Source of the DNA: Thermasporomyces composti
Lineage (GTDB): Bacteria; Actinomycetota; Actinomycetes; Propionibacteriales; Actinopolymorphaceae
Assembly: GCF_003386795.1 (NCBI RefSeq)
Contig: NZ_QTUC01000001.1
Span: 2,232,001-2,296,000, forward strand
DNA length: 64,000 bases
Direction of reading: 5' to 3'
Position numbers and translations under genes: made by a program
Notes under the pieces: generated by a model
What the model was told of the DNA's origin: nothing
Database searches by the model: none
The model's input: only the letters and a program-made list of their open reading frames with translations
In this document: positions 1 through 64,000 of the stretch, piece after piece
Position numbering within the stretch: position 1 is the first letter of the stretch
Layout: each line of letters starts with the position of its first letter

Positions 1-2253
1 CCGATCCCCGAGGACACGGCCGTGGACCGACGCCCCTGGGGCGCCCACGAGTTCGAGCTCGCGGCCGACTTCCGGGCCTACAACCACAAGAGCCGGCTCG
101 AGGTGAGCGTGGTCGACGACGACACCGGTGAGGAGCATCGGACCTACCTCGCCACCCTCGTCGCCACCGGTTGGCCGGACACTATTCGCTTCGCCAAAGC
201 GCGTGCCTGGGGGCGCATCCTTAAACGGCTGGACTTTCCGGTCGTGGTGTCCTGGCGAGGTGTCCTCCTGCCGCCTGAGGAGTTCCGGGACCGGGGCAAG
301 AAGATCCGCGACAACCTCGAGGACGAGGCCCGGGACATGGACCGGGCGAACGCCCGCATCGACTCCCTGCTCGTGGAGCAGGTCGAGCGGGCCAACCACT
401 TGGTCGACGAGCAGGACAGCAGGCCGTTCCCCGGCATGGAGTCCCAGCTGCTCCTCACCATCTCGGCGGAGACCCCCGAGGAGCTGGAGAACCGCCGGAA
501 GCGGATCGAGCGCCTCTTCGCCAAGACCCTCGACGCCACCGTCCTGCGTCCCAAGCGACTGCAGTACCGCCTCCTCTACAACGTGCTTCCCGGGGACGGC
601 GACCGTTCCCTCATCGGTCGCATCGCGCCCTTCCGGCGGCTGCAAGAGCTCGACCAGCTCGGTGTCGCCCTGCTGACCACGGCGACGCAGGTCGGCGACC
701 GGGCCATCGTCGGCCGCGACGGCATCACCAAGGGGTGGCAGGGCATCCTGGTCGGCCGCACCCGCGACGGCCACTACCCCGTCCACTACTCCGCGCACTC
801 CGCGATCGCCCGCGAGCACGGCGCTGGCGTGGTCATCGTCGGCGCCTCTGGCGGCGGCAAGACCACCTTGGCGCTCAAGGTCTTTCACTACGAGTCGGAG
901 GCGGGCGCCCGGTGTGTGTTCATCGACCCGAAGATCGACGCCGCCCGTATGGCGTACTACCTCGCCTTCGGGTCGCAGGTGCTCGACCCTGACTTCATGC
1001 GACACGCCGCCGAGGGCTGCCTCGGCGAGCCGGGTTGCCCGTTCCAGCCGGTCAACGAGGCGTATTGGCGGGACACCGAGATCATCGACCCGCTTCGCGG
1101 CCGCGCGGGCAACCTCGACCCCTTGCTGACCGCCGCGACCGTCGTCGAGGGGCGCATGCACGCGCAGGCGATGCTGGAGATCTTCCTCGGACCGACGGCC
1201 TGGTCCCGGATCAGTGGGTACGTCGTCGAGGCCTTCTCCCGCGTCGTCAATGACTACGACCGGCGGGTGGCGGCGTACCGGCACGCGCACCCGGACGCCA
1301 GCGCCGAGGAGGTGGAGCGGGCGGTTCCCCGACCCACCACGTGGAGCGTCGTGCAGCTGGTGGTCGACGAGTACGAGCGGGTGAAGGACTCCGGGGTCGC
1401 CGACACCGAGGTCCGCGACCTGCGGTTCGCCGCGGCCGTCCTGGAGGATCTGCGCAAGAACCCTTACGCTCGCGTGGCCTTCGCCCAGGAGCCGACGGTC
1501 GCGGTCGGCCACGGCGGAAAACGACGGACCATCATCACGTTGCGAGGCCTGCCCCGGGCGCACGGCACCAGCTCGTCGGCGAACATCGCCCGCGGCATCA
1601 TCTACCTCGTCACTCGGCTGGGCTTCCAGATGCTGGAGGAGACCACCGAGCGGGATCCGGTCAAGGGCTGGCGTCCACAGATGCTCTTCATCGACGAGGC
1701 GTACAGCGTCGCGAGCACCGGCGAAGGACGCGACCTCATCAGCTTCGTGCTCAAGCAGGGGCGGGCGTTCAACATCGGGATCGTGCTCATCACCCAGCAG
1801 GCCGGTGACCTGGCCAAGATCGAGTCCGAGGACCTCGACGCCAAGGCGACGGGGACCAACCAGATCCACACCGTCTTCGCCTTCCGACACCACTCCGACG
1901 CCGACGCGGCGCAGACGTTGCAGTTGCTCAACCGACCGGCCGGCGATCGGCAGATGATCGAGACGCTGAAGTCGCTTCGAGACGGCGAGTGCGTGATGCG
2001 CGACGTCGACGGAGAGCTGGCCAGTGTCGAGGTCGACCGGTCGTTCTTCGAGTTCGCGGCCGCCATCCAGAGCAACCCGCACCTGGAGGCGCGGTTCAAG
2101 TCCGTCGACCCGTCCCCGGACGTCGACGACTGGCGGGTCATCGAGGAGACGTCGACGATCCTGGGCGAGGTCGGATCCGTGCGCAGGGCCGATGGTACGG
2201 CTGATGCTCCGGCCGAGGAGCCCGTGCCGGCTGACGAAGGGATCTCCGTGTGA
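1..2253 (+). CDS. VirB4/TraC-like secretion ATPase, 5'-truncated by window edge
   Basis: ATPase of a type IV secretion or conjugation-like apparatus, expected on the cytoplasmic side of the membrane. The frame is open from base 1. The first start in view is GTG 22, but only about 270 residues precede the P-loop, fewer than in typical VirB4 proteins, so the true start probably lies upstream. Counting from GTG 22, a Walker A motif GASGGGKTT is near residue 274, a Walker B MLFIDEA near 554, and a following LITQQAGDL segment resembles the VirB4/HerA-family motif. The stop overlaps the next gene by 4 bp (GTGA), so the two are probably translationally coupled. Family assignment comes from motifs and from the polytopic, VirB8-like and wall-hydrolase neighbours. 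Confidence 0.85.
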   Translation, partial: PIPEDTAVDRRPWGAHEFELAADFRAYNHKSRLEVSVVDDDTGEEHRTYLATLVATGWPDTIRFAKARAWGRILKRLDFPVVVSWRGVLLPPEEFRDRGKKIRDNLEDEARDMDRANARIDSLLVEQVERANHLVDEQDSRPFPGMESQLLLTISAETPEELENRRKRIERLFAKTLDATVLRPKRLQYRLLYNVLPGDGDRSLIGRIAPFRRLQELDQLGVALLTTATQVGDRAIVGRDGITKGWQGILVGRTRDGHYPVHYSAHSAIAREHGAGVVIVGASGGGKTTLALKVFHYESEAGARCVFIDPKIDAARMAYYLAFGSQVLDPDFMRHAAEGCLGEPGCPFQPVNEAYWRDTEIIDPLRGRAGNLDPLLTAATVVEGRMHAQAMLEIFLGPTAWSRISGYVVEAFSRVVNDYDRRVAAYRHAHPDASAEEVERAVPRPTTWSVVQLVVDEYERVKDSGVADTEVRDLRFAAAVLEDLRKNPYARVAFAQEPTVAVGHGGKRRTIITLRGLPRAHGTSSSANIARGIIYLVTRLGFQMLEETTERDPVKGWRPQMLFIDEAYSVASTGEGRDLISFVLKQGRAFNIGIVLITQQAGDLAKIESEDLDAKATGTNQIHTVFAFRHHSDADAAQTLQLLNRPAGDRQMIETLKSLRDGECVMRDVDGELASVEVDRSFFEFAAAIQSNPHLEARFKSVDPSPDVDDWRVIEETSTILGEVGSVRRADGTADAPAEEPVPADEGISV

Positions 2254-4631
2254 CAAGGTCGAAGCGCCACGCGGGCGAGTCCGCCGCGCCACGCCCTCTC
2301 GCCGTTCCGGGGACGTCGACTCCGCACGTGACGAACGGCCGGGCGCACGCCCGAACCGGTGCCGGGGGGCGAACCGCGCGCCCGCGACGCCTGATCCTGC
2401 ACCGGCTCGTCCGAGGGCTCGCGGTCCTGGCCGTCCTCGCCGGCACCGTGGTCGGCGCCACGCTGGCAGTCCAACCCGCCCAGGCGGCGCCCTGGGACTG
2501 CCCGTTCGGTAGTGGTGAGATCTCCAACGCCGGACCGGAGCACGGCGGCGCGGGCATGACGGCGTGGATCCCGATCATCGCCAAGGAGGACGTCGATCCC
2601 GACCTCGACCCCGACCCGCGGAAGCGGGGCCGCCAGGAGCGCCCCTCCGACCACACCCTGCTGGAGGTCGTGGGTCCGCGTGGCCTGCTGTGGTCGTACG
2701 CACCCTACGGTCTGCCGGACGACCACGAGGAGTTCAACACCGAGGACCCCGAGGACAACTTCGAGCAGCGCTGCTCGGTGATGGACGCCTCCGCCACCGG
2801 GATCGCTCAGATGATCTTCTCCATCGCCGGCTTCTTCGGTGGCCTCACCATCGGGGTCAAGCAGCTCGCCAGCAACGAGGCACCGTTCTCCGCCTTCTAC
2901 GACGCCCAGCAGAGCCTGCTCACCAGCCTCAACGAGAACATCGGGGTGCCGGCGGTGACGGTGGCGGTCGCGGCCACTGGTTTCTGGGTGCTGACCCGCA
3001 TCCACCGCCGAGCCGACAGTCGCGAGACCTACGCCGGGGTGATCAGCTCGGCCCTCATCGTCGTCCTGGTGGCGAGCGTGCTCGCCGGCGACAACTACGT
3101 GCGCATCACCGCCGCCGTCGACCGCTACACCTCTGAGTTCAACTCGGCCGTCATGGACCTCGCGGTCATCAACCGCAACCGCGACCCGTCGAGCCCGTGC
3201 TACCTGCCGACAGTGCCGACGGCGGCACAGGCCGAGCCGGGCGCCCGGCCGAGTCCCGACGACCCGCACCGGGCCCTGACCTACAACCTCGGGAAGCGCG
3301 TGTCGTCGTGCATGTTGTACGAGGTGCTGCTGTTCCAGCCGTGGGTCAACGGCCAGTTCGGCACCGAGCGACAGCTGCTCGCCGACGACCTCACCTTCAA
3401 CGGCAAGAGCTACTGCCCGGACGGGCGACCACCGCAATACCAACGTCCCGAGGGCGTCGAGAGCATCGAGTACCGCTGCGCCACCCGGCCCAAGCCACCC
3501 GGACAGCCCGAGGCCAAGATCAACCTGGCTGTCCAGCAGGTCGTCGCCCAGGCGTTGAGCCGGAACCAGACGATCGACGAGGCGGACGGGCGTCCGGTCG
3601 ACACCGAGCAGCACCGGGTGCTGTGGAAGGGCGTGCAGTACAAGATCGCCCAGCTGTACGAGCCGAACTATGAGTTCTGGCGAGGAACCCAACCGTCGGG
3701 TCGCATGGCGACCGCGGTGGCGGCGCTGTTCGTCAACCTCATCGCCTTCATCTTCGTCGGCATCCTCGCGCTGCTGACCATCTTCTGGCACGCGGTCTTC
3801 TTGATGGCCTGGATCTTCCTGCCGGTCATCGGGGCGATCGCGGCGTTCCCACCGGCCCGCCGGATCGTCCGCATGGTGATCGGCATCATGGTCCAGGCGG
3901 TGTTCTTGCGCTGCGTGTTCGGGCTCGTGCTCGCCCTCCTGCTGGCGGTGCTCAACATCCTCCAGGTCGCCGAGGGTGGCACGGTCATCAAGATCTTCCT
4001 CATGCTCATGGCGACCGCGGCGATCTGGAAGCTGCTCACCGCGTTGCGCAGTGGCGCGATCGCCCCGCAGGTGGTCCAGGAGGCCAGCGCGAGCGGTGTG
4101 ATGCCGTCCGACACCCCCGTGCTGGTGCGCACTCGCGAGGCCACCGCGACGGCGTACCGCTTCCAGCGCAACGTGCGGGCGGGCGCGCGGGCCGGCGCCG
4201 CGTCGGCCGCCGAGACCGCGCAGGCGCTGGGCTACTCCCGCGGCTCGCCTCAGTGGCGGGCCGAGGTACGCCGCGGCCGGCTCCAGGGCGCGGTCACCGC
4301 TGGACGGATGACATCAGCCCACGGTCGGGTCCGCGTTCTCGCCGAAGACCAAGCGCGGGCGGACGCCTCCGCACGGGTGCACCGCCGGGCCCAAGCCGCG
4401 CAGAACACGGCCCCGCAGGCTCCTGGGGACCAGCCCACGCGCGGGGCTGGGCGGACACCGGAGGAGGGGAGACTGAGCGAGAGGAGACTGGGCGAGGGGC
4501 GACCGAGCCAGAGGAGAGCGGACGGCGTCCGGCGGAACGAGGACGCGGTACGGCCTCGTACGGCCGCTCCCGAGCGTGAGGCGTCCACCCCCGGGCGGCT
4601 CCGGCGCGGACCGGACGGTGAGCCGCGCTGA
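2250..4631 (+). CDS. Polytopic VirB6/TrbL-like membrane protein of the T4SS-like locus
   Basis: Predicted inner-membrane channel component, 793 aa. A basic N-terminus is followed by a signal-like segment near residues 50-78 ending AQA before APWDCPF. Three hydrophobic segments follow (about 180-200, 231-250, 262-282), then a large soluble loop with several Cys residues. Four more hydrophobic segments come at about 485-510, 513-533, 541-572 and 579-597, then a hydrophilic Arg/Ala/Glu-rich tail of about 190 residues that is likely cytoplasmic. This topology suits VirB6/TrbL-type proteins, but I see no diagnostic motif. Start GTG 2250 overlaps the VirB4-like stop; GTG 2328 is an alternative. Downstream gene begins 2 nt after the stop. 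Confidence 0.75.
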   Translation: MTRSKRHAGESAAPRPLAVPGTSTPHVTNGRAHARTGAGGRTARPRRLILHRLVRGLAVLAVLAGTVVGATLAVQPAQAAPWDCPFGSGEISNAGPEHGGAGMTAWIPIIAKEDVDPDLDPDPRKRGRQERPSDHTLLEVVGPRGLLWSYAPYGLPDDHEEFNTEDPEDNFEQRCSVMDASATGIAQMIFSIAGFFGGLTIGVKQLASNEAPFSAFYDAQQSLLTSLNENIGVPAVTVAVAATGFWVLTRIHRRADSRETYAGVISSALIVVLVASVLAGDNYVRITAAVDRYTSEFNSAVMDLAVINRNRDPSSPCYLPTVPTAAQAEPGARPSPDDPHRALTYNLGKRVSSCMLYEVLLFQPWVNGQFGTERQLLADDLTFNGKSYCPDGRPPQYQRPEGVESIEYRCATRPKPPGQPEAKINLAVQQVVAQALSRNQTIDEADGRPVDTEQHRVLWKGVQYKIAQLYEPNYEFWRGTQPSGRMATAVAALFVNLIAFIFVGILALLTIFWHAVFLMAWIFLPVIGAIAAFPPARRIVRMVIGIMVQAVFLRCVFGLVLALLLAVLNILQVAEGGTVIKIFLMLMATAAIWKLLTALRSGAIAPQVVQEASASGVMPSDTPVLVRTREATATAYRFQRNVRAGARAGAASAAETAQALGYSRGSPQWRAEVRRGRLQGAVTAGRMTSAHGRVRVLAEDQARADASARVHRRAQAAQNTAPQAPGDQPTRGAGRTPEEGRLSERRLGEGRPSQRRADGVRRNEDAVRPRTAAPEREASTPGRLRRGPDGEPR

Positions 4632-4633
4632 CG

Positions 4634-5833
4634 GTGAGCGGGAGCCCGACCAGACGGCGGGGGGCCGCGCTCGCGGTCGGGGCCGCGGTCCTCTTCCTCG
4701 TCCTGCTCGCGGCGCTGCGCAGTGACGCGGCGACGACGCTCGTCGTCGGTGTCCTGGTCGTGGTGGCCGTCGGTGTCTGGTGGCGTCGAAACGCCTCCGC
4801 CGCGGGCTCCGTCGTCTCCTTGGCCGTGACCTTGGTGCTCACGTCGATGACGACGGAGTGGGCGAGCACGCGGTCGCCCCTGGTGTCGCCGGTGCGGTCG
4901 GGCCTGGTCTACTGGCTGTTCGCCGCCGTGGTGGTGGCGACCGTGTGGTTGACCCCGTCCCCACGAGGCAGTCGGGCGGTGACGACCGCGTGGGCCCACA
5001 GTGTGCTCGTGGTGACGAGCGTGCTGGTCCCGCTCGCGCCGGCGGCCGTGCCGATCCTAGGTCTCGGTGCCGCCATGGTGGTGATCGCGTGGCGCTCGCG
5101 ACCGCCCCGGTTCGGGCGGTCCAGGTGGCGGTGGCGAACGTGGCCGGCTCGGCTGGCGGGAGGCGCCCGCGCGTGGTCGAGGTGGCCGCGCTCGAGAAGT
5201 CGACCAAAGGACGACGTGGCGCGCGGGAGCGTCGCCGGTGGCGCGGCCTTGCTGCGGGGTGTCGGCCGGACCGGGAAGCTGCTGGCGGAGTTGGGTCCGT
5301 CCTGGCACGTCATCGCGGACCGGCGTCTCGACGACGGCACGGTGGTCGAGCACCTGCTCGTCGGTCCGGCCGGCGTCATCGTGGTGGCGACCCGGCGATG
5401 GGGCGGGCGGGTGTCGTTGGTTCACGTCGCTGACGACACCGCGGACCTGGCGTACGCCCTCGACGGTGATCCGCACGCGCTGGCCGCGCGGCTCGTTCCC
5501 CTCGCCCGGGCGGTGTGCGGGGTGGCGGATCACCTCGGTGTCGACGTCATGGCGGCTGATCAGACCACCACCGGGGCACAGGAGCTGGCGGTCGTGGTCG
5601 GCGTGACGGTCCTGTGGGACGACACGGTCCTGCCGGTCGAGCAGGTGGAGCTCACGGTCCTGCCCCGAGGCGTCGACCGGTCCGTCCCCGTCGTCGTCGT
5701 CCGGGGTGACGACCTCGTGGCCTGGCTACGGTCGCGGCCGGCCAGGCTCACCGACGAGCAGGTTGAGCGACTCGCCCGGCGGGCGGCGAGACTCGCCGGC
5801 GGCGACAGCCTCACGCCACCAGGTCGTCGATGA
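4634..5833 (+). CDS. Membrane protein with a degenerate NERD-like domain
   Basis: 399 aa. The N-terminal 150 or so residues contain four to five hydrophobic segments (for example around residues 10-28, 32-50, 55-72, 90-107 and 117-152). After a basic linker, a soluble part at about 195-290 resembles the nuclease-related NERD fold: a segment DRRLDDGTVVEHLLVGPAGV is followed by IVVATRRWGG, matching the NERD pattern of a strand, a conserved Asp, then GPxGVFVIETK. The Glu-x-Lys of active members is replaced here by A-T-R and the Asp before the loop by Glu-His, so catalysis is doubtful. Start GTG 4634 lies just after the previous stop, giving one operon with the two upstream genes. It converges with and overlaps the MinD-like gene by 23 bp. 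Confidence 0.6.
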   Translation: MSGSPTRRRGAALAVGAAVLFLVLLAALRSDAATTLVVGVLVVVAVGVWWRRNASAAGSVVSLAVTLVLTSMTTEWASTRSPLVSPVRSGLVYWLFAAVVVATVWLTPSPRGSRAVTTAWAHSVLVVTSVLVPLAPAAVPILGLGAAMVVIAWRSRPPRFGRSRWRWRTWPARLAGGARAWSRWPRSRSRPKDDVARGSVAGGAALLRGVGRTGKLLAELGPSWHVIADRRLDDGTVVEHLLVGPAGVIVVATRRWGGRVSLVHVADDTADLAYALDGDPHALAARLVPLARAVCGVADHLGVDVMAADQTTTGAQELAVVVGVTVLWDDTVLPVEQVELTVLPRGVDRSVPVVVVRGDDLVAWLRSRPARLTDEQVERLARRAARLAGGDSLTPPGRR

Positions 5834-7826
5834 CGATGGCGGCGAGCCGGCGCACGGCGGCGCGTGTCTGGGGCCGCAGGACCTTGTTGACGGCGTTCGG
5901 GTCGCGGAACGGGATGCGGCCTCCGCCGTCGAGTGCCGGGTCGTACGGGACGACGACGAGCTCCCGGACGTGGTCGGTGAACGCACGCTCGATCGCCCGC
6001 ACCTTGACCGGACTCGCCGTCTCCTTGGCGACGACGGCGAGCACGATCCGCCGACGCATCTCGGGGAAGCCGTTGTCGGTGAGGAACTGGAGGGTCTTGC
6101 GCGCGAGGTTGGCGCCGTCCTTGGTGTTGTCGGTGACCAGAACCATGCCGTGGGCGATGCGCAGCGTCCCGAGCATCGCCTCGTGGGTGATGTGGGTGCC
6201 GTTGTCGAGGATGGCGAAGGAGAAGAACGGCGCGAACAGCTCCGCCAGCAGCTCGACGTCGGACACGCTGAGCTGGTGCCGGATCTTGCGGTCTGTCGAA
6301 GCGGCCAGCACCCGGACGTTCATCTCCGGGACCTTCTCCATGAAGTCGTGCACGTGGTAGCGCCAGGGGATCTCGTCCACGTGCGCGAGCAGGTCACGGA
6401 TGGAGTGCTGGGGCCGGACGCCGAAGCGGTCCGGCAGCGTGCCGAGGTCGGGGTTGAGGTCGGCCACGCCGACCGACTCACGGCGTCCCTCGGCGAGCTC
6501 GGCCGCCAAGAGGGCGGCGAGGGTGGTCTTGCCGACGCCACCCTTCTCGGAGGCGATGCCGATGTAGCCGCAGTACCCACGCGTGCGACGCAGCTGGCGG
6601 TTGAGCCGGTAGCGGAGCTCGAGCTCCTCCCGGTCACGCTTGCTCGGACCGAAGTTGAGGCGGGTGAGCCGGTAGACCAGACCCTGCCAGCCGTAGCGTG
6701 GGATCGGCTTGCCCGACCCGCTGGAGAGGTTCTCGATGAACGCGTCGTCGTCGACGTCGCTGAGGTCGGGCAGCGACAGATCGACCCCCGAACGGTCGCG
6801 CTGGCTGGCCGATCCGGCTCGCCCCGACGTCGTCGCGCCAGAGGACGGCCGGCTGGCGGCTCTCCCGGCCCGGGTGGCCTTCGCGGCCGTCGCTCCCGTC
6901 CGGCCGCTCGCGGGTCGGCCGGACGATGTCCGGCTCGCCGCCTTGGCGCCCCCGGTGCCGCTCGTCGTGGCCGAGGCGCCCCGGGCCACTCCAGACGGCG
7001 GGGTGGCGGCCGACTGGAGACGAGCCGCCGGCCGGTTGCCGGGCCGGCTCGACGGCGCGGTTCCGGCCTGCCGAGATGTGCCGGCCTGCCGTGGCGTCGT
7101 GGCCTGCCGAGGTGTGCTGGCCTGCCGAGGTGTGCTGGCGCGGCCCGGTGCCGTGGGCGTACCGGCCGCGCTGGGCTGGCCCGTCGGGGACGACGTGCTG
7201 GCTCGGCGGGGCTCGTCCGTGCGGCCCGTCATCCTCGCCGTGGCCGCTTGTCCGGCCGCGGGTGTCGCGGCGCCGGAGACTCGAGCGCGCGACGCCGAGG
7301 ACGGCGCCGACCGCGCGCCGGCCCCGCCACCGCGCTGCGCCTGGGTCGTCGACGTGCTACCGAGTCCGCCAGGTTGGCCAGGCCGTCTCGCCGTGTCGTC
7401 GTCAGAGCGTGAGGCCGCTCGCTGTGCCCAGTACGGAGGAACGGTCGTGTCCGCGAGTGCCTCCTCCGCCTCCTCGCCCGCCTCGCTCTCCGGACCGCCA
7501 CCGGTCGCTGGCTCGGATGACGCGGCGCTGTCGTCCGCCAGCGGTGAGGCGTCGGAGGGGGTGGTGACGTCGGCTGCGTCCCCGGAGGTGCCGGGATCCC
7601 TGGTGCCCGCGGTGGCCGGTCGCGGCGTGCTCCCCCCGGTGATGAGGGTCCCCCGCTCCAGTGACGGTTCGACCGCCCTGGTGGTCAGGTGCGGGTACGG
7701 GCGGCCGACGCCGATGTGGAACTCCTCCTCGTCGGACTCGCGGGACGACGCCGCCGCCGACCCGGTGAGGCGTCCGCTCGTGGCGTGGGGCGCTGGGTCG
7801 TCGTTGGTGTAGGGCTGGTCGGTCAC
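5811..7826 (-). CDS. MinD/ParA-like ATPase with long disordered, repeat-bearing N-terminus
   Basis: 671 aa. The C-terminal half is a deviant-Walker P-loop ATPase of the MinD/ParA/CpaE type: Walker A SEKGGVGKTT near residue 425, then VADLNPDLGTLP and later FAILDNGT and VLVTDNT segments. The N-terminal 330 residues are Ser/Thr/Pro/Ala-rich and predicted disordered, with a hexapeptide repeat of the type (S/T)-x-P-R-Q-A encoded by an 18-bp tandem repeat. Start GTG 7826 is preferred over the longer frame because AGGGAG lies 5 nt upstream. It is the last gene of a minus-strand set with the wall hydrolase and the VirB8-like gene. Inference: it positions or energises the secretion apparatus. Confidence 0.75.
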   Translation of the reverse strand: MTDQPYTNDDPAPHATSGRLTGSAAASSRESDEEEFHIGVGRPYPHLTTRAVEPSLERGTLITGGSTPRPATAGTRDPGTSGDAADVTTPSDASPLADDSAASSEPATGGGPESEAGEEAEEALADTTVPPYWAQRAASRSDDDTARRPGQPGGLGSTSTTQAQRGGGAGARSAPSSASRARVSGAATPAAGQAATARMTGRTDEPRRASTSSPTGQPSAAGTPTAPGRASTPRQASTPRQATTPRQAGTSRQAGTAPSSRPGNRPAARLQSAATPPSGVARGASATTSGTGGAKAASRTSSGRPASGRTGATAAKATRAGRAASRPSSGATTSGRAGSASQRDRSGVDLSLPDLSDVDDDAFIENLSSGSGKPIPRYGWQGLVYRLTRLNFGPSKRDREELELRYRLNRQLRRTRGYCGYIGIASEKGGVGKTTLAALLAAELAEGRRESVGVADLNPDLGTLPDRFGVRPQHSIRDLLAHVDEIPWRYHVHDFMEKVPEMNVRVLAASTDRKIRHQLSVSDVELLAELFAPFFSFAILDNGTHITHEAMLGTLRIAHGMVLVTDNTKDGANLARKTLQFLTDNGFPEMRRRIVLAVVAKETASPVKVRAIERAFTDHVRELVVVPYDPALDGGGRIPFRDPNAVNKVLRPQTRAAVRRLAAIVIDDLVA
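7065..7136 (-). repeat. 18-bp tandem repeat, four copies, inside the MinD-like gene
   Basis: Four head-to-tail 18-bp units (7065-7082, 7083-7100, 7101-7118, 7119-7136). The last two are identical on the + strand and the first two diverged. They encode the six-residue repeat of the disordered N-terminal region, in frame, so copy number can change without breaking the gene. Confidence 0.85.
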
Positions 7827-7894
7827 AGCAGGCTCCCTGACGGTCAGGCTTCGCACGCTACCGAACCACGATCGCTATCGAAGCACGATCGCTC

Positions 7895-8341
7895 TCAGGA
7901 CACGAGCGAAGCGATGAGCCCGAGCAGGACGAACAACACGGCACCCCCGATGATGACGAGACGTCCCTGCGGCGAGGTGTGCCAGACCCGGGCGACGTGA
8001 GCACTGCCTGTCGCGAGCCGGGCGGCGTGAGCGAGCTGGTGGAGAGCACCGGGACGGTCGTCCCGAGTGGTCCCCTCCGGGGAGGGCACGCCGAGCGCCG
8101 TCCGCTGCGCCTCCCGAACCTCGTCGAGCCGCTCGACCAGCAGGTCGAGGTTCTTCGGGGTCAACGGCAGGACGGTCACCGCCCGCTCGCTCTCCACGCA
8201 CAGCACCGCGTTCCACGGGTCGTCGGGGTCGAAGTCCTCGACGCCGAAGGCCGTCGCTTCGTCGATCGGCAGGTCGTCCGACGCCTCCGTCGCCGCCTCG
8301 GGTACGTCGACGGACGGGGACCCTGACTCCGGGGTCGTCAC
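7895..8341 (-). CDS. Small tail-anchored protein of unknown function
   Basis: 148 aa. The first 40 residues are acidic and Ser/Pro-rich, then comes a compact region around 38-110 (start of the segment DFDPDDPWNAVLCVESERAV), and one hydrophobic helix at the extreme C-terminus (about 128-148), so the protein is probably tail-anchored with its bulk in the cytoplasm. Start GTG 8341 follows GGAAGGGGG. It lies between the wall hydrolase and the MinD-like ATPase on the same strand, which suggests a role with the secretion-like apparatus. I do not recognise the family. Confidence 0.75.
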   Translation of the reverse strand: MTTPESGSPSVDVPEAATEASDDLPIDEATAFGVEDFDPDDPWNAVLCVESERAVTVLPLTPKNLDLLVERLDEVREAQRTALGVPSPEGTTRDDRPGALHQLAHAARLATGSAHVARVWHTSPQGRLVIIGGAVLFVLLGLIASLVS

Positions 8342-8468
8342 GTCGTTGCCCCCTTCCGGTGCGCGTCGTGGCGGGCGTCAGCAGCCTGGCGCCGTTGCGT
8401 CCTCATCGCGAACAGTAGTTGGTCGGCGTGGATGTGCAACAACGTCCGTCGACACCAAACCCCGCGGT

Positions 8469-10019
8469 CTACGGCGGCACTCCGTGGGCGCCGAGCCACA
8501 CTTCAGGGTCCTCGAGCTGCCCGGCCACGCGCACCTCGAAGTGGAGGTGTGGTCCGGTCGAGTTCCCGGTCGTTCCCACCTCACCGATCATCTGGCCCGC
8601 GATGACCGTCGCGCCCTCGACCTGGGGTGCGAAACCGCGCAGGTGGGCGTACGAGGTCACCACACCATTGCCGTGATCGATGCGCACCAGGTTGCCGTAC
8701 GGACCGAGTCGGCCGGCGAAGACGACCGTTCCGGCGGCCGCGGCCCGCACGGGCGTTCCCTCGGAGGCGGCGAAGTCGAGACCGGTGTGGCAGTGCTCCC
8801 ACCGTGCCCCGCACTCACCGAACCGGGCGGTGAGCTGATAGCTGCCGGGGGCCACCGGAAGCACCCAGTCGCCGGTGTCTGGGAGCCGAGCGGCGTTGCC
8901 GTAGACCGACACGTGGATGTGGTCGTAGTGCAGGCAGGTGTCGGTCTCGCATCCGCTGTAGTGGGTGTAGGGGCGCCAGCCTTCGTCCTGCCGCGCGACG
9001 GACCAGATCTTGGCGTCGAAGATGATGTACTTCACCCCGAGCTCGGAGTGGTGCTGCCGCAGCCAGTTGGCGACCGTCCAGCCGAACGCCTTGGCCGGCT
9101 GGGACTTGTAGTCGGGGAACGGCAGCATCGCGTCGACCGCCCGGCCGTTGGCGTGGTCGCCGTCACCACCGGCGGGGCGCTGGCCAACGCCGTAGAAGGT
9201 CTCGAACTGCGGGAACCGCTGGTGCGTGCAGCGAAGGACGAGGACAGCGTCATTGGTGAGCCCGTCCTCGACACCCGGCCACGGAGTCGGCGGGCAGACC
9301 AGACCGGGTGGGAACCCGCAGTCTCCTGGGTCCGTCCCGCCGTACTGCGCGACCAACGCGCGGGCCAGCGGCTCGTCGTCGGCGTAGGCGTTGGGGTACG
9401 CCGACCGCTGCACCGCTTGGGCGGCGTCGGTCACCGACATCTGCTCCCAGCCCGGGATGTCGAGCAGGCCGGGCTGGCCGCCGCGACCACCGGTGAAGAA
9501 CATCGTGGTCGCGATCTCGGGGTTCGTGCGCTCGGCGACGGACCCCCAGGCGGCCCGCTGCTGGAACAGGCCGAGCGAGTCACGGTCGCCGTAGTGGAGG
9601 TTGCGGAGCGAGGACTCCTGCAGTGCGGTGGCGAGCGCGACGACCCAGCCGTAGACCGGAACGCCCAGTCGTTGGCCGACGGCGATGATGGTCCGCGCGT
9701 TGTCGAGCTGCTCGGCGTCCAGCTCGGCGGTGTCGGTGATGGACACCCGCACGGTCGTCGGGCCGCACTGCTGGGTGCTCGTGGTGGAGTCCTCGCTGCC
9801 AAGGGGTGCGAGCACCGCGAGCATCGCGGAGCCGATGCCGCCCAACACGGCCAAGGGGAAGAGCAGGATCGCGACCGCCAGCCCGATGACCACGGTCCTC
9901 CCCGACGACGCCCTGCCCGTGACGACCGTGGTGCGCACGACCCGGCGTCCCGCCCGTCGGGCGGCCGCCCGGGCGAGTCGTCGGCTCGTTGCCTTGGCGG
10001 CGGTGAGGAAGGGTGCCAT
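8469..10019 (-). CDS. Membrane-anchored wall hydrolase: lysozyme-like region plus M23 peptidase
   Basis: 516 aa. One transmembrane anchor at about residues 40-68 follows a basic N-terminus, so the rest should be outside. A region at about 100-230 (segments TIIAVGQRLGVP, ALQESSLRNL, DSLGLFQQR) resembles lytic-transglycosylase-type domains common in actinobacterial wall enzymes, with Glu in ALQESS as candidate acid. A middle part (FYGVG, NGRAVDAMLP) follows. The C-terminal LytM/M23 zinc peptidase has HTGLD near 408, SYAHL near 457 and HLHFEV near 490. Start ATG 10019 shares one base with the upstream stop (TGATG), indicating coupling. Likely role: local opening of peptidoglycan for the T4SS-like machine. 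Confidence 0.85.
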   Translation of the reverse strand: MAPFLTAAKATSRRLARAAARRAGRRVVRTTVVTGRASSGRTVVIGLAVAILLFPLAVLGGIGSAMLAVLAPLGSEDSTTSTQQCGPTTVRVSITDTAELDAEQLDNARTIIAVGQRLGVPVYGWVVALATALQESSLRNLHYGDRDSLGLFQQRAAWGSVAERTNPEIATTMFFTGGRGGQPGLLDIPGWEQMSVTDAAQAVQRSAYPNAYADDEPLARALVAQYGGTDPGDCGFPPGLVCPPTPWPGVEDGLTNDAVLVLRCTHQRFPQFETFYGVGQRPAGGDGDHANGRAVDAMLPFPDYKSQPAKAFGWTVANWLRQHHSELGVKYIIFDAKIWSVARQDEGWRPYTHYSGCETDTCLHYDHIHVSVYGNAARLPDTGDWVLPVAPGSYQLTARFGECGARWEHCHTGLDFAASEGTPVRAAAAGTVVFAGRLGPYGNLVRIDHGNGVVTSYAHLRGFAPQVEGATVIAGQMIGEVGTTGNSTGPHLHFEVRVAGQLEDPEVWLGAHGVPP

Positions 10020-10774
10020 CAGGGCGCCTCGCTGCGGGGGGTCGAGCGCGACGTCGGGGCGGGGGTGTGAGGGGCGACGCTCGCCGGTGGCCTGGCTGGT
10101 GTGCCCAGCGGCTGGCCGGCCTGCCAGCCCGGGGCGGTCACGTCCGGGCTGGGTCCGTCCGCTGTGGCCGACTGCGGTGCGTTGGTCGACGTCGTGGTCG
10201 GTGCGGGGGAGGCGCTGGGCGACGGAACGCCGGTGTCGGGGAGAACCTCGGCCACGCGCCATCCCGTGGTGTCGAGGACGAGGTTGCACCGGACGGCGAG
10301 GCCGTTGTCGAAGCGCGTCCGGGTCGCGGCGGCGTACGGCGTGGCGGTGACGAGCTCGGGCTGGCCGGTCATGGTGGCGACCGGCAGGTTCGCCGGGTCG
10401 GTCTCAGCCAGCCGGGAGGTGAGCCACTCGGTGGCGTACGGGCGGATCCGTTCCCGGCGCTCGTCGGGGGTTCCCGGTCGTTTCCACTCGGTCAGGAAGC
10501 GCACGGTCACCTCGAGGATCGCCGCCTTGGTGCGCTCGTCCGGCACGTACGCCACCTCGTCGTCGTGCGCCGGACCCTGCACCGGTGCCGTGGAGGTCGC
10601 CGGGCTGCGGAGAGCTCCGGCCGGTTCCGGCGTCCCCTCGACGGACGTCTGCTCCGGTGTCATGACCTCCTGCGGCTTGGCGGACAGATACGTCGTGACG
10701 AGGAGCGCGACGACGGACACCACAGCGGCGACGGAGGCCAGCACCGCGGCGATCCGCACACTCCTGTTGTCCAT
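10019..10774 (-). CDS. Single-pass VirB8/TcpC-like protein (tentative)
   Basis: 251 aa. Short basic start, one transmembrane helix at about residues 7-29, then an extracytoplasmic region. At about 80-190 this has an alpha-helix (TKAAILEVTVRFLTEW) followed by strand-rich sequence ending DTTGWRVAEVLP, like the NTF2-type fold of VirB8/TcpC proteins. The final 60 residues are Pro/Ser/Thr-rich and unstructured. Start ATG 10774 has GGGAG 7 nt upstream. It is the first gene of the minus-strand set and is coupled by a 1-nt overlap to the wall hydrolase. Fold assignment is inference; the topology and context are seen. Confidence 0.6.
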   Translation of the reverse strand: MDNRSVRIAAVLASVAAVVSVVALLVTTYLSAKPQEVMTPEQTSVEGTPEPAGALRSPATSTAPVQGPAHDDEVAYVPDERTKAAILEVTVRFLTEWKRPGTPDERRERIRPYATEWLTSRLAETDPANLPVATMTGQPELVTATPYAAATRTRFDNGLAVRCNLVLDTTGWRVAEVLPDTGVPSPSASPAPTTTSTNAPQSATADGPSPDVTAPGWQAGQPLGTPARPPASVAPHTPAPTSRSTPRSEAP

Positions 10775-10935
10775 CGATCGCTCCCGTGGGTTCGGACGTC
10801 GCGACGCCCGGGCGCTGCTCCCGAGTGTCTCCGAACGCTGCTACCCAAGTGTCTCGAACACGGTACGGGACGTAGCGATCTCGCGGGAGACGTGACGGGC
10901 TGTGGCGTGACCGGATGCGTCGACGCGTGCCTCGG

Positions 10936-12150
10936 TCAGACCAGACGCCGCAGGACGGGCACCTGGCGCAGCACGAACGTCACGACGGCGCACCCCACCA
11001 CCAACGCGACGATGACGCCGAGGTGGAAGGCGATGTCGACGTACGGGGAGGCGAACTCCGGTTGGTCGCGGCGCACCAGGAGCTCGAGGGGGAGCGGGTG
11101 CAGCAAGAAGACGCCGAACGTGAGGTCGGCGTAGCGTCGTACCCGAGGAGTCACCCACCACGGCCGTCCAGCGGCCGATGAGGCGGGACGCGCGGTGTCA
11201 GGCTGCGCGGTGCCAGGGCGTGCGGGCACCGTCGCGGTGCCGAGGTCGTGGTCGCCGAAGACCGCGCGCAGGAAGAACGCCATCGCGATGCTCGCCACCA
11301 CGATGGTGGGGGCGTGGTAGTCGTAGAGGATCCGGCCGTGCTGGACCCCGAGCGCGCCGAACATCCACCACGTGCCGACGTGGACGGTCACGGTGGTGCC
11401 GACGAACACCGCCGCCGCGCCGAGCGCCACGGTCCGGCGGGGCCAGGGCAGGCGGGTCGTCGCGACGACGTAGCCGGCTAGGTAGTAGCCGAGGAACGGC
11501 ACGAAGTAGCTGAAGGCGTTGAAGCCGCCACCGCCCATGTAGAAGTGCTGGATCTTGTCGAGGCTGGACAGGCCGAGCAGGCACACGGTGGCGGCCAGCA
11601 CCATGCGACGGTCGGCCGCGGCGACGAAGGTCCGCAGGAACGGCGTCACGAGGTAGAGACCGGCGACGACATACAGGAAGTACAAGTGGTAGTACGGCTT
11701 CCCCCACAGGAAGCCTTGGACGAACAGGTACGGCGTGATCGGCCGGCCGTGGGTCCACGCGTCGAAGACGAGGTAGCCGCAGGTCCACACCACCAGCGGG
11801 ATGGCGACGCGGGATGCCCGTCGCCGGTAGAAGTCGCGGAGGCGCTCCCCTGGCCGCGGCCGTAGCAGGACGGCCCCGGAGACCATGAGGAACAGGGGGA
11901 CGCTGAACCGGCTGGCCGCCTGCAGGAACGTGCCGAAGTGCCATTGCCGTGCGGTGACCGTACCCCACTCGAGGGTGAGGTGGGAGTACACGTGAATGGT
12001 GACGACCCCGACGATGGCCACGATGCGCGCCCAGGACAGCCAGGGCACGTGGCCGGTGGTCGTGTGGCCGAGGTTCGCGCGTTCGATCGGGCCGGCCGCT
12101 CGTGCCGTGGCGCCGGTGGGACCGCCGGACCGTGACCGCGTACGCGCCAT
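10936..12150 (-). CDS. Acyltransferase 3 family membrane protein
   Basis: 404 aa. About ten hydrophobic segments in the arrangement of acyltransferase-3 (OafA/WecH-like) proteins: a first helix with RIVAIVGVVTIHVYSH carrying the conserved His, then MVSGAVLLRP, a FDAWTHG and GFLWGKPYYHLYFLYVV region, and a last part FGVFLLHPLPLELL. Expected to O-acylate a surface sugar or lipid-linked glycan at the membrane. It follows the wecG-like gene by 10 nt on the same strand, so the two are probably one transcript. An insert of about 25 Ala/Pro/Thr-rich residues sits in a loop near residue 310. Confidence 0.85.
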   Translation of the reverse strand: MARTRSRSGGPTGATARAAGPIERANLGHTTTGHVPWLSWARIVAIVGVVTIHVYSHLTLEWGTVTARQWHFGTFLQAASRFSVPLFLMVSGAVLLRPRPGERLRDFYRRRASRVAIPLVVWTCGYLVFDAWTHGRPITPYLFVQGFLWGKPYYHLYFLYVVAGLYLVTPFLRTFVAAADRRMVLAATVCLLGLSSLDKIQHFYMGGGGFNAFSYFVPFLGYYLAGYVVATTRLPWPRRTVALGAAAVFVGTTVTVHVGTWWMFGALGVQHGRILYDYHAPTIVVASIAMAFFLRAVFGDHDLGTATVPARPGTAQPDTARPASSAAGRPWWVTPRVRRYADLTFGVFLLHPLPLELLVRRDQPEFASPYVDIAFHLGVIVALVVGCAVVTFVLRQVPVLRRLV

Positions 12151-12160
12151 CGCCCGCCCG

Positions 12161-12961
12161 TCACGAGGAGGATGACCGACGTCGCTGGGCGAGCGCTTCG
12201 CGCATGACCAGCGCGACGAAGGTGATGTTGCCCAGGACGTAGCGGCGGAGGAGCCGGCGCGGTTCCTGGCGCATCCGGTGCAGCCACTCCAGGCCGGCCT
12301 TCTGCATCCACAACGGCGCTCTCGTCACCTCGCCGGCGACGACGTCGAAGGAGCCGCCCACCCCGACCGCGAGGGGCACGTTCAGCTCGTACAGATGGCG
12401 GTGGAGGAAGCGCTCCTTGCGGGGGGTCGGCAGGCCGACGAACAACAGGTCCGGCCGGGCGCGAGCCACCTCCTCGACGACGGCGGGTTCCTCCTCCTCG
12501 GTCCAGTAACCGTCGCGTGCCCCGACGATGTCGACACCCTGGGACCGCGCCACCTCGGCCGCCTTCAGAACGGTCTGCCGCTTGGACCCGAGGAGGAAGA
12601 CGCGGTAGCCCTTCGCGGCCGCGACCTCCCACATGCGCAGCATGAAGTCGATACCGGTGACTCGCTCCGGAAGCTGTGGTCCGAGCAGGCGACTCGCCCA
12701 GACGACGGACTGGCCGTCAGCGTTGGCGATGGCGCAGGACTCGATGATGTGGCGCAACTCCGGGTCGCGCCTGGCCGCGACGACCTTCGCGGCGTTGATG
12801 GCGACGTGCTGGTGGGGCTGGCCTGTGGCGATGAGCTCGCAGGCGGCCGCGATGGACTCCTCCATGGTGAGGATGTCCACCGGAATCCCGCAGATGCGAA
12901 TCCGCCGAGTGCCTGTCGGGCGCGTGGCGGAATCTCGGGCGCCGGCTTGCCCCGATGCCAT
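12161..12961 (-). CDS. WecG/TagA/CpsF-family glycosyltransferase (GT26)
   Basis: 266 aa. Transfers an N-acetylhexosamine-type sugar from a nucleotide donor to an undecaprenyl-linked acceptor in the WecG/TagA family. Seen: RIRICGIPVDILTMEES, HVAINAAKVVAAR, ANADGQSVVW with the conserved Asp, a YRVFLLGSK turn, the PDLLFVGLPTPRKE segment with Lys-Glu, and AVGVGGSFDVVAGEVTRAP. These are the family blocks in the right order. Start ATG 12961 is chosen over the longer frame because GGGAGGGAAGG lies just upstream. It sits with a flippase, a GT4 and an O-antigen-ligase-like protein, so it likely adds the second sugar of a repeat unit or wall polymer. Confidence 0.9.
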   Translation of the reverse strand: MASGQAGARDSATRPTGTRRIRICGIPVDILTMEESIAAACELIATGQPHQHVAINAAKVVAARRDPELRHIIESCAIANADGQSVVWASRLLGPQLPERVTGIDFMLRMWEVAAAKGYRVFLLGSKRQTVLKAAEVARSQGVDIVGARDGYWTEEEEPAVVEEVARARPDLLFVGLPTPRKERFLHRHLYELNVPLAVGVGGSFDVVAGEVTRAPLWMQKAGLEWLHRMRQEPRRLLRRYVLGNITFVALVMREALAQRRRSSSS

Positions 12962-12993
12962 CAACCTTCCCTCCCGTACAGGACTTCCCGGCA

Positions 12994-13009
12994 CACCGTG
13001 CTCACGGTG
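12994..13009. promoter_or_regulatory. Candidate palindromic operator upstream of the wecG-like gene
   Basis: A perfect inverted repeat CACCGTG-CT-CACGGTG with 7-bp arms, 33 nt upstream of the wecG-like start. A further half-site CCACGGTG lies at 13013-13020. It could be a repressor site or a small hairpin in the leader. No regulator is identified. Confidence 0.35.
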
Positions 13010-13193
13010 CGTCCACGGTGGGTCGTCCTGTGCTCTCCCACGGATGGGACCGTGTGCTCCTCTCCCAGACGCCGACTCGCCCGACTGAGCCGGCGACAAG
13101 CATGCCAGGCCGGGACGGGTTGGGTCGACACCGGGACCGCCGTCATCGCCGTGGATCTGCGATCGCCACCTGTGTGCGTACCGAGCTGTGCGT

Positions 13194-13213
13194 GCTCACC
13201 TTACGTGGTGAGC
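13194..13213 (-). terminator. Weak hairpin at the end of the flippase gene
   Basis: Arms GCTCACC (13194-13200) and GGTGAGC (13207-13213) flank a 6-nt loop that includes the flippase stop codon. There is no U-tract. It might attenuate transcription into the wecG-like gene 239 bp further on, but the evidence is thin. Confidence 0.25.
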
Positions 13214-14706
13214 GGTGCGGATGGCTTGGGGAACCCACCCTTGTGTCGCACAATCCGGGCCGTCGCCACCAGGTCACGCCGGAACAGGACGCAGAAGATC
13301 GCGAGGTACCCGACGACGCCCACGCCCACCACGATGGGCTGTGGGTCGGCGACGGCGAGCCAACCCAGGCCGACGCTGACGAGCAGACTGAGAACGACAC
13401 GTGCCGCCGTCGCGGGACGCGGCGGCCCGATGCGGCGGAACGTGATGGTCAACGGTGTCCCGGCCTGGACGAGCATGCCGGCGAGGTAGCCGCACGCGAC
13501 GCCGACGGCGCCGAGTCGCTCCGCGAGCACGAGCCACGTGACCGCGCCGACGAGGCCCCCGACCGTCGACGCCAACGGCGGGATGCGGGCGAACCGCAGC
13601 GGTTGAGCAGACAGGACGTTCACCGAGGGAACCGCCAGGACGTAGAGCAGGACCGCGCCCAGCAGGATGGCGAGGACCGGGCCGCCGCCCTCGTAGGACG
13701 GGCCGAACACCAGACGCAGCGCCGGCGTCCCGACGATCGCGGCGACCGTGAGCGCCGGCGCCGCGGCGAGCCACAGCAGCCGCGTGAGCTGCCGGGTGTG
13801 CTGAGCGAGCGCCCGATCGTCGCCGCGACCGACGGCCTCGGCCGCGGCCGGGAAGAAGGCCAGGGCGAGGGCGCGCGGGAGGAAGAACGCCGGGCTGACG
13901 AGTGCCATCGCCGCCGCGTAGGCGCCAGCGTCACCGCCGTCAGCAGTGTGTCGGGCGACCACCATCGAGATCTGGAAGAAGCCCTGTCCCGCCGCGATAC
14001 CCAGCGCCGTGAACGCGACGAAGCCGCCGAGCTCAGCACCGACCGGCGGAATCGGACCGGGCACGTGCCGGGGCGTCGACAGCGTGGCGCCGATCGCGAA
14101 CGCCGCGTACCCGATGACCAGGGGAGCCAGCACCAGGTCCGGCGCCCACCAGACCGCGGCCACGGTGAGGACGAGGATCGCCGTGTCGGCGCACACCTCG
14201 AGCACGGCGTACCGATGGGCCAGGTGGAATCCGTAGAGAACCGACTTGGTGTAGGAGTAGGCGCCGTACGCGACGGTGAGCGCGCACACCTCCACCACGC
14301 CGTCGTACCCGGTCCCAGGAAGCAGCCAGGGTCCTAGAGCGGCGATGCCGGCCGTCACCGTTCCGGTGCTGAGGATCGTCCAGTGGCGCAGGCGGCGCCG
14401 GACGGCGGCGGCCGCGGCGGGCCCCGAGCTGGCGGTGAGGAGGGGCAGGAACTTCGACGCCCCGGCGCCGGTCGCCGCGGCGGTCGCGAACGTGGCGAAG
14501 AAGGCCAGCGACACCTGGGCGTTGACCTCGGCCAGCCGCGCCGGGTCGCCGGTCCGGCCGACGAGCGCGGTGTAGATCAGGCGGGTGAGGCCGAGCGCCG
14601 CGATCCCCACCATGGACCAGGCCGTACCCCGCAGCAGGCGCCCGACCAGGCGCCGATGCGCCGCCTGGCCAGCCGCACCGGGCAGGGTATCGTTCCGCAC
14701 TGTCAT
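13201..14706 (-). CDS. Polysaccharide flippase / Wzx-like transporter (MOP superfamily)
   Basis: 501 aa with about 12-14 hydrophobic segments and the typical first helices of MOP exporters (GTAWSMVGIAALGLTRLIYTA). The later segments ALALAFFPAAAEAVG and VFGPSYEGGGPVLAILLG resemble the conserved helix 7-10 region of polysaccharide flippases. Expected to flip lipid-linked oligosaccharide across the cytoplasmic membrane. Start ATG 14706 is preferred because AAGG lies upstream and the extra 30 residues of the longer frame look non-coding. Divergent from the GT4 gene, with 164 bp between starts that presumably hold both promoters. The neighbours fit an exopolysaccharide or wall-glycan export pathway. 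Confidence 0.85.
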   Translation of the reverse strand: MTVRNDTLPGAAGQAAHRRLVGRLLRGTAWSMVGIAALGLTRLIYTALVGRTGDPARLAEVNAQVSLAFFATFATAAATGAGASKFLPLLTASSGPAAAAAVRRRLRHWTILSTGTVTAGIAALGPWLLPGTGYDGVVEVCALTVAYGAYSYTKSVLYGFHLAHRYAVLEVCADTAILVLTVAAVWWAPDLVLAPLVIGYAAFAIGATLSTPRHVPGPIPPVGAELGGFVAFTALGIAAGQGFFQISMVVARHTADGGDAGAYAAAMALVSPAFFLPRALALAFFPAAAEAVGRGDDRALAQHTRQLTRLLWLAAAPALTVAAIVGTPALRLVFGPSYEGGGPVLAILLGAVLLYVLAVPSVNVLSAQPLRFARIPPLASTVGGLVGAVTWLVLAERLGAVGVACGYLAGMLVQAGTPLTITFRRIGPPRPATAARVVLSLLVSVGLGWLAVADPQPIVVGVGVVGYLAIFCVLFRRDLVATARIVRHKGGFPKPSAPLTT

Positions 14707-14870
14707 GTCCACGACCTTGATCCGACCGACCCCCACCGCGCGGGCTGGGGCCCCGCTTCGAGGCACACTCGGGCGTTGAGCGGCGCCTTGCATCATGCCC
14801 GAGTGGCCGACCGTGGGCTCACGCCGGTCGCGGGCGGGCGCCGAGGGCGAGCTGGGATTCCGGAGCCACT

Positions 14871-15977
14871 GTGAAGCCGCACCTGCGCATCGTCGTTGTC
14901 ACCAACCTGTGGCCCAGCCGACGCCGGCCCGCGTGGGGGTGCTTCGTCGCCAACCGGGTCGAGGCGCTCCGCCAGCTCGGTCACGACGTCGAGGTCGTGG
15001 CGGTCGAGGATCACCCGTCGGCCGCTCGCCGGTACGCGAGCCTGCTCGCCGGCGTCGGACGAGCGGCGCTGTCCCGACGTCCTGTGCAGCCGACCGTCGT
15101 CGAGGCGCACATCGCCTACCCCACCGGCCCGCTGGCCTGGCCCCTGGCGGTACGGCTGGGAGCACCACTCGTCCTGTTCGCCCATGGCAGTGACGTCCTC
15201 CGCCTGCCTGACCGCTCCCCCGTCGACCGTGCGCTGTGCCGCTTCGTCTTCGGTCGAGCCTCGCTCGTCGTCGCCAACAGCACCTTCCTGGCCGGCGAGG
15301 TGGAGCGGCGACTGGGTGTCCCACCCGAGCGGGTGGCCTTGGTCTCTCCTGGCATCCGCTACGCCGACTTCGCCGCGGCGCGAGAGGCCGTGAGACGGGA
15401 GGACCACCTCCTCTTCGTCGCCAACCTCATCCCGCGCAAGGGCCTGGACGTCCTCCTCGACGCGCTGGCGGAGCTCGGCCGACGGAGCGAGGAGGTCCCG
15501 CCGCTGCGCGTCGTGGGTGATGGTCCGGAGCGGGCGACGCTGGAGGAGCAGGCGAGGCGGACGGGTGCGCGGGTGGAGTTCGTCGGGGCTCTCCCGCAGG
15601 AGCGTGTCGCGGCGGAGATGGCCGCCGCCGAGATCCTCGTCGTCCCCTCCCGGGAGGAGGCGCTGGGCCTGGCGCCGCTGGAAGCGATGGCGGCCGGCTG
15701 CGTTCCCGTGGTGTCTGGGATCGGCGGACTCGCCGAGTCGGTCACCGACGGTGTCACGGGGTTCACGTGTCGCCCTGAGGATCCCGGCGACCTCGCCGAC
15801 GCGCTGGTGCGAGCGCTCAACGCCGTGCGCGACGCGGACCGCCGTGCCGCTCTGGTCCGCGCGGGTGACGAGGTGGCGCGCCAGCACGACATGGTGGCCG
15901 CCGCCGAGCGGACCGTCCATCACTACGTCTCCCTGCTCGGTCTGCCGGCCGCGACCCGCCACCAGGTGGCCGGATGA
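14871..15977 (+). CDS. Glycosyltransferase family 4
   Basis: 368 aa, GT-B fold retaining transferase. Seen: N-terminal RIVVVTNLWPSRRRPAWG with the glycine-rich acceptor loop, LFAHGSDVLR, a donor-domain start LLFVANLIPRKGLDVLL, LRVVGDGPE, the FVGALPQERVA segment, and the E-x7-E motif SREEALGLAPLEAMAAGC. All are hallmarks of GT4 enzymes. Start GTG 14871 has GGAG 5 nt upstream. The stop overlaps the next start (ATGA), so it heads a three-gene operon with the beta-helix-type protein and the O-antigen-ligase-like protein. The sugar donor cannot be read from sequence. Confidence 0.9.
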   Translation: MKPHLRIVVVTNLWPSRRRPAWGCFVANRVEALRQLGHDVEVVAVEDHPSAARRYASLLAGVGRAALSRRPVQPTVVEAHIAYPTGPLAWPLAVRLGAPLVLFAHGSDVLRLPDRSPVDRALCRFVFGRASLVVANSTFLAGEVERRLGVPPERVALVSPGIRYADFAAAREAVRREDHLLFVANLIPRKGLDVLLDALAELGRRSEEVPPLRVVGDGPERATLEEQARRTGARVEFVGALPQERVAAEMAAAEILVVPSREEALGLAPLEAMAAGCVPVVSGIGGLAESVTDGVTGFTCRPEDPGDLADALVRALNAVRDADRRAALVRAGDEVARQHDMVAAAERTVHHYVSLLGLPAATRHQVAG

Positions 15978-16822
15978 GCGCGCCGACGCGAGGGACGCCG
16001 CTGACGGAGGTGATCCGGCGGGCGACGCCCACGCTGGCGTTGGTGGCGGCGGCCGTGCTGGCGGTGAGCGTGGTCGCCGACATCGCGATGCCGCCCGCCA
16101 GGGCCAACCTGCCGTCCACGCTCTACGTCGACCGGCGCATCGGCGCCGACCACCACGATGGGCGGACCCCGGAGACTCCGCTCGCCACGCTCGAGGAGGC
16201 GGTCCGTCGGGCCGAGCCCGGCACCACGATTCTCATCACGGGCTACGGCCACCGGCTGGTCTATCCGGGCACCGGCACCAAGTGCCTCACGGTGCGGGGC
16301 ACGCCGGATCGTCCCGTCGTGATCCGCCGCAACGTCTACACCAACACCCTGAACCCGACCGTCTTCACCACCAACCGGAGGGTGCCCGGACCGTGGCGGC
16401 TGGTCGAGGAGGAGAGCGACGGCCGCCAGACCTGGAGCACGCCCTGGCCGAACCACATCCGGCTTTTCGGAGACCCGGATCTCGGGCTGGTGCGCGTCGG
16501 CGGGATCGCCATGACCGGCTACCCACGCAGGCCTCCGGACACCGCTGAGGAGGCGTCGTGGTGGGAGCACGGGACGCTGTTCATCCGCACCCGACGCGCG
16601 AACCCCAACAACTACCCCGTCTTCGTCAAGGACGGCGACGGCATCTGCCTGTCCGGCCGGTCGCGTCACGTGCGGATCAAGGACATCAAGGTGGCTGGCG
16701 CCGTCCACGCGGTGCGTGCCGAGCCGGGCGCGGTCGACATCCGGGTCCAGCACGTGGTGCGGGAGAACGTCCTCGACGCGGACCGGTTGCCTGGCGCGGG
16801 CGAGGGGGAGGGGCGGCGATGA
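15974..16822 (+). CDS. Secreted or anchored protein with parallel-beta-helix entry region
   Basis: 282 aa. A hydrophobic segment at about residues 19-40 is a signal peptide or anchor. Then comes TLYVDRRIGADHHDG with TPLATLEEAVRRAEPGTTI, the classic entry of right-handed parallel beta-helix (DUF1565 / pectate-lyase-like) proteins. Residues 80-250 hold short beta-rich stretches, but the repeated coils of a full-length helix are largely missing, so the protein is short for such a family. It overlaps its neighbours by 4 bp on both sides (ATGA), so it is embedded in the polysaccharide operon. Possible roles are modification, epimerisation or binding of the nascent polymer; none is shown. Confidence 0.65.
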   Translation: MSAPTRGTPLTEVIRRATPTLALVAAAVLAVSVVADIAMPPARANLPSTLYVDRRIGADHHDGRTPETPLATLEEAVRRAEPGTTILITGYGHRLVYPGTGTKCLTVRGTPDRPVVIRRNVYTNTLNPTVFTTNRRVPGPWRLVEEESDGRQTWSTPWPNHIRLFGDPDLGLVRVGGIAMTGYPRRPPDTAEEASWWEHGTLFIRTRRANPNNYPVFVKDGDGICLSGRSRHVRIKDIKVAGAVHAVRAEPGAVDIRVQHVVRENVLDADRLPGAGEGEGRR

Positions 16823-18222
16823 TCTCCCTCGCCTTCGGGGTCGCCGCGGTGGTGGCGGCGCTGGCGGTGTGGCGGTGGACGCCGACCTTGCGGCGGTGGA
16901 CGCCCTCGTTCGGCCTGCTCGTCGCTGTCCTCACGGTCGTCCCGCCGCACCAGACTGTGGCGTTCGGCATCGGCGCCGACGACGCCCTGTTCCTGCTGGG
17001 TCTCGTCGTGCTGCTGCCGGGCGCGGTGCGGCGGGGGCGCCTGGACCGGGTTCCGTTCGGGCGGACGCTCGTGGTCGGTGTGGGCCTGGTGGCCGCGGGC
17101 GCGTGCGTCTCGTCATTCGTCAACGCCGAGACCGTGCCGGAGACGGTGGGGATGCTGCTCCGCGGGCCCGCCCGCGTGCTGCTCTACCTCGTCATGGCCG
17201 TCGTCGTGCTGGCGCAGACGCCGCGCGACCTGACCCGGTACGTCGTCGGTCGGGCGCTCGCCGGGGTCGGGATCTTCGAGTCGGCGTTCAGCCTGGTGGC
17301 CTACGTCGTCGGCTTCCCCGGCGGCTTCGGTCTGCAGGAGGCGAGCGGCAACACCGCGCTCGTGGGCGAGATCCCAGGTCGGGTGACCGGCACGCTGGAC
17401 CTGTCACCCAACTTCCTGGGCGCCCTGCTCGTGCTGTCGATCCCCGTCACGTGTGGCATCGCCCTCGACGCGACCTCCACCCGGCACCGGATCGGTTGGC
17501 TGGCCGGGGTTGTCGTCCAGGGGATCGCGCTGGTGCTGACGTACACCCGGAGCTCGCTCGCGGTCACCGTCGTCGCCTGCCTCCTGCTGCTCGTCCTCAC
17601 CCGCCGCTTGGCCGGGCTGGTGGATGTCCTCCGGCAGCGCCGTCGGTGGGCGCTGGCGGGGGGCGCGGTGGCGGCCGTCGGTGTCGCGGCGCTGCTCGTG
17701 TGGACACCGCTGCTCGACCGGGTGCTCCATGACCGGACCGACCGCCTGGCTCTGTACACCTCCGCGCTTCGGGTGTTCGCCGACTATCCGCTCACCGGTG
17801 TGGGGCCGGGCGAGCAGGCGACGTTCACCGCCGCCGATCCGGAGCGCTACCGCGCGACGTCGTTCGGGGTGGCTGGCAGCAACGCGCACAACACGGTGCT
17901 CCTCGCGGCGGCCGAGAACGGCGTCCTCGGTCTGGTCGGAGCGCTCCTGGTGAACGTCGGGCTGGCCGCCGTCGCGATCACGGTCATTCGTCGAGCGCGC
18001 GAGCGAGCCGGGCTCGCCCGGGCGGAGCCGCTTGGCATCGGAGTAGCCGTGCTGGCGTTCCTCATCCAAGGAATGGCGAACAACCTCTTCACGGTGACGT
18101 TGACCGCGAGCGCTCTCGTCATGCTCGTCGCCGGGTGTGCGCTGCCGTGGCTGGCGGAGGACCCGCGGGTCGAGGAGCCGGTGACCGAGTTGGGTCCCGA
18201 TCCCCTCGCTCGCCAGATGTGA
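16819..18222 (+). CDS. O-antigen ligase / polymerase-like membrane protein
   Basis: 467 aa. About 11-12 hydrophobic segments with the Wzy_C/O-antigen-ligase block: a periplasmic loop LALYTSALRVFADYPLTGVG, then NAHNTVLLAAAENGVLGLVG, which carries the conserved His. Expected to polymerise or ligate lipid-linked glycan units on the outer face of the membrane. Start ATG 16819 overlaps the preceding stop (ATGA). The reading frame extends further upstream, but that part lies inside the beta-helix gene and is not needed. Last gene of the operon; no clear terminator follows. Confidence 0.85.
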   Translation: MISLAFGVAAVVAALAVWRWTPTLRRWTPSFGLLVAVLTVVPPHQTVAFGIGADDALFLLGLVVLLPGAVRRGRLDRVPFGRTLVVGVGLVAAGACVSSFVNAETVPETVGMLLRGPARVLLYLVMAVVVLAQTPRDLTRYVVGRALAGVGIFESAFSLVAYVVGFPGGFGLQEASGNTALVGEIPGRVTGTLDLSPNFLGALLVLSIPVTCGIALDATSTRHRIGWLAGVVVQGIALVLTYTRSSLAVTVVACLLLLVLTRRLAGLVDVLRQRRRWALAGGAVAAVGVAALLVWTPLLDRVLHDRTDRLALYTSALRVFADYPLTGVGPGEQATFTAADPERYRATSFGVAGSNAHNTVLLAAAENGVLGLVGALLVNVGLAAVAITVIRRARERAGLARAEPLGIGVAVLAFLIQGMANNLFTVTLTASALVMLVAGCALPWLAEDPRVEEPVTELGPDPLARQM

Positions 18223-18235
18223 CCTAGACAACACG

Positions 18236-18248
18236 CGAATCGGTTTCG
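18236..18248. promoter_or_regulatory. Candidate LacI-type operator before the solute-binding protein gene
   Basis: CGAATCGGTTTCG is an imperfect palindrome (CGAA-N5-TTCG on the other strand) with the central CG typical of LacI-family sites. It lies about 170 bp upstream of the solute-binding protein start. The 195-bp gap around it holds no gene. Confidence 0.3.
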
Positions 18249-18417
18249 ATCATGGCGTCACCGGACCGATACGTGACGTCACCCACCCGCCGTGTCCTTC
18301 GGGCCGACCGGTCTCACGGGCCCTGCAGCAGGGATCGTTGATCCGCGCCGGACGGCGCGACCGGAGCCGGATGCCAGCAGCCTGGCGGCCCGCGCAATCC
18401 CTCGAGGAGTGATCGTG

Positions 18418-20403
18418 ATGAGATCACCGGTTCCTCGGTCCAGCCGACGCGATCTGCTCCGGCTCGGCGTCACCACTGCCGTCACGGTGGCGGTGGCCGG
18501 GTGTGAGGCGTTGTCCGTCAAGCCGGCCGGGAAGGCTGACAGCGCCTCGCGTTCCGCGGACCGCGCCCTCAAGGAAGCACCGGCGCTCGCCGAACAGGTC
18601 AAGGCCGGCGCGCTTCCGCCACGGGCCGAGCGCCTTCCGGTGAAGCCGATGGTCGTCCGGCCCGCCGAGCGCATGGGCAGGTACGGCGGCACCTGGAAGA
18701 CCATCCTCACCTCTGTCGACGCTGACCCTCACCTGGTCGGGTCGGCAGCGTACGAACCTCTCGTGCGCTGGGACGCCGACCAGCGGAACGTCTCCGCCAA
18801 CGTCGCGGAGTCGTGGGAGGTGTCACGGGACGGCCGGGCCTACACCTTCGCCCTTCGTGAGGGCATGAAGTGGTCGGACGGCGAGCCCTACACCGCCGAC
18901 GACCTGCTCTTCGCCTACGACGACGTGTTGAGCGTCAAGGAGCTCTATCCGGTGATGTCGGCGCAGTTCGCTCCGGACGGCGTTCCGGCGAAGCTGGAGA
19001 AGCTCGACGACCACACCGTGCGCTTCACCTTCTCCGAGCCGCACGGCTTGTTCCTCGAACAGCTCGCCTCCAACGGTGGGTCGCAGCTGCACACCCTGCC
19101 CCGGCACTACCTGGAGCAGTTCCACCTGAAGTACAACCCGGACGCCGACGAGCAGGCCAAGGACGAGGGGTTCGCCGACTGGACGGAGATGTTCCTGGCG
19201 AAGGGTGGCACGGGCCCCGGCGAGCTCTCGGCCTGGCAGAACCCCGACCTGCCGTGCATCTTCCCGTGGCGTGTGGTCGAGCCACTGACCGGCAACCGCC
19301 TGGTCCTTCGGCGCAACCCCTACTACTGGAAGACCGATCCCGAAGGCCGGCAGCTGCCGTACCTCGACGAGGTGGTCTTCGACATCATCACCGATCCCCA
19401 GGTCAGCACCCTCAAGCTCACCGAAGGCGGCTACAGCTTGGTCACCCCGGGCCTCGTGACGTTGCAGAGCAAGCCGGTCTTGGCGGGCGGCCGCGACAAG
19501 GGGCGATACCACTTCATCGACATCGTCTCGTCGCGGATGAACGACGCGACGTTCGTCCTCAACCTCACCCACAAGGACCCCGCCATGCGGGCGGTCCTGC
19601 AGAACAAGGACTTCCGAATCGCCCTCTCCCACGCGTTGAACCGCGAGGAGCTCATCAAGGTGGTCCTCCTCGGCCAGGGTGAGCCGTGGCAGACCTCGCC
19701 GCGTCCGGAGTCCGGGCTCTACCTGGAAGGGCTGGCCACGCAGTACCTCGAGTACGACGTGGCGAAGGCGAACGACCATCTGGACGCGGCCGGCTACCGT
19801 CGGCGGGATCGGGACGGGTTCCGGCTGCGTCCGGACGGTCGGCGGCTGGGCTTCACCCTGGAGGTCCGCACGAACTTCAACCCGCTGTGGGCGGACATCG
19901 CGCAGTTCGCCTCCCAGTACTGGAAGCAGATCGGCGTGGACGTGCGGGTGAAGATCCAGGACCCCACCCTGTTGTTCACCCGGATCGAGGCCAACGAGCA
20001 CGACGCGGTCATGGACGACGGTGACGGAGGCCTGCTGCCCTTGCTGACCCCGCAGTGGTATTTCCCGGTCAGCGTCGACGCGGCCTATGCGGTGGAGTGG
20101 GGGCGGTGGTACCAGACCGGCGGAACGGCGGGCGTCGAGCCCCCTCCGGGCCCGCGCCGGCAGATGGAGCTCTTCGACGAGATCAAGATCACGCCGGACA
20201 AGCGGCGGCGTGAGGAGCTCTTCATGGAGATCCTGCGGATCAGCCAGGAGGAGTTCTACGTCATCGGCACCGCGCTCCCGGCCGCGCGCTACAACGTCGT
20301 CCAAGACGGGCTGCGGAATGTCGTGCGATCCATGGTCGACGACTGCTGTGAGCCCGGACCGTCCGGCCCCGAGCAGTACTTCTGGTCTCCGGAAGACCGC
20401 TAG
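18418..20403 (+). CDS. Family 5 extracellular solute-binding lipoprotein (oligosaccharide or peptide ABC uptake)
   Basis: 661 aa. Starts with SRRDLLRLG, a Tat-like twin-Arg, then a hydrophobic stretch and lipobox VAGC near residue 24, so an exported lipoprotein is expected. Family 5 (SBP_bac_5/DppA-like) blocks are clear: AAYEPLVRWD, VAESWEVSRDGRAYTFALR, GMKWSDGEPYTADDLLFAYD and later FRIALSHALNREELI and YWKQIGVDV. At 660 aa it is longer than DppA and resembles the subgroup that binds oligosaccharides. Start ATG 18418 has GAGGAG 8 nt upstream (GTG 18415 is possible). No permease or ATPase for it lies in the window. Confidence 0.9.
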   Translation: MRSPVPRSSRRDLLRLGVTTAVTVAVAGCEALSVKPAGKADSASRSADRALKEAPALAEQVKAGALPPRAERLPVKPMVVRPAERMGRYGGTWKTILTSVDADPHLVGSAAYEPLVRWDADQRNVSANVAESWEVSRDGRAYTFALREGMKWSDGEPYTADDLLFAYDDVLSVKELYPVMSAQFAPDGVPAKLEKLDDHTVRFTFSEPHGLFLEQLASNGGSQLHTLPRHYLEQFHLKYNPDADEQAKDEGFADWTEMFLAKGGTGPGELSAWQNPDLPCIFPWRVVEPLTGNRLVLRRNPYYWKTDPEGRQLPYLDEVVFDIITDPQVSTLKLTEGGYSLVTPGLVTLQSKPVLAGGRDKGRYHFIDIVSSRMNDATFVLNLTHKDPAMRAVLQNKDFRIALSHALNREELIKVVLLGQGEPWQTSPRPESGLYLEGLATQYLEYDVAKANDHLDAAGYRRRDRDGFRLRPDGRRLGFTLEVRTNFNPLWADIAQFASQYWKQIGVDVRVKIQDPTLLFTRIEANEHDAVMDDGDGGLLPLLTPQWYFPVSVDAAYAVEWGRWYQTGGTAGVEPPPGPRRQMELFDEIKITPDKRRREELFMEILRISQEEFYVIGTALPAARYNVVQDGLRNVVRSMVDDCCEPGPSGPEQYFWSPEDR

Positions 20404-20408
20404 GCGTC

Positions 20409-20436
20409 TCTAGGGGAATCTAGTGCTTTCGCTAGA
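20409..20436 (+). promoter_or_regulatory. 28-bp TCTAG element, upstream copy, with putative promoter P1
   Basis: Structure TCTAG-N5-TCTAG-N8-CTAGA: two direct TCTAG boxes one helical turn apart plus an inverted one. It matches the copy at 20529 in 22 of 28 positions. A -10-like GATACA (20443-20448) follows exactly 7 bp after the element, as in the other copy. It starts 6 bp after the stop codon of the solute-binding protein gene. Confidence 0.65.
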
Positions 20437-20528
20437 CGGCGCGATACACCGTCATCGACTTCCTCGGGCGAGGCGGCGCTTCCGCGAGGGGGTGGTTCAC
20501 TCGCCGACTCGACACGCGACTATCCGCT

Positions 20529-20556
20529 TCTAGCGAAATCTAGGGTTCTCGTTAGA
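20529..20556 (+). promoter_or_regulatory. 28-bp TCTAG element, proximal copy, overlapping the AAA ATPase promoter
   Basis: Structure TCTAG-N5-TCTAG-N8-TTAGA. A -10-like CATACT (20563-20568) begins 7 bp after it, and the GTG start of the ATPase gene follows 8 nt after the -10, which suggests a leaderless transcript. The element covers the place where the -35 should be, so it is either an operator or an activator-dependent promoter element. CTAG is rare in GC-rich genomes, which makes six boxes in 150 bp stand out. Confidence 0.7.
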
Positions 20557-20576
20557 TTCGCCCATACTCTCGCAGC

Positions 20577-21770
20577 GTGGACCCCGTACGAAATCCCTAC
20601 GCCCCCGGGGCCGGCCAGCGTCCTCCCGAGCTCGCCGGCCGCGACCGTGAGGTACGCCAGTTCGAGGTCGTCCTCGAACGCGTCGCAGCTGGGCGTCCCG
20701 AGCGAAGCCTCGTCCTCTCCGGCCTTCGTGGCGTGGGCAAGACCGTTCTGCTCAACGCCATGCGCTCACTCGCGCTCACCCGGGCCTGGGGCACCGGCAA
20801 GGTCGAGGCCCGACCGGACCGACCGATCCGGCTTCCGATCGCGCAGGCCCTCCACGCGGCGAGCCGCGAGCTGGCCCCACGCCACCGAGATCCGGACCGA
20901 GTCGACGAGTTCCTGGGCGTCCTCAAGGCGTTCGCGCTCCAGACGTCGGCCAACGAGCGCAAGGGAGTCCGCTGGCGACCTCCGTACGACGTCCCGGCCG
21001 CGCGCGGCCGGGCCGACTCGGGCGACCTCGAGACCGACCTCATCGAGCTGTTCACCGCCGCGGGAGAGCTCGCGCGTGACCTCGGCGTGGGCATCGCCGT
21101 CTTCATCGACGAGATGCAGGACATCCCGTCCGAGGAGCTGGCCGCGCTGTGTGGCGCCTGTCACGAGATCAGCCAGCTCGGCGTGCCCTTCGTGGTGGTG
21201 GGTGCGGGCCTCCCGCACCTCCCGACCGCCTTGTCGGCGAGCAAGTCGTACGCGGAACGGCTGTTCCGTTACGTCTCCGTCGGGCGTCTGGACCGGGCGG
21301 CGGCCGACCGTGCGCTCACACTCCCCGCGGCCAGCGAGGGGGTGGAGTACGAGCCAGCGGCGCTCGACGCGCTCTACGAGGTCACCGACGGCTACCCCTA
21401 CTTCATCCAAGCCTTCGGCAAGGCGACCTGGGATGTCGCGCCGAGAAGCCCGATCACCGCCGACGACGTCAAGGTCGCCACACCCGAGGCGGAGGCGGAG
21501 CTGGCGGTCGGCTTCTTCGGGTCACGGTACGAACGCGCGACCCCGGCGGAGCGCGACTACATGCGTGCCATGGCGGAGCTGGGGGCCGAGCGCGGGGACG
21601 GTCCCGTCGCCACGGGCGATGTCGCCGCGCTGCTCGGTCGCAAGCCACAGAGCCTGTCACCGGCGCGTGACGCCCTCATCAAGAAAGGGCTCGTGTACGC
21701 CTCCGAGCGCGGCCACGTCGCGTTCACGGTGCCGCACTTCGGCGCGTTCCTCCGGTCGCAGCCCACGTAG
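20577..21770 (+). CDS. AAA+ ATPase (AAA_16/ATPase_2 type) with C-terminal winged-helix-like region
   Basis: 397 aa. Seen: N-terminal PPELAGRDREVRQFE, the usual entry of AAA_16 proteins; Walker A GLRGVGKTVLLN near residue 49; Walker B VFIDEMQD near 178; a sensor-type segment VPFVVVGAGLPHL; and a lid with YPYFIQAFGK. The last 90 residues (VATGDVAALLGRKPQSLS, ARDALIKKGLVY) look like a winged helix. Such proteins occur as orphan ATPases or regulators in actinomycetes and archaea. Its role is unknown. The GTG start lacks a ribosome site and lies 8 nt after a -10-like hexamer, so leaderless translation is likely. The duplicated TCTAG element upstream suggests tight or autogenous control. Confidence 0.8.
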   Translation: MDPVRNPYAPGAGQRPPELAGRDREVRQFEVVLERVAAGRPERSLVLSGLRGVGKTVLLNAMRSLALTRAWGTGKVEARPDRPIRLPIAQALHAASRELAPRHRDPDRVDEFLGVLKAFALQTSANERKGVRWRPPYDVPAARGRADSGDLETDLIELFTAAGELARDLGVGIAVFIDEMQDIPSEELAALCGACHEISQLGVPFVVVGAGLPHLPTALSASKSYAERLFRYVSVGRLDRAAADRALTLPAASEGVEYEPAALDALYEVTDGYPYFIQAFGKATWDVAPRSPITADDVKVATPEAEAELAVGFFGSRYERATPAERDYMRAMAELGAERGDGPVATGDVAALLGRKPQSLSPARDALIKKGLVYASERGHVAFTVPHFGAFLRSQPT

Positions 21771-21913
21771 GTGGGCTGGAGAGTGACCGTGACCACCCGT
21801 GCGTGGCGGGCTTCAGACGGTGCCCCGGCACAGCCCGGCCTGCGCCGATGGGTAGTGCCGGACAGGTAGGCTCGCGCGCGTCCCGTCCGACTTCGACGAT
21901 GAAGGCCTTGTCC

Positions 21914-22831
21914 ATGCGCTGTCCACGGTGTGGCTTCCACGGCTCGGCGAGCTCTCATGTCTGCCCTGGTTGTGGACTAGCGCTCGCCGATCCCGGCGAG
22001 TCGACACCAAGCGTGCCGGGCACCTGGACCCCGCAGCGCCCGACGTCAGCGCAGGGATCACAGCCGCCAGCCCCTGACTCGTCCGGACAGCCGTCCGGTC
22101 CCGGTGAGTCAGCATCTCCCGGCGGGCCGGCGGCATCCGTGGAGGGCGCGACGTACCCCGGTACGGCCGGTACGCCTCGACCGGTGCCGCCGTCGTGGGC
22201 TCGCCAGGCGCCGACCCGTGAGTCGCCCCCGTGGTCGGGTTCGGAGGACGCCGCTCCCTGGCAGACGCCACCTCAGTACGCCAGCGGGCGTTGGACGGCT
22301 CGTCTCCCGGAGGCGTCGGTGTCGCAGCTGCCGCCCGAGCCACCGCGGCCGCGCACCGTCGTCTCCAGACTTCTCGCGCGCGTGGTGATCGGCGTTCTCG
22401 CGCTCGAGGCGGTCGTGGCCGTGGTCTACGGCGTCTTCGCACTAGGGCCTAGGCGCGGCATCTTCGCCGACTTGGCGGCCGCACCTGACGAGGTGACCCG
22501 AGAAGCGGCCACCCGAAGCGACGACCTCAACCTGGTGCTCTTCCTGGTCGCCGCCGTGGTCACCGTGGCCGCGGCCGTGCTGACCGGCGTCCTGCTCGTC
22601 AAGCTCCGACAGGTCGGGGGTGGGTTCGCGTTGCCCTGGTGGTTGCTCACGGGAGCGGCGTTCGCTGCCATCGCCGTCGCCCTCGGCCTCCACGTGAGCA
22701 CCGACCCAGGGCAGATCGTCGTCGGTTACGTCATCCTCGGCGGTGGCGCGCTGCTCGTCGCGGTGTCCGCGATCTGGGCAGCCGTCCAAGTTCGCCAGAC
22801 CACCCGGGAGAGCGTGACGGTGGAGTTGTGA
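21914..22831 (+). CDS. Zinc-ribbon, proline-rich four-helix membrane protein
   Basis: 305 aa from ATG 21914. CPRCGFHGSASSHVCPGCG at residues 3-21 is a CxxC...CxxC zinc ribbon. A disordered Pro/Ser/Gly-rich linker of about 130 residues follows. Four transmembrane helices lie in the C-terminal half (about 155-178, 203-225, 235-255, 263-287). Zinc ribbons of this type on actinobacterial membrane proteins are common, but their function is unknown. Start: AAGG 8 nt upstream favours ATG 21914; ATG 21899 in the same frame is possible. It converges on the WXG100 genes with a strong hairpin between them. Confidence 0.75.
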   Translation: MRCPRCGFHGSASSHVCPGCGLALADPGESTPSVPGTWTPQRPTSAQGSQPPAPDSSGQPSGPGESASPGGPAASVEGATYPGTAGTPRPVPPSWARQAPTRESPPWSGSEDAAPWQTPPQYASGRWTARLPEASVSQLPPEPPRPRTVVSRLLARVVIGVLALEAVVAVVYGVFALGPRRGIFADLAAAPDEVTREAATRSDDLNLVLFLVAAVVTVAAAVLTGVLLVKLRQVGGGFALPWWLLTGAAFAAIAVALGLHVSTDPGQIVVGYVILGGGALLVAVSAIWAAVQVRQTTRESVTVEL

Positions 22832-22946
22832 TGGCGGGCAGGGATGTCGTCCCGCCTCCGGCTCAGCGCCACGCCAGTCAGGAACGTCAGCGGGGATCGG
22901 CTTACCCAATCAACCCAGGCGGGGTCACGAGAACCGACGTCAGACA

Positions 22947-22985
22947 TGGGTAGATCCCGGCCACGAGGTGACCGGGATCTACCCA
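22947..22985. terminator. Bidirectional hairpin between the zinc-ribbon gene and the WXG100 pair
   Basis: A perfect 14-bp inverted repeat, left arm TGGGTAGATCCCGG at 22947-22960 and its exact complement at 22972-22985, with an 11-nt loop. It lies between two convergent genes, 115 bp after one stop and 20 bp after the other. Very stable stem without a long U-tract, as is usual in high-GC actinomycetes. Confidence 0.75.
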
Positions 22986-23005
22986 CTGCCGACCGTGCGA
23001 CCTGG

Positions 23006-23296
23006 TCACTGAAAGAGCGTGGTGTTGGCCCGCTCGGTCGCGGTGTAGTTCGTCCTGATGTTCTCGACCGCAGCGCCAAGCTGGGCGAGCACATCGTTGA
23101 GCTCACCAATGGCCTTCTCCCACTGGGCCTTGGCCTGCCAGTAAGCCTCCCTGGCCTCACCGCTCCACTCGGCGAGCTTCTGCTCGAGCTCCCTCTCGAG
23201 GTCGTTGGTCTCGTCCTCGACACCGCGGTAGGCGAGGCGCAGGTTCGCCTGAAGCTGGTCGAGCGCCTCAGCATTCCATCTGGTGAAGTCGGTCAT
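23006..23296 (-). CDS. WXG100 protein, ESX substrate (EsxA/EsxB-like)
   Basis: 96 aa, the standard size of ESAT-6/CFP-10 family proteins. Helix-turn-helix hairpin with the WSG turn (Trp 44). A C-terminal YTATE fits the YxxxD/E export signal read by EccC. Start ATG 23296 has GGAGG 10 nt upstream. It is the second gene of a two-gene unit, 48 bp after its WXG100 partner, and presumably forms a heterodimer with it before secretion by the ESX machine encoded next to it. Confidence 0.93.
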
Positions 23297-23344
23297 GGAT
23301 GTGAAACCTCCGTGCGATGGTGGTCGAGTTCAGGGAGGGCCGGA

Positions 23345-23662
23345 TCAGGTGAGGCCGTTGAGCAGCGCGTCGATCTTGTTGACCGCCTCCTGCTGCTGCT
23401 CCTCGGTGGCCTCGTAGCTCATCCGAGCGGCGCCCATCTTTTCCCGCAGGTCGTTGAGGGCGTCACAGACCACCTGGAACTTCTCGTCGAAGGTGTCCAT
23501 GACCCTGCTGAAGGCGTTCGCCGCGTTGCCTTCCCACTGGCCGAGGGCCTCGGACTTGTACTCGCGCAGCTTGCCCTTGATGCCGACGATGACGTCGAAG
23601 GCGTCGCCAACTCGCTGCGCGGCCTCCGCCATCGCGGCTCTGTCTTGCTGGGCTGCTCCCAC
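23345..23662 (-). CDS. WXG100 protein, ESX substrate (partner)
   Basis: 105 aa. Helical hairpin with turn WEG (Trp 43) and a C-terminal YEATE matching YxxxD/E. GTG 23662 is the start: GGAGGT lies 4-5 nt upstream. Both WXG100 proteins here carry the export motif, whereas in classical EsxA/EsxB pairs it is usually on one partner only. First gene of the pair; a promoter is proposed about 160 bp upstream. Confidence 0.93.
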   Translation of the reverse strand: MGAAQQDRAAMAEAAQRVGDAFDVIVGIKGKLREYKSEALGQWEGNAANAFSRVMDTFDEKFQVVCDALNDLREKMGAARMSYEATEEQQQEAVNKIDALLNGLT

Positions 23663-24027
23663 ACCTACCTCCTCGTCTCGACCCGGTTGTCCCGGGCGCT
23701 GCCTGTCGCGGGACCTGCCTCCGCTTCACAACGTCGGGGTGCCGAATCGCTTGTGACCTGAGTGCCCGTCTGCACGACGGTCGGAGGCCCCTCGCTGGTT
23801 GGCACCCAGCGCTGCACCACGCTAACGCGAAACGGGGCGTTCCCGTCAGAGGGATTCACCCCGCCTGTGGATAACTCCCGGTGGGCGTCTCCACACACCG
23901 CGATGTTGATCACGATAGGCCCGCGGGACGGGGCACGCCAGGCGGCGAGTCCGCGCAGACACCTGGGGAACGCGCGACCTGCTGGTGAGCTCCCCACGCG
24001 GCACGCGCCCGTCCCGCTGGGCACGAT
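23663..24027. other. 365-bp intergenic region between WXG100 pair and eccB
   Basis: Holds the presumed promoter of the WXG100 operon and one DnaA-box-like 9-mer (TGTGGATAA, 23866-23874). A 119-codon frame on the minus strand runs through it but has neither a ribosome site nor any recognisable domain, so I do not call it a gene. Confidence 0.5.
23819..23848 (-). promoter_or_regulatory. Putative promoter of the WXG100 operon
   Basis: On the minus strand a -35-like TGACGG (23843-23848) and a -10-like TAGCGT (23819-23824) are separated by 18 bp. This would give a leader of roughly 150 nt before the first WXG100 start. Confidence 0.4.
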
Positions 24028-25554
24028 TCACTGACGAGAGGGTTCGAACGCCGCCGTGCGGTGCGCCGCTTCCGTGGTGAGCGCCGGCCCTTGGGGGATG
24101 AGGCGCAGCATCGACGGCGGCACCAGGAGCGGGTCGACGCCGTTGTAGCCCAGCTTGGCGAGCGTCTGCCGATCGGGCACGGGGTACTTCACGCCGTCTT
24201 CGGTGATGAGGAAGTAGCCCTGCGGGTCGAGGTCGCGCCCGGGCAGGAGGCCCACGATGGTGCCCTTCCCCGGCGGGACGAGGACACGGTCGGCCAGACC
24301 AACCGTCCCGCCACCGGTGTTGGGGTCGTCGGCCGTGTCCGTCGCGGTCTCCGCGGGTGCCGGAAGCCTGCCGCCGGTGAGGACGGTCACACCCTCCTCG
24401 GGGTCCTCGTAGGACAGGCACACCGGCACGCCGTCCGCGCTGCCCAGGTCGACCAGCTCCGGTGGCGTCTCAGGCAGGTCAGGGACGAGCATCGTGGCGG
24501 TCTGCGAGCTCGCCTGGTTGACCGCGCTGATCGGGATCTCGGTGGGCTCGGTCTGCACGCGTCCGCCCTCGCGGGCGGTGCCACTCCCCAAGAGCAGGAG
24601 CGCCTGCACCTCGGAGATCCTCGAGAAGCCGTCCTCCAGCATCACGAAGTAGGCGTCCGGGCTGGGCGTGTGGAAGACCTGGCCGATCGTCGCGGTGCGA
24701 CCCTCGATCTGGAAGGGGCTGGGGTTGCCACGCTGGGGGACCACCGGAGCGGCCAGCGGTTGTCCAGCCTCGATCGTGCCGAGCCACATCTCGCTCACGG
24801 GGACGGCCGACGACGGCGAAAGGCTCAAGCTGCGCAGAGCGTCCGCGTCAACCTCGAGACGCTTGCCCTTCCACACCAGGTGGGTGGTGCCGTCGGGAGC
24901 GCTCACCAAGAGCCCACGGTCCCCGATCGGGTCGGCGTCGAGCTCCTCGTTCGCGGTCCCGATGACGAGGTCGACGCGAAGCCGAGTCTGGTCATCGACC
25001 GTGCGAGCCGTGGAGCACACCGTCCACGGCGCGAAAACCAGGTTCTCCTTGTCGGGAACGGAATTGGGAGCCAGCGGGATCCCGACCCGTGGTCCGCGAG
25101 GGATCCCCTCGAGCGACTTCTTCGACACCCGGACGACCTTCACCGGACCGTCCAGGATGAGCTGCGCCGAGGTGTAGTTGAGCACCTGGACGAGGACCAT
25201 GTCCTTCTCGTCGCGCTCACCCGTGAGGCCAGCTGGCGGCTCCGGCGTCGCGGGCTGGTCGCCGCCGGACGCGAGCTGAGACTTCGGCAGGTAGAGGTAG
25301 GCGGCGTTGGTCTCCTTCTCGACGATGAGCGCGTTCGGCTCGTTCTTCCACCTGGTGGCGTTCGTGTCGGCGAGCCACCCATACAACGCGACCCCGGCAC
25401 AGGCCAGCGCGCCGACCATGGCGCCGGCGAACGTCGCGGTGGAGACTCGGCGCATGGGCTGCTCGAGCGACTCCGGTTCACTGCCGAGCATCGCGGCGAG
25501 AATCCGGCGCAAGAGGTAGCGATACGCCTGCAGTTGGTCGCGTCGGGTTTGCAT
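24028..25554 (-). CDS. eccB: EccB, core membrane component of the ESX secretion system
   Basis: 508 aa. Starts MQTRRDQLQAYRYLLRRI, the invariant EccB N-terminus, followed by one transmembrane helix at about residues 39-60 and a large extracytoplasmic domain made of repeats around a central core. It carries the two Cys residues expected for the family disulfide (WTVCSTART and VPVCLSYEDP). EccB builds the membrane pore complex with EccC, EccD and EccE. Start ATG 25554 is fixed by the conserved N-terminus. Divergent from eccE, with about 200 bp between starts. Confidence 0.95.
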   Translation of the reverse strand: MQTRRDQLQAYRYLLRRILAAMLGSEPESLEQPMRRVSTATFAGAMVGALACAGVALYGWLADTNATRWKNEPNALIVEKETNAAYLYLPKSQLASGGDQPATPEPPAGLTGERDEKDMVLVQVLNYTSAQLILDGPVKVVRVSKKSLEGIPRGPRVGIPLAPNSVPDKENLVFAPWTVCSTARTVDDQTRLRVDLVIGTANEELDADPIGDRGLLVSAPDGTTHLVWKGKRLEVDADALRSLSLSPSSAVPVSEMWLGTIEAGQPLAAPVVPQRGNPSPFQIEGRTATIGQVFHTPSPDAYFVMLEDGFSRISEVQALLLLGSGTAREGGRVQTEPTEIPISAVNQASSQTATMLVPDLPETPPELVDLGSADGVPVCLSYEDPEEGVTVLTGGRLPAPAETATDTADDPNTGGGTVGLADRVLVPPGKGTIVGLLPGRDLDPQGYFLITEDGVKYPVPDRQTLAKLGYNGVDPLLVPPSMLRLIPQGPALTTEAAHRTAAFEPSRQ

Positions 25555-25757
25555 CGTCGTCCCTCGTGGTCGCGATCTGGATCCGGCCGCGGTGGTGTCG
25601 GGGCGGTCGGATCGCGGCGCCGGGCATCGCCGGCGCCGGCGGGGCGCCGGACGGCGACACTACGATATGCCGGCGAGCCGGATGCCGGGCTCGTGCCGCC
25701 GTCGCGATTGTGGCGTCGCCGGCAACGCACCGGAGCCCGGTCGACGGGAGGAGAGCC

Positions 25758-27047
25758 ATGGCCGCCGTGCGGGAGCAGCCGATCAGCGCGCCACCGCGCC
25801 GCCCAGGCGCCCAGGCACGCGCGACGCAGGCGAGCGCCCGGCCGCGCCGAGCTCCGGCCCGCTTGGTCCGCACCTACCCTGGCGCTCACCTCGGTCCCGT
25901 GCCGGTCGCGCCGTTGGTGGCGTGGCAAGTCGGACTCGGCCTCGTCGCGGTGGGCCTGAGCACCGGCGGGTGGGTGCTGGTCACGAGCGTCGTCGTCCTC
26001 CTGGTCATCGCCGTCCTCACCGTCGTGTGGTGGAACGGGCGTCCTCTCTGGAGGTGGCTGCGGGTCTGGCTCGCGTTCCGCGCGCGCAACACGAGGGCGA
26101 CGGTCGCGCCTCCGCACGACCCGGGCCTCGCCCCGCTGCGGGAGTGGCTCCCCCACTTCGAGCTCGCCTCGCTCCCGGGCCGCCGTGGTGGGCGTCCGGT
26201 CGGTGTCGCGCATGACGGCTCCGGCTACGTCGTTCTGCTCGGACCCGACCGTGAGGACCTGATCGCGTCCGCCGACCCGGTGGCCATCCCGCTGGGTGCT
26301 CTCGCCACGCTCGCCGAGGCGGAGGGCGTGCGGTTGGCGTCCGCTCAGGTCGTGATGCGGGTGCTGCCTGCTCCCGCGCCCTCCCTGGGTCCCTACGGCG
26401 CCCAGCTCGGGAGCTCGTATTACGAGATCAGCCAGGGCATCACCCCAGCGGTCATGTCGTGGTGGGTCGCGCTGCGCCTCGAGCCAGGGCGGGGTGGCAC
26501 GGCGGCGACGCTGGACGGCGACACGGTCGACGCCGTCCGTCGCGCGCTGCGCGCCATCGCCGGGCGGGCCACCAAGGTCTTGTCGTCGTCCGGCCTGCCG
26601 TGCCGTCCGTTGGAGGAGAGCGAGCTGCGCGACGTCCTCACCCTCACGTTGAACGTCGACCCGCACTACACGCCGATGTCCCGTCGTGAGCGTCGAACGG
26701 CTGAGACCTGGCGTGGATGGAGCTGCGATGGCGTGGCTCACGTCGCCGGCTGGGTGCGGGGCGTGCCCCAGACGGGCCTGCCCGCTCTGTCGAAGGTCCT
26801 CGCCGCCATGGCAGGCTTGCCCGTCCTCTCCGCCACGGCCTCGCTGACGTTGACGTGGACGCCGGAGAACACCGTGCGCTGCTCGTCGTTCGTCCGGGTG
26901 ACCGCGGAGAACGCCAAGACCGCCCGGAGATCGTTCCACGAGCTGTCCAGACTGGCAGGCAGGAGCAAGGTCGGGCTCCTCCGCCTGGACGGTGAGCAGC
27001 TCCCGGGTGTGCTCGCGACGGTTCCGCTGGGCGGAGGTGCCCTGTGA
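25758..27047 (+). CDS. eccE: EccE, ESX core membrane component
   Basis: 429 aa from ATG 25758, chosen because GGGAGGAG lies 5 nt upstream; the longer frame starts inside the divergent promoter region. A basic Pro/Arg-rich N-terminus is followed by two close transmembrane helices at about residues 53-92 (VAWQVGLGLVAVG, TSVVVLLVIAVLTVVWW), then a soluble domain of about 320 residues, matching EccE topology. The sequence is weakly conserved in this family, so the call rests on topology, length and position among eccB, eccD, eccC and mycP. The stop overlaps the next start (GTGA). Confidence 0.85.
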   Translation: MAAVREQPISAPPRRPGAQARATQASARPRRAPARLVRTYPGAHLGPVPVAPLVAWQVGLGLVAVGLSTGGWVLVTSVVVLLVIAVLTVVWWNGRPLWRWLRVWLAFRARNTRATVAPPHDPGLAPLREWLPHFELASLPGRRGGRPVGVAHDGSGYVVLLGPDREDLIASADPVAIPLGALATLAEAEGVRLASAQVVMRVLPAPAPSLGPYGAQLGSSYYEISQGITPAVMSWWVALRLEPGRGGTAATLDGDTVDAVRRALRAIAGRATKVLSSSGLPCRPLEESELRDVLTLTLNVDPHYTPMSRRERRTAETWRGWSCDGVAHVAGWVRGVPQTGLPALSKVLAAMAGLPVLSATASLTLTWTPENTVRCSSFVRVTAENAKTARRSFHELSRLAGRSKVGLLRLDGEQLPGVLATVPLGGGAL

Positions 27048-27715
27048 ACCTCCTGCCGCGGGTGCAAGCGCACGAGACGCATGCGCAGGAGCTCGCCGAC
27101 ACGAGTCTGGTTCTCCCGCCGTCTGGTCTCGTCCTGGGCTCGGGGCAGTCCGGCGCGCTCGTCGTCCGCCTGTTCCGGAGCGACCCCGTCCGGATGTGCG
27201 TGGTGTCGCCCGGCCGGCTCGCGCAGCTCATCGCCTTCCGGGCGGTCGCAGTGGGCGCGCATGTGACGGTCGTCACCGACGCGGTCGCGGCGTGGAGCCG
27301 ACTGGTGCAGGCGGTGCCGCGCGGTCCGGCCTGGCTCACGGTGCTGCCGACGGGCGCACGAGTGAACGCCACCGGCAGCGTGGCTCGGCCCTCCCTCGTG
27401 GTCGACGCGACTCGTGACCATCAGGCGCTGCCGCGGTGGGAGCAGGGCGACTGGCAGACGTTCGTCTGCGTCCAGTCCGACTTGGCGCCCGCCGATGAGG
27501 CCCGGCTGCGCTCCTACGACCTCCTGGTCACCCAAAGGTTGTCGAGTCAGGCCGCCGACGTGGCCCGGCGGGGTTTCGGGTTGGCCAAGGACCGTGCCGC
27601 GTGGCTCACGCAGATGCCGCCGGACGTGCTCGCGGTCGCCGCCGCGGGACAGCTCGCGTTCGGTCGGCTCGGCCTCAGCACGCTGGAGCAGCGCCTGTTC
27701 GGTCCTCTGGGATGA
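27044..27715 (+). CDS. Unknown ESX-associated soluble protein
   Basis: 223 aa, no signal peptide or transmembrane helix. Strand-helix alternation such as LVVRLFRSDPVRMCVVSPGR, AHVTVVTDAV and PSLVVDATRD suggests an alpha/beta fold, perhaps a Rossmann-like or degenerate P-loop protein, but no nucleotide motif is seen. Coupled to eccE by a 4-bp overlap, so it is made with the secretion machine. It converges with eccD, 13 bp between stops. I do not recognise the family. Confidence 0.75.
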   Translation: MNLLPRVQAHETHAQELADTSLVLPPSGLVLGSGQSGALVVRLFRSDPVRMCVVSPGRLAQLIAFRAVAVGAHVTVVTDAVAAWSRLVQAVPRGPAWLTVLPTGARVNATGSVARPSLVVDATRDHQALPRWEQGDWQTFVCVQSDLAPADEARLRSYDLLVTQRLSSQAADVARRGFGLAKDRAAWLTQMPPDVLAVAAAGQLAFGRLGLSTLEQRLFGPLG

Positions 27716-27728
27716 GCGGGCTGCTCGC

Positions 27729-29126
27729 TCACCCGAACAGCTCGAGGATGGCTCGGTAGACGCCCACGGCCCCCAGGGTGAGAGGCACGACGCCCAGCAG
27801 GACGAGCACCTCGAAGATGTCGGTGGCCCGGCCCCAGTAGGGCGACAGCCGTCGACCCGGCATGCTCACCGCCCAGACGGCCAGGCTCGCGGCAACCACC
27901 AGGCACGGCAGGCCCACCGCGAGCACCACGAGCAGCACGTTGTCGAGGTTCGCGAGCCGGAAGACCACGAGCACCGAGATGAGGGCACCGCCGCCGACGA
28001 GCCAGCGACGGTGTGTCCGACCACGGAAGTGCCTGGAGCGGAGGAACAGCGCCAGCGCCGTCACCGCGGTCAAGGACAGCCCGAACCAGCCCGGCTCCCC
28101 CGACAGGTAGAGCGATCCCACGACACAGACGGTCGTGGACGCGGCGACGAGTGCGGCCATCAGTCGATCGGCGGTGATGGCCTGCTGGAGCACGGTCGGG
28201 CCGGGCAGCACGTCGGTCTGTCGGCGGAGGTCTTCGGAGCTGGTGGGCAGCTGGGGGAGGGGGAGCTGCGCCAGGCGGGCGCACCACGTGGGCAGGAACG
28301 GGACGACCGCGAGCGCCACGGCGACGGCGACCGCCGCGGCGGCCGACGCGGTGACGTCTTCCAGCACCAAGACAGCTGTGGTGGCGAGCATCCCGACGAG
28401 GCACGCTGCCGCCGCGCCGAAGAACCCGTCCCAGCCGTGCTGGACGGCCAGGCCGGCGAGCGCCGACATCACGAACATGAGGCCGAAGGCCATGAGCAGC
28501 TGGGCGGCACCGAACGAGCTGATGCCACCGTCGCCACCGAGCGCGACCAGGCCACCGACGCCGGCGTAGGCGACCGCCGCCGCGCCGAGCAGGACGCCCA
28601 CCCGCCCGTGACCGAACGCTCGCGACATGGCGGCGGCACCGCCGAGCAAGCCCACCGCGCCGACGAGCGAGACGATGGTCGGCAGCAGCCAGGGCGGACC
28701 GCTCCAGAGGATCGTCAGAGTGCCGAGCAGGAAGAACAGGCCTCCCACGGCGAGCGCCGCGCTCCGCGCATCGGATGGCTCCCAGGCCGCGCGTCGCTCA
28801 CGGGTGGCGACCGCGATGGCGTCCGCGACGTCATCGAACGAGAACTCCGGGATCGACAGCTCGCGGTGACGGAGGTGTAGCACGTCACCGTCCCGGATGC
28901 CGAGGCTGGACAGCCGCTGGGACGGGTCGAAGGGCTCCTCCCCTAGGCGCTGCAGCACCCATCCACCGCGCAGGAACGCGGGGTCGTCAGGGCTCTCGCC
29001 GGCGTACCGGAGAAGAGTGGGGAGTAGGTCCGCCAGCGGGGTGTCGGTGGGAAGGGCGAGATCCATCCGAGTGCGCGGTGCGACGACCGTGACGCGGCAC
29101 AACTCGACACCGCTGTTGACCTCCAC
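27729..29126 (-). CDS. eccD: EccD, polytopic ESX channel component
   Basis: 465 aa. N-terminal ubiquitin-like (YukD) domain of about 80 residues (CRVTVVAPRTRMDLALPTD, LADLLPTLL, LHLRHREL), then about 11 transmembrane helices from residue 120 to the end, as in EccD. Start GTG 29126 is set by GAGGAG 7 nt upstream and by the beginning of the ubiquitin fold; the longer frame adds 65 residues without homology. Divergent from eccC. EccD dimers line the membrane vestibule of the ESX complex. Confidence 0.93.
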   Translation of the reverse strand: MEVNSGVELCRVTVVAPRTRMDLALPTDTPLADLLPTLLRYAGESPDDPAFLRGGWVLQRLGEEPFDPSQRLSSLGIRDGDVLHLRHRELSIPEFSFDDVADAIAVATRERRAAWEPSDARSAALAVGGLFFLLGTLTILWSGPPWLLPTIVSLVGAVGLLGGAAAMSRAFGHGRVGVLLGAAAVAYAGVGGLVALGGDGGISSFGAAQLLMAFGLMFVMSALAGLAVQHGWDGFFGAAAACLVGMLATTAVLVLEDVTASAAAAVAVAVALAVVPFLPTWCARLAQLPLPQLPTSSEDLRRQTDVLPGPTVLQQAITADRLMAALVAASTTVCVVGSLYLSGEPGWFGLSLTAVTALALFLRSRHFRGRTHRRWLVGGGALISVLVVFRLANLDNVLLVVLAVGLPCLVVAASLAVWAVSMPGRRLSPYWGRATDIFEVLVLLGVVPLTLGAVGVYRAILELFG

Positions 29127-29456
29127 GGTTGATCTCCTCGTCCGGCTCGAGCACTCTGATGGAACCCGGAGACTACCGACTTCCGGGAAGGCACGGGGTC
29201 GTGCCACATCGTTAGCATTCTCCGGAGCCTCCGTGGGCGGGGTCGTGGCCGGGTCAGCGTTTCGATCACTCACCGCGGAGGCGGGAAGCCGGGGTCCAGC
29301 CGGCCGAGGTAGGACTGGCACAGGTACTCAAGTGACCTCGTCCGACGCTGGGTGCCGCGAGGGCGGCCAGCCGTGGGTGAGGGACGAGGCCGGCCTCGAA
29401 CGTCGGTCCTCGTCCGGCCGTCGAAAGGCGGGCCACCGCAGAGGAGGAACAGCCGC
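29127..29456. other. 330-bp divergent intergenic region between eccD and eccC
   Basis: Presumed to carry both promoters. I see no convincing -35/-10 pair, palindrome or small gene. GAGGAG (eccD) and GAGGAGG (eccC) ribosome sites mark its two ends. Confidence 0.5.
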
Positions 29457-32400
29457 GTGAGCACGGTGCTCTACCGCCGACCAGGCCGCAAGCCGCCACC
29501 GGCGATGCCCAAGGGGGAGATCCTCTTCGAGGCGCCGCCGGAGCTGCCCGAGGTCACCCCGGGCAGTGCCATGCAGCGCTTGTTCGGTCTCCTTCCGATG
29601 CTGGGTGGCGCCGCCGTCATGGCGTTCATCATGTCGAGCGGAGGCGGCCAGGGCATCCGCATGATCATGAGCGCCACGATGGCCGTCTCCATGCTCGGGA
29701 TGTACCTGAGCCAGCTGAGCGGTGGCGGCAGGGGCGGTGAGCGCAAGCACCAGGTCGACGCGAGTCGTCGGGACTACCTGCGCTACCTCAAGCAGGTCCG
29801 CAAGCGAGTGCAGACCGCGGCGAGCCGCCAGCGCGAGGCCCTTGAGTGGCGCTACCCCGATCCCGACTCCCTGTGGGTGCTCCCCCTCAGCCGTCGCCTG
29901 TGGGAGCGGCGCCCGGTCGACAACGACTTCGGCCACGTCCGCCTGGCTCGTGGGTCGCAGCGCTTCGTCCTCAAGCTCATCGCTCCCGAGACCAAGCCGG
30001 TCGAGGACCTCGAGCCGGTCGCCGCCGGCGCGCTGCGGAGGTTCATCCAGACTCACCGCACGGTCCGGGACGTGCCCATCGCGGTGAACCTTCGGGCGTT
30101 CGCGCACGTCCGTCTCGACGGCGACCCGGAGGCTATCCGGTCCTTGATGCGGGCGATGCTCGCCCACCTTGCGGCGTTCCACGCGCCCCACGAGCTGATG
30201 GTGGCCATGTGTCTGGCGCCGGACCGGCGCGCGGAATGGGACTGGGTCAAGTGGCTCCCGCACGCGTTGCATCCCACCCACACGGACGGCGCGGGCCACG
30301 TCCGCCTCGTCGGCTCGTCGCTGTCGGACCTCGAGCGTCTGCTCGCCGACCAGCTCGGCAACCGTCCCTTCTTCGCCCCCAATGCCAAGCCACTCACCGA
30401 CCAGCCGCACGTCGTCGTCATCGTGGACGGCGGCCACGTCAGCCACGACTCCAAGCTGCTCAACGCTCCGCCCCAGGGTGTCACCCTGGTCGACCTCACC
30501 GGCAACGCCGTGCGCCGGCCCGGTGACGGCGTCATGCGGTTGCGGGTCACCAGTGACGAGGTCTTCCACATCAGCGTCGACCGGGATGGTTCGGAGCGGG
30601 AGACGCTGCTCGGTCGGCCGGACAAGCTGACGGTGCTGCAGTCCGAGGCGTTCGCCCGTCAGCTCGCGCCCCTGCGGTCGACCACCCGGGCGGGTGGAGG
30701 GGCTGCGGCCACCGAGGCGGAGGAGGTCGAGGAGAAGCCCCAGTACGAACTGGAGTTGATGAGCCTCCTCGGCATCCCCGACGCCTACAACCTCGACCCA
30801 GAGGTGATCTGGAAGCCGCGGCCGCGACACGAGCGGCTGCGGATCCCGTTCGGGCTCACCCCGGACGGTCAGCCGGTCGAGCTCGACATCAAGGAGTCCG
30901 CGCAAGGAGGCATGGGCCCCCACGGCCTCGTGATCGGCGCCACCGGTTCCGGTAAGTCGGAGGTGCTGCGCACGCTCGTGCTCGGCATGGCGGTGACGCA
31001 CTCGCCCGACGTCCTCAACTTCGTCCTCGTCGACTTCAAGGGTGGTGCGACGTTCCTGGGGCTGGACAGCCTCCCGCACGTCTCGGCGGTCATCACGAAC
31101 CTCGAGGAGGAGCTCATCCTCGTCGACCGGATGCAGGACGCGCTCGCCGGTGAGATGAACCGGCGGCAGGAGCTGCTCCGGCACGCCGGCAACTACGGAT
31201 CCCTCCGCGACTACGAGGAGGACCGGGCCAAGGGCAAGCCGCTCGACCCGCTGCCGTCGTTGTGGATCGTGGTCGACGAGTTCAGCGAGCTGCTCTCGGC
31301 CAAGCCCGAGTTCATCGAGCTGTTCGTGATGATCGGGCGGTTGGGTCGAAGCCTCGGCGTCCACCTCTTGTTGGCGTCGCAGCGTCTGGAGGCGGGGCGC
31401 CTGCGCGGCCTGGACACGCACCTGTCCTACCGCATCGGTCTGCGGACCTTCTCAGCCGCCGAGAGCCGGGCCGTCCTCGGTGTCCCCGACGCCTACGAGC
31501 TGCCGCGCGAGCCTGGTGGTGGTTACCTCAAGGTGGGCACTGAGGACCTCGTTCGCTTCAAGGCGTGCTACGTCGGTGGCATCTACCAGCCGCCGAGCGT
31601 CCGGGCCGCGCAGAAGAAGCGGCCGGCCAAGCCCGGCGAGAAGCGCTGGGTTCCCCAGATCACGGCGTACACGACGGACTACGTCGAACCCACCATCGTC
31701 GAGGTGCCACCCGAGCCCGAGCCCCAGGCGCCAGTCCAGGCTCAGCCGGACGGTCGTGAGCCCAAGGTCTTGGTCGACCTCGTCGTCGAGCAGCTCCAGC
31801 GTCTGGGACGAGCCGCCCACCAGGTCTGGCTGCCACCGCTGAACGAGCCTCCCACGATCGACCAGCTGCTACCCGGCCCGCTGGAGGTCACCGAGGAGCA
31901 CGGGCTCACCGTCGCGTGGGAGGGGCGTGGTCGGCTGCAGGCGCCGGTGGCGCTCGTCGACAAGCCGTACCACCAGCGGCGTGACCCGCTGTGGCTGGAC
32001 CTGTCCGGCGCGGGCGGGCACGTGGCCATCGTGGGTGGACCGCAGAGCGGTAAGAGCACCGCGCTCCGGACCCTCATCACGGCGTTGGCGCTCACGCACC
32101 GGCCGGACGAGGTGCAGTTCTACTGCCTCGACTTCGGTGGCGGTACTCTCCCCGGCCTGCTCGGCCTGCCCCACGTCGGTGGGGTCGCGACCCGGCTGGA
32201 CGCGGACGCGATCCGGCGAACCGTGGGTGAGATGACGACCCTGCTGGAGCAGCGCGAGCGCGCCTTCACCGAAGCCGGCATCGACTCGATCGCGACGTAC
32301 CGGCGACTGCGCCGCGAGGGCAGGATCCCGCCCGACCGGTTCGCCCCCGACGTCTTCCTCGTCGTGGACGGCTGGGGCACGGTTCGGTCCGACTACGAGG

Positions 32401-33512
32401 CCATCGAGAACCAGATCACCCAGCTCGCCGCGCGTGGTCTCGGCTTCGGCATTCACGTCGTGGCGACGGCGAACAAGTGGTCGGAGTTCAGGATGGCCAT
32501 CAAGGACCTCATCCAGACCCGACTCGAGCTCAAGCTCGGTGACCCGTACGACTCCGAGATCGACCGGAGGGTCGCGGCCAACGTGCCGGCCAACCGGCCC
32601 GGTCGCGGTCTCTCGCCGGACAAGCTGCACTTCCTCACCGCGCTTCCGCGCATCGACGGTGTCACCAGCGCCGACGACCTCGCCGACGGTGTCAAGGCGA
32701 TGTGTGAGGCGGTGTCGAAAGCCTGGCGTGGGGAGCCGGCGCCGCCGGTGCGGCTGCTCCCCGAGCACCTGCCGTTCCACACCCTGCCGACGCCGGGATC
32801 CGACCCGCTCCCCGGTGTCCCGATCGGGATCGACGAGGACGAGCTGGCGCCGGTCTACCTCAACTTCGACGAGGAGCCACACTTCGTCGTGTTCGGGGCG
32901 ACCGAGTGCGGCAAGTCCAACTTGCTCGAGATCATCGCGAAGGGGATCGTCGCCCGTAAGGACCCGAAGGAAGCGCGGATCATCATCGTCGACTACCAGC
33001 GGTCGTTGCTCGACGCCGTGAAGGGGGACCACCTCATCGGGTTCGCGCCGTCCTCGGACGCCGCGACGTCGCTGCTCAGGGACACCGCGGCGGCGTTGCG
33101 CAAGCGGCTGCCCGGCCCGGACGTCACACCCGAACAGCTCCGCAACCGAAGCTGGTGGCAGGGTGCTGAGCTCTACCTCATCGTCGACGACTACGAGCTC
33201 GTCGCCACGTCGAGTGGGAACCCACTGGCGCCCATCGCCGATCTCGTGAGCCAGGCCCGCGACATCGGCTTGCACGTCATCATCGCCCGTGGGTTCGGTG
33301 GCGCCGGACGAGCGATGTACGACCCGGTGATCCAGCGGATCCGCGACATGGGCAACCCGGGCCTCATCATGTCCGGGAACAAGGACGAGGGCCAGCTCTG
33401 GGGTGGTGTCCGCGGCAAGCCGCTGCCACCGGGCCGGGGCACGCTCGTGAGTCGACGCCTCGGTACCAAGCTCATCCAGACCGCCGAGATCATCCGCGAC
33501 GGCAGCGTCTGA
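29457..33512 (+). CDS. eccC: EccC, three-domain FtsK/SpoIIIE-type ESX motor ATPase (EccCa and EccCb fused)
   Basis: 1351 aa. Two transmembrane helices near residues 40-62 and 68-85, a DUF linker, then three P-loop domains: GATGSGKSE near 494 with WIVVDEFSEL near 600, GGPQSGKST near 860 with LVVDGWG, and GATECGKSN near 1147 with LIVDDYEL. The full motor is on one polypeptide. ATPase 1 has a canonical Walker B DE; domains 2 and 3 have D-G and D-D, as in other EccC proteins, where domain 3 binds the WXG100 export signal. Start GTG 29457 has GAGGAGG 9 nt upstream. It converges with mycP. Confidence 0.96.
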   Translation: MSTVLYRRPGRKPPPAMPKGEILFEAPPELPEVTPGSAMQRLFGLLPMLGGAAVMAFIMSSGGGQGIRMIMSATMAVSMLGMYLSQLSGGGRGGERKHQVDASRRDYLRYLKQVRKRVQTAASRQREALEWRYPDPDSLWVLPLSRRLWERRPVDNDFGHVRLARGSQRFVLKLIAPETKPVEDLEPVAAGALRRFIQTHRTVRDVPIAVNLRAFAHVRLDGDPEAIRSLMRAMLAHLAAFHAPHELMVAMCLAPDRRAEWDWVKWLPHALHPTHTDGAGHVRLVGSSLSDLERLLADQLGNRPFFAPNAKPLTDQPHVVVIVDGGHVSHDSKLLNAPPQGVTLVDLTGNAVRRPGDGVMRLRVTSDEVFHISVDRDGSERETLLGRPDKLTVLQSEAFARQLAPLRSTTRAGGGAAATEAEEVEEKPQYELELMSLLGIPDAYNLDPEVIWKPRPRHERLRIPFGLTPDGQPVELDIKESAQGGMGPHGLVIGATGSGKSEVLRTLVLGMAVTHSPDVLNFVLVDFKGGATFLGLDSLPHVSAVITNLEEELILVDRMQDALAGEMNRRQELLRHAGNYGSLRDYEEDRAKGKPLDPLPSLWIVVDEFSELLSAKPEFIELFVMIGRLGRSLGVHLLLASQRLEAGRLRGLDTHLSYRIGLRTFSAAESRAVLGVPDAYELPREPGGGYLKVGTEDLVRFKACYVGGIYQPPSVRAAQKKRPAKPGEKRWVPQITAYTTDYVEPTIVEVPPEPEPQAPVQAQPDGREPKVLVDLVVEQLQRLGRAAHQVWLPPLNEPPTIDQLLPGPLEVTEEHGLTVAWEGRGRLQAPVALVDKPYHQRRDPLWLDLSGAGGHVAIVGGPQSGKSTALRTLITALALTHRPDEVQFYCLDFGGGTLPGLLGLPHVGGVATRLDADAIRRTVGEMTTLLEQRERAFTEAGIDSIATYRRLRREGRIPPDRFAPDVFLVVDGWGTVRSDYEAIENQITQLAARGLGFGIHVVATANKWSEFRMAIKDLIQTRLELKLGDPYDSEIDRRVAANVPANRPGRGLSPDKLHFLTALPRIDGVTSADDLADGVKAMCEAVSKAWRGEPAPPVRLLPEHLPFHTLPTPGSDPLPGVPIGIDEDELAPVYLNFDEEPHFVVFGATECGKSNLLEIIAKGIVARKDPKEARIIIVDYQRSLLDAVKGDHLIGFAPSSDAATSLLRDTAAALRKRLPGPDVTPEQLRNRSWWQGAELYLIVDDYELVATSSGNPLAPIADLVSQARDIGLHVIIARGFGGAGRAMYDPVIQRIRDMGNPGLIMSGNKDEGQLWGGVRGKPLPPGRGTLVSRRLGTKLIQTAEIIRDGSV

Positions 33513-33562
33513 GTCGCGAGTCTTCCTCGAGGCTCGTGAGTCGGTCGACCGCCGCGGCTGAC

Positions 33563-35053
33563 CTAGGCGGTGGGCTCGGGCGGGACGGCGCCAGGGCGCC
33601 AGCGCCGTTCCCGTCCCCGCCGGTAGATGGCCACCCCGCCGAGCACCACGGCGACGAACCCCACAGCACCACCGGCGACGCTGAGCGCGACGACGCGAGG
33701 CAGCGGGTCAGGTGCGGGCGGCGCCGCGATCGGCGCGATGCCGGGCTCCTGGCGAGGGGTGGGCAGCGTGGCCCCTTCCGGCAGGATGGCCGTCAACGCC
33801 TCCGTCGGATTGACGACACCCCAGCCGTACCGGGGGTCGGGGAGGTCGAGGCCTGGATGGTCGGCGGTCAGCTGCAGCCGACGCTTCACCTCGATCGGGC
33901 TGAGCTCCGTGCCGAACCGTTCCAGCAGGAGTGCCGCGACGCCGGAGACGAACGGCGCTGCGAAGCTCGTGCCCTGCTGGTTCGTCAGGTGGCCCAGTCG
34001 CGGAGCGGTGCTCACCACCCCGTCCCCGGGCGCGACCACCGTGATGGGGACCGACGTGGTCGTGAAGTCGGTGGCCTGGCCAGCCTGGTCGACAGCTCCG
34101 ACGACGATGAGGCCCTCGAAGCCCTCCTCAGCGGCGAACGCCGCGGGCCAGGTCGGCGCGTTGCCGGCCTGGCCGCCGGTGTTGCCGGCCGCCGTCACCA
34201 CCACGACGCCCTTGCGAAGCGCGTAGCGCACGGCATCGCGGAGGGTTCCGCGTGGGCTCATGGTGACGACGGAGACGTTGATGATGTCGGCGCCTTGGTC
34301 GACCGCCCAGTAGATGCCCGCCGCGAGCTGGTCCGCCGAGCCCGACTCGCTTCCCGACGAGACACGGACGGGCAGGATCCGCGCGTGCGGCGCCACACCG
34401 AGGAACCGGAGGTCGGGGAACTCGCGGCCGGCGATGATGCCCGCCACGACGGTGCCGTGGCCGTCGCAGTCTCTCGTCGGCGGGACGGCGTCGTCTTCCA
34501 GCGAGACGAAGCTCGCGGGCGTCATGTCGGGGTCGAGCTTGCCAGCGAGCTGTGGGTTCTCCACGTCGACCCCGGTGTCGACGACCGCGACGGTGACCCC
34601 GCGGCCGGTGGCGAAGGCGTGGGCGCGGTGGAGCTGGAGACGGGTCTGCTGCCAGGGGGTTCGCCGGAAAGTGGGTTGGGCCCGTTGGTTACGGCAGAAC
34701 CCGGTGAGCAGCGCGGGGTTGGTGGGGGTCAGCGCGGGACGGTTGTAGGAGTCGGAAGGGCTGGGATCCGGGCGGCTGGCGGGCTCGTCGGGCGTCGTGG
34801 TCCCGTCGGGGGCGGGGTCGTCGAAGGATGCCGTGACGAGCGACCGGTCGTGCGTCGCACCTGCGGCGGCGTCCGCGGCGACGGTGAGGGCTGGGCGTTC
34901 AGCAGGACGGTGGCTCGCCGCGACGGGACGGGCGAGGCCGGAGTCGGCCACCGATGGGCCGGTGTGCGGCTGTACGGAGAGCAATCCTGTGACTGGGACC
35001 AGCCCCAGCAGCATCCCTGTCGCTCGCGTGACCGCTCGCCTCGACCACCTCAC
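33563..35053 (-). CDS. mycP: Mycosin, subtilisin-like ESX protease (S8)
   Basis: 496 aa. Signal peptide (RWSRRAVTRATG then MLLGLVPVTGLLSV), an N-terminal extension with a Cys-containing segment, then the S8 fold with the triad Asp in VAVVDTGVD near residue 157, His in DCDGHGTVVAG near 197, Ser in GTSFAAPFVSG near 362. A transmembrane helix at about 455-478 and a basic tail RRGRERRW anchor it. Mycosins are needed for stability of the ESX complex. GTG 35053 is the best start: a -10-like TACTCT ends 8 nt before it and there is no ribosome site, so translation may be leaderless. Confidence 0.93.
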   Translation of the reverse strand: MRWSRRAVTRATGMLLGLVPVTGLLSVQPHTGPSVADSGLARPVAASHRPAERPALTVAADAAAGATHDRSLVTASFDDPAPDGTTTPDEPASRPDPSPSDSYNRPALTPTNPALLTGFCRNQRAQPTFRRTPWQQTRLQLHRAHAFATGRGVTVAVVDTGVDVENPQLAGKLDPDMTPASFVSLEDDAVPPTRDCDGHGTVVAGIIAGREFPDLRFLGVAPHARILPVRVSSGSESGSADQLAAGIYWAVDQGADIINVSVVTMSPRGTLRDAVRYALRKGVVVVTAAGNTGGQAGNAPTWPAAFAAEEGFEGLIVVGAVDQAGQATDFTTTSVPITVVAPGDGVVSTAPRLGHLTNQQGTSFAAPFVSGVAALLLERFGTELSPIEVKRRLQLTADHPGLDLPDPRYGWGVVNPTEALTAILPEGATLPTPRQEPGIAPIAAPPAPDPLPRVVALSVAGGAVGFVAVVLGGVAIYRRGRERRWRPGAVPPEPTA

Positions 35054-35267
35054 GGTGTGCGAGAGTACCGGCAATGGGAGGATAGATCGGGTCCGAAGCC
35101 CGGCGTGCTCGCCTCCGTCGTCGGGTTCACCGAGCGCTCGTGCGTGCCGAACGACGCTCCCTGGGCGTGGGGAAGGGGTTTCCCGACGGACGACCCAGGG
35201 AAGCAGATCGTCGTGCGTGGAGCGCAGGCGGGGTGGAGCGGGGCGAGCGGAGGTCGAAGGAGAAGGC

Positions 35268-35693
35268 GTGACGGTGGCCCAGGTCGAGAGCTCGGCGGCC
35301 GCGACTGTCTTGGAGCTGCCCTTCGAGGTGGGCAGTGCGCGGACGGCGCGGCGTCGGCTCGAAGCCGACCTACGTGAAGCGGGCACATCTGACGACGATG
35401 CCCACGACGCCTTGCTGGTGTTGAGCGAGCTCGTGGGCAACGCGCTCCGCCACGCACGTCCTCTGCCGGCGGGAACCCTCCGGGTGGCGTGGACTCGAGA
35501 GCGGGACGGTCTGGAGATCTCCGTGACCGATGGCGGTGGGCCCACCCATCCGCGCATGCTCGACCTGCCTCCGTCCGCCCTCGGTGGGCGTGGTCTCGCC
35601 ATCGTCGACGAGCTGTCGAGCGCGTGGGGCGTGCGCCGTGACGGCGAGTCCACCACCGTCTACGCGATCCTTCCGCTTCGCTCGTCGGAGTGA
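35268..35693 (+). CDS. RsbW-like anti-sigma factor / histidine-kinase-type ATPase
   Basis: 141 aa. HATPase_c fold of the anti-sigma subgroup: LELPFEVGSARTARRRLEAD, the N box ALLVLSELVGNALRHA, G1 box ISVTDGGGPTHPR and G2 box LGGRGLAIVDELSSAWG. This small stand-alone type is abundant in actinomycetes and binds sigma factors or anti-anti-sigma proteins; the partner is not encoded nearby. Start GTG 35268 has AAGGAG 5 nt upstream; GTG 35274 is possible. Divergent from mycP. Confidence 0.85.
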   Translation: MTVAQVESSAAATVLELPFEVGSARTARRRLEADLREAGTSDDDAHDALLVLSELVGNALRHARPLPAGTLRVAWTRERDGLEISVTDGGGPTHPRMLDLPPSALGGRGLAIVDELSSAWGVRRDGESTTVYAILPLRSSE

Positions 35694-35745
35694 GCGGGCC
35701 GTCTAGGCAAGCGGTTCCCCGTGGCCGGTCCGGCACGATGGAGTC

Positions 35746-36177
35746 ATGGCACCCGCGCAGTCTCCTGAGCAGGGGCGACGGCCAGTCCTCCTCTACGACG
35801 GTGACTGCGGTTTCTGCACCTGGTCCGCGGAGCTGCTCGACCGGTGGGTGGGGACGTCCGCGACGCTGATTCCCTGGCAGCTGGCTGATCACGCCGCCTT
35901 GGGAACGACGCCGAGCCGCGCTGAGCGCGAGGTGCTCTGGGTCGGAACGGATGGTCGAGTCGAGGGCGGCGTGGCGGCGGTCGCGCGGGTGCTGCGGACG
36001 GGTCGTCGTGGTTGGCGCCCGCTGGGCGTGCTGCTGTCCCTCCCACCGGTTCGATGGCTGGGCTCCGGGCTCTATTGGCTCATCGCCCGCAACCGACACC
36101 GGCTGCCTGGAGGTACGCCGGCGTGTGCGCTACCGGTGGAGAGGCGCCCCGGTGGCGACCGCGGAGAAGGTCGCTGA
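35746..36177 (+). CDS. DCC family thiol-disulfide oxidoreductase-like protein (DUF393)
   Basis: 143 aa. VLLYDGDCGFCTWSAELLDR at residues 14-33 is the defining D-x-x-C-x-x-C block of the DCC family. The following WVGTDGRVEGGVAAVARVLR and LYWLIARNRHRL segments are also typical, the latter just after a short hydrophobic stretch. Predicted thioredoxin-like fold; substrates are unknown for the family. Start ATG 35746 with GGAG just upstream. Its last codons are rich in Gly/Arg. Confidence 0.88.
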   Translation: MAPAQSPEQGRRPVLLYDGDCGFCTWSAELLDRWVGTSATLIPWQLADHAALGTTPSRAEREVLWVGTDGRVEGGVAAVARVLRTGRRGWRPLGVLLSLPPVRWLGSGLYWLIARNRHRLPGGTPACALPVERRPGGDRGEGR

Positions 36178-36250
36178 GGTGGTCGCCCCCCGCGGACGGC
36201 CGACGGCCTCGTGCGGCGTGGCGCGCACGAGGCGAGAGGGTCGCCGCACA

Positions 36251-36404
36251 CACTGTGGTGAACCACGGTCGCGCGATGTGAGAGGCCAGGATGCCCGGTT
36301 CGCCCCCGTAGGGAACGTTTCGCCGGGTCGCGACGTCTACGGAGTGACCGCCGCTCCAGGGTGCCCTCCCGCGGCACGACGCCCTCTCGGTGCCACTGTG
36401 GTGA
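36251..36404 (+). repeat. Spaced direct repeat CACTGTGGTGA before the radical-SAM-like gene
   Basis: The 11-mer occurs at 36251-36261 and 36394-36404, 143 bp apart, within the 250-bp gap that precedes the radical-SAM-like gene. The first copy is part of a palindrome GTGGTGAACCAC (36255-36266). The second ends 24 nt before the start codon. Possibly regulator-binding sites; otherwise the gap shows no gene. Confidence 0.4.
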
Positions 36405-36427
36405 GTCAACGGAAGGGATCACGTCCC

Positions 36428-37531
36428 ATGACTGGCACGCTCCCGGCCAGCGTGACGGGCTCGGTGGCCCGCTGGGCCGGCCTGGCCAGGGCCTACGACG
36501 TTCCCTGGACCGACCTGCTCCTCCTGGCGCTCAACGTCCACGGTCTCCGGTCAGCGGTCGGATCGCGAGTTCGGGTCCTTCTCCGGGTGCACGGTGACGA
36601 GGAGCCCCGGCTCGTCGTCGTCCCGTCCGGCCGTGCCAGCTCGCCGTTCGAGCTCGTCGGTGACACCTTGGTCGTGGACGGACAGCCGGTGGCGACGGTG
36701 GAGCGGCGGGTGAACGACGATGCGGTGGCCGGCTACCTCCGGTGCTGGGACGGGCGGCGGTGGCGTGCGGCCACCTTGAATCCGAACTCGCGCAGCCGTT
36801 GCACCGGCTGTGCCTTCTGCCCGACGGCGCTCGAAGATGCCGTCGATCCCCGCCTTCGGCTCGACGACGAGATCGCCGCGCTGCTCGCCGCGCTCGCGAC
36901 GGAACTCCCCGAAGGGGGATCCCTCACCGACCTGGAAGACATCACGATCTCAACGGGGTGCTTCCACACCGAAGCGGCGGCGTTGGACCACCTGCGCACG
37001 GTACGTCGGGTGCTGACCGAGCACGGCTTGCATCCCCGGATCGGGCTGCTCACCTCGGTGGTGAGGAGCACGGAGGCGTTCGAGCGGATCGCTGAGGAGG
37101 TCGCGCCGTTCGTGCTGCACCTCACCGCGGAGTGCGTGTCCCGGCGGGACATCCTGCTCAAGACCAGCAAGGCGAGCCTGCGGCCGGAGCAGATGCCGGA
37201 CCTGCTCGCGCGTGCTCGGGGCGCCGGACTCGACACGTCGTTCACCTACATCGTCGGTCTGGACCCGTACGAGCAGATGCGGGACTTCCTGCGCGAGCTC
37301 CTGCCGCACGTCACGGTGTTCCCGTCGGTGCAGGTGTACCAGTCCCACACGGCGCTCATGGACCTGCTGCGCGCGCCCGGCGCGGATGACCTCGGCTACT
37401 ACGTGCGCATCCGGCGTGATCTGGAGGAGTGCGCGGCACCGCTCGGCCTGGTCCCCGAACGATGGCGCTGCTACCGACCGCTGTGGTACACGACCTTCGC
37501 GGGCGCGGCCTTGACGGGGCCGTGCCGGTAA
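36428..37531 (+). CDS. Radical-SAM-like enzyme with a C-x2-C-x2-C cluster motif
   Basis: 367 aa. A central RCTGCAFCP (Cys 125, 128, 131) looks like a [4Fe-4S] ligand set. It is followed by TIM-barrel-like elements: ITISTGCFHTEAAALDHL, HPRIGLLTSVV, FVLHLTAECVSRRDILLKTS, SFTYIVGLDPYEQMRDFL and VFPSVQVYQSH. The usual radical SAM motif is C-x3-C-x2-C; here one residue is missing, checked on the DNA. The first 115 residues are a separate beta-rich domain. Start ATG 36428 follows GGAAGGGATC. The next gene is 10 bp downstream and probably works with it. Substrate unknown. Confidence 0.75.
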   Translation: MTGTLPASVTGSVARWAGLARAYDVPWTDLLLLALNVHGLRSAVGSRVRVLLRVHGDEEPRLVVVPSGRASSPFELVGDTLVVDGQPVATVERRVNDDAVAGYLRCWDGRRWRAATLNPNSRSRCTGCAFCPTALEDAVDPRLRLDDEIAALLAALATELPEGGSLTDLEDITISTGCFHTEAAALDHLRTVRRVLTEHGLHPRIGLLTSVVRSTEAFERIAEEVAPFVLHLTAECVSRRDILLKTSKASLRPEQMPDLLARARGAGLDTSFTYIVGLDPYEQMRDFLRELLPHVTVFPSVQVYQSHTALMDLLRAPGADDLGYYVRIRRDLEECAAPLGLVPERWRCYRPLWYTTFAGAALTGPCR

Positions 37532-37541
37532 GGGGCCGGCT

Positions 37542-38087
37542 GTGAGCGGGGCGCCGGTGAGGACGGAGGCGACGTCCGTCGGGGAGGTGTCGACCGCACC
37601 CCACCGGCAAGAGCACCGCCGACGAGAGACGTCCACGGTGGTCGTGCACGGTCACCGATACGACGACGTCCGTCTGGGCGACGAGGGTGCGCGGGCCTAC
37701 GTGCTCGAGGAGCGGCTCGTCGGCTACGACAGCTACCAGGTCGCGGAGCTGGCGCTTGCGGACGGTACGACCGTCGTGCGGGTCCGTGTCCTCACGCTCG
37801 ACGACGTGACGACCGTGTGGCCCTTGGCCGGTGAGCCGAGCCTGCCGGACCGTTGGGAGGGTCGGCTCCTCCTGCGCTCGCGGGAACGTGGCGGGAGAGT
37901 GCCGCCCGACCTCGCGAGCGCCCTCGACGCCGCTGGCCTCGACCTCGCGGTGCTCGATGCCGCACAGCGCCGACACCTCGTGGGCTTCGTGTCCGAGGCG
38001 CATCCTGGACCGACTCGGGACGCCCGCCTCGCCGTCGCCGTGGCCGCTGTCGCCGCCGCCCAGCGTCGTGGCCGAGGTTCGGCCTAG
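37542..38087 (+). CDS. Unknown protein paired with the radical-SAM-like enzyme
   Basis: 181 aa, soluble, no signal peptide. About 40 disordered residues precede a compact part ([40 protein letters not shown]) that looks beta-rich, then a helical C-terminus rich in Ala. Start GTG 37542 with AAGGGG 6 nt upstream, 10 bp after the radical-SAM-like stop, so the two are one unit. Its stop overlaps the stop of the convergent PIG-L gene by 4 bp. Not recognised; it could be a substrate-binding or electron-transfer partner, which is only a guess from position. Confidence 0.7.
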
Positions 38088-38818
38088 CGGCTGACGAGCT
38101 CGAAGGACACCGCGAGCCGACCGGAGAACCGGGGCGCGACCGCTCGCGCGAAACCGAGGAGCAGGTCGCGGGCGTACTCGTGTGGGTCCTGGTCGGTGAG
38201 CCCGGCGATGTAGGCGCGGTGCTCGGCGAGCGAGGCGATGCCGCGCTCGAGTGTGTCGGTCACGTCCACCGCGTGGGTCGCTCGCGGTGAGGCGGCCACC
38301 GCGACCCAGCGAACACCATTCCACGGCTCGAGGCCACGGTCGGCGAGCTCAGGGAAGATCCATCGGTTGCCCGCGTCGCCCACGGCGTCGAGCGTGGCGC
38401 GACCTACCGCCCGGTGGTCGGGGGTGTTCCACCCGCCGGGCTCCCAGGTGTCGTGGTAGTTGAGGGTGAGGACGAGCTCCGGGCGATGCCGGCGGATGGC
38501 GGCGGCCAGGTCCCGGCGGAGCTGGAGCGATTCCTCGATCACGCCGTCCCGATAGTCGAGGAACTCGACCGAGTCCACGCCGACGACGGCCGCGCTGGCC
38601 CGCTGCTCTCGCTCGCGCACAGGAGCGGCCTGCTCGGGTGGTATCCCGTCGATGCCGGCCTCGCCTCGGGTGACGAGCAGGTAGGCGACGTCCTTGCCGG
38701 CCGCCGTCCAGGACGCGATCGCCGCCGCCGCGCCGTACTCCAGGTCATCGGGGTGGGCGACGATGGCCAAGCAGCGCTGCCAGTCGTCCGGCATGGGTGC
38801 GAGCGGCTGGTCGGTCAT
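38084..38818 (-). CDS. PIG-L / LmbE family deacetylase
   Basis: 244 aa. Zinc-dependent N-deacetylase of the MshB/LmbE fold: [12 protein letters not shown] supplies the first His-Pro-Asp-Asp ligands, LLVTRGEAG follows, and [16 protein letters not shown] carries the later His. Members remove N-acetyl groups from GlcNAc-type conjugates such as mycothiol precursors, or from secondary metabolites; the substrate here is unknown. Start ATG 38818 with GAGGAG upstream; the much longer open frame is an artefact of high GC. Divergent from the PTH2-domain gene, 163 bp apart. Confidence 0.9.
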
Positions 38819-38981
38819 GGGACTCCTCACTCTGCGATAGCTGTCCACGATGGCTGTCACTCTGGGCAGGCGCCGCGGCGGCGTGGCCGCCGCTCCATCC
38901 TCGCGGACGCTTCGGTCACTCACGGCGCCACACGAGTCCGCAGGAGACCTCGCTGCGGCCGCCCAGACCCCATGAAAGGTC

Positions 38982-39821
38982 ATGTCCTCTGTCCTCCGAT
39001 GTCCTCCGAGCAGACGCGGCGAGCTGGGGAGCCTGCCAGAGCGGTGGCGATACTGGGACGCCGTGTGGTCTTTCGAGGCGGCCGCCGTCGAGCACTGGCG
39101 CGCACGGTGGACGTCGTCGGACTGGGCGCGCCGGACGGAGCGGGACGACGCCGAGCCGTGGGCGATGCCGCTCGTCGTCCGGGTCGAGAAGACCACGCCG
39201 CCGGACCACTGGCGTGCCCTCGACGCCGCCGCGCTCAGCGTCGTCCGGCTGCTCTCGCACCCCCACACCGCACCAGGTCGGCCCTGGCACACCCCGCTTG
39301 CCCGCTGGATGGATGGTCGCATCCGCAAGGTCGTCCGCCGGGCGCGGGGAGTGCGGTGGCGGGACGTCGAGGCCCTGCCGGGCGTCACCGTCGAGGTGAA
39401 CGGAGCGCAGGTGCGGGCTCTGCTGCCGCACCCAGTCCGGCAGGCGCCGTTGGAGGTCGCGAAGCTCCAGGTCGCGGGTCTGGACCTGGCGGCCGATCCG
39501 GAGCGCCAGCCCGGTCCGTTCCCGCCTTCCACGTCGGGCCCGGTCCTCACGATCCTCCTCGCACCGGACCTTCGCCTCTCGACCGGCAAGGCGTGCGCGC
39601 AGGTCGGTCACGCGGCACAGCTCGCGCTGCTGCACCTCGACCAGGCGCTCTCCTGGGCCGCAGCCGACTTCCCGGTTCGCATCGTCGAGTCCACACCCGA
39701 CCAGTGGGCGTGGGTGACGCGTCACGTGGCCGCCGTCGTCGTGCGGGACGCCGGCTACACCGAAGTGACTCCCGGGACCCAGACCTGCGCCGCCACGTTC
39801 GCCGCTCCGCCACACGTGTGA
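38982..39821 (+). CDS. Protein with C-terminal peptidyl-tRNA hydrolase 2 (PTH2) domain
   Basis: 279 aa. The C-terminal 100 residues match PTH2: a strand [18 protein letters not shown] with the conserved Lys and Gln, GHAAQLALL, then [18 protein letters not shown], the family signature D-A-G-x-T-x-x-x-P-G-T-x-T. The N-terminal 170 residues ([40 protein letters not shown]) form an unfamiliar Trp-rich domain. Bacterial housekeeping Pth belongs to a different family, so this is an accessory hydrolase or a repurposed fold. Start ATG 38982 is close to GAAAGG; a later start is possible. Confidence 0.8.
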
Positions 39822-39923
39822 CGGACCTCACCGCGGCTCGCCTCTGCTTGCGCGCCTCCTCCGTGAGTGACCGGACGGTGGGGCCGTGGCGCGGGCTCTC
39901 GTCGCCGGAACTCCAGCACGGCC

Positions 39924-39966
39924 GGAACAGTCCAGCGACTGGAACAGTCCAGGACGGCCGGAACAG
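39924..39966 (+). repeat. Iterated GGAACAGTCCAG motif upstream of the iron-regulated gene
   Basis: The 12-mer occurs at 39924-39935 and 39941-39952, with a partial copy GGAACAG at 39960-39966 (17 to 19 bp spacing). The second copy with its neighbours forms CTGGA-ACAG-TCCAG, a perfect inverted repeat. It lies 45-60 bp upstream of the -10 of the siderophore-interacting gene, so it may bind an activator. Confidence 0.5.
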
Positions 39967-40011
39967 GTCGGCCATCGACGGAACCCACCCCGTGCGAGCA
40001 CTCGCCGCGCG

Positions 40012-40040
40012 TATGGTCTACTTAGGTAAGGCTTACTTAC
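40012..40040 (+). promoter_or_regulatory. Promoter -10 and IdeR/DtxR-type iron box of the SIP gene
   Basis: TTAGGTAAGGCTTACTTAC at 40022-40040 is a close match to the 19-bp IdeR/DmdR iron box. A -10-like TATGGT (40012-40017) lies just upstream, so the box covers the start of transcription. Expected outcome: repression when iron is sufficient. Confidence 0.85.
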
Positions 40041-40072
40041 GTCAGACCGCCGAGGGATGGAGCCGGGTGCGT

Positions 40073-40942
40073 ATGACCGTCACGACTGAGAGGGCGCCGT
40101 CGAGGCCAGTACGCCAGCGACCGGCTCCTGAGATGGCGTTCTTTCGGACCCACGTCCGCGCGGTCCAGCGACTCAACCCCCACCTGGCTCGCATCACCCT
40201 GGCCGGCGAGGACCTCACCGGCTTCGTGAGCGACGGGCCCGACCAGCGGATCAAGATCTTCCTCCCGCGCGAGGGCCAGCCCGACCCGGTTCCGCTCGCG
40301 CGGCCGCCGGCCGACTGGTACTCCATCTACCGCGCGATGCCGCTGGAGGTTCGCCCGTACATCCGCACCTACACGATCCGGCGGCACCGTCCGGAGGTCG
40401 GCGAGGTCGACATCGACTTCGTGCTGCACGGTGACGAAGGTCCGGGCAGTCGCTGGGCGATGCGTGCCAAGCCCGGCGACCCGCTGCTCTTCTTCGGCCC
40501 GTGGGCCGACTACGAGCCGACCTTCGGCACGGACTGGCAGCTCATCGCCGGGGACGAGACCGCTCTGCCGGCGATCGGCGCGATCCTCGAGTCGCTGCCG
40601 GCCGGAACCCGGGCGCTGGTGTTCGTCGAGGTGCCGGACGAGAGCGCCCGCCAGTGGATCGAGACGCGCGGCGACGTGACGCTCACGTGGCTCTACCGTG
40701 ACCACGCAGTGCCGGGCGCACAGCCGCTCCTCGACGCTGTCCGGGCCGCGACCTTCCCCGCCGGCCGTCCCTACGTGTGGCTTGGCGGTGAGTCGTCGAT
40801 GGTGCGCTCACTGCGTCGGCACCTCGTCAACGAGCGCGGCGTCGCCCGCCACGACCTGTACTTCGCGGGGTACTGGCGTCGTGGGCGTACCGAGGACGAC
40901 GCGTACGCCGAGTACGACGCTCGGACGGCCCGACGTTCCTGA
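40073..40942 (+). CDS. Siderophore-interacting FAD-binding reductase (SIP family)
   Basis: 289 aa. Ferric-siderophore reductase: N-terminal FAD-binding domain with RPYIRTYTIRRHRPEVGEVD (R-x-Y-T-x-R type motif), DFVLHGDEGPGSRWA and the GDPLLFFGP turn, then the C-terminal SIP domain WLIAGDETALPAIGAILE, FVEVPDESARQ and WLGGESSMVRSLRRHL ending DLYFAGYWRRGR. It releases iron from imported siderophores in the cytoplasm. Start ATG 40073 (GTG 40067 also in frame) with GGAG upstream. The iron box just upstream supports this function. The open frame continues far upstream but is not coding there. Confidence 0.93.
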   Translation: MTVTTERAPSRPVRQRPAPEMAFFRTHVRAVQRLNPHLARITLAGEDLTGFVSDGPDQRIKIFLPREGQPDPVPLARPPADWYSIYRAMPLEVRPYIRTYTIRRHRPEVGEVDIDFVLHGDEGPGSRWAMRAKPGDPLLFFGPWADYEPTFGTDWQLIAGDETALPAIGAILESLPAGTRALVFVEVPDESARQWIETRGDVTLTWLYRDHAVPGAQPLLDAVRAATFPAGRPYVWLGGESSMVRSLRRHLVNERGVARHDLYFAGYWRRGRTEDDAYAEYDARTARRS

Positions 40943-40947
40943 CCGCG

Positions 40948-41006
40948 CTCAGGGTGCGCCGGTCGGCTCCGCCGGGAGCCGGCGACAAACCCGGGGCACG
41001 CCTGAG
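40948..41006. terminator. Nested inverted repeats between the SIP gene and the SDR gene
   Basis: Inner stem CGGCTCC (40964-40970) with GGAGCCG (40975-40981) and outer arms CTCAGG-GTGC (40948-40957) with GCAC-g-CCTGAG (40996-41006). It lies between two convergent genes and could terminate in both directions. Confidence 0.5.
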
Positions 41007-41030
41007 GCTCCGCTGGTCGAGCGGCCGCGG

Positions 41031-41780
41031 CTATCTCCGGTGGAGGGCGAGCCATTCCGCGAAGGTCGTCGTGCCCAGGCGCGCGTTCGGGCCGGGCGTC
41101 AGCGAGGTGTCGGCCAGCTCGGTTCCGAAGTAGCGGGCATGCTCGTCGTCGACGACCTCGCGCGGGTCGTCGGCGATGGCGAGGACGCGGCGGATCAGCT
41201 CGGCGAACGGGATCTTCTCCGGCCCGGCGATCTCGATGACTCCGTTCACTGGATGCGAGACGGCGACGTCGGTCACCGCGGTGGCGACGTCCCTGGCCGC
41301 GATCGGCTGGAGCTTGGCCGTCGGAACGCGCACGGTGTCGCCCTCGGTGGCCGCGTCGGCGGTGGCGCGCATGAACTCGAAGAACTGGGTGGAGCGAACG
41401 ATCGTGTACGGCCGGGAGGCCCTGCGGATCAGCTCCTCCTGTACGAGCTTGGCGCGCATGTATCCGCTGTCGGGTACCCGGTCGGCGCCGACGACGGTGA
41501 GCGCGACGTGGTGCCCGACGTCTGCCCGCTCCTCGGCCTCGAGCAGGTTTCGGCCGGAAGTCTCGAAGAACTCGAGCACCGCGGCGTCGTCGAAAGACGG
41601 CGAATTGGTCACGTCAACGACGACGTGCGCACCCGTGAGCGCTGCATCCAGGCCTTCACCGGAGATGGTGTTGACCCCGGTGTTCGGTGAGGCGGGCACG
41701 GCCTCGTGACCTCGCGCGCACAGGTTCTCGACGACGTGCCGGCCGATGAGCCCAGTCCCACCAATGATGACGATTCTCAT
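41031..41780 (-). CDS. Atypical SDR / NmrA-like NAD(P)-binding protein
   Basis: 249 aa. Rossmann nucleotide-binding start MRIVIIGGTGLIGRHVVENL (G-x-x-G-x-x-G), then VVVDVTNSPSF, VALTVVGADRVPDSGYMRAK where Tyr-x-x-x-Lys is retained, and RPYTIVRSTQFFEF, the usual atypical-SDR (NmrA/HSCARG) pattern. Likely a quinone, redox-sensing or small-molecule reductase. Start ATG 41780 is given by the nucleotide-binding motif; no ribosome site is evident. Upstream lies a 17-bp tandem repeat that probably controls it. Confidence 0.88.
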   Translation of the reverse strand: MRIVIIGGTGLIGRHVVENLCARGHEAVPASPNTGVNTISGEGLDAALTGAHVVVDVTNSPSFDDAAVLEFFETSGRNLLEAEERADVGHHVALTVVGADRVPDSGYMRAKLVQEELIRRASRPYTIVRSTQFFEFMRATADAATEGDTVRVPTAKLQPIAARDVATAVTDVAVSHPVNGVIEIAGPEKIPFAELIRRVLAIADDPREVVDDEHARYFGTELADTSLTPGPNARLGTTTFAEWLALHRR

Positions 41781-41802
41781 GTCTGACCATCAACTTGTGT
41801 GA

Positions 41803-41853
41803 TGTGACAACCCGCGTGGTGTGACAACCCGCGTGGTGTGACAACCTGCGTGG
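41803..41853. repeat. 17-bp tandem repeat upstream of the SDR gene
   Basis: Three head-to-tail units TGTGACAACCYGCGTGG (41803-41819, 41820-41836, 41837-41853), with a degenerate fourth beginning TGTGGCAATCCC at 41854. It starts 23 bp upstream of the SDR start codon. On the sense strand each unit reads with TTGTCACA. The spacing of about 1.6 helical turns suits cooperative binding by a regulator. Confidence 0.8.
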
Positions 41854-42047
41854 TGTGGCAATCCCGTGCGTGGCGGAACCCACGTCACGCGTCGGATGGG
41901 GTGTTGCCTTCCACGCCATCACCGGGTGCTCGAGCCCGCCCAGGGGATTTGTGCCCGACCTCGCGTGCGAATAGCCGATCTGCGGATGGCTCATGCCGAT
42001 GGCTGACGTGCGGATGGGTGGTGCGTCGGTCGTGGCTCCTGTCCGGG

Positions 42048-42698
42048 TCAGGGAGCGGATGACTCCACGGAGCCTTGGGAGAGCAGCCAGGCCAGGGCGG
42101 TGCGCAAATCCTCGGGCGACCGGTAGACCACGCCGGTCATGCCCAGCGTCCGGGCGGCCTCGACGTTCTCGGCGCTGTCGTCCACGAACAGGCAGCGGTC
42201 AGGCGTCACTCCCAGACGTTCGGCCGCGTGTCGCATCACCCGGACGTCGGGTTTGCAGACGCCGAGCCGTGCGGTGTTGACGACGGCGTCCACCGCGTCG
42301 AGGAGGCCGAGCGAGGCCAGGTCGTGCTCCAACCGGGTGGTCGCGTTGGACACCAGGGCGACCGGCACGTGTCGCCGAGCAGCCGTGAGCAGGTCGAGGA
42401 CGGTGTGGTCGACCTCGCCGACGAGGGCCGACCAGTCCTTGACCAGTCGTCGCGCGCGGTCGAGCGAGCCGCAGGGTGTGGCGAGGTCGTAGGCGACCGA
42501 CTCCCGCCACTCCTCGTCCGTCACCTGGCCCGTGATCGCCGGGTACAACCGGTGGGGAGCGAACGCGTGGGCGGCGAGCGTACCCGCTGGGAGTCCGTAC
42601 GCCGCGTCGAGCTGTTCCATCCCGTCGCCCCACAGGCGCACGACGCCGTCGACGTCACACAGGATCGCGTCGAACGATCGGGACGAGCGGGCGGCCAT
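42048..42698 (-). CDS. HAD-superfamily hydrolase
   Basis: 216 aa. Motif I FDAILCDVDGVVRLWGDG (D-x-D-G), motif II VALVSNAT, motif III Lys in GVCKPD, motif IV CLFVDDSAENVEAA. All four catalytic blocks are intact, cap type C1. Likely a small-molecule phosphatase; substrate unknown. Start ATG 42698 with AGGA 8 nt upstream (ATG 42707 is possible). It follows dnaE2 by 74 bp on the same strand and may be transcribed with it, but no SOS role is known for it. Confidence 0.88.
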   Translation of the reverse strand: MAARSSRSFDAILCDVDGVVRLWGDGMEQLDAAYGLPAGTLAAHAFAPHRLYPAITGQVTDEEWRESVAYDLATPCGSLDRARRLVKDWSALVGEVDHTVLDLLTAARRHVPVALVSNATTRLEHDLASLGLLDAVDAVVNTARLGVCKPDVRVMRHAAERLGVTPDRCLFVDDSAENVEAARTLGMTGVVYRSPEDLRTALAWLLSQGSVESSAP

Positions 42699-42772
42699 AG
42701 TCGACATCCTGTCAGCTGACGAGACGGTCGCTGCCGTCCGGTGACGGACACGGTCCGTGGAAGTCACGGGAC

Positions 42773-45700
42773 TCAGTGGAAGTCGCGAGACATGGTGCGG
42801 ATCGTGAGCGGCAGTCGGGCGAACTTCTCGGCGACGAGGTTGGTGACGCCTTCGGCGCGCTCGAGCCGCCCGCGCACGAGCAGGGCTGGTGACTCGCGGG
42901 CGATCCGCCGGTGCCGCTCCCACACCGCCGCCGGGCAGATGACGTTGATCATGCCGGTCTCGTCCTCGAGGTTGAGGAACGTCACCCCGCCCGCGGTCGC
43001 GGGGCGCTGTCGGTGAGTGACCACGCCACCGACCACGATGCGGCGGCCGTTGTCGATGGTGCGCAGGCGCTCGGCCGGGACAACCCCCATCGCGTCGAGC
43101 TTGTCGCGGACGTGGCGCGTGGGGTAGTCGTCGGGGGAGATGCCGGTGGCCCACAGGTCCGCCATGACCCGTTCGGCTGGGCTCATCTCCGGGAGCAGCG
43201 GCACCTGTCCGTGGATCTCATCCGAGCTCGCTGGCCTTGAGATCGTCGTCTCTGAGGCCGCCGACGCTGAGCCCGTTGCGTTGGTGCTGCGCGAGGGAAG
43301 GCTGCGCGAGGGAAGGCTGCGCGAGGGAAGGCTGCGCGAGGGAAGGCTGCGCGAGGGAAGGTGGTCCGGGCGTTCTTGCGCGGCGCTGCCCGCGAGCCAC
43401 AGCGCCTCCCGACGGGACAGGCCGAAGCAGCTGAACGCCCCAGCGGTCGCCAGCGCCTCCATCTGGGCGGTGGTGAGCCCCACCCGTCGCGCCAGGTCCG
43501 CCAGATCAGCGTAGGGGCCGTGGGTCTCCCGCTCGGTGACGATCCGTGTCGCGAGCTCCTCGCCGATCGACCGGATGCCCGCGAGGCCCAGACGGACGGC
43601 GAACCGGCCGTCGCGGCGGTGCCGCGCGTCGTCCGCCGGCGCGTCGGGGTCGAACGGACCGGGCGGCGGCTGCTGCTCCGCCAGGCAGGCGGGGTCGCCG
43701 GTCGGCTCCAGCCGGTGAGGGCAGTCGCCCGAGGCGCCGACCGGGCCGTCGAGAGGTTCCAGATCGGCGTGGACGCCGGAGGCGTGGAGGTCGGCGTGGC
43801 GGACCTCCACCCCGTGCCGCCGGGCGTCGGCGACCAAGGTCTGCGGGGAGTAGAAGCCCATCGGCTGGGCGCGCAGCAGCGCGGTCAAGAACACCGCCGG
43901 ATAGTGCAGCTTGAACCACGCGCTCGCGTAGACGAGCAGAGCGAAGCTGATCGAGTGGCTCTCCGCGAACCCGAAGTCGGCGAACGCCTCGATCTTCTCG
44001 TAGATCATGTCGGCGGTCTCGCCGGTGATGCCGCGCGCGGCCATGCCGGCGTACAGCTTCTCCTTCAAGGTGGAGATCTTCTCCAGCCCGCGCTTGGAGC
44101 CCATCGCCCGCCGCAACAGGTCGGCGTCGTCGGCGCTGCACCCGCCGACCTCCATCGCGATCTGCATGAGCTGTTCTTGGAAGAGGGGAACGCCGAGAGT
44201 GCGTTCCAACACGGGCGCGAGCGTGGGGTGGGGCGGTGTGGGCGGCTCCTTGCCCAGCTTGCGGCGGATGTAGGGGTGGACGGCGCCGCCTTGGATGGGG
44301 CCGGGCCGGATGAGCGCGATCTCGATGACGAGGTCGTAGAACCGACGAGGGCGGAGCCGGGGCAACGTGGCCATCTGGGCGCGGCTCTCCACCTGGAACA
44401 CCCCGACCGAGTCGGCGCGGCACAGCATGTCGTAGACGCCCGGCTCCTCCTTGGGGATGGTGGCGAGCGACCAGTCCTCGCCCAGGTGCCGTCGGATGCC
44501 GTCCATCGTGTACTTGAGGACGGCCAGCATCCCCAGCCCCAGCAAGTCGAACTTGACGAGACCCATCCAAGCGCAGTCGTCCTTGTCCCATTGGAGGACC
44601 GTGCGCCCCGGCATCCGACCGTGCTCGATGGGACAGACCTCGCCGACGGGGCGGTCGGTCAGCACCATGCCCCCGGAGTGGATACCGAGGTGGCGGGGAA
44701 ACGTCAGCAGCTGCTCGGCGAGCTCCACCACCGGTCGGGGGATGTCGCTCTCCACGGTCGCGACCGAGCCCCACGCGTCGACCTGCTTGGACCAGGCGTC
44801 CTGCTGCCCGGTGCTGTACCCGAGCGCCTTCGCCATGTCCCGCACCGCGAGCTTGGGGCGGTAGGTGATGACGTTGGCGACCTGCGCGGCGTTGTACCGG
44901 CCGTACTTCTCGTAGACGTACTGGATGACCTCCTCGCGACGGTCGGCGTCGAAGTCGACGTCGATGTCGGGCTCCTCGTCCCGCGTGGCGGACAGGAAGC
45001 GTTCGAACGGCAGGTCGTAGAAGATGGCGTCGACCGCGGTGATACCGAGGACGTAGCACACCGCGGAGTTGGCCGCCGATCCCCTGCCCTGGCAGAGGAT
45101 TCCCCGGCTCCGCGCGAACTCGACGATGTCGTGGACGATGAGGAAGTAGCCGGGGAAGTCCTTCTCCTCGATGACCCGGAGCTCCTTCTCCAGCCTGGCG
45201 TACGCAGCTTCGCGGAGCTCGCCCTGGTAGGAGCCGTAGACGCGCTCGGCGCCCCGGTACACCAGCTCCCGCAGCCAGCTCATCGGCGTGTGGCCCTCGG
45301 GAACCTCCTGCCGGGGCAGTCGTGGCGAGGCCTTGCGCAGCGGGAACGCCAAGGCTCGCGCGTACTCCACGGTGCGCGCCACCGCGCCGGGGTAGCGGGC
45401 GAACCGCGCGGCCATCTCTGCGCCCGACCGCAGGTGCGCGGTCCCGGCGGCGGGCAGCCATCCGTCCATCTCGTCGAGGCTGCGCCGGGCGCGGACGGCG
45501 GCGAGCGCGGTGGCCAGCCGTCGACGGTCGGGGGTGGCGTAGTGGACGTTGTTGGTGGCGACGACGGGAAGCCCGCGTGACCGGGCCAGCTCCGCCAAGG
45601 CGTCGTTGCGTTGGGTGTCGTGGGGGTAGCCGTGGTCGATGAGCTCGACCACCACCTGGTCGCGGCCGAACAGCGCCACCAGTCGGTCCAGCTCACGGCC

Positions 45701-46348
45701 GGCGGCCCGCATGCCGTCGCTGCCGTTGGTCTCCAGGGCCCACGGGACCAGCCCTTTCCGGCAGCCGGTGAGAACCAGCCACTCCCCGTTCGCCTGGGCG
45801 GCGAGCTCCTCGAGGTCGTAGACGGGTCGCCCCTTCTCCCCTCCGCGCAGCTGGGCCGTGGTGATCGCGCCCGCCAGACGGTGGTAGCCCTCCTCCCCGC
45901 GGGCGAGGACCAGCAGGTGGTGGCCTTCGGGGTCGGCGACGCCGCTCTGCGGCTTGGACAGGCCGAGCGACAACTCGGCGCCGAAGACCGTGGCCAGGTC
46001 GGTCACCTCCGCGGCCTCGGCCATCCGGACCACGCCGTAGAGGCCGTCGTGGTCGGTGAGAGCCAGCGCCTGCAGGCCGAGTCGCACCGCCTCCTCGACG
46101 AGCTCCTCGGGGTGGCTGGCGCCGTCGAGGAAGCTGAAGTTGGAGTGGCAGTGCAGCTCGGCGTACGGGACGACCGGGCCGGGCGGGCGTCGCGGACGCA
46201 GCTCCGGCGGCGGGTCGTACGGCGGGCGGACCGAGCTCCACGCCGGGCTGTCGCCGCCGTCGGCGTCCGGAGGCGGGCCGCCTGGTCGGCGTCCGGACAG
46301 CTTGCGCTCCAGCTCCGACCACGGGATCGGCGGGTTACGCCATCCCAT
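42773..46348 (-). CDS. dnaE2: Error-prone DNA polymerase DnaE2 of the SOS mutasome
   Basis: 1191 aa. PHP domain start AELHCHSNFSFLDGASHPEE, the C-family polymerase palm with PDIDVDFDADRREEV (catalytic Asp residues), finger and HhH parts (IRSIGEELATRIVTE), and a C-terminal OB fold RIVVGGVVTHRQRPATAGG. DnaE2 performs translesion synthesis with ImuA' and ImuB and is the source of SOS mutagenesis in actinobacteria. Start ATG 46348 with GGAGG 8 nt upstream, 50 bp after the imuB stop. Odd: five identical 15-bp repeats insert a run of S-L-P-S-R units in the linker before the OB fold. Confidence 0.95.
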   Translation of the reverse strand: MGWRNPPIPWSELERKLSGRRPGGPPPDADGGDSPAWSSVRPPYDPPPELRPRRPPGPVVPYAELHCHSNFSFLDGASHPEELVEEAVRLGLQALALTDHDGLYGVVRMAEAAEVTDLATVFGAELSLGLSKPQSGVADPEGHHLLVLARGEEGYHRLAGAITTAQLRGGEKGRPVYDLEELAAQANGEWLVLTGCRKGLVPWALETNGSDGMRAAGRELDRLVALFGRDQVVVELIDHGYPHDTQRNDALAELARSRGLPVVATNNVHYATPDRRRLATALAAVRARRSLDEMDGWLPAAGTAHLRSGAEMAARFARYPGAVARTVEYARALAFPLRKASPRLPRQEVPEGHTPMSWLRELVYRGAERVYGSYQGELREAAYARLEKELRVIEEKDFPGYFLIVHDIVEFARSRGILCQGRGSAANSAVCYVLGITAVDAIFYDLPFERFLSATRDEEPDIDVDFDADRREEVIQYVYEKYGRYNAAQVANVITYRPKLAVRDMAKALGYSTGQQDAWSKQVDAWGSVATVESDIPRPVVELAEQLLTFPRHLGIHSGGMVLTDRPVGEVCPIEHGRMPGRTVLQWDKDDCAWMGLVKFDLLGLGMLAVLKYTMDGIRRHLGEDWSLATIPKEEPGVYDMLCRADSVGVFQVESRAQMATLPRLRPRRFYDLVIEIALIRPGPIQGGAVHPYIRRKLGKEPPTPPHPTLAPVLERTLGVPLFQEQLMQIAMEVGGCSADDADLLRRAMGSKRGLEKISTLKEKLYAGMAARGITGETADMIYEKIEAFADFGFAESHSISFALLVYASAWFKLHYPAVFLTALLRAQPMGFYSPQTLVADARRHGVEVRHADLHASGVHADLEPLDGPVGASGDCPHRLEPTGDPACLAEQQPPPGPFDPDAPADDARHRRDGRFAVRLGLAGIRSIGEELATRIVTERETHGPYADLADLARRVGLTTAQMEALATAGAFSCFGLSRREALWLAGSAAQERPDHLPSRSLPSRSLPSRSLPSRSLPSRSTNATGSASAASETTISRPASSDEIHGQVPLLPEMSPAERVMADLWATGISPDDYPTRHVRDKLDAMGVVPAERLRTIDNGRRIVVGGVVTHRQRPATAGGVTFLNLEDETGMINVICPAAVWERHRRIARESPALLVRGRLERAEGVTNLVAEKFARLPLTIRTMSRDFH
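43286..43360 (-). repeat. Five perfect 15-bp tandem repeats within dnaE2
   Basis: Unit GCTGCGCGAGGGAAG (+ strand) repeated five times without mismatch. It encodes five S-L-P-S-R units in frame, in the linker between the HhH region and the OB fold. Perfect identity implies recent expansion; copy number should be variable between strains. Confidence 0.95.
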
Positions 46349-46398
46349 CGACCTCACCTCCCGTCGACGGGGTGAGCCGCTCGCCGCGGGTCAGCCGC

Positions 46399-48003
46399 TC
46401 AGTCATAGCGAGCCTCGATCCACCACCGGCCCTTCTCGTGGAGAAGGACGTAGGCGTTTCCCGTGGCGCACGCGACCTGGAACCGGGCGTACCGGCGGGC
46501 GGTCGCGGGATCCCACCACCGTTCCTCGACCGGCCAAGGGCCGGCCCAGCCGACGACGGGTTCCCGCTCCGTGCCGTTCCGGACCAGGAGCTGGCACGGT
46601 GCCGACATGCCGTACCGGTCGTCGAGCGTCACCACCTGGCCGGTCGCGTCCAGCACGTCGACCGGCTCCGGCTCGGGCAGGACCGTGGCGGGGGCCGGAG
46701 GCGGAAGGTGTCCCGGCCACGGTTCGTCGGTGGGCCGCGCGGGGGTGGCGTCGTCTCCCCACGGCACCAAGGTGACGCGCTCGGCTGGTGCTCGCCCGCC
46801 GGAGAGGACGGCGGTCACCACCGCCTCGTGCCCCAGCATGCTCTGGATCCGGGTGAAGGCCCGGTGGATGCGTTCGTCCGGCGCCTGGTCTCCCCACAAG
46901 CCGTCCTGGTAGGCCCCGGTGGGGGCCACCTCGTCGGGGATCAGGTCGACCCGGACGACGCCTGAGGTCAGCTCCTCGGCCGGGCCGTCGCTGGTCGTGC
47001 GGGTGCCTTGGAGCTGCCAGCGCACCCGGTCGACGACGTCCGCGGCGGTGAACCACCGGGGGTGGCGCCACCGCCGGCCGCGGGGTTCGTCGTCCTCGGT
47101 CCGGATCTCGACGCGGAGACAGGCGCAGACCAGGTCGCGCTCGGCGAGGCCGTGGACGAGCCGCTCGGCCGCCTCACGGATCCCGAAGGCCACCTGGTCG
47201 ACGCGTTCCAGTGGCGGCTCGAAGGTCGCGGATGTCGCCAGCTCCGGCGGTGGGCGGCGGGTGGCCAGCGGTCGGTCGTCGCGGCCGGACGCGAGCCGGT
47301 GGGCGGCCGCGCCGACGGTGCCGAACCGCGTCACGACCTGGCTGAACGGCAGGGCGGCGAACGCGCCGAGGGTGCGAATACCCAAGCGCCGCAGCAGGTC
47401 GATGAGGTCGGAGCGGTCCACGTCGGCCTGGCCTGGGAGGCGCCCCTCGCGGAGGGCGTCGATCGGGAGCGGGGCCAGGCAGCGAGCGGACTCGCCGGGC
47501 GGGAACGCCAGGACCGTCTCGCCGGCCTGCTCAGCCAGCCGGGCCGCCTGCTCGGCCGCGAACGGACCGTCGGCGATTCCCACGACGCAGCCGAATCCCG
47601 CGTCGCTCAGGCGGTCGTGCAGGACCTGGGCGAAGGTCAGCTCGCCCTTGGCCAGGTCGGATCCGCCGTAGTAGCGACTCGGCCCTCGGGCGCCGACCGC
47701 GCAGATGCCCGGCCGGATGATCTCCACGCCGGGCGCGAGCTCCTCGACGAGCGTGACCACCGGCTCGAAGACGCGGGCGTCCACGGCCGGGTCGTAGGGC
47801 AGCGTCACCAGCTCGGGGCAGCGGGCCTGCGCCTCCCTGACCCGCAGGCCACGCCGGACGCCGTCCCGACGGGCGGTCGCGGAGCAGGCGAGGACTCGAC
47901 CGCGGTCGAGGACGGCGAGGGGGACGTCCTCGGGGTGACCGGCCTCGCGTGCGGCGGCGGTCACCGGCCAGTCGGGGCACCACACCACGACGGTTCGAGT
48001 CAT
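46399..48003 (-). CDS. imuB: ImuB, catalytically inactive Y-family polymerase adaptor
   Basis: 534 aa. Y-family fold but without the metal ligands: the N-terminal strand reads TVVVWCPDWPV where active enzymes have D-x-D, and the later block reads CAVGARGPSRYYGG instead of the S-x-D-E motif. The finger/thumb and little-finger regions (LRRLGIRTLGAFAALP) remain, and the C-terminus (WVIEARYD-type ending WWIEARYD) is typical for ImuB. It bridges the beta clamp, ImuA' and DnaE2. Start ATG 48003 overlaps the imuA' stop by 4 bp. Confidence 0.93.
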   Translation of the reverse strand: MTRTVVVWCPDWPVTAAAREAGHPEDVPLAVLDRGRVLACSATARRDGVRRGLRVREAQARCPELVTLPYDPAVDARVFEPVVTLVEELAPGVEIIRPGICAVGARGPSRYYGGSDLAKGELTFAQVLHDRLSDAGFGCVVGIADGPFAAEQAARLAEQAGETVLAFPPGESARCLAPLPIDALREGRLPGQADVDRSDLIDLLRRLGIRTLGAFAALPFSQVVTRFGTVGAAAHRLASGRDDRPLATRRPPPELATSATFEPPLERVDQVAFGIREAAERLVHGLAERDLVCACLRVEIRTEDDEPRGRRWRHPRWFTAADVVDRVRWQLQGTRTTSDGPAEELTSGVVRVDLIPDEVAPTGAYQDGLWGDQAPDERIHRAFTRIQSMLGHEAVVTAVLSGGRAPAERVTLVPWGDDATPARPTDEPWPGHLPPPAPATVLPEPEPVDVLDATGQVVTLDDRYGMSAPCQLLVRNGTEREPVVGWAGPWPVEERWWDPATARRYARFQVACATGNAYVLLHEKGRWWIEARYD

Positions 48004-49028
48004 CCCGCCCGCACCTCCAGGGCGTCGACCCGCCCGGTGAACGGCAGGACGGGCGCCGAGACCGAGGGTGGGCTCTCCGCGTGGACGCACCGTGCGTCCG
48101 TGTCGTCTGCCGGCGCCGCCTGCGCAAGGGAGCGGACCTGGCCGTCCCTGTCCGGCAGCCACAGCCGGGTCGCTCGCCGGCGACCGCCGGTGCCGCGTCC
48201 GACCGCCTCGACGGTGGCCTCGCGGGCGGTCAGCTGTCCGTGGCCGGCGCCCAGCCCGTGCCAGCGGCTCGACGTGACCGTGAGCCGCAGCTCGCACCCG
48301 GACCAGTCGGAGCCGTGGACGAGGAGGACCGCGCCGCGTTCGCGGACTCGGGCGGCCAGCCGGCGCGCCTCGGCGTCGTAGGCGGGGCTGGGTGGATGGA
48401 CGACCACCAGGTCGAGGACGTCGACCAAGGTCGCGACCACGGTGAGCCAGTGGCGTCCGGGGGAGGGCACCAGCACCAGCCGGGTGAGGTCGACGCCCGT
48501 CGCGGCGGCGGCCTCCGCGCCCAGGCCGGGCAGCCCGACGACTCCACACCATGAGCCGGCCTGGGAGGGTCCGGCCAGGAGGGCCAGGGTGAGCGTGGTC
48601 GACACCTGGACGACGTAGCTCGCTCCCCGTCGGAGGCCGCCCTCCGGCAGCACATCGGCGAACGCGGCCAGTGCGGGGAGGGTGGGGACGATCGCGGTCG
48701 CCGCGGTCGGCATGGCGGCGAGCTCGGCTCGTAGCTCTGCGAGCACGGCGGCTCGGTCGGCCACGGAGACACGTCCCGCTCGGTCGGTCAGGCGAGCCAC
48801 ACCTCGACTCCCACGGCCGGTGGGTGGGACGTCCGCCGTGTCGGTCGTGTCGGTGGGCGGACCTACCCTGTCGGTCCGACGCCCTCGGATCGCGGCATGG
48901 GACATCGCGGCATGGGACATCGCGGCATGGGACAAGGCCCTCGCGGTGTCGGTACGCGAGGCGGCCGCCTCGGCGTCTCGGTGAGGCGGGACGACGTCCA
49001 GGGGGCGTACCCGCGACGAACCGACCAC
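48000..49028 (-). CDS. imuA': ImuA', RecA-like mutasome accessory protein
   Basis: 342 aa if started at GTG 49028. The RecA-like core begins near residue 100: FADVLPEGGLRRGASYVVQV, TLALLAGPSQAGSWCGVVG, with a degenerate P-loop, then RLVLVPSPGRHWLTVVATLV and LVVVHPPSP. It assists ImuB/DnaE2 in SOS lesion bypass. Start: the LexA box (49039-49054) must be outside the gene. A -35 TTGACA and -10 GACCAT place transcription start close to GTG 49028, so a leaderless start there is likely; the ATG codons 48905 and 48920 are alternatives. The N-terminal 70 residues contain A-M-S-H-A repeats. Confidence 0.85.
   Translation of the reverse strand: MVGSSRVRPLDVVPPHRDAEAAASRTDTARALSHAAMSHAAMSHAAIRGRRTDRVGPPTDTTDTADVPPTGRGSRGVARLTDRAGRVSVADRAAVLAELRAELAAMPTAATAIVPTLPALAAFADVLPEGGLRRGASYVVQVSTTLTLALLAGPSQAGSWCGVVGLPGLGAEAAAATGVDLTRLVLVPSPGRHWLTVVATLVDVLDLVVVHPPSPAYDAEARRLAARVRERGAVLLVHGSDWSGCELRLTVTSSRWHGLGAGHGQLTAREATVEAVGRGTGGRRRATRLWLPDRDGQVRSLAQAAPADDTDARCVHAESPPSVSAPVLPFTGRVDALEVRAG
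48891..48935 (-). repeat. Three 15-bp tandem repeats near the 5' end of imuA'
   Basis: Unit CGCGGCATGGGACAT (+ strand) at 48891-48905 and 48906-48920, with a third copy (14 of 15) at 48921-48935. It encodes A-M-S-H-A units. Each repeat carries an ATG, so alternative starts could shift with copy number. Confidence 0.9.
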
Positions 49029-49034
49029 CGTTCG

Positions 49035-49063
49035 ATGGTCGAACACATGTTCGAGATTGTCAA
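49035..49063 (-). promoter_or_regulatory. LexA (SOS) box and promoter of imuA'-imuB-dnaE2
   Basis: TCGAACACATGTTCGA at 49039-49054 is a perfect 16-bp LexA box of the actinobacterial TCGAAC-N4-GTTCGA type. On the minus strand it fills the spacer between TTGACA (49058-49063) and GACCAT (49035-49040), a 17-bp spacing. LexA bound here would occlude RNA polymerase. It lies about 90 bp from larB on the other side. Confidence 0.93.
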
Positions 49064-49144
49064 CTGGCTCGAGGTCCTCGACCCTCCTGACCTGGGCCGA
49101 CAAACCCGGCGAACGAGGCACTCACCATCTGGGCGGGGGCGGGC

Positions 49145-49978
49145 GTGAGCCAGCGGTCTATGGTCACCACCATGAGCCATCGCGACCTCGACGCGCCGGC
49201 CGACACCGGCTCGTCGGCCGACGACGGGGCGGCCGCCCCCACCGACGTGCCGCCAACCGTCGAGTCCGGCGGCACCTACGACGTCAGGGACGATCCCGGC
49301 TACCTCGATCTCGGGTATGGGCGGCTCGACACCGACCGGCTCGCCCGGACCGGTGATCCTGAGGTCATCTACGGCGCCGGCAAGACGCCTGAGCAGGTGG
49401 TCGAGCTGCTGCGACGACTGCGACAGGCGCATCCGAGCCGGGCGGCGCTGGCGACCCGGCTCGGGCCGGAGGCGCTGGCCGCCGTCCGTGCGACGTTTCC
49501 GGAGGCGTCGATCAGCGAGGACGCCGGCGTGGTGACGGTCGGACCACTGCCGCAGGCCAGGGGCCTGGTGTGCGTGGTCTCGGCGGGGACGTCGGACGCC
49601 CGGGTGGCCACGGAGGCGGCGGTCACCGCCCGCGCGTTCGGCGCCGGTGTCCGCCAGATCAGCGACGTGGGGGTGGCGGGCATCCATCGGTTGCTCGCCG
49701 TGAAGGACGAGCTCGACCAGGCTGACTGCCTGGTCGTGGTGGCCGGGATGGAGGGCGCGTTGCCGTCCGTCGTCGGTGGGCTCACCGGTGTCCCGCTCGT
49801 CGCGGTGCCGACGAGCGTGGGGTACGGCGCGTCGTTCGGAGGCTTGGCGGCGCTGCTCGCGATGTTGAACTCCTGCGCGCCAGGCGTGGTCGTCACGAAT
49901 ATCGACAACGGATTCGGCGCGGGCGTCTTCGCCGCGCGAGTGGCGCGTCGGGCCCGCCGAGATGGAGGAGCGCGGTGA
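49145..49978 (+). CDS. larB: LarB, nickel-pincer cofactor biosynthesis carboxylase
   Basis: 277 aa. C-terminal AIR-carboxylase (PurE-like) fold: PEVIYGAGKTPEQVVELL, VVSAGTSDARVATEAAVTAR, DVGVAGIHRLL, CLVVVAGMEGALPSVVGGL and AVPTSVGYGASFGGLAALL, all standard LarB blocks. LarB carboxylates nicotinic acid adenine dinucleotide at C5 in the first step of the pincer nucleotide. The N-terminal 40 residues are disordered; GTG 49145, ATG 49160 and ATG 49172 are possible starts. The stop overlaps larC (GTGA). Confidence 0.93.
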   Translation: MSQRSMVTTMSHRDLDAPADTGSSADDGAAAPTDVPPTVESGGTYDVRDDPGYLDLGYGRLDTDRLARTGDPEVIYGAGKTPEQVVELLRRLRQAHPSRAALATRLGPEALAAVRATFPEASISEDAGVVTVGPLPQARGLVCVVSAGTSDARVATEAAVTARAFGAGVRQISDVGVAGIHRLLAVKDELDQADCLVVVAGMEGALPSVVGGLTGVPLVAVPTSVGYGASFGGLAALLAMLNSCAPGVVVTNIDNGFGAGVFAARVARRARRDGGAR

Positions 49979-51261
49979 TCAACCCTCTACGCGGCTGGCG
50001 GGGCCGGCGGATCGCCTGGCTGGACTGTGGCTCGGGCGCCAGCGGTGACATGCTGCTCGGGGCGCTGGTGTCGGCGGGTGTCCCGCTCGAGGTGCTCACC
50101 GAGGCGGTCGACGCCGCCGCACCGGAGGGCGTCGAGGTCACGGCCGCGCTCGTGACGCGCAACGGCCTCGCCGCCACGCTGGTCTCGGTCGAGGGCACGG
50201 ATTCCACCCACGAGCGCACGTGGCGGGAGATCCGAGCCCTGCTCGAGGCCGCCGAGCTGGACGACCGTGTGCGCGAGCGTGCGTTGGAGACGTTTCGGCG
50301 GCTCGCCGAGGCGGAGGCGAGGGTGCACGCCACGAGCCCGGACGAGGTCCATTTCCACGAGGTGGGCGCGCTCGACGCCATCGCGGACGTCGTGGGAGTC
50401 TGCGCGGGCCTGGCCTACCTGGAGGTGGACGAGATCTACGCCTCGCCTGTCGCGGTCGGCTCGGGCTACGTCCGCACCGCACACGGCCGGCTGCCCGTGC
50501 CGGTGCCCGCCGTCGTGGAGCTGCTCGCCGCGGCGGGAGCGCCGTCGTATGCCGGCGAGAGTGACGGGACGCCTGCCGGTGAGCTGTGCACGCCGACGGG
50601 TGCGGCGTTGCTGGCGACCCACGTGACTCGCTGGGGGGCCCAGCCGCTGATGCGTGTCCGCGCGCACGGGGTCGGCGCCGGGACGAGGGACACGCCGGGG
50701 CGGGCGAACGTCGTCCGTCTCCTCCTCGGCGAGCCCGTCAACGACGTCCCGAGCTCTCGCCGCGACGCCTCGCCGTCGAACGAGGTGGCTGGCGGGCGTG
50801 AGAGGTCACCCGCGACCACGAGCCAGGTCGTCGTCGAGACCAACGTGGACGACCTCGACCCACGGATCTGGCCAGCGGTGCTGCACCGGCTTCTCGCGGC
50901 GGGCGCCGCCGACGCGTGGCTGACCCCGATCCTGATGAAGAAGGGCCGGCCCGCGCATACGCTCGCGGTTCTCGTCGACCCGGATCTCGTCGACGAGGTG
51001 TGTCGCGTCATCTTCACCGAGACGTCGGCGATCGGGGTCCGCAGCTATCCGGTGGTCAAGCAGCCGCTGGAACGCGTGACAAGGACGGTCGCGCTGCCGG
51101 ACGGACTGGTCCGGGTCAAGGTCGCCTCGTACGACGGCAAGGTCGTCAACGTCCAGCCGGAGTACGACGACGTCGTCGCGCTCGCCGAGCGGACCGGACG
51201 TCCTGTCAAGGATGTCTTGACCGAGGCGCACGCGCGCGCGAGAGACGACGCGGAGATCTAG
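49975..51261 (+). CDS. larC: LarC, nickel insertase for the pincer cofactor
   Basis: 428 aa, one uninterrupted frame. N-terminal block WLDCGSGASGDMLLGALV, then HFHEVGALDAIADVVGVCAG with His ligands, SGYVRTAHGRLPVPVPAV, GELCTPTGAALL, and the C-terminal LarC2 part VVVETNVDDLDPR, TPILMKKGRPAHTL and FTETSAIGVRSYPV. LarC puts nickel into the bis-thiolated cofactor of LarA-type racemases. In Lactobacillus plantarum the gene needs a ribosomal frameshift; here it does not. LarE and LarA are not in the window. GTG start coupled to larB. Confidence 0.95.
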   Translation: MINPLRGWRGRRIAWLDCGSGASGDMLLGALVSAGVPLEVLTEAVDAAAPEGVEVTAALVTRNGLAATLVSVEGTDSTHERTWREIRALLEAAELDDRVRERALETFRRLAEAEARVHATSPDEVHFHEVGALDAIADVVGVCAGLAYLEVDEIYASPVAVGSGYVRTAHGRLPVPVPAVVELLAAAGAPSYAGESDGTPAGELCTPTGAALLATHVTRWGAQPLMRVRAHGVGAGTRDTPGRANVVRLLLGEPVNDVPSSRRDASPSNEVAGGRERSPATTSQVVVETNVDDLDPRIWPAVLHRLLAAGAADAWLTPILMKKGRPAHTLAVLVDPDLVDEVCRVIFTETSAIGVRSYPVVKQPLERVTRTVALPDGLVRVKVASYDGKVVNVQPEYDDVVALAERTGRPVKDVLTEAHARARDDAEI

Positions 51262-51308
51262 TCCATCGAGCGCGACGAGTAGCGAGTGCGAAGGCCAGGC
51301 GAGCGAGG

Positions 51309-51339
51309 AACGGCCCGGAAGGGGCTCGTCCCTCCGGGC
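51309..51339. terminator. Bidirectional hairpin between larC and the sugar-binding protein gene
   Basis: Arms CGGCCCGGAAGGG (51309-51321) and CCCTCCGGGCCG (51328-51339) pair with a single bulged A around a 6-nt loop. It lies between two convergent genes. Confidence 0.7.
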
Positions 51340-51373
51340 CGCTCGACCGTTCTTCCGCGCCGGGCGGGGCGCC

Positions 51374-52360
51374 TCACTCGTAGAGGACGGCCTGAATCTC
51401 CTCGTCGTCGATGTTGGACTTGTCGTACCAGTAGAAACCGGTGTCGATCGTCTTCGGCAGCTGCTCGCCGTTGATCGCCTTGACGGCGGCCTTGACGGTC
51501 TCGTAGCCGATTCCGATCGGGTTCTGGGTGATGGCGCCGGCCATCGTGCCGTCCTTGATCGCGTCGATCTGCGCCTTCCCGGAGTCGAAGCCGATCACGA
51601 CGATCTCGCCGGCCTTTCCGAGTTCCCTCACCGCGTTGATGACGCCGATCGCCGAGCCCTCGTTGGCTCCGAAGATGCCGGCGATGTCGGGGTTCCCCTC
51701 GATGATGGCTCGGGTGAGGTTGGTCGACTCGAGGTGGTCGCCGCCGCCGTACTGGACGGGCAGGATCTCCACGTCGGGCGCGTTCTCCTTGATGTACTCA
51801 ATGAACCCGTCGCGACGTTCGACGCCGGTCACGCTGGTCTGGTCGTGGACGACGAGCGCGACCTTTCCTTTCCCACCGATCAGCTCGACCATGTGCTCGG
51901 CCGCGAGCGCCGCGGCCGCTCGGTTGTTCGTGGCGGCGGTCGTGAGCGGAACGTCGCTGTCGACTCCGGAGTCGAACGCGATCACCGGGATGTCGCGACG
52001 CTTCGCCTCTTCCATCAAAGGTGCGGCGGCCTGGCTGTCAAGCGCGGCGAATCCGATGGCGTCCGGTTTGCGGTCGAGAGCCGCTTGCAGCATGTCGATC
52101 TGCTGGGCCACCTCCGACTCGGAGTCGGGGCCCTCGAAGGTGACCTCGACGTCGAACTCCTCCGCCGCCTTCTCAGCGCCCTGGCGGACGGCCTGCCAGA
52201 ACTGGTGCTGGAAGCCCTTCGAGACAAGGGCGATGGTGGGTCGGTCGCCGCCCGAGCCGCCCGAACCACCTCCCGGCGTGTCGCCTGACCCGCCGCATGC
52301 GGTGGCGATGAGAAGCGCCGCTGCCATCACGCCAATGAGGCCTGGACCGCGCTTCCTCAT
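51374..52360 (-). CDS. Sugar ABC transporter substrate-binding lipoprotein (RbsB type)
   Basis: 328 aa. Signal peptide with lipobox (ALLIATAC, Cys 22) and a Gly/Ser linker, then a Peripla_BP_4 fold: IALVSKGFQHQFWQAVRQGA, IGFAALDSQAAAPLMEEAK, IPVIAFDSGVDSD, GIFGANEGSAIGVINAV and EIVVIGFDSGKAQIDAIKDG. Binds a pentose or hexose outside the membrane. Start ATG 52360 with GGAGG just upstream. Third gene of the ATPase-permease-binding protein operon, 50 bp after the permease. Confidence 0.93.
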   Translation of the reverse strand: MRKRGPGLIGVMAAALLIATACGGSGDTPGGGSGGSGGDRPTIALVSKGFQHQFWQAVRQGAEKAAEEFDVEVTFEGPDSESEVAQQIDMLQAALDRKPDAIGFAALDSQAAAPLMEEAKRRDIPVIAFDSGVDSDVPLTTAATNNRAAAALAAEHMVELIGGKGKVALVVHDQTSVTGVERRDGFIEYIKENAPDVEILPVQYGGGDHLESTNLTRAIIEGNPDIAGIFGANEGSAIGVINAVRELGKAGEIVVIGFDSGKAQIDAIKDGTMAGAITQNPIGIGYETVKAAVKAINGEQLPKTIDTGFYWYDKSNIDDEEIQAVLYE

Positions 52361-52410
52361 GGGATCCTCCGTGGTGGTGAAAACGTGGTAGGTGTCGCGG
52401 TGCTGTGGTG

Positions 52411-53469
52411 TCAGGTGCTGGCTCGACCGCGACGCAGGATGTCGGTGTAGACCGCCAGCAGGATGACGATGCCGATGATGACGGTCTGCCATTCCGGCTC
52501 GACGGACATGATGCGAAGGCCGTTGGTGACCGTGCCAACGATCAACGCCCCGATCAGAGTGCCGAGGATGCTGCCCTTGCCGCCCTGCAACGACGTTCCC
52601 CCGATGACGACGGCCGCGATGGCCTGCAGCTCGTAGCCCACGCCGAGCGCGGGTTGGGCGGAGTTGAGTCGGGCGGCGAGGACGAGACCGGCGACTCCCA
52701 TGAACGCGCCGGAGAGCGTGTAGACGGCGATCTTCCACCTCCGGACGTTGACGCCGGAGATCTTCGCCGCCTCCTCGTTGCTGCCGATCGCGAAGGTGTA
52801 GCGGCCGAGCAGCGTCTTGTTGAGGACGATCGCCGCGATGACGGTGAGGACGAACAGGATGAGCACGCCGTTGGGCAGCCAGGGGATGAGCGTGCCTCGA
52901 GCGATACCGGTGAATCCCGCGACCTCACTGAAGTAGATCGGCGCGGCGCCGGAGATGACCAGCGCCAGGCCTTCGGCGATCAGCATGGTCGCGAGCGTGG
53001 CGATGAACGGCGGGATCCCGAGAAACGCGATCGTGGTGCCGTTGATGAAGCCGATGAGGGCACCACTGAGGATCCCGCAGAGGACGCCGACGGGCAGCGG
53101 CAGGCCAAGGTGGACGAGGAAGATCCCGGTGAGCACGGCTGTCAGCGTCATGCCGGTGCCCAGGGACAGCTCGATGCCGCCCGTGATGATGACGAAGGTG
53201 GTCCCCAGCGCGAGGATGCCGACCACCGTCGTCGACTCGAGGATGCCGGTCAGGTTGGACCGACTCGAGAAGTGAGGGTTGACGACGGAGAAGAAGATGA
53301 CGATGACGAGCAGACTCGCGAACGCGAGAAGCTGTTGGAACTGCCGTCGCACCAGCGACGGGGTGAGCTCGAGCCACCGGTGCGGCGCCGCCAGGTAGGA
53401 CCGGGGTGATGTCGACGAAGCCGAGGTGGCCGTCTCCTTCGTCGCCGGCGCGTCGCTGACCCGTCTCAT
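52411..53469 (-). CDS. Sugar ABC transporter permease (RbsC type)
   Basis: 352 aa, about nine to ten hydrophobic segments. Family blocks: NLTGILESTTVVGILALGTT, VIITGGIELSLGTGMTLT with the BPD_transp_2 signature, GALIGFINGTTIAFLGIPPF, IGSNEEAAKISGVNVRRWK and AIAAVVIGGTSLQGGKGSIL. Forms the homodimeric membrane channel. The start ATG 53469 overlaps the ATPase stop (ATGA). A basic/Ser-rich N-terminus of 35 residues precedes the first helix. Confidence 0.94.
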   Translation of the reverse strand: MRRVSDAPATKETATSASSTSPRSYLAAPHRWLELTPSLVRRQFQQLLAFASLLVIVIFFSVVNPHFSSRSNLTGILESTTVVGILALGTTFVIITGGIELSLGTGMTLTAVLTGIFLVHLGLPLPVGVLCGILSGALIGFINGTTIAFLGIPPFIATLATMLIAEGLALVISGAAPIYFSEVAGFTGIARGTLIPWLPNGVLILFVLTVIAAIVLNKTLLGRYTFAIGSNEEAAKISGVNVRRWKIAVYTLSGAFMGVAGLVLAARLNSAQPALGVGYELQAIAAVVIGGTSLQGGKGSILGTLIGALIVGTVTNGLRIMSVEPEWQTVIIGIVILLAVYTDILRRGRAST

Positions 53470-54983
53470 ACCGCGATGCCTCCGTGAGCACCGGCCTGCG
53501 TGGCGTAGGCCATGATCGTCTCTTGGTCCGCGTCGGCGTTGTCGAGGATGCCGGTGACCCGACCCTCGCACATGACGACGATGCGGTGGGCGAGCCGGAG
53601 AACCTCCGGCAGCTCGGACGAGATCATGATGATCGACTTGCCCTGCTCCGCCAGGCTCGTCAGGAGCTCGTAAATCTCCTCTTTCGCGCCGACGTCGATG
53701 CCGCGAGTGGGTTCGTCCACGAGGAGGATGTCGCAGTCCTTGGCGAGCCACCGGGCGAGGACGACCTTCTGCTGGTTGCCGCCGGACAACGCTTGGGTCT
53801 GCTGGCGTACGGACGTCGCCTTGACGCGCAGCGACCGCACGTAGTCCTCCGAGACCTCTCGGATGCGCTTGTCCCGAACCAGGCCGAGCGGCCCGGTGAA
53901 CGACGGGAGCGAGGACAACGCGACGTTGAGGGTGATGTCTTGGTCGAGCAACAGACCGAAGCGCTTACGGTCCTCGGACAGGTACCCCATGCCGAGGCGA
54001 GCGGCATCGGCGGGGCTCTTGATCCTCACCCGGCGTCCACGCAGGTAGATCTCGCCGCGCTCGATCGGATCGATTCCGCACAACGCCCGCGCGACCTCGG
54101 TGCGCCCCGCGCCCATGAGCCCGGCGAAGCCGAGGATCTCGCCTTCTCGCACGTCGAAGCTGACGTCGCGCAGCAGGTCCTTCGTGGTGAGTCCACGAAC
54201 CTCGAGGACCGTCGGACGTTGTCGGGTGGACCGTGCGGGCCGCGTCTGGTGGGTGATCTCGCGGCCCACCATGAGCGCGATCACCCGACGGACATCGGCG
54301 TCCGCGGTCGGCATGGTCGCGATGTACTCACCGTCGCGCAGGACGGTGATGCGGTCGGAGATCTCGCGCAGCTCTTCCAGTCGGTGCGAGATGTAGATGA
54401 TGCCGGTGCCTCGCCGCTTCAGGTCGCGGATGATGCGAAACAACACCCGCGTCTCCTGCTCGGTGAGCGCCGCTGTGGGCTCATCCATGACGAGGATGCG
54501 GGCGTCGAACGACAGCGCTTTGGCGATCTCGACGACCTGTTGCTGAGCGACCACGAGGTCGCCGACCTTGGTCCGCGGATCGAGATAGATACCGAGCTGG
54601 TCGAAGAGCTGAGCGGCGCGGCGGTTGAGGTCCTTGTTGTCGACGAACGCCCACCAGCGGCGCTTCTCACGTCCGATGAAGATGTTCTCGGCGATGGTGA
54701 GGTCGGGCATCAGCGACAGCTCTTGGTGGATGACGCTGATGCCGAGCGCCTGCGCGGTCTGTGGTCCGTCGATGTCGACGGGCTTTCCGTCGATGAGGAT
54801 CGTGCCGGCGTCCTTGGCGTAGACGCCGGTGAGGATCTTCATGAGGGTCGACTTCCCCGCGCCGTTCTCGCCGACCAGCGCGTGGACCTCGCCGGCGTGA
54901 AGGTCCAGCGACACGTTCGACAGCGCCCGGACCCCGGGGAAGCTCTTGCTGATCCCCTCAAGCCTGAGCAGCTGGTCGGTCAC
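53466..54983 (-). CDS. Sugar ABC transporter ATPase with two nucleotide-binding domains (RbsA type)
   Basis: 505 aa. First domain: Walker A GENGAGKSTLMK, signature region VVAQQQVVEIAKAL and Walker B ILVMDEPTAAL. Second domain: degenerate GLMGAGRTE, intact signature LSGGNQQKV and ILLVDEPTRGIDVG. This asymmetry is normal for RbsA/MglA/XylG proteins. Start GTG 54983 with GGAG 4 nt upstream is preferred to the TTG start 21 nt earlier. First gene of the transporter operon, divergent from the GH95 gene, with about 195 bp between starts, so transporter and fucosidase may share regulation. Confidence 0.95.
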   Translation of the reverse strand: MTDQLLRLEGISKSFPGVRALSNVSLDLHAGEVHALVGENGAGKSTLMKILTGVYAKDAGTILIDGKPVDIDGPQTAQALGISVIHQELSLMPDLTIAENIFIGREKRRWWAFVDNKDLNRRAAQLFDQLGIYLDPRTKVGDLVVAQQQVVEIAKALSFDARILVMDEPTAALTEQETRVLFRIIRDLKRRGTGIIYISHRLEELREISDRITVLRDGEYIATMPTADADVRRVIALMVGREITHQTRPARSTRQRPTVLEVRGLTTKDLLRDVSFDVREGEILGFAGLMGAGRTEVARALCGIDPIERGEIYLRGRRVRIKSPADAARLGMGYLSEDRKRFGLLLDQDITLNVALSSLPSFTGPLGLVRDKRIREVSEDYVRSLRVKATSVRQQTQALSGGNQQKVVLARWLAKDCDILLVDEPTRGIDVGAKEEIYELLTSLAEQGKSIIMISSELPEVLRLAHRIVVMCEGRVTGILDNADADQETIMAYATQAGAHGGIAV

Positions 54984-55092
54984 GTCGCTCCAGTCCGTCG
55001 TCAAGAGGTGAGGCGCATGCGTCGTCGGCGAGGAAGGAAGGCGACGCGGACGGCGTACGGCGGCTCGATCGTAGCGACGCCCACGTGTTCGA

Positions 55093-55105
55093 TGTCAACG
55101 TTCCA
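55093..55105. promoter_or_regulatory. Candidate LacI-type operator between the transporter and GH95 genes
   Basis: TGTCAACGTTCCA has the palindromic core AACGTT typical of LacI/GalR-family sugar regulators. It sits in the divergent promoter region, 73 bp before the GH95 start and 110 bp before the ATPase start. No LacI gene is in the window. Confidence 0.4.
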
Positions 55106-55177
55106 CGATCGCCCTACGTGGCCAAAAGCTGCAAGGAGGTAGTCGCGTCCTCCACGGCGCGGCTATGGAGTGAATCT

Positions 55178-58100
55178 ATGGGTCGACGCAGGATGGCCGT
55201 CCTCGGCTTGGCCGCGCTGTGCGTGTCGTTCGGTATCTCGGACGTCGATATCGCGGAAGCCCATGGTGGTGGAGGATCGACAGGCGTGGTCGCGTCCGCG
55301 CTCGCCGAGCGGACGACACCGGCGTACCGTCTCTGGTACACCCAGCCGGCGACGAGCTGGGAGCGTGAAGGCCTGCCGGTCGGCAACGGCTCGCTGGGCG
55401 GCGTGGTCTTCGGCGGCGTCAACGTCGAACGCCTGCAGTTCAACGAGAAGACGCTGTGGACGGGCGGGCCGGCGCCCGGCCGCGAGTACACCAACGGCAA
55501 CTGGACCTCGCCACGTCCCGGCGCCTTGGCAGAGGCCCGTCGTCTCATCGACGAGCAGGTGCAGGTCGATCCCGAACGGATCACGGAATTGCTTGGCCAG
55601 CCGAAGGTCGGCTACGGCTCGTACACCACCTTCGGCGAGATTCGCCTGGACTTCGGCGACCTCGGACCGGTGCGCGACTACGTCCGGGACCTGACCTTGG
55701 ACGAGGGGATCGCCTCGGTCAGCTTCGAGGCCGGCGGGGTGCGGTACCGGCGGGAGTTCTTCGCCAGCTATCCGGACCAGGTTCTGGTCACCCGCCTCAC
55801 CGCCGACCAGCCCGGCGCGCTGACCTTCACCCTCAGCCAGACGGTCCCGGAAGGTCGCGGCAACACCCAGGTCACGCGAGACGGCGCCCGGCTCACGGTT
55901 GCGGGAAACCTCGACGACAACGGATTGCGGTTCGAGTCCCAGCTGCACGTCACCGCCGAGGGCGGCACGGTCAGCGGCACCGCCAGCACGGTCACGGTGA
56001 CTGGCGCGGACGCGGTGACCATCGTCCTGGCCGCCGGTACCGACTACGCGGACGAGTACCCGACGTACCGGGGTGAGGACCCGCACGCGCGAGTGACCGC
56101 GACCGTCGACGCCGCGGCCGCCAAGCCGTACGCCGAGCTGCGGGCGGCGCACGTGGCCGACGTCGTGGCGCTCTTCGACCGCTTCCACCTCGACCTCGGC
56201 CAAGAGCTCCCTGACATCCCCACCGACGAGCTGCTGCGTCGGTACGGCGAGGGGACACTCGAGCCTGCGCACGCCCGCTACCTCGAGGCCTTGTACACCC
56301 AGTACGGCCGCTACCTGCTCATCGGCTCGTCGCGACCTGGGTCGCTGCCGGCGAACCTCCAGGGCGTCTGGGCCGAGGGGGTCTCGAACCCGTGGGGCGC
56401 GGACTACCACGTGAACATCAACCTGCAGATGAACTACTGGCTGGCGGAGGTGACCAACCTCGCCGAGACCACGCCGCCGCTGCACGAGTTCATCGACGCC
56501 CTGCGCGCGCCCGGGAGGGTCAGTGCGCGGGAGATGTTCGGCGCCGACGGCTGGGTCGTCCAGAACGAGACCAACCCGTTCGGCTACACCGGGGTCCACG
56601 ACTGGTCGACCTCGTTCTGGTTCCCCGAGGCGGGCGCGTGGCTCACGCGCCACCTGTGGGAGCACTACCTGTTCACGCTGGACCGCGACTTCCTCGCCGA
56701 CCGGGCCTATCCGGTGATGAAGGAGACCGCAAAGTTCTGGCTCGACTTCCTCGTCGAGGATCCCCGGGACGGCACCCTGGTCGTCTCGCCCAGCTACTCG
56801 CCCGAGCACGGCCCCTACACCGCGGGGGCGTCGATGTCGCAGCAGATCGTGTGGGACCTGCTGACCAACACCATCGCCGCGAGCGAGGAGCTCGGCGTCG
56901 ACGAGGAGTTCCGCGAGCGGCTGAGAAAGACCCGGGACCGGCTGGACCCCGGCTTGCGAATCGGGTCGTGGGGGCAGCTGCAGGAGTGGAAGATCGACAA
57001 CGACGACCCGACCAACGACCATCGCCACGTCTCGCACCTGTACGCGCTGCACCCCGGCAACCAGATCTCGCCCCGGACCACGCCGGAGTACGCCGAGGCG
57101 GCGCGGGTCTCGCTGCGGGCACGCGGTGACGGCGGCACCGGCTGGAGCAAGGCCTGGAAGATCAACTTCTGGGCCCGCCTGCTGGACGGCGACCACGCCC
57201 ACACGATGCTGCGCGAGCAGCTCACCCATTCGACGCTGCCGAACCTGTGGGACACCCACCCGCCGTTCCAGATCGACGGCAACTTCGGCGGTACCGCCGG
57301 CGTCGCGGAGATGTTGGTGCAAAGTCACCTTGACGCCATCGACGTGCTGCCCGCGCTGCCACGCGTCTGGCGGAACGGCAGCGTCGACGGGCTCCGGGCG
57401 CGGGGCGCGTTCACGGTCGGGGTGACCTGGCGCGAGGGCGCGGTGACCGAGGTCCGCCTCCGGTCGGACAAGGGTCGGGACGCCGTGTTGCGCCACGAGG
57501 CCTTCCGCGGTCCGGTGCGGGTGTACGGGGCGGATGGCCGTCCTGCGCCGTTCCGCGTCGAAGGTGACCGGATCGTGCTGCCGACGAAGGCGGGCGCGAG
57601 CTATCGGATCGTTCCGCAGGCGGTCATCGCGACCGACGCGCCGGTGGAGGTCGTCCGGCCTGGCTCGCCGATCTCGGTCGATGTCACCGTGACGGCCAAC
57701 GACCGGCGGGCCGTGCCGGCGACCCGGGTGTGGCTGGACACACCCGAGGGCTGGTCGGTGTCGGACACCGTCCAGCTCCCGCCGGTCCGGTCCGGGCGCT
57801 CGGCGACCGCGTCGTTCACGGTCGACCTGCCGGCCGACGTCGCGGACGGGACGTACGCGCTGACCGCGCGGGTCGCGTCCGACGACTGGACCGTGTCGAG
57901 CCGTGTCGTCGTCGACGTCGCGCGGGAGAACCTCGCCCTCGGCAAGGCGACGACGCAGTCGAGCACGGCCTTCGATGGTGAGGCGGCACGTGCCGTCGAC
58001 GGGAACACCAGTGGTGTGTGGAGCGCGGGCTCGGTGACCCACACTGACTTCGAGCCCGAGGCATGGTGGCAGGTCGACCTCGGCGCCGTCACGGAGGTCG

Positions 58101-58360
58101 ACGAGATCCGGGTGTGGAACCGGACGGACTGCTGCGCCGAGCGGTTGACGGACTTCTACGTCCACGTGTCCGACCGGCCGTTCGCGTCGACGTCCCTGGC
58201 GGAGACCCTGGCCGATCCGGACGTGTGGTCGTACCACCACGAGGGCACGGCCGGAACACCCAGCGTCGTGGAGGTCGGCAGGACTGGCCGGTACGTCCGG
58301 GTCCAGCTGGCCGGCGACAACGCGCTCTCGCTCGCGGAGGTCCAGGTCTACGGCGCATGA
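55178..58360 (+). CDS. Secreted GH95 alpha-L-fucosidase with NEW3-like and F-type lectin domains
   Basis: 1060 aa. Signal peptide (GRRRMAVLGLAALCVS). GH95 domain at about residues 50-760: LWYTQPATSWEREGLPVGNG, LWTGGPAPGREY, then VWAEGVSNPWGADYHVNINL with Asn 413 and 415, the acid Glu 543 in SYSPEHGPYTAG and NFWARLLDGDHAH. Next is a NEW3/NPCBM-associated beta domain (about 808-910), then an F-type lectin (CBM47-like) domain from about 915 with WWQVDLGAVTEVDEIRVWNR followed by TDCCAERL, the fucose-binding Cys-Cys motif. Hydrolyses alpha-1,2-fucosides outside the cell. Start ATG 55178 with GGAG 7 nt upstream. Confidence 0.93.
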   Translation: MGRRRMAVLGLAALCVSFGISDVDIAEAHGGGGSTGVVASALAERTTPAYRLWYTQPATSWEREGLPVGNGSLGGVVFGGVNVERLQFNEKTLWTGGPAPGREYTNGNWTSPRPGALAEARRLIDEQVQVDPERITELLGQPKVGYGSYTTFGEIRLDFGDLGPVRDYVRDLTLDEGIASVSFEAGGVRYRREFFASYPDQVLVTRLTADQPGALTFTLSQTVPEGRGNTQVTRDGARLTVAGNLDDNGLRFESQLHVTAEGGTVSGTASTVTVTGADAVTIVLAAGTDYADEYPTYRGEDPHARVTATVDAAAAKPYAELRAAHVADVVALFDRFHLDLGQELPDIPTDELLRRYGEGTLEPAHARYLEALYTQYGRYLLIGSSRPGSLPANLQGVWAEGVSNPWGADYHVNINLQMNYWLAEVTNLAETTPPLHEFIDALRAPGRVSAREMFGADGWVVQNETNPFGYTGVHDWSTSFWFPEAGAWLTRHLWEHYLFTLDRDFLADRAYPVMKETAKFWLDFLVEDPRDGTLVVSPSYSPEHGPYTAGASMSQQIVWDLLTNTIAASEELGVDEEFRERLRKTRDRLDPGLRIGSWGQLQEWKIDNDDPTNDHRHVSHLYALHPGNQISPRTTPEYAEAARVSLRARGDGGTGWSKAWKINFWARLLDGDHAHTMLREQLTHSTLPNLWDTHPPFQIDGNFGGTAGVAEMLVQSHLDAIDVLPALPRVWRNGSVDGLRARGAFTVGVTWREGAVTEVRLRSDKGRDAVLRHEAFRGPVRVYGADGRPAPFRVEGDRIVLPTKAGASYRIVPQAVIATDAPVEVVRPGSPISVDVTVTANDRRAVPATRVWLDTPEGWSVSDTVQLPPVRSGRSATASFTVDLPADVADGTYALTARVASDDWTVSSRVVVDVARENLALGKATTQSSTAFDGEAARAVDGNTSGVWSAGSVTHTDFEPEAWWQVDLGAVTEVDEIRVWNRTDCCAERLTDFYVHVSDRPFASTSLAETLADPDVWSYHHEGTAGTPSVVEVGRTGRYVRVQLAGDNALSLAEVQVYGA

Positions 58361-58447
58361 GCCGGTGAGCCGAGGGACCGCGTGCGAACCTCACGAACAC
58401 CAGCACTTCGGGAGCACGGTCCGCGAGCACGCTCGCCTCGCAAAGTT

Positions 58448-58479
58448 GTGGGCCCCACCACGCGGTTGGTGGGGCCCAC
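58448..58479. terminator. Strong bidirectional terminator after the GH95 gene
   Basis: Perfect 13-bp inverted repeat, GTGGGCCCCACCA (58448-58460) and its complement (58467-58479), 6-nt loop. It lies between the convergent GH95 and EEP genes. Confidence 0.85.
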
Positions 58480-58506
58480 GTCAGGACAGCCGGCGCTCGC
58501 GCTGGC

Positions 58507-59418
58507 CTAGCGGAGGCGGACGAGCGCCTGCACCGGCCAGTGGTCGGAGGGGGTGTGTCCGTCACGGCTCCAGGTGTTGATGCCGATCTTGGAGACGCTC
58601 ACCTGCGGCGTGACGAGGATCCAGTCGATCCGGTCGCCGCCCTCGACGGGCGTGGTGTTCCAGGAGTTGAACGTGTTGTACTCCGGGGTGAGTCGCTCGC
58701 TCGCACCCTCCCATGTGTCGACGAGCCCGCCTTCGGTGAGGATCTGGTACGACGCCGAGACGCCGGCCGTGCTGTTGAAGTCGCCGGTGACGATGACGGG
58801 CACGTCGAACTCGGCGACCACGTCCCGGACCATCTCGGCGCTGCGCTGACGCGAGTTCTCCGACTGGTGGTCGAAGTGGGTGTTGAGGTGCACGAACTCG
58901 CGTCCGGTCTTGAGGTCGTGGAAGCGCACCCACGTGAGCATGCGAATGACGGTGTTACCCCAGGTCGCCGAGCCGATGAGCCGCGGCGTGTCGGACAGCC
59001 ACAGGTGGTCGTAGGCGACGGGTTGCAGGCGGTTGGTGTCGAAGTAGATCACCATGCCCTCGCCTTGGCTGCCGCCGTTGCGGAACAGGTGGATGAAGTC
59101 GTAGAAGGGCGGCAGCTCGTCGCGGATCTGCCGCGCCTGGTGGTAGAGGCCCTCCTGCGTCCCGAGGATCGTGGGGCGTTCCCGGCGCAGCTGCTCGGCG
59201 ATCAGCGGCAGCCGCTCCGGCCACGAGTCCGGTGACGGGTCAGGCCGGTCGTATCGGATGTTGTACGTCATCACGTGGATGTCGTCGCCACGCGCGGGAC
59301 CGATGAGCGGCGCCTCCGCCGCGTGGGCGGTGCGGGTGAACACACCGGAGACGATCGGGACGGCCCCGAGGGTCAATCCTGCGGTGAGAAGCGTGCGACG
59401 GCGCATGTCATCGGACAC
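58507..59418 (-). CDS. Secreted endonuclease/exonuclease/phosphatase (EEP) family protein
   Basis: 303 aa. Tat-like signal MRRRTLLTAGLTLG with AHA cleavage near residue 34. EEP fold: IHVMTYNIRYD (Asn ligand), TILGTQEG (metal Glu), HLNTHFDHQ, VIVTGDFNSTAG (Asp/Asn) and TPSDHWPV (Asp-His). All catalytic residues are present. Exported EEP proteins of this type are phosphohydrolases of unknown substrate and often sit in glycan loci. Start GTG 59418 with AAGGAGG 6 nt upstream. Confidence 0.9.
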   Translation of the reverse strand: MSDDMRRRTLLTAGLTLGAVPIVSGVFTRTAHAAEAPLIGPARGDDIHVMTYNIRYDRPDPSPDSWPERLPLIAEQLRRERPTILGTQEGLYHQARQIRDELPPFYDFIHLFRNGGSQGEGMVIYFDTNRLQPVAYDHLWLSDTPRLIGSATWGNTVIRMLTWVRFHDLKTGREFVHLNTHFDHQSENSRQRSAEMVRDVVAEFDVPVIVTGDFNSTAGVSASYQILTEGGLVDTWEGASERLTPEYNTFNSWNTTPVEGGDRIDWILVTPQVSVSKIGINTWSRDGHTPSDHWPVQALVRLR

Positions 59419-59744
59419 GGGAAACCTCCTTGCGGGGATGGCCGTCCCGGAGAGTAGAGAAGCCGCACGATCATGACGAGGCCTGTCGACGGCCGGTTGG
59501 GGTCAGATCGGTGAACCCTCGGTGTCGATGGGCGGGCGTGCTGCCGAGGAAGCTGACGACGCAGAGGCGGGTCGGCCCTGCAGGCACCGTCGAGGTGTCG
59601 TCAACCCTGCCTTGCGATCGTGGTCGTTTCCGGCATCGGCCACGGTGTGGTGGTGGACGGGTCCCATCGGGGGACCGGCGGGGCCCCTTCGGAGGACGAC
59701 CGAAGGGACCCCGCCTCCCGATGGTCCGGTCGGTGCGAACCGGG
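59419..59744. other. 326-bp intergenic region between rhodanese and EEP genes
   Basis: Contains a long hairpin behind the rhodanese gene and, at its low-coordinate end, the leader of the EEP gene. No small gene is supported. Confidence 0.5.
59677..59715 (-). terminator. Long hairpin downstream of the rhodanese gene
   Basis: Arms of 16 nt, GGCGGGGCCCCTTCGG (59677-59692) and CCGAAGGGACCCCGCC (59700-59715), with one mismatch and a 7-nt loop. Imperfect pairing extends further on both sides (ATCGGG with CCCGAT). It starts about 30 nt after the rhodanese stop. Confidence 0.75.
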
Positions 59745-60080
59745 CTAGGAACCGACGCGCGACTCGACGGGCAGGCCGGCCGCAACCCAGTCCTGGATGC
59801 CCTCGCGATACTTGCGCACGTTGCGGTAGCCAAGCTGCTCGAGCTTGGTGGCCACCGCCTGGCTGTTGCCGCACGCGGCGTTGGCGCAGTACGTCACGAT
59901 CGCCGCGGCTCGGTCGGGGAGGAGCTCGGCGGCCCTGGTCGCGACGTCGGCCTCGACCAGGTTGATGGCCCCGGGCAGGTGCTGCTTCGCGTAGTACTCG
60001 GCGGGGAGGGTGTCGACGACGATCACTGTGCCGGCGGTGATCGCGGCCTGGAGCTCCTCGCGACTGATGAGTGCGGTCAT
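59745..60080 (-). CDS. Single-domain rhodanese (sulfurtransferase-like)
   Basis: 111 aa from ATG 60080, which has AGGAAGG 4 nt upstream. Rhodanese fold: ISREELQAAITAGTVIVVDT, YYAKQHLPGAINL, the active loop TYCANAACGNSQAVA with two Cys (the second, in ACGNS, is also within the loop), and VRKYREGIQDWVAAGLPVE. Cytoplasmic persulfide carrier or sulfurtransferase; partner unknown. Divergent from the TetR gene 88 bp away and so probably its target. Confidence 0.9.
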   Translation of the reverse strand: MTALISREELQAAITAGTVIVVDTLPAEYYAKQHLPGAINLVEADVATRAAELLPDRAAAIVTYCANAACGNSQAVATKLEQLGYRNVRKYREGIQDWVAAGLPVESRVGS

Positions 60081-60148
60081 GGTCCTTCCTTTCAGGTCAG
60101 GCGCGCCGGCGTCGGCCGACCGAGAGGCGTCGCTCGTCCGGCCGAACC

Positions 60149-60195
60149 GGACTACAGTCCTGTTCGACATGAGAGATAAAGGCGGACCACAGTCC
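60149..60195. promoter_or_regulatory. Paired operators in the rhodanese-TetR divergent promoter
   Basis: Two near-identical palindromes: GGACTACAGTCC (60149-60160) and GGACCACAGTCC (60184-60195), centres 35 bp apart. The first covers a -10-like TACAGT of the tetR direction; the second lies inside the first codons of tetR. Most likely bound by the TetR protein itself. Confidence 0.65.
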
Positions 60196-60897
60196 GGTTA
60201 TTCCCAGGACGTAGAGCTCCTCTCGATCGGCACCGAGCCGCGGAAGGAGCGGGCCGACGCAGCCCGGAACCGGGCCAGGATCCTCGCCGCCGCCGCGCGG
60301 CTCTTCGCCGTCCACGGCGTCGCGGCCGTCTCCATGGACCAGATCGCGGCCGAGGCCGGCGTCGGCAAGGGCACTCTCTTCCGTCGGTTCGGCGACAAGG
60401 CCGGGCTTGCGGTCGCCCTCCTCGACCAGCGCGAACGCGACCTGCAAGACGCGATCCTCAGCGGGCCGCCACCGCTCGGACCGGGCGCGCCACCGCTCGA
60501 GCGGCTCGTGGCGTTCCTCCGGGCGTATGCCGAGTTCCTCGACGAGAACCTGGAGCTCATCCACCTCTCGGAGACGGCGAGCCCGGGGGCCCGCTACCGC
60601 ATCGGGGCGTACCGGCTGTGGCATCGCCACGTCGCTCTCCAGATCGCCGCGGCGCGGGACGACCTCGACGCCGAGTACCTGGCGCACGTCCTCCTCGCCC
60701 CGCTCGCCGCCGACCAGCGCAAGGCCCTGCGGGAGGAGTTCACGCTCAGCCGAGTCCAGGACGGCCTCGCCGGCGCCGCGCGCGCGATCGTCGAACAGCC
60801 GACCACCGGCCGACGTCGTCCGTCGTCCTCCCGGCGACAGCGCTCGTCGAGCCGTGGTCGCCAGGGCCGCTCGTCCACCCGACGAGGCGGCTCCTAG
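60169..60897 (+). CDS. TetR-family transcriptional regulator
   Basis: 242 aa. N-terminal HTH: ARNRARILAAAARLFAVHGV, VSMDQIAAEAGVGKGTLFRR, FGDKAGLAVALLD, the classic TetR DNA-binding pattern at about residues 32-80. Ligand-binding helices run to about 205. The last 40 residues are a basic Ser/Arg-rich tail (for example SSSRGRQGRSSTRRGG), unusual for TetR proteins and perhaps non-specific DNA binding. Start ATG 60169 has no ribosome site and is close to a -10-like hexamer, so the leader is short or absent. Divergent from the rhodanese gene. Confidence 0.92.
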   Translation: MRDKGGPQSGYSQDVELLSIGTEPRKERADAARNRARILAAAARLFAVHGVAAVSMDQIAAEAGVGKGTLFRRFGDKAGLAVALLDQRERDLQDAILSGPPPLGPGAPPLERLVAFLRAYAEFLDENLELIHLSETASPGARYRIGAYRLWHRHVALQIAAARDDLDAEYLAHVLLAPLAADQRKALREEFTLSRVQDGLAGAARAIVEQPTTGRRRPSSSRRQRSSSRGRQGRSSTRRGGS

Positions 60898-60972
60898 CGG
60901 CAAGGCCTCGAAGGTTCGACCGGCGCTTCCCAGCGTTCGTCCCGCGCGGGGGTCGCCAGACCGGCGCCACCG

Positions 60973-63048
60973 CTAGTCGGCTGGGGCCGGTGGCGCGGTT
61001 CGGTAGAGGCCGACGAACCCGATGCGCGGTGTTGCCCGAGCCTGGAGGACGTGGATGCGAAGTCTATCCGTGGTGATCGGCTCGTCCAGGACGAGGATCC
61101 GGCTGTAGCCGATCGTCGTCGCGGTCCGCGGTCCGCTCGTGGACGTCAAGCGGAGCCAGTCCGTTCCGTCCCAGGCCTCGACGACGAACTGCTCAACCTG
61201 CTGACCACGGGTGATGTCCTCACCGAGCCGTATCTGATCGAACGTCCGCGTCCCGGGCAGCCGAATCTCGACCGTGCCGGTGGTCGCCTTGCGTGGGGGC
61301 GACCAGGCGGTCGTCATGTCGTCGTCGGTCAGCAGCTCGATGAGCTTCCGGTCGCTCGGGGACGGCTCGGGATCGTTCGGCTGGCGTTCCAGCAGATTCG
61401 TCGCGTACGTGGCGCGGATGGCGGCGCCGAACGACCGCAGGACCGCCACGTCGTCCTCGTGCACGACACCGTCCGGCGTCGGTGGCACGTTGAGGAGCAG
61501 GACCGCGTTACGGCCGACGGACTGCTGGTAGGTCCGGACCAGGTCCTCGGCGCTCTTCGGCCGCTCCGTCGGGTGGAAGAACCACCCAGGCCGGATCGAG
61601 GTGTCGGCCTCGGCCGGGTACCACTGGAGGAACCGCACCCGTGGGTCGGCGAGCACGTGGCGGGACCCGATGTCCTCGGCCATGGCACCACCCGCGATGA
61701 GCCCTTCGTTGTGGGCGGTGTCGGGGTCACCGGTCATCGGGACGACGCTCCACTCGGTCGTCCGCGCGACGCCCGCCTCGTTCCCGACCCAGCGGGTTCC
61801 CTGCGGACCCGCGAAGACCAGCGTGTTCGGCGAGAGCTGTTTGATGAGCCAGAACCACGTCGTGAAGTCGTAGTCCTGGGTGATGCCCGAGCCGGACCAC
61901 GGGTTGGCGCCGTCCAGCCACAGCTCGTCGATCGGGCCGTACTCGGTGAAGATCTCGTAGAGCTGGTTGAGGTAGTAGGCGTCGTAGTCGTTGACGGTCA
62001 CCCGGAACGACGGCAGCTCGCCGGAGGCGACCTTCTCGGCTCGGTCGTCGTTGGGCACCAGCGTCGGGATGATGCGCGGCTTGGGCTCGCTGCCGTTGCC
62101 GAAGCGGCCCAGCCCGGCCGGGGGCGCCGGTGCGTCCTCGAGCGTGGCTCGCTCGGCGGCGTTGCGCTGGTCGGCCGGCTTGGCCTCGATCATCGGGATG
62201 TAGGTGTTCTTGTGCCACTCGTGTGGCAGCTCGGCGCCGTCGGAGGGCGAGAGATAGACCCCCACGCGCAAGCCTCTCGCGCGGGCGGCGTCGACGTAGC
62301 GACGCAGGATGTCGCCGTCCGGGTTGACGCATCCGACGTCGCGGACCTGCCAGTACGCGTCACCCAGCCCTTCGCGACGTCGCTCCTCGGCCCGCGCGCG
62401 GGCGGCGCGCACGGCGTCGGCGTCCTCGCAGCCGTCGAGACGCACCCACCACGGGCTGGCGATGACGGAGTGGGGCGTGTAGCGGGTGGGGTAGAGGACG
62501 AAACCGTCGTGGTGCTTGGCGGTGAGCATGGCCAAGCCCGCACCCATGTCCACGAAGCTGTCCATCCACTGGTCGACGTCGATCCGAATCGGCGCGAACC
62601 GCTCCTCCTTCTCCATGCCGGAGCCCCACTCCCGGTTGGTGAACGTGTTCATGCCGACGTGGGTGAAGCCGGTGACCTCGAGCCGCTGCCAGTCCAGGTG
62701 TCGCCGCTCCGGAACGATGGCGGACGCCTTGGCCAGGACGCGGTCGAAGCCATCGCACTCGAGGACCGGGAGGACGGGCGCGGGACGAATCGCGGACCGA
62801 CAATCGGGGCTTGCCATGGGCGCCTCCACCTGGTGCGACGACGGGGACCCGGCATTCTCCGCCGCCGAGGGGGACGCCGCGCTCGAGGGTGCCGTGGCCA
62901 GCACCGACACCGTCAACGTCACGGCTGCGGCGACAGCGGGTGCGGTTCTCCGCGATCGGGCGGGGGTGTGGCCTCGTCGCGAGACCCCGTGGTGCCAGAA
63001 GCGAACCGCAGGATTCCAGGACGCGGGTGCGGACGCGGGCTCAGGCAT
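60973..63048 (-). CDS. Secreted GH29 alpha-L-fucosidase with C-terminal discoidin-like domain
   Basis: 691 aa. A long basic leader with hydrophobic stretch (residues 35-58) directs export. GH29 (beta/alpha)8 domain: FTHVGMNTFTNREWG, MLTAKHHDGFVLYPTRYTPH with the His-His-Asp-Gly motif, GVYLSPSD, and IDELWLDGANPW whose Asp near residue 380 is the expected nucleophile. Later blocks are TRWVGNEAG, WFFHPTERPKSAEDLVRTYQ and NAVLLLNVPPTPDG. The C-terminal 150 residues (TFDQIRLGEDITRGQQVEQF) resemble the F5/8-type discoidin module of larger GH29 enzymes. Cleaves alpha-fucosides outside the cell. Start ATG 63048 with GGGGAG 6 nt upstream. Confidence 0.93.
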   Translation of the reverse strand: MPEPASAPASWNPAVRFWHHGVSRRGHTPARSRRTAPAVAAAVTLTVSVLATAPSSAASPSAAENAGSPSSHQVEAPMASPDCRSAIRPAPVLPVLECDGFDRVLAKASAIVPERRHLDWQRLEVTGFTHVGMNTFTNREWGSGMEKEERFAPIRIDVDQWMDSFVDMGAGLAMLTAKHHDGFVLYPTRYTPHSVIASPWWVRLDGCEDADAVRAARARAEERRREGLGDAYWQVRDVGCVNPDGDILRRYVDAARARGLRVGVYLSPSDGAELPHEWHKNTYIPMIEAKPADQRNAAERATLEDAPAPPAGLGRFGNGSEPKPRIIPTLVPNDDRAEKVASGELPSFRVTVNDYDAYYLNQLYEIFTEYGPIDELWLDGANPWSGSGITQDYDFTTWFWLIKQLSPNTLVFAGPQGTRWVGNEAGVARTTEWSVVPMTGDPDTAHNEGLIAGGAMAEDIGSRHVLADPRVRFLQWYPAEADTSIRPGWFFHPTERPKSAEDLVRTYQQSVGRNAVLLLNVPPTPDGVVHEDDVAVLRSFGAAIRATYATNLLERQPNDPEPSPSDRKLIELLTDDDMTTAWSPPRKATTGTVEIRLPGTRTFDQIRLGEDITRGQQVEQFVVEAWDGTDWLRLTSTSGPRTATTIGYSRILVLDEPITTDRLRIHVLQARATPRIGFVGLYRTAPPAPAD

Positions 63049-63364
63049 CGTCGACTCCCCTTCGACGTGTGGCGCCTGTTGGCTCGTGAGCATGGTCGTG
63101 GCTCGTGAGCATGGTCGTCTGACTCGCGCTCGGAAAGGAACGTCCTGGCCTGGAACGGAACTGGCCTGCAAAGGACCGGTCTCCGAGAAACCGCGCAGAA
63201 GCCGGCCACGAAGAGGAACGACCCGGCACGGACCTCCCGGGAGCCGACCTGGACAGCATGACGTCGGCCACTTACGGAACAGAGCGGTGCTCGTCCTCGA
63301 CAACGATTCCGGGCGTGACTTAGCTGGCACACGGTCGACGCGCGGCTGGTGCGAGGAGGGGGCG
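63049..63364. other. 316-bp divergent region between GH29 and GH20 genes
   Basis: Presumed to carry both promoters. It contains a 19-bp tandem duplication next to the GH29 start and no supported gene. Confidence 0.5.
63081..63118. repeat. Perfect 19-bp tandem duplication near the GH29 start
   Basis: GGCTCGTGAGCATGGTCGT occurs at 63081-63099 and again at 63100-63118. Each copy holds the small palindrome GCTC-GT-GAGC. It is 33 bp upstream of the GH29 start codon, where an operator would be expected. Confidence 0.8.
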
Positions 63365-64000
63365 ATGAAGGTCGTACGTCGGACGTTCGTGGTGGTCGCT
63401 GCCTTCCTGCTGCTCCTCGCGACACCCGTGGGCGTGGCGAGCGCCACCGCCCCCAACCCACCGCCCCAGGTGATTCCGTCCCTCACGAACTGGTCCGGCG
63501 GCCAGGGTACGGTCACGCTGTCCACGCGTACGCGCATCCTCGTCCAGCCGCGCGCCGTCCGGGTCCACCAGGACGCTCTCGAGTTCGCCCGGGAGCTCGA
63601 GGAGCGCACCGGCCACCGGCCTAGGGTCGTGCGCGGCCTGGCCGCGGCGAGGCCCGGCGACCTGGTGCTCGAGGTGGACCCGCAGCGACACGACCTGGGC
63701 GGTGAAGGCTACGACCTCCACATCGACGACGTCGTCCACGTCACCGGTGCCACGCCGACCGGCGTGTTCTACGGCACCCGCACCATCCTCCAGGTCCTCG
63801 CCACGACGGACGCCCTCCCGCGTGGTCGCACGATCGACGTCCCGACCTACCCGGAGCGGGGTGTGGGTGTCTGCGCGTGCTACATCCACGTCTCGATGGC
63901 GTGGTTCGAGCGCCTGATGAGGGACATGGCCTACCTCAAGCTCAACCAGCTCTGGATCGAGGCGAAGGTCAAGAGCGACCGGTACCCGGGAACGGTGTTC
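63365..64000 (+). CDS. GH20-like secreted glycosidase (beta-hexosaminidase type), 3'-truncated by window edge
   Basis: The frame is open from ATG 63365 to the last base (212 codons). GAGGAGGGGG lies 2 nt upstream of the start. Signal peptide VVRRTFVVVAAFLLLLATPV ends near residue 27 (VASA). A GH20b-type N-terminal domain follows: LVLEVDPQRH, YDLHIDDVVHVTGATPTGVF and YGTRTILQVLA are characteristic. Then YPERGVGVCACYIHVSMAWF and LMRDMAYLKLNQLWIEAKVK begin the catalytic barrel. Some strand-1 residues differ from common hexosaminidases, so lacto-N-biosidase or another GH20 branch is possible. Divergent from the GH29 gene; both act on glycans. Confidence 0.82.
   Translation, partial: MKVVRRTFVVVAAFLLLLATPVGVASATAPNPPPQVIPSLTNWSGGQGTVTLSTRTRILVQPRAVRVHQDALEFARELEERTGHRPRVVRGLAAARPGDLVLEVDPQRHDLGGEGYDLHIDDVVHVTGATPTGVFYGTRTILQVLATTDALPRGRTIDVPTYPERGVGVCACYIHVSMAWFERLMRDMAYLKLNQLWIEAKVKSDRYPGTVF

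Follow-up and report, generated by a model that had tools for sequence, protein, structure and literature searches.

A repeated TCTAG element that precedes the gene of an AAA+ ATPase in Thermasporomyces composti is, on comparative sequence grounds, a genuine and deeply conserved control site. We consider it probable that the ATPase binds this element and regulates its own gene, most likely by repression, with auxiliary copies of the element acting through DNA looping and with a second target between gyrB and gyrA in Nocardioides.

The TCTAG element and its conservation

Direct reading of the window (the whole stretch of 64,000 nucleotides that was analysed) places TCTAGGGGAATCTAGTGCTTTCGCTAGA at 20409–20436 and TCTAGCGAAATCTAGGGTTCTCGTTAGA at 20529–20556. 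As a preliminary description of this DNA had stated, the two 28-bp elements are offset by 120 bp, share 22 of 28 bases and are each followed 7 bp later by a hexamer, the letters there being ATACAC (distal) and ATACTC (proximal). The locus comprises the following features:

20409–20446, plus strand: distal operator (auxiliary), with TCTAG at 20409–20413, TCTAG at 20419–20423 and CTAGA at 20432–20436
20511–20517, plus strand: GACACGC motif, just upstream of the proximal operator and conserved in orthologue promoters
20529–20556, plus strand: proximal operator, with TCTAG at 20529–20533, TCTAG at 20539–20543 and TTAGA at 20552–20556
20565–20570, plus strand: −10 hexamer TACTCT, occupying the place of a fourth box
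20577–21770, plus strand: AAA+ ATPase gene, 397 aa, GTG start, presumably leaderless, with an AAA_16 match
21591–21758, plus strand: C-terminal winged-helix region (residues 339–394) from predicted structure and conservation, the presumed DNA-binding part

Both hexamers had been called −10-like, which holds for the proximal TACTCT, which fits TANNNT, but not for the distal TACACC. With TACTCT at 20565–20570, transcription would start at or beside the GTG at 20577, that is, from a leaderless promoter. Further boxes accompany both copies: the distal 28-mer is flanked by an extra in-phase CTAG (20400–20403), which contains the stop codon of the preceding open reading frame (ORF), and its site includes a degenerate fourth box, CGATA (20442–20446); the proximal 28-mer is preceded, in 10-bp phase, by an ACTAT box (20519–20523).

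The tetranucleotide CTAG, previously noted as rare, is found 23 times in the window, where shuffled sequence would give 64, and 6 of the 23 occurrences fall inside 20400–20543. Mismatch-free TCTAG-N5-TCTAG was found twice in the window and twice in the whole genome (scanned as one contig of 4,372,514 bases, 4.37 Mb), always before the ATPase gene. A sequence profile made from 36 related promoters, the window's own included (R1), recovered the two window sites at E values of 3.7e-12 and 8.5e-9 and, beyond these, nothing in the genome better than E 2.97. A four-box score was highest in the window at the distal site (16), followed by the proximal site (15), and reached at most 12 anywhere outside the locus. 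A literature search, with most subscription journals outside its reach, gave nothing on the TCTAG element among the papers listed. Behind the ATPase gene, positions 23006–25554 of the minus strand hold two short ORFs and one longer ORF; we take the short ones to be WXG100-like and the longer one to resemble EccB, which would suggest a type VII secretion cluster.

Among 136 orthologue loci of actinobacteria, 134 had a start and enough upstream DNA, yielding 118 distinct 120-bp upstream sequences that were scored by matches to the 10 fixed bases of TCTAG-N8-CTAGA. Rather than being absent before the orthologues, the element, earlier proposed to be a dedicated one, reached at least 8 of 10 (a threshold set after seeing the data) in 114 of the 118 promoters, or 113 without a chance match in L105; the control stretch further upstream reached it in 10 of 118, part of these being true distal copies. 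At least 31 of the 118 promoters (22 coded f3 and 9 named) come from the one family that holds Kribbella, as do many of the auxiliary sites described below, so that the rows of both counts are not independent. The inner palindrome starts at −42 to −35 in 100 of 118 promoters and at −64 to −55 in 13, mostly of the Rhodococcus group, in which the whole operator lies about 20 bp further upstream, the palindrome spacer reads GACACGCC or GACACGCG, and GACACGC falls within that spacer. In 117 of 118 promoters a TANNNT ends 5–8 nt ahead of the start, as against 0–2 of 118 at four control positions, in agreement with the leaderless promoter first suggested. The accompanying suggestion of an alternative sigma factor is not favoured, the −10, from which alone it was judged, being an ordinary TANNNT in the same 117. 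GACAC occurs between −95 and −40 in 92 of the 118 promoters and in 2 of 118 control stretches. In Streptomyces GACAC is the WhiA motif (PMC3781837), and the conserved GACACGC is, by its letters, possibly a WhiA-type site.

Of the four promoters that scored below 8, L104, L109 and L116 belong to Intrasporangiaceae and L107 is recorded only as Actinomycetales. These four and L105, together the Intrasporangiaceae-type promoters, keep the box positions with other letters (such as CATAC, TATTG or TATGC) and retain CTAGA; they also retain GACAC (AACAC in L109), and the recognition helix of the ATPase is nearly unchanged in these loci.

When 97 relatives were searched with R1, all 58 that have a close orthologue gave a match at E ≤ 0.05 to the promoter of that gene, some of these promoters belonging to the training set of the profile; of the 39 relatives that lack a close orthologue, one (E 0.037) gave any match at that limit. 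Class-wide, 61 of 246 genomes matched, and 16 had a second match about 1.2–1.4 kb from the first; the gene was not located in this search, and the distance fits a place just behind it. The ATPase gene lies on the gyrA strand, 67–221 kb from gyrA, in 44 of 44 genomes that carry both on one contig (52 of the 58 orthologue genomes were compiled). The gene, first described as an orphan, may be called so for its function but not for its locus, which is conserved. Because the orthologue keeps its place relative to gyrA, a mobile or defence gene is not favoured as its main reading; homologues do occur on plasmids.

Comparison of site classes revealed the complete operator as a palindrome of four boxes and 38 bp, TCTAN-N5-TCTAG-N8-CTAGA-N5-NTAGA. 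Auxiliary sites, defined as those away from the promoter, within the flanks examined and with an inner score of at least 9 (n = 58), have an exact outer 5′ TCTA in 38 cases, an exact outer 3′ TAGA in 33 and both in 25, with TANNNT in the fourth-box place in 1 of 58. At promoter sites (n = 78) the fourth box reads TAGA in none and is replaced by TANNNT in 70. The distal copy of the window shows the auxiliary layout and, by membership in this class without a −10, is probably an auxiliary operator and not the second promoter that had been envisaged there. In relatives, auxiliary copies lie about 100–240 bp upstream, 0.6–1.9 kb upstream, or 16–164 bp behind the gene. A site behind the gene was seen at nine loci. 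The likely ORF that follows, as judged from codon bias and not from annotation, is convergent at five of them and co-directional at two, with none called at the other two, so a promoter role of the site is possible at the two co-directional loci.

Two further observations concern other sites. In L238 and L239 a pair of other genes flanks an auxiliary site that lies about 2 kb upstream of the ATPase gene; the product of one of the pair presumably resembles a RelA/SpoT-type protein. The palindromes GTGTTCTAG..CTAGAACAC (L315–L319), which recur in genomes of the Kribbella family, were rejected as the same operator on account of their longer arms and probably represent the operator of another regulator.

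A site between gyrB and gyrA in Nocardioides

In Nocardioides, R1 sites are also found between gyrB and gyrA, about 80–205 kb from the ATPase gene, and many of them have an extra CTAG just before the palindrome that contains the TAG stop of gyrB. Of the 31 sites classed as gyrA sites, L281, L286 and L288 are from genomes that lack the gene and L256 is from another genus. The ATPase was detected at E ≤ 1e-60 in 132 of 147 Nocardioides genomes. A gyrA palindrome scoring at least 8 of 10 was present in 27 of 30 Nocardioides genomes with the gene (28, and in addition G511, whose gene is full-length, and G496, whose gene is frameshifted) and in 3 of 14 without it (Fisher p = 1.3e-5); G412 and G455 were left out of this count, having no gyrA match at the limit used. 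The exceptions are G391 (score 5), G432 (score 6) and G511, which have the gene and a gyrA site below 8, and G445 (complete, 9/10), G420 (84% complete) and G473 (92%, 360 contigs), which have the site and lack the gene. Dropping G420, G473 and G520, the least complete or most fragmented of the gene-lacking genomes, leaves 1 of 11 (Fisher p = 2.6e-6). Outside this genus, the gyrA region scored below 8 in 14 of 14 gene-bearing genomes of other genera, and inspection by eye of five genomes from the window's family, that of T. composti included, revealed no gyrA palindrome.

Relatedness weakens this test of gene and site. A gyrA tree placed 42 of 46 genomes (G031, G043, G402 and G473 were dropped, as their gyrA start was not recognised), comprising 24 with gene and site, 11 with neither, 5 with the gene only, including G060 and G078 from another genus, and 2 with the site only. 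On this tree the gene changes 9 times and the site 12 times, and well-supported branches leave only 2 independent pairs. The position of the site suggests a link between the ATPase and supercoiling in Nocardioides; in Streptomyces coelicolor, gyrBA transcription is described as supercoiling-sensitive, and earlier work indicated a single gyrBA promoter (PMC5055605).

The ATPase and its wider family

The protein matches Pfam AAA_16 at 70.2 bits (cut-off 32.6, E 4e-19), with other AAA-type models below their cut-offs only. Walker A (GLRGVGKT) and Walker B (FIDEMQD) are intact, and G49, G52, G54, K55, T56, D178 and E179 are invariant in 39 aligned sequences. No confident named family emerged from NCBIfam, PADLOC or PDB sequences: no NCBIfam model scored above its cut-off, TIGR02928 (Orc1/Cdc6) reaching 16.9 bits against a cut-off of 181.3 and only over residues 16–62, around Walker A, and the best PADLOC match was mads_8 (18 bits, E 4e-4, residues 43–222). 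One PHROGs family, of unknown function, matched at E 1e-14. The structure predicted from 39 sequences (mean pLDDT 84, pTM 0.79) consists of an AAA+ core and a C-terminal winged helix, with helices at 346–353 and 357–369 and strands at 373–377 and 380–383; S359, S361, P362, A363, R364 and D365 are invariant in the 39 sequences. We predict an Orc/STAND-type AAA+ ATPase that ends in a winged helix. The modelled winged helix, the lack of good profile matches in genomes that lack the gene and the gyrA copies mostly missing from such genomes all favour the initial proposal that the ATPase itself may be the regulator, and make it the likely binder.

Homologues of about 25–50% identity often carry other repeats directly upstream, with periods of 9–10 and 18–20 bp. 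L125 has TATAC-N5-TATAC-N9-GTATC-N5-GTATC, the same layout in other letters, with a near copy in L126; L118 has three TAGCG at 10 bp, L203 repeats ACTTAGAACT, and L201, L208, L222 and L223 have repeats of 19–20 bp. At p ≤ 0.02, 23 of 75 homologues (5 of 80 loci, L120, L135, L136, L217 and L220, were dropped) have a direct repeat in the region −120..0, 23 have an inverted one and 43 have at least one of the two; the control region −260..−140 of the same homologues gives 6, 9 and 14. The other 32 of the 75 show no significant repeat in −120..0. Repeat lags stand out at 9–10, 18–20 and 29 bp (z of 15 at 10 bp and 20 at 19 bp). Small peaks at 13 and 26 bp are attributed to a 13-bp tandem in L176, which also distorts the by-lag control column. 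A regulator family that recognises its own genes would show such gene-linked variety of repeats. Repeat similarity is no better explained by the winged helix (partial correlation 0.046, a value that 29 of 500 permutations reached) than by the AAA domain (0.122, which none of 500 reached), four more loci (L194, L219, L221 and L222) being left out of this test.

Homologues were also found on 115 plasmid records, among them Sphingobium plasmids, so the family crosses phyla. Of these, 25 were listed, named, where a name is given, 'AAA family ATPase', 'ATP-binding protein' or 'hypothetical protein'; two of the listed records (11.9 and 2.7 Mb) look like chromosomes. Six plasmid contexts were read: in one of them a replication initiation gene lies about 2.6 kb from the homologue, in another an AAA family ATPase gene lies immediately upstream of it, and the remaining contexts differ. 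Upstream repeats are also visible by eye in six plasmid members.

Proposed mechanism and alternatives

We suggest that the C-terminal winged helix of the ATPase recognises a private operator with as many as four TCTA-type boxes, in which an 8-bp spacer separates two inverted halves and each half has two boxes in direct repeat at a distance of 10 bp. As the boxes lie one helical turn apart in inverted pairs, an oligomer could place up to four winged helices on the same face of the DNA. At the presumably leaderless promoter, which has an ordinary −10, the boxes span about −48 to −21, and, with the −10 in the place of the fourth box, binding would most likely block RNA polymerase. The gene would thus be under negative autoregulation, which ATP binding or hydrolysis may modify, although the idea that nucleotide state is the signal is a guess based on the fold. 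Distant copies, of which the distal one is an example, would act as auxiliary operators, probably via looping, and in Nocardioides the same protein would have been given a second target between gyrB and gyrA. Repression with looping is favoured by the cover of the −35 to −10 interval and by the copies that lack a −10.

The sign of control is nevertheless inferred, and activation of the promoter by the ATPase, its operator over −35 recruiting RNA polymerase, is a possibility to which we give appreciably less weight. SARP-type and sigma-adapting activators recruit polymerase from sites over −35, and an activator would also fit here because no conserved −35 is evident in the promoter alignment; a gap of 8 nt separates the last box from the −10 hexamer, a conserved GACACGC lies further upstream, and the Rhodococcus-group operator is shifted upstream with its −10 still near the start. 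However, the inner palindrome is centred near −29, in the promoter spacer, where most bound proteins exclude polymerase, and copies without a −10, also found behind the gene, are more usual for DNA-looping repressors. Control of the ATPase gene by another, unlinked DNA-binding protein that recognises the element is unlikely: the T. composti genome has no further good site, gyrA copies tend to be missing where the ATPase gene is missing, and many homologues carry different repeats of their own. In its favour are the covariation test, which does not single out the winged helix, a recognition helix that hardly changes where the Intrasporangiaceae-type boxes change, and the identity of GACAC with the WhiA motif of Streptomyces (PMC3781837).

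Least probable of these is that the element serves replication or segregation, as an initiator box or centromere for an Orc1/Cdc6-like protein, with its overlap with the promoter being secondary. The fold does match Orc1/Cdc6, sites lie on either side of a gene that is itself 67–221 kb from gyrA, and homologues occur on the 115 plasmid records, where two of the six contexts examined place them near a replication initiation gene or just behind an AAA family ATPase gene; yet the other contexts differ, the fourth-box place holds a −10 at most promoters, and Nocardioides has its second site at gyrA.

A private operator would give a little-named family a testable function, regulation of its own gene, together with a short list of targets, and the gyrB–gyrA site would point to a specific trans-acting factor as a candidate for controlling gyrase in an actinobacterium. 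More tentatively, and with considerable doubt, we envisage a large class of AAA+/winged-helix regulators, each with a private, helically phased operator, of which one actinobacterial member on the gyrA side would be ATP-responsive and oligomeric, loop its own locus and be wired to gyrase in Nocardioides; such wiring, if real, would link cellular ATP to chromosome supercoiling.

Among solved structures, PABY2304 (2qen) and SSO1545 (2fna), two archaeal Walker-type ATPases, come closest in fold, with Z scores of 22.1 and 20.6 over about 317 residues and identities to the ATPase of 14–18%; we know of no operator reported for either. Orc1/Cdc6 proteins (1w5t, 2qby and 2v1u; Z 18.6, 16.7 and 15.3) share the fold and the winged helix, and their genes can adjoin their own binding boxes. 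Unlike Orc1/Cdc6 sites, those described here sit on promoters, and the origin of the host is assumed to be of the DnaA type. A STAND regulator of the MalT type from the maltose system (8bob, the chain of which we take to be MalT) matches at Z 13.7. MalT sites are repeated short boxes; MalT has a DNA-binding domain of another fold and a sensor domain, whereas the ATPase has 397 aa and AAA-type Pfam domains only. In its arrangement of sites, a palindromic operator at the promoter with extra copies 0.1–1.9 kb away, the system resembles lac and gal, which have autoregulated repressors with auxiliary operators, but it differs in having an AAA+ ATPase as its candidate repressor and an operator made of four boxes in 10-bp phase.
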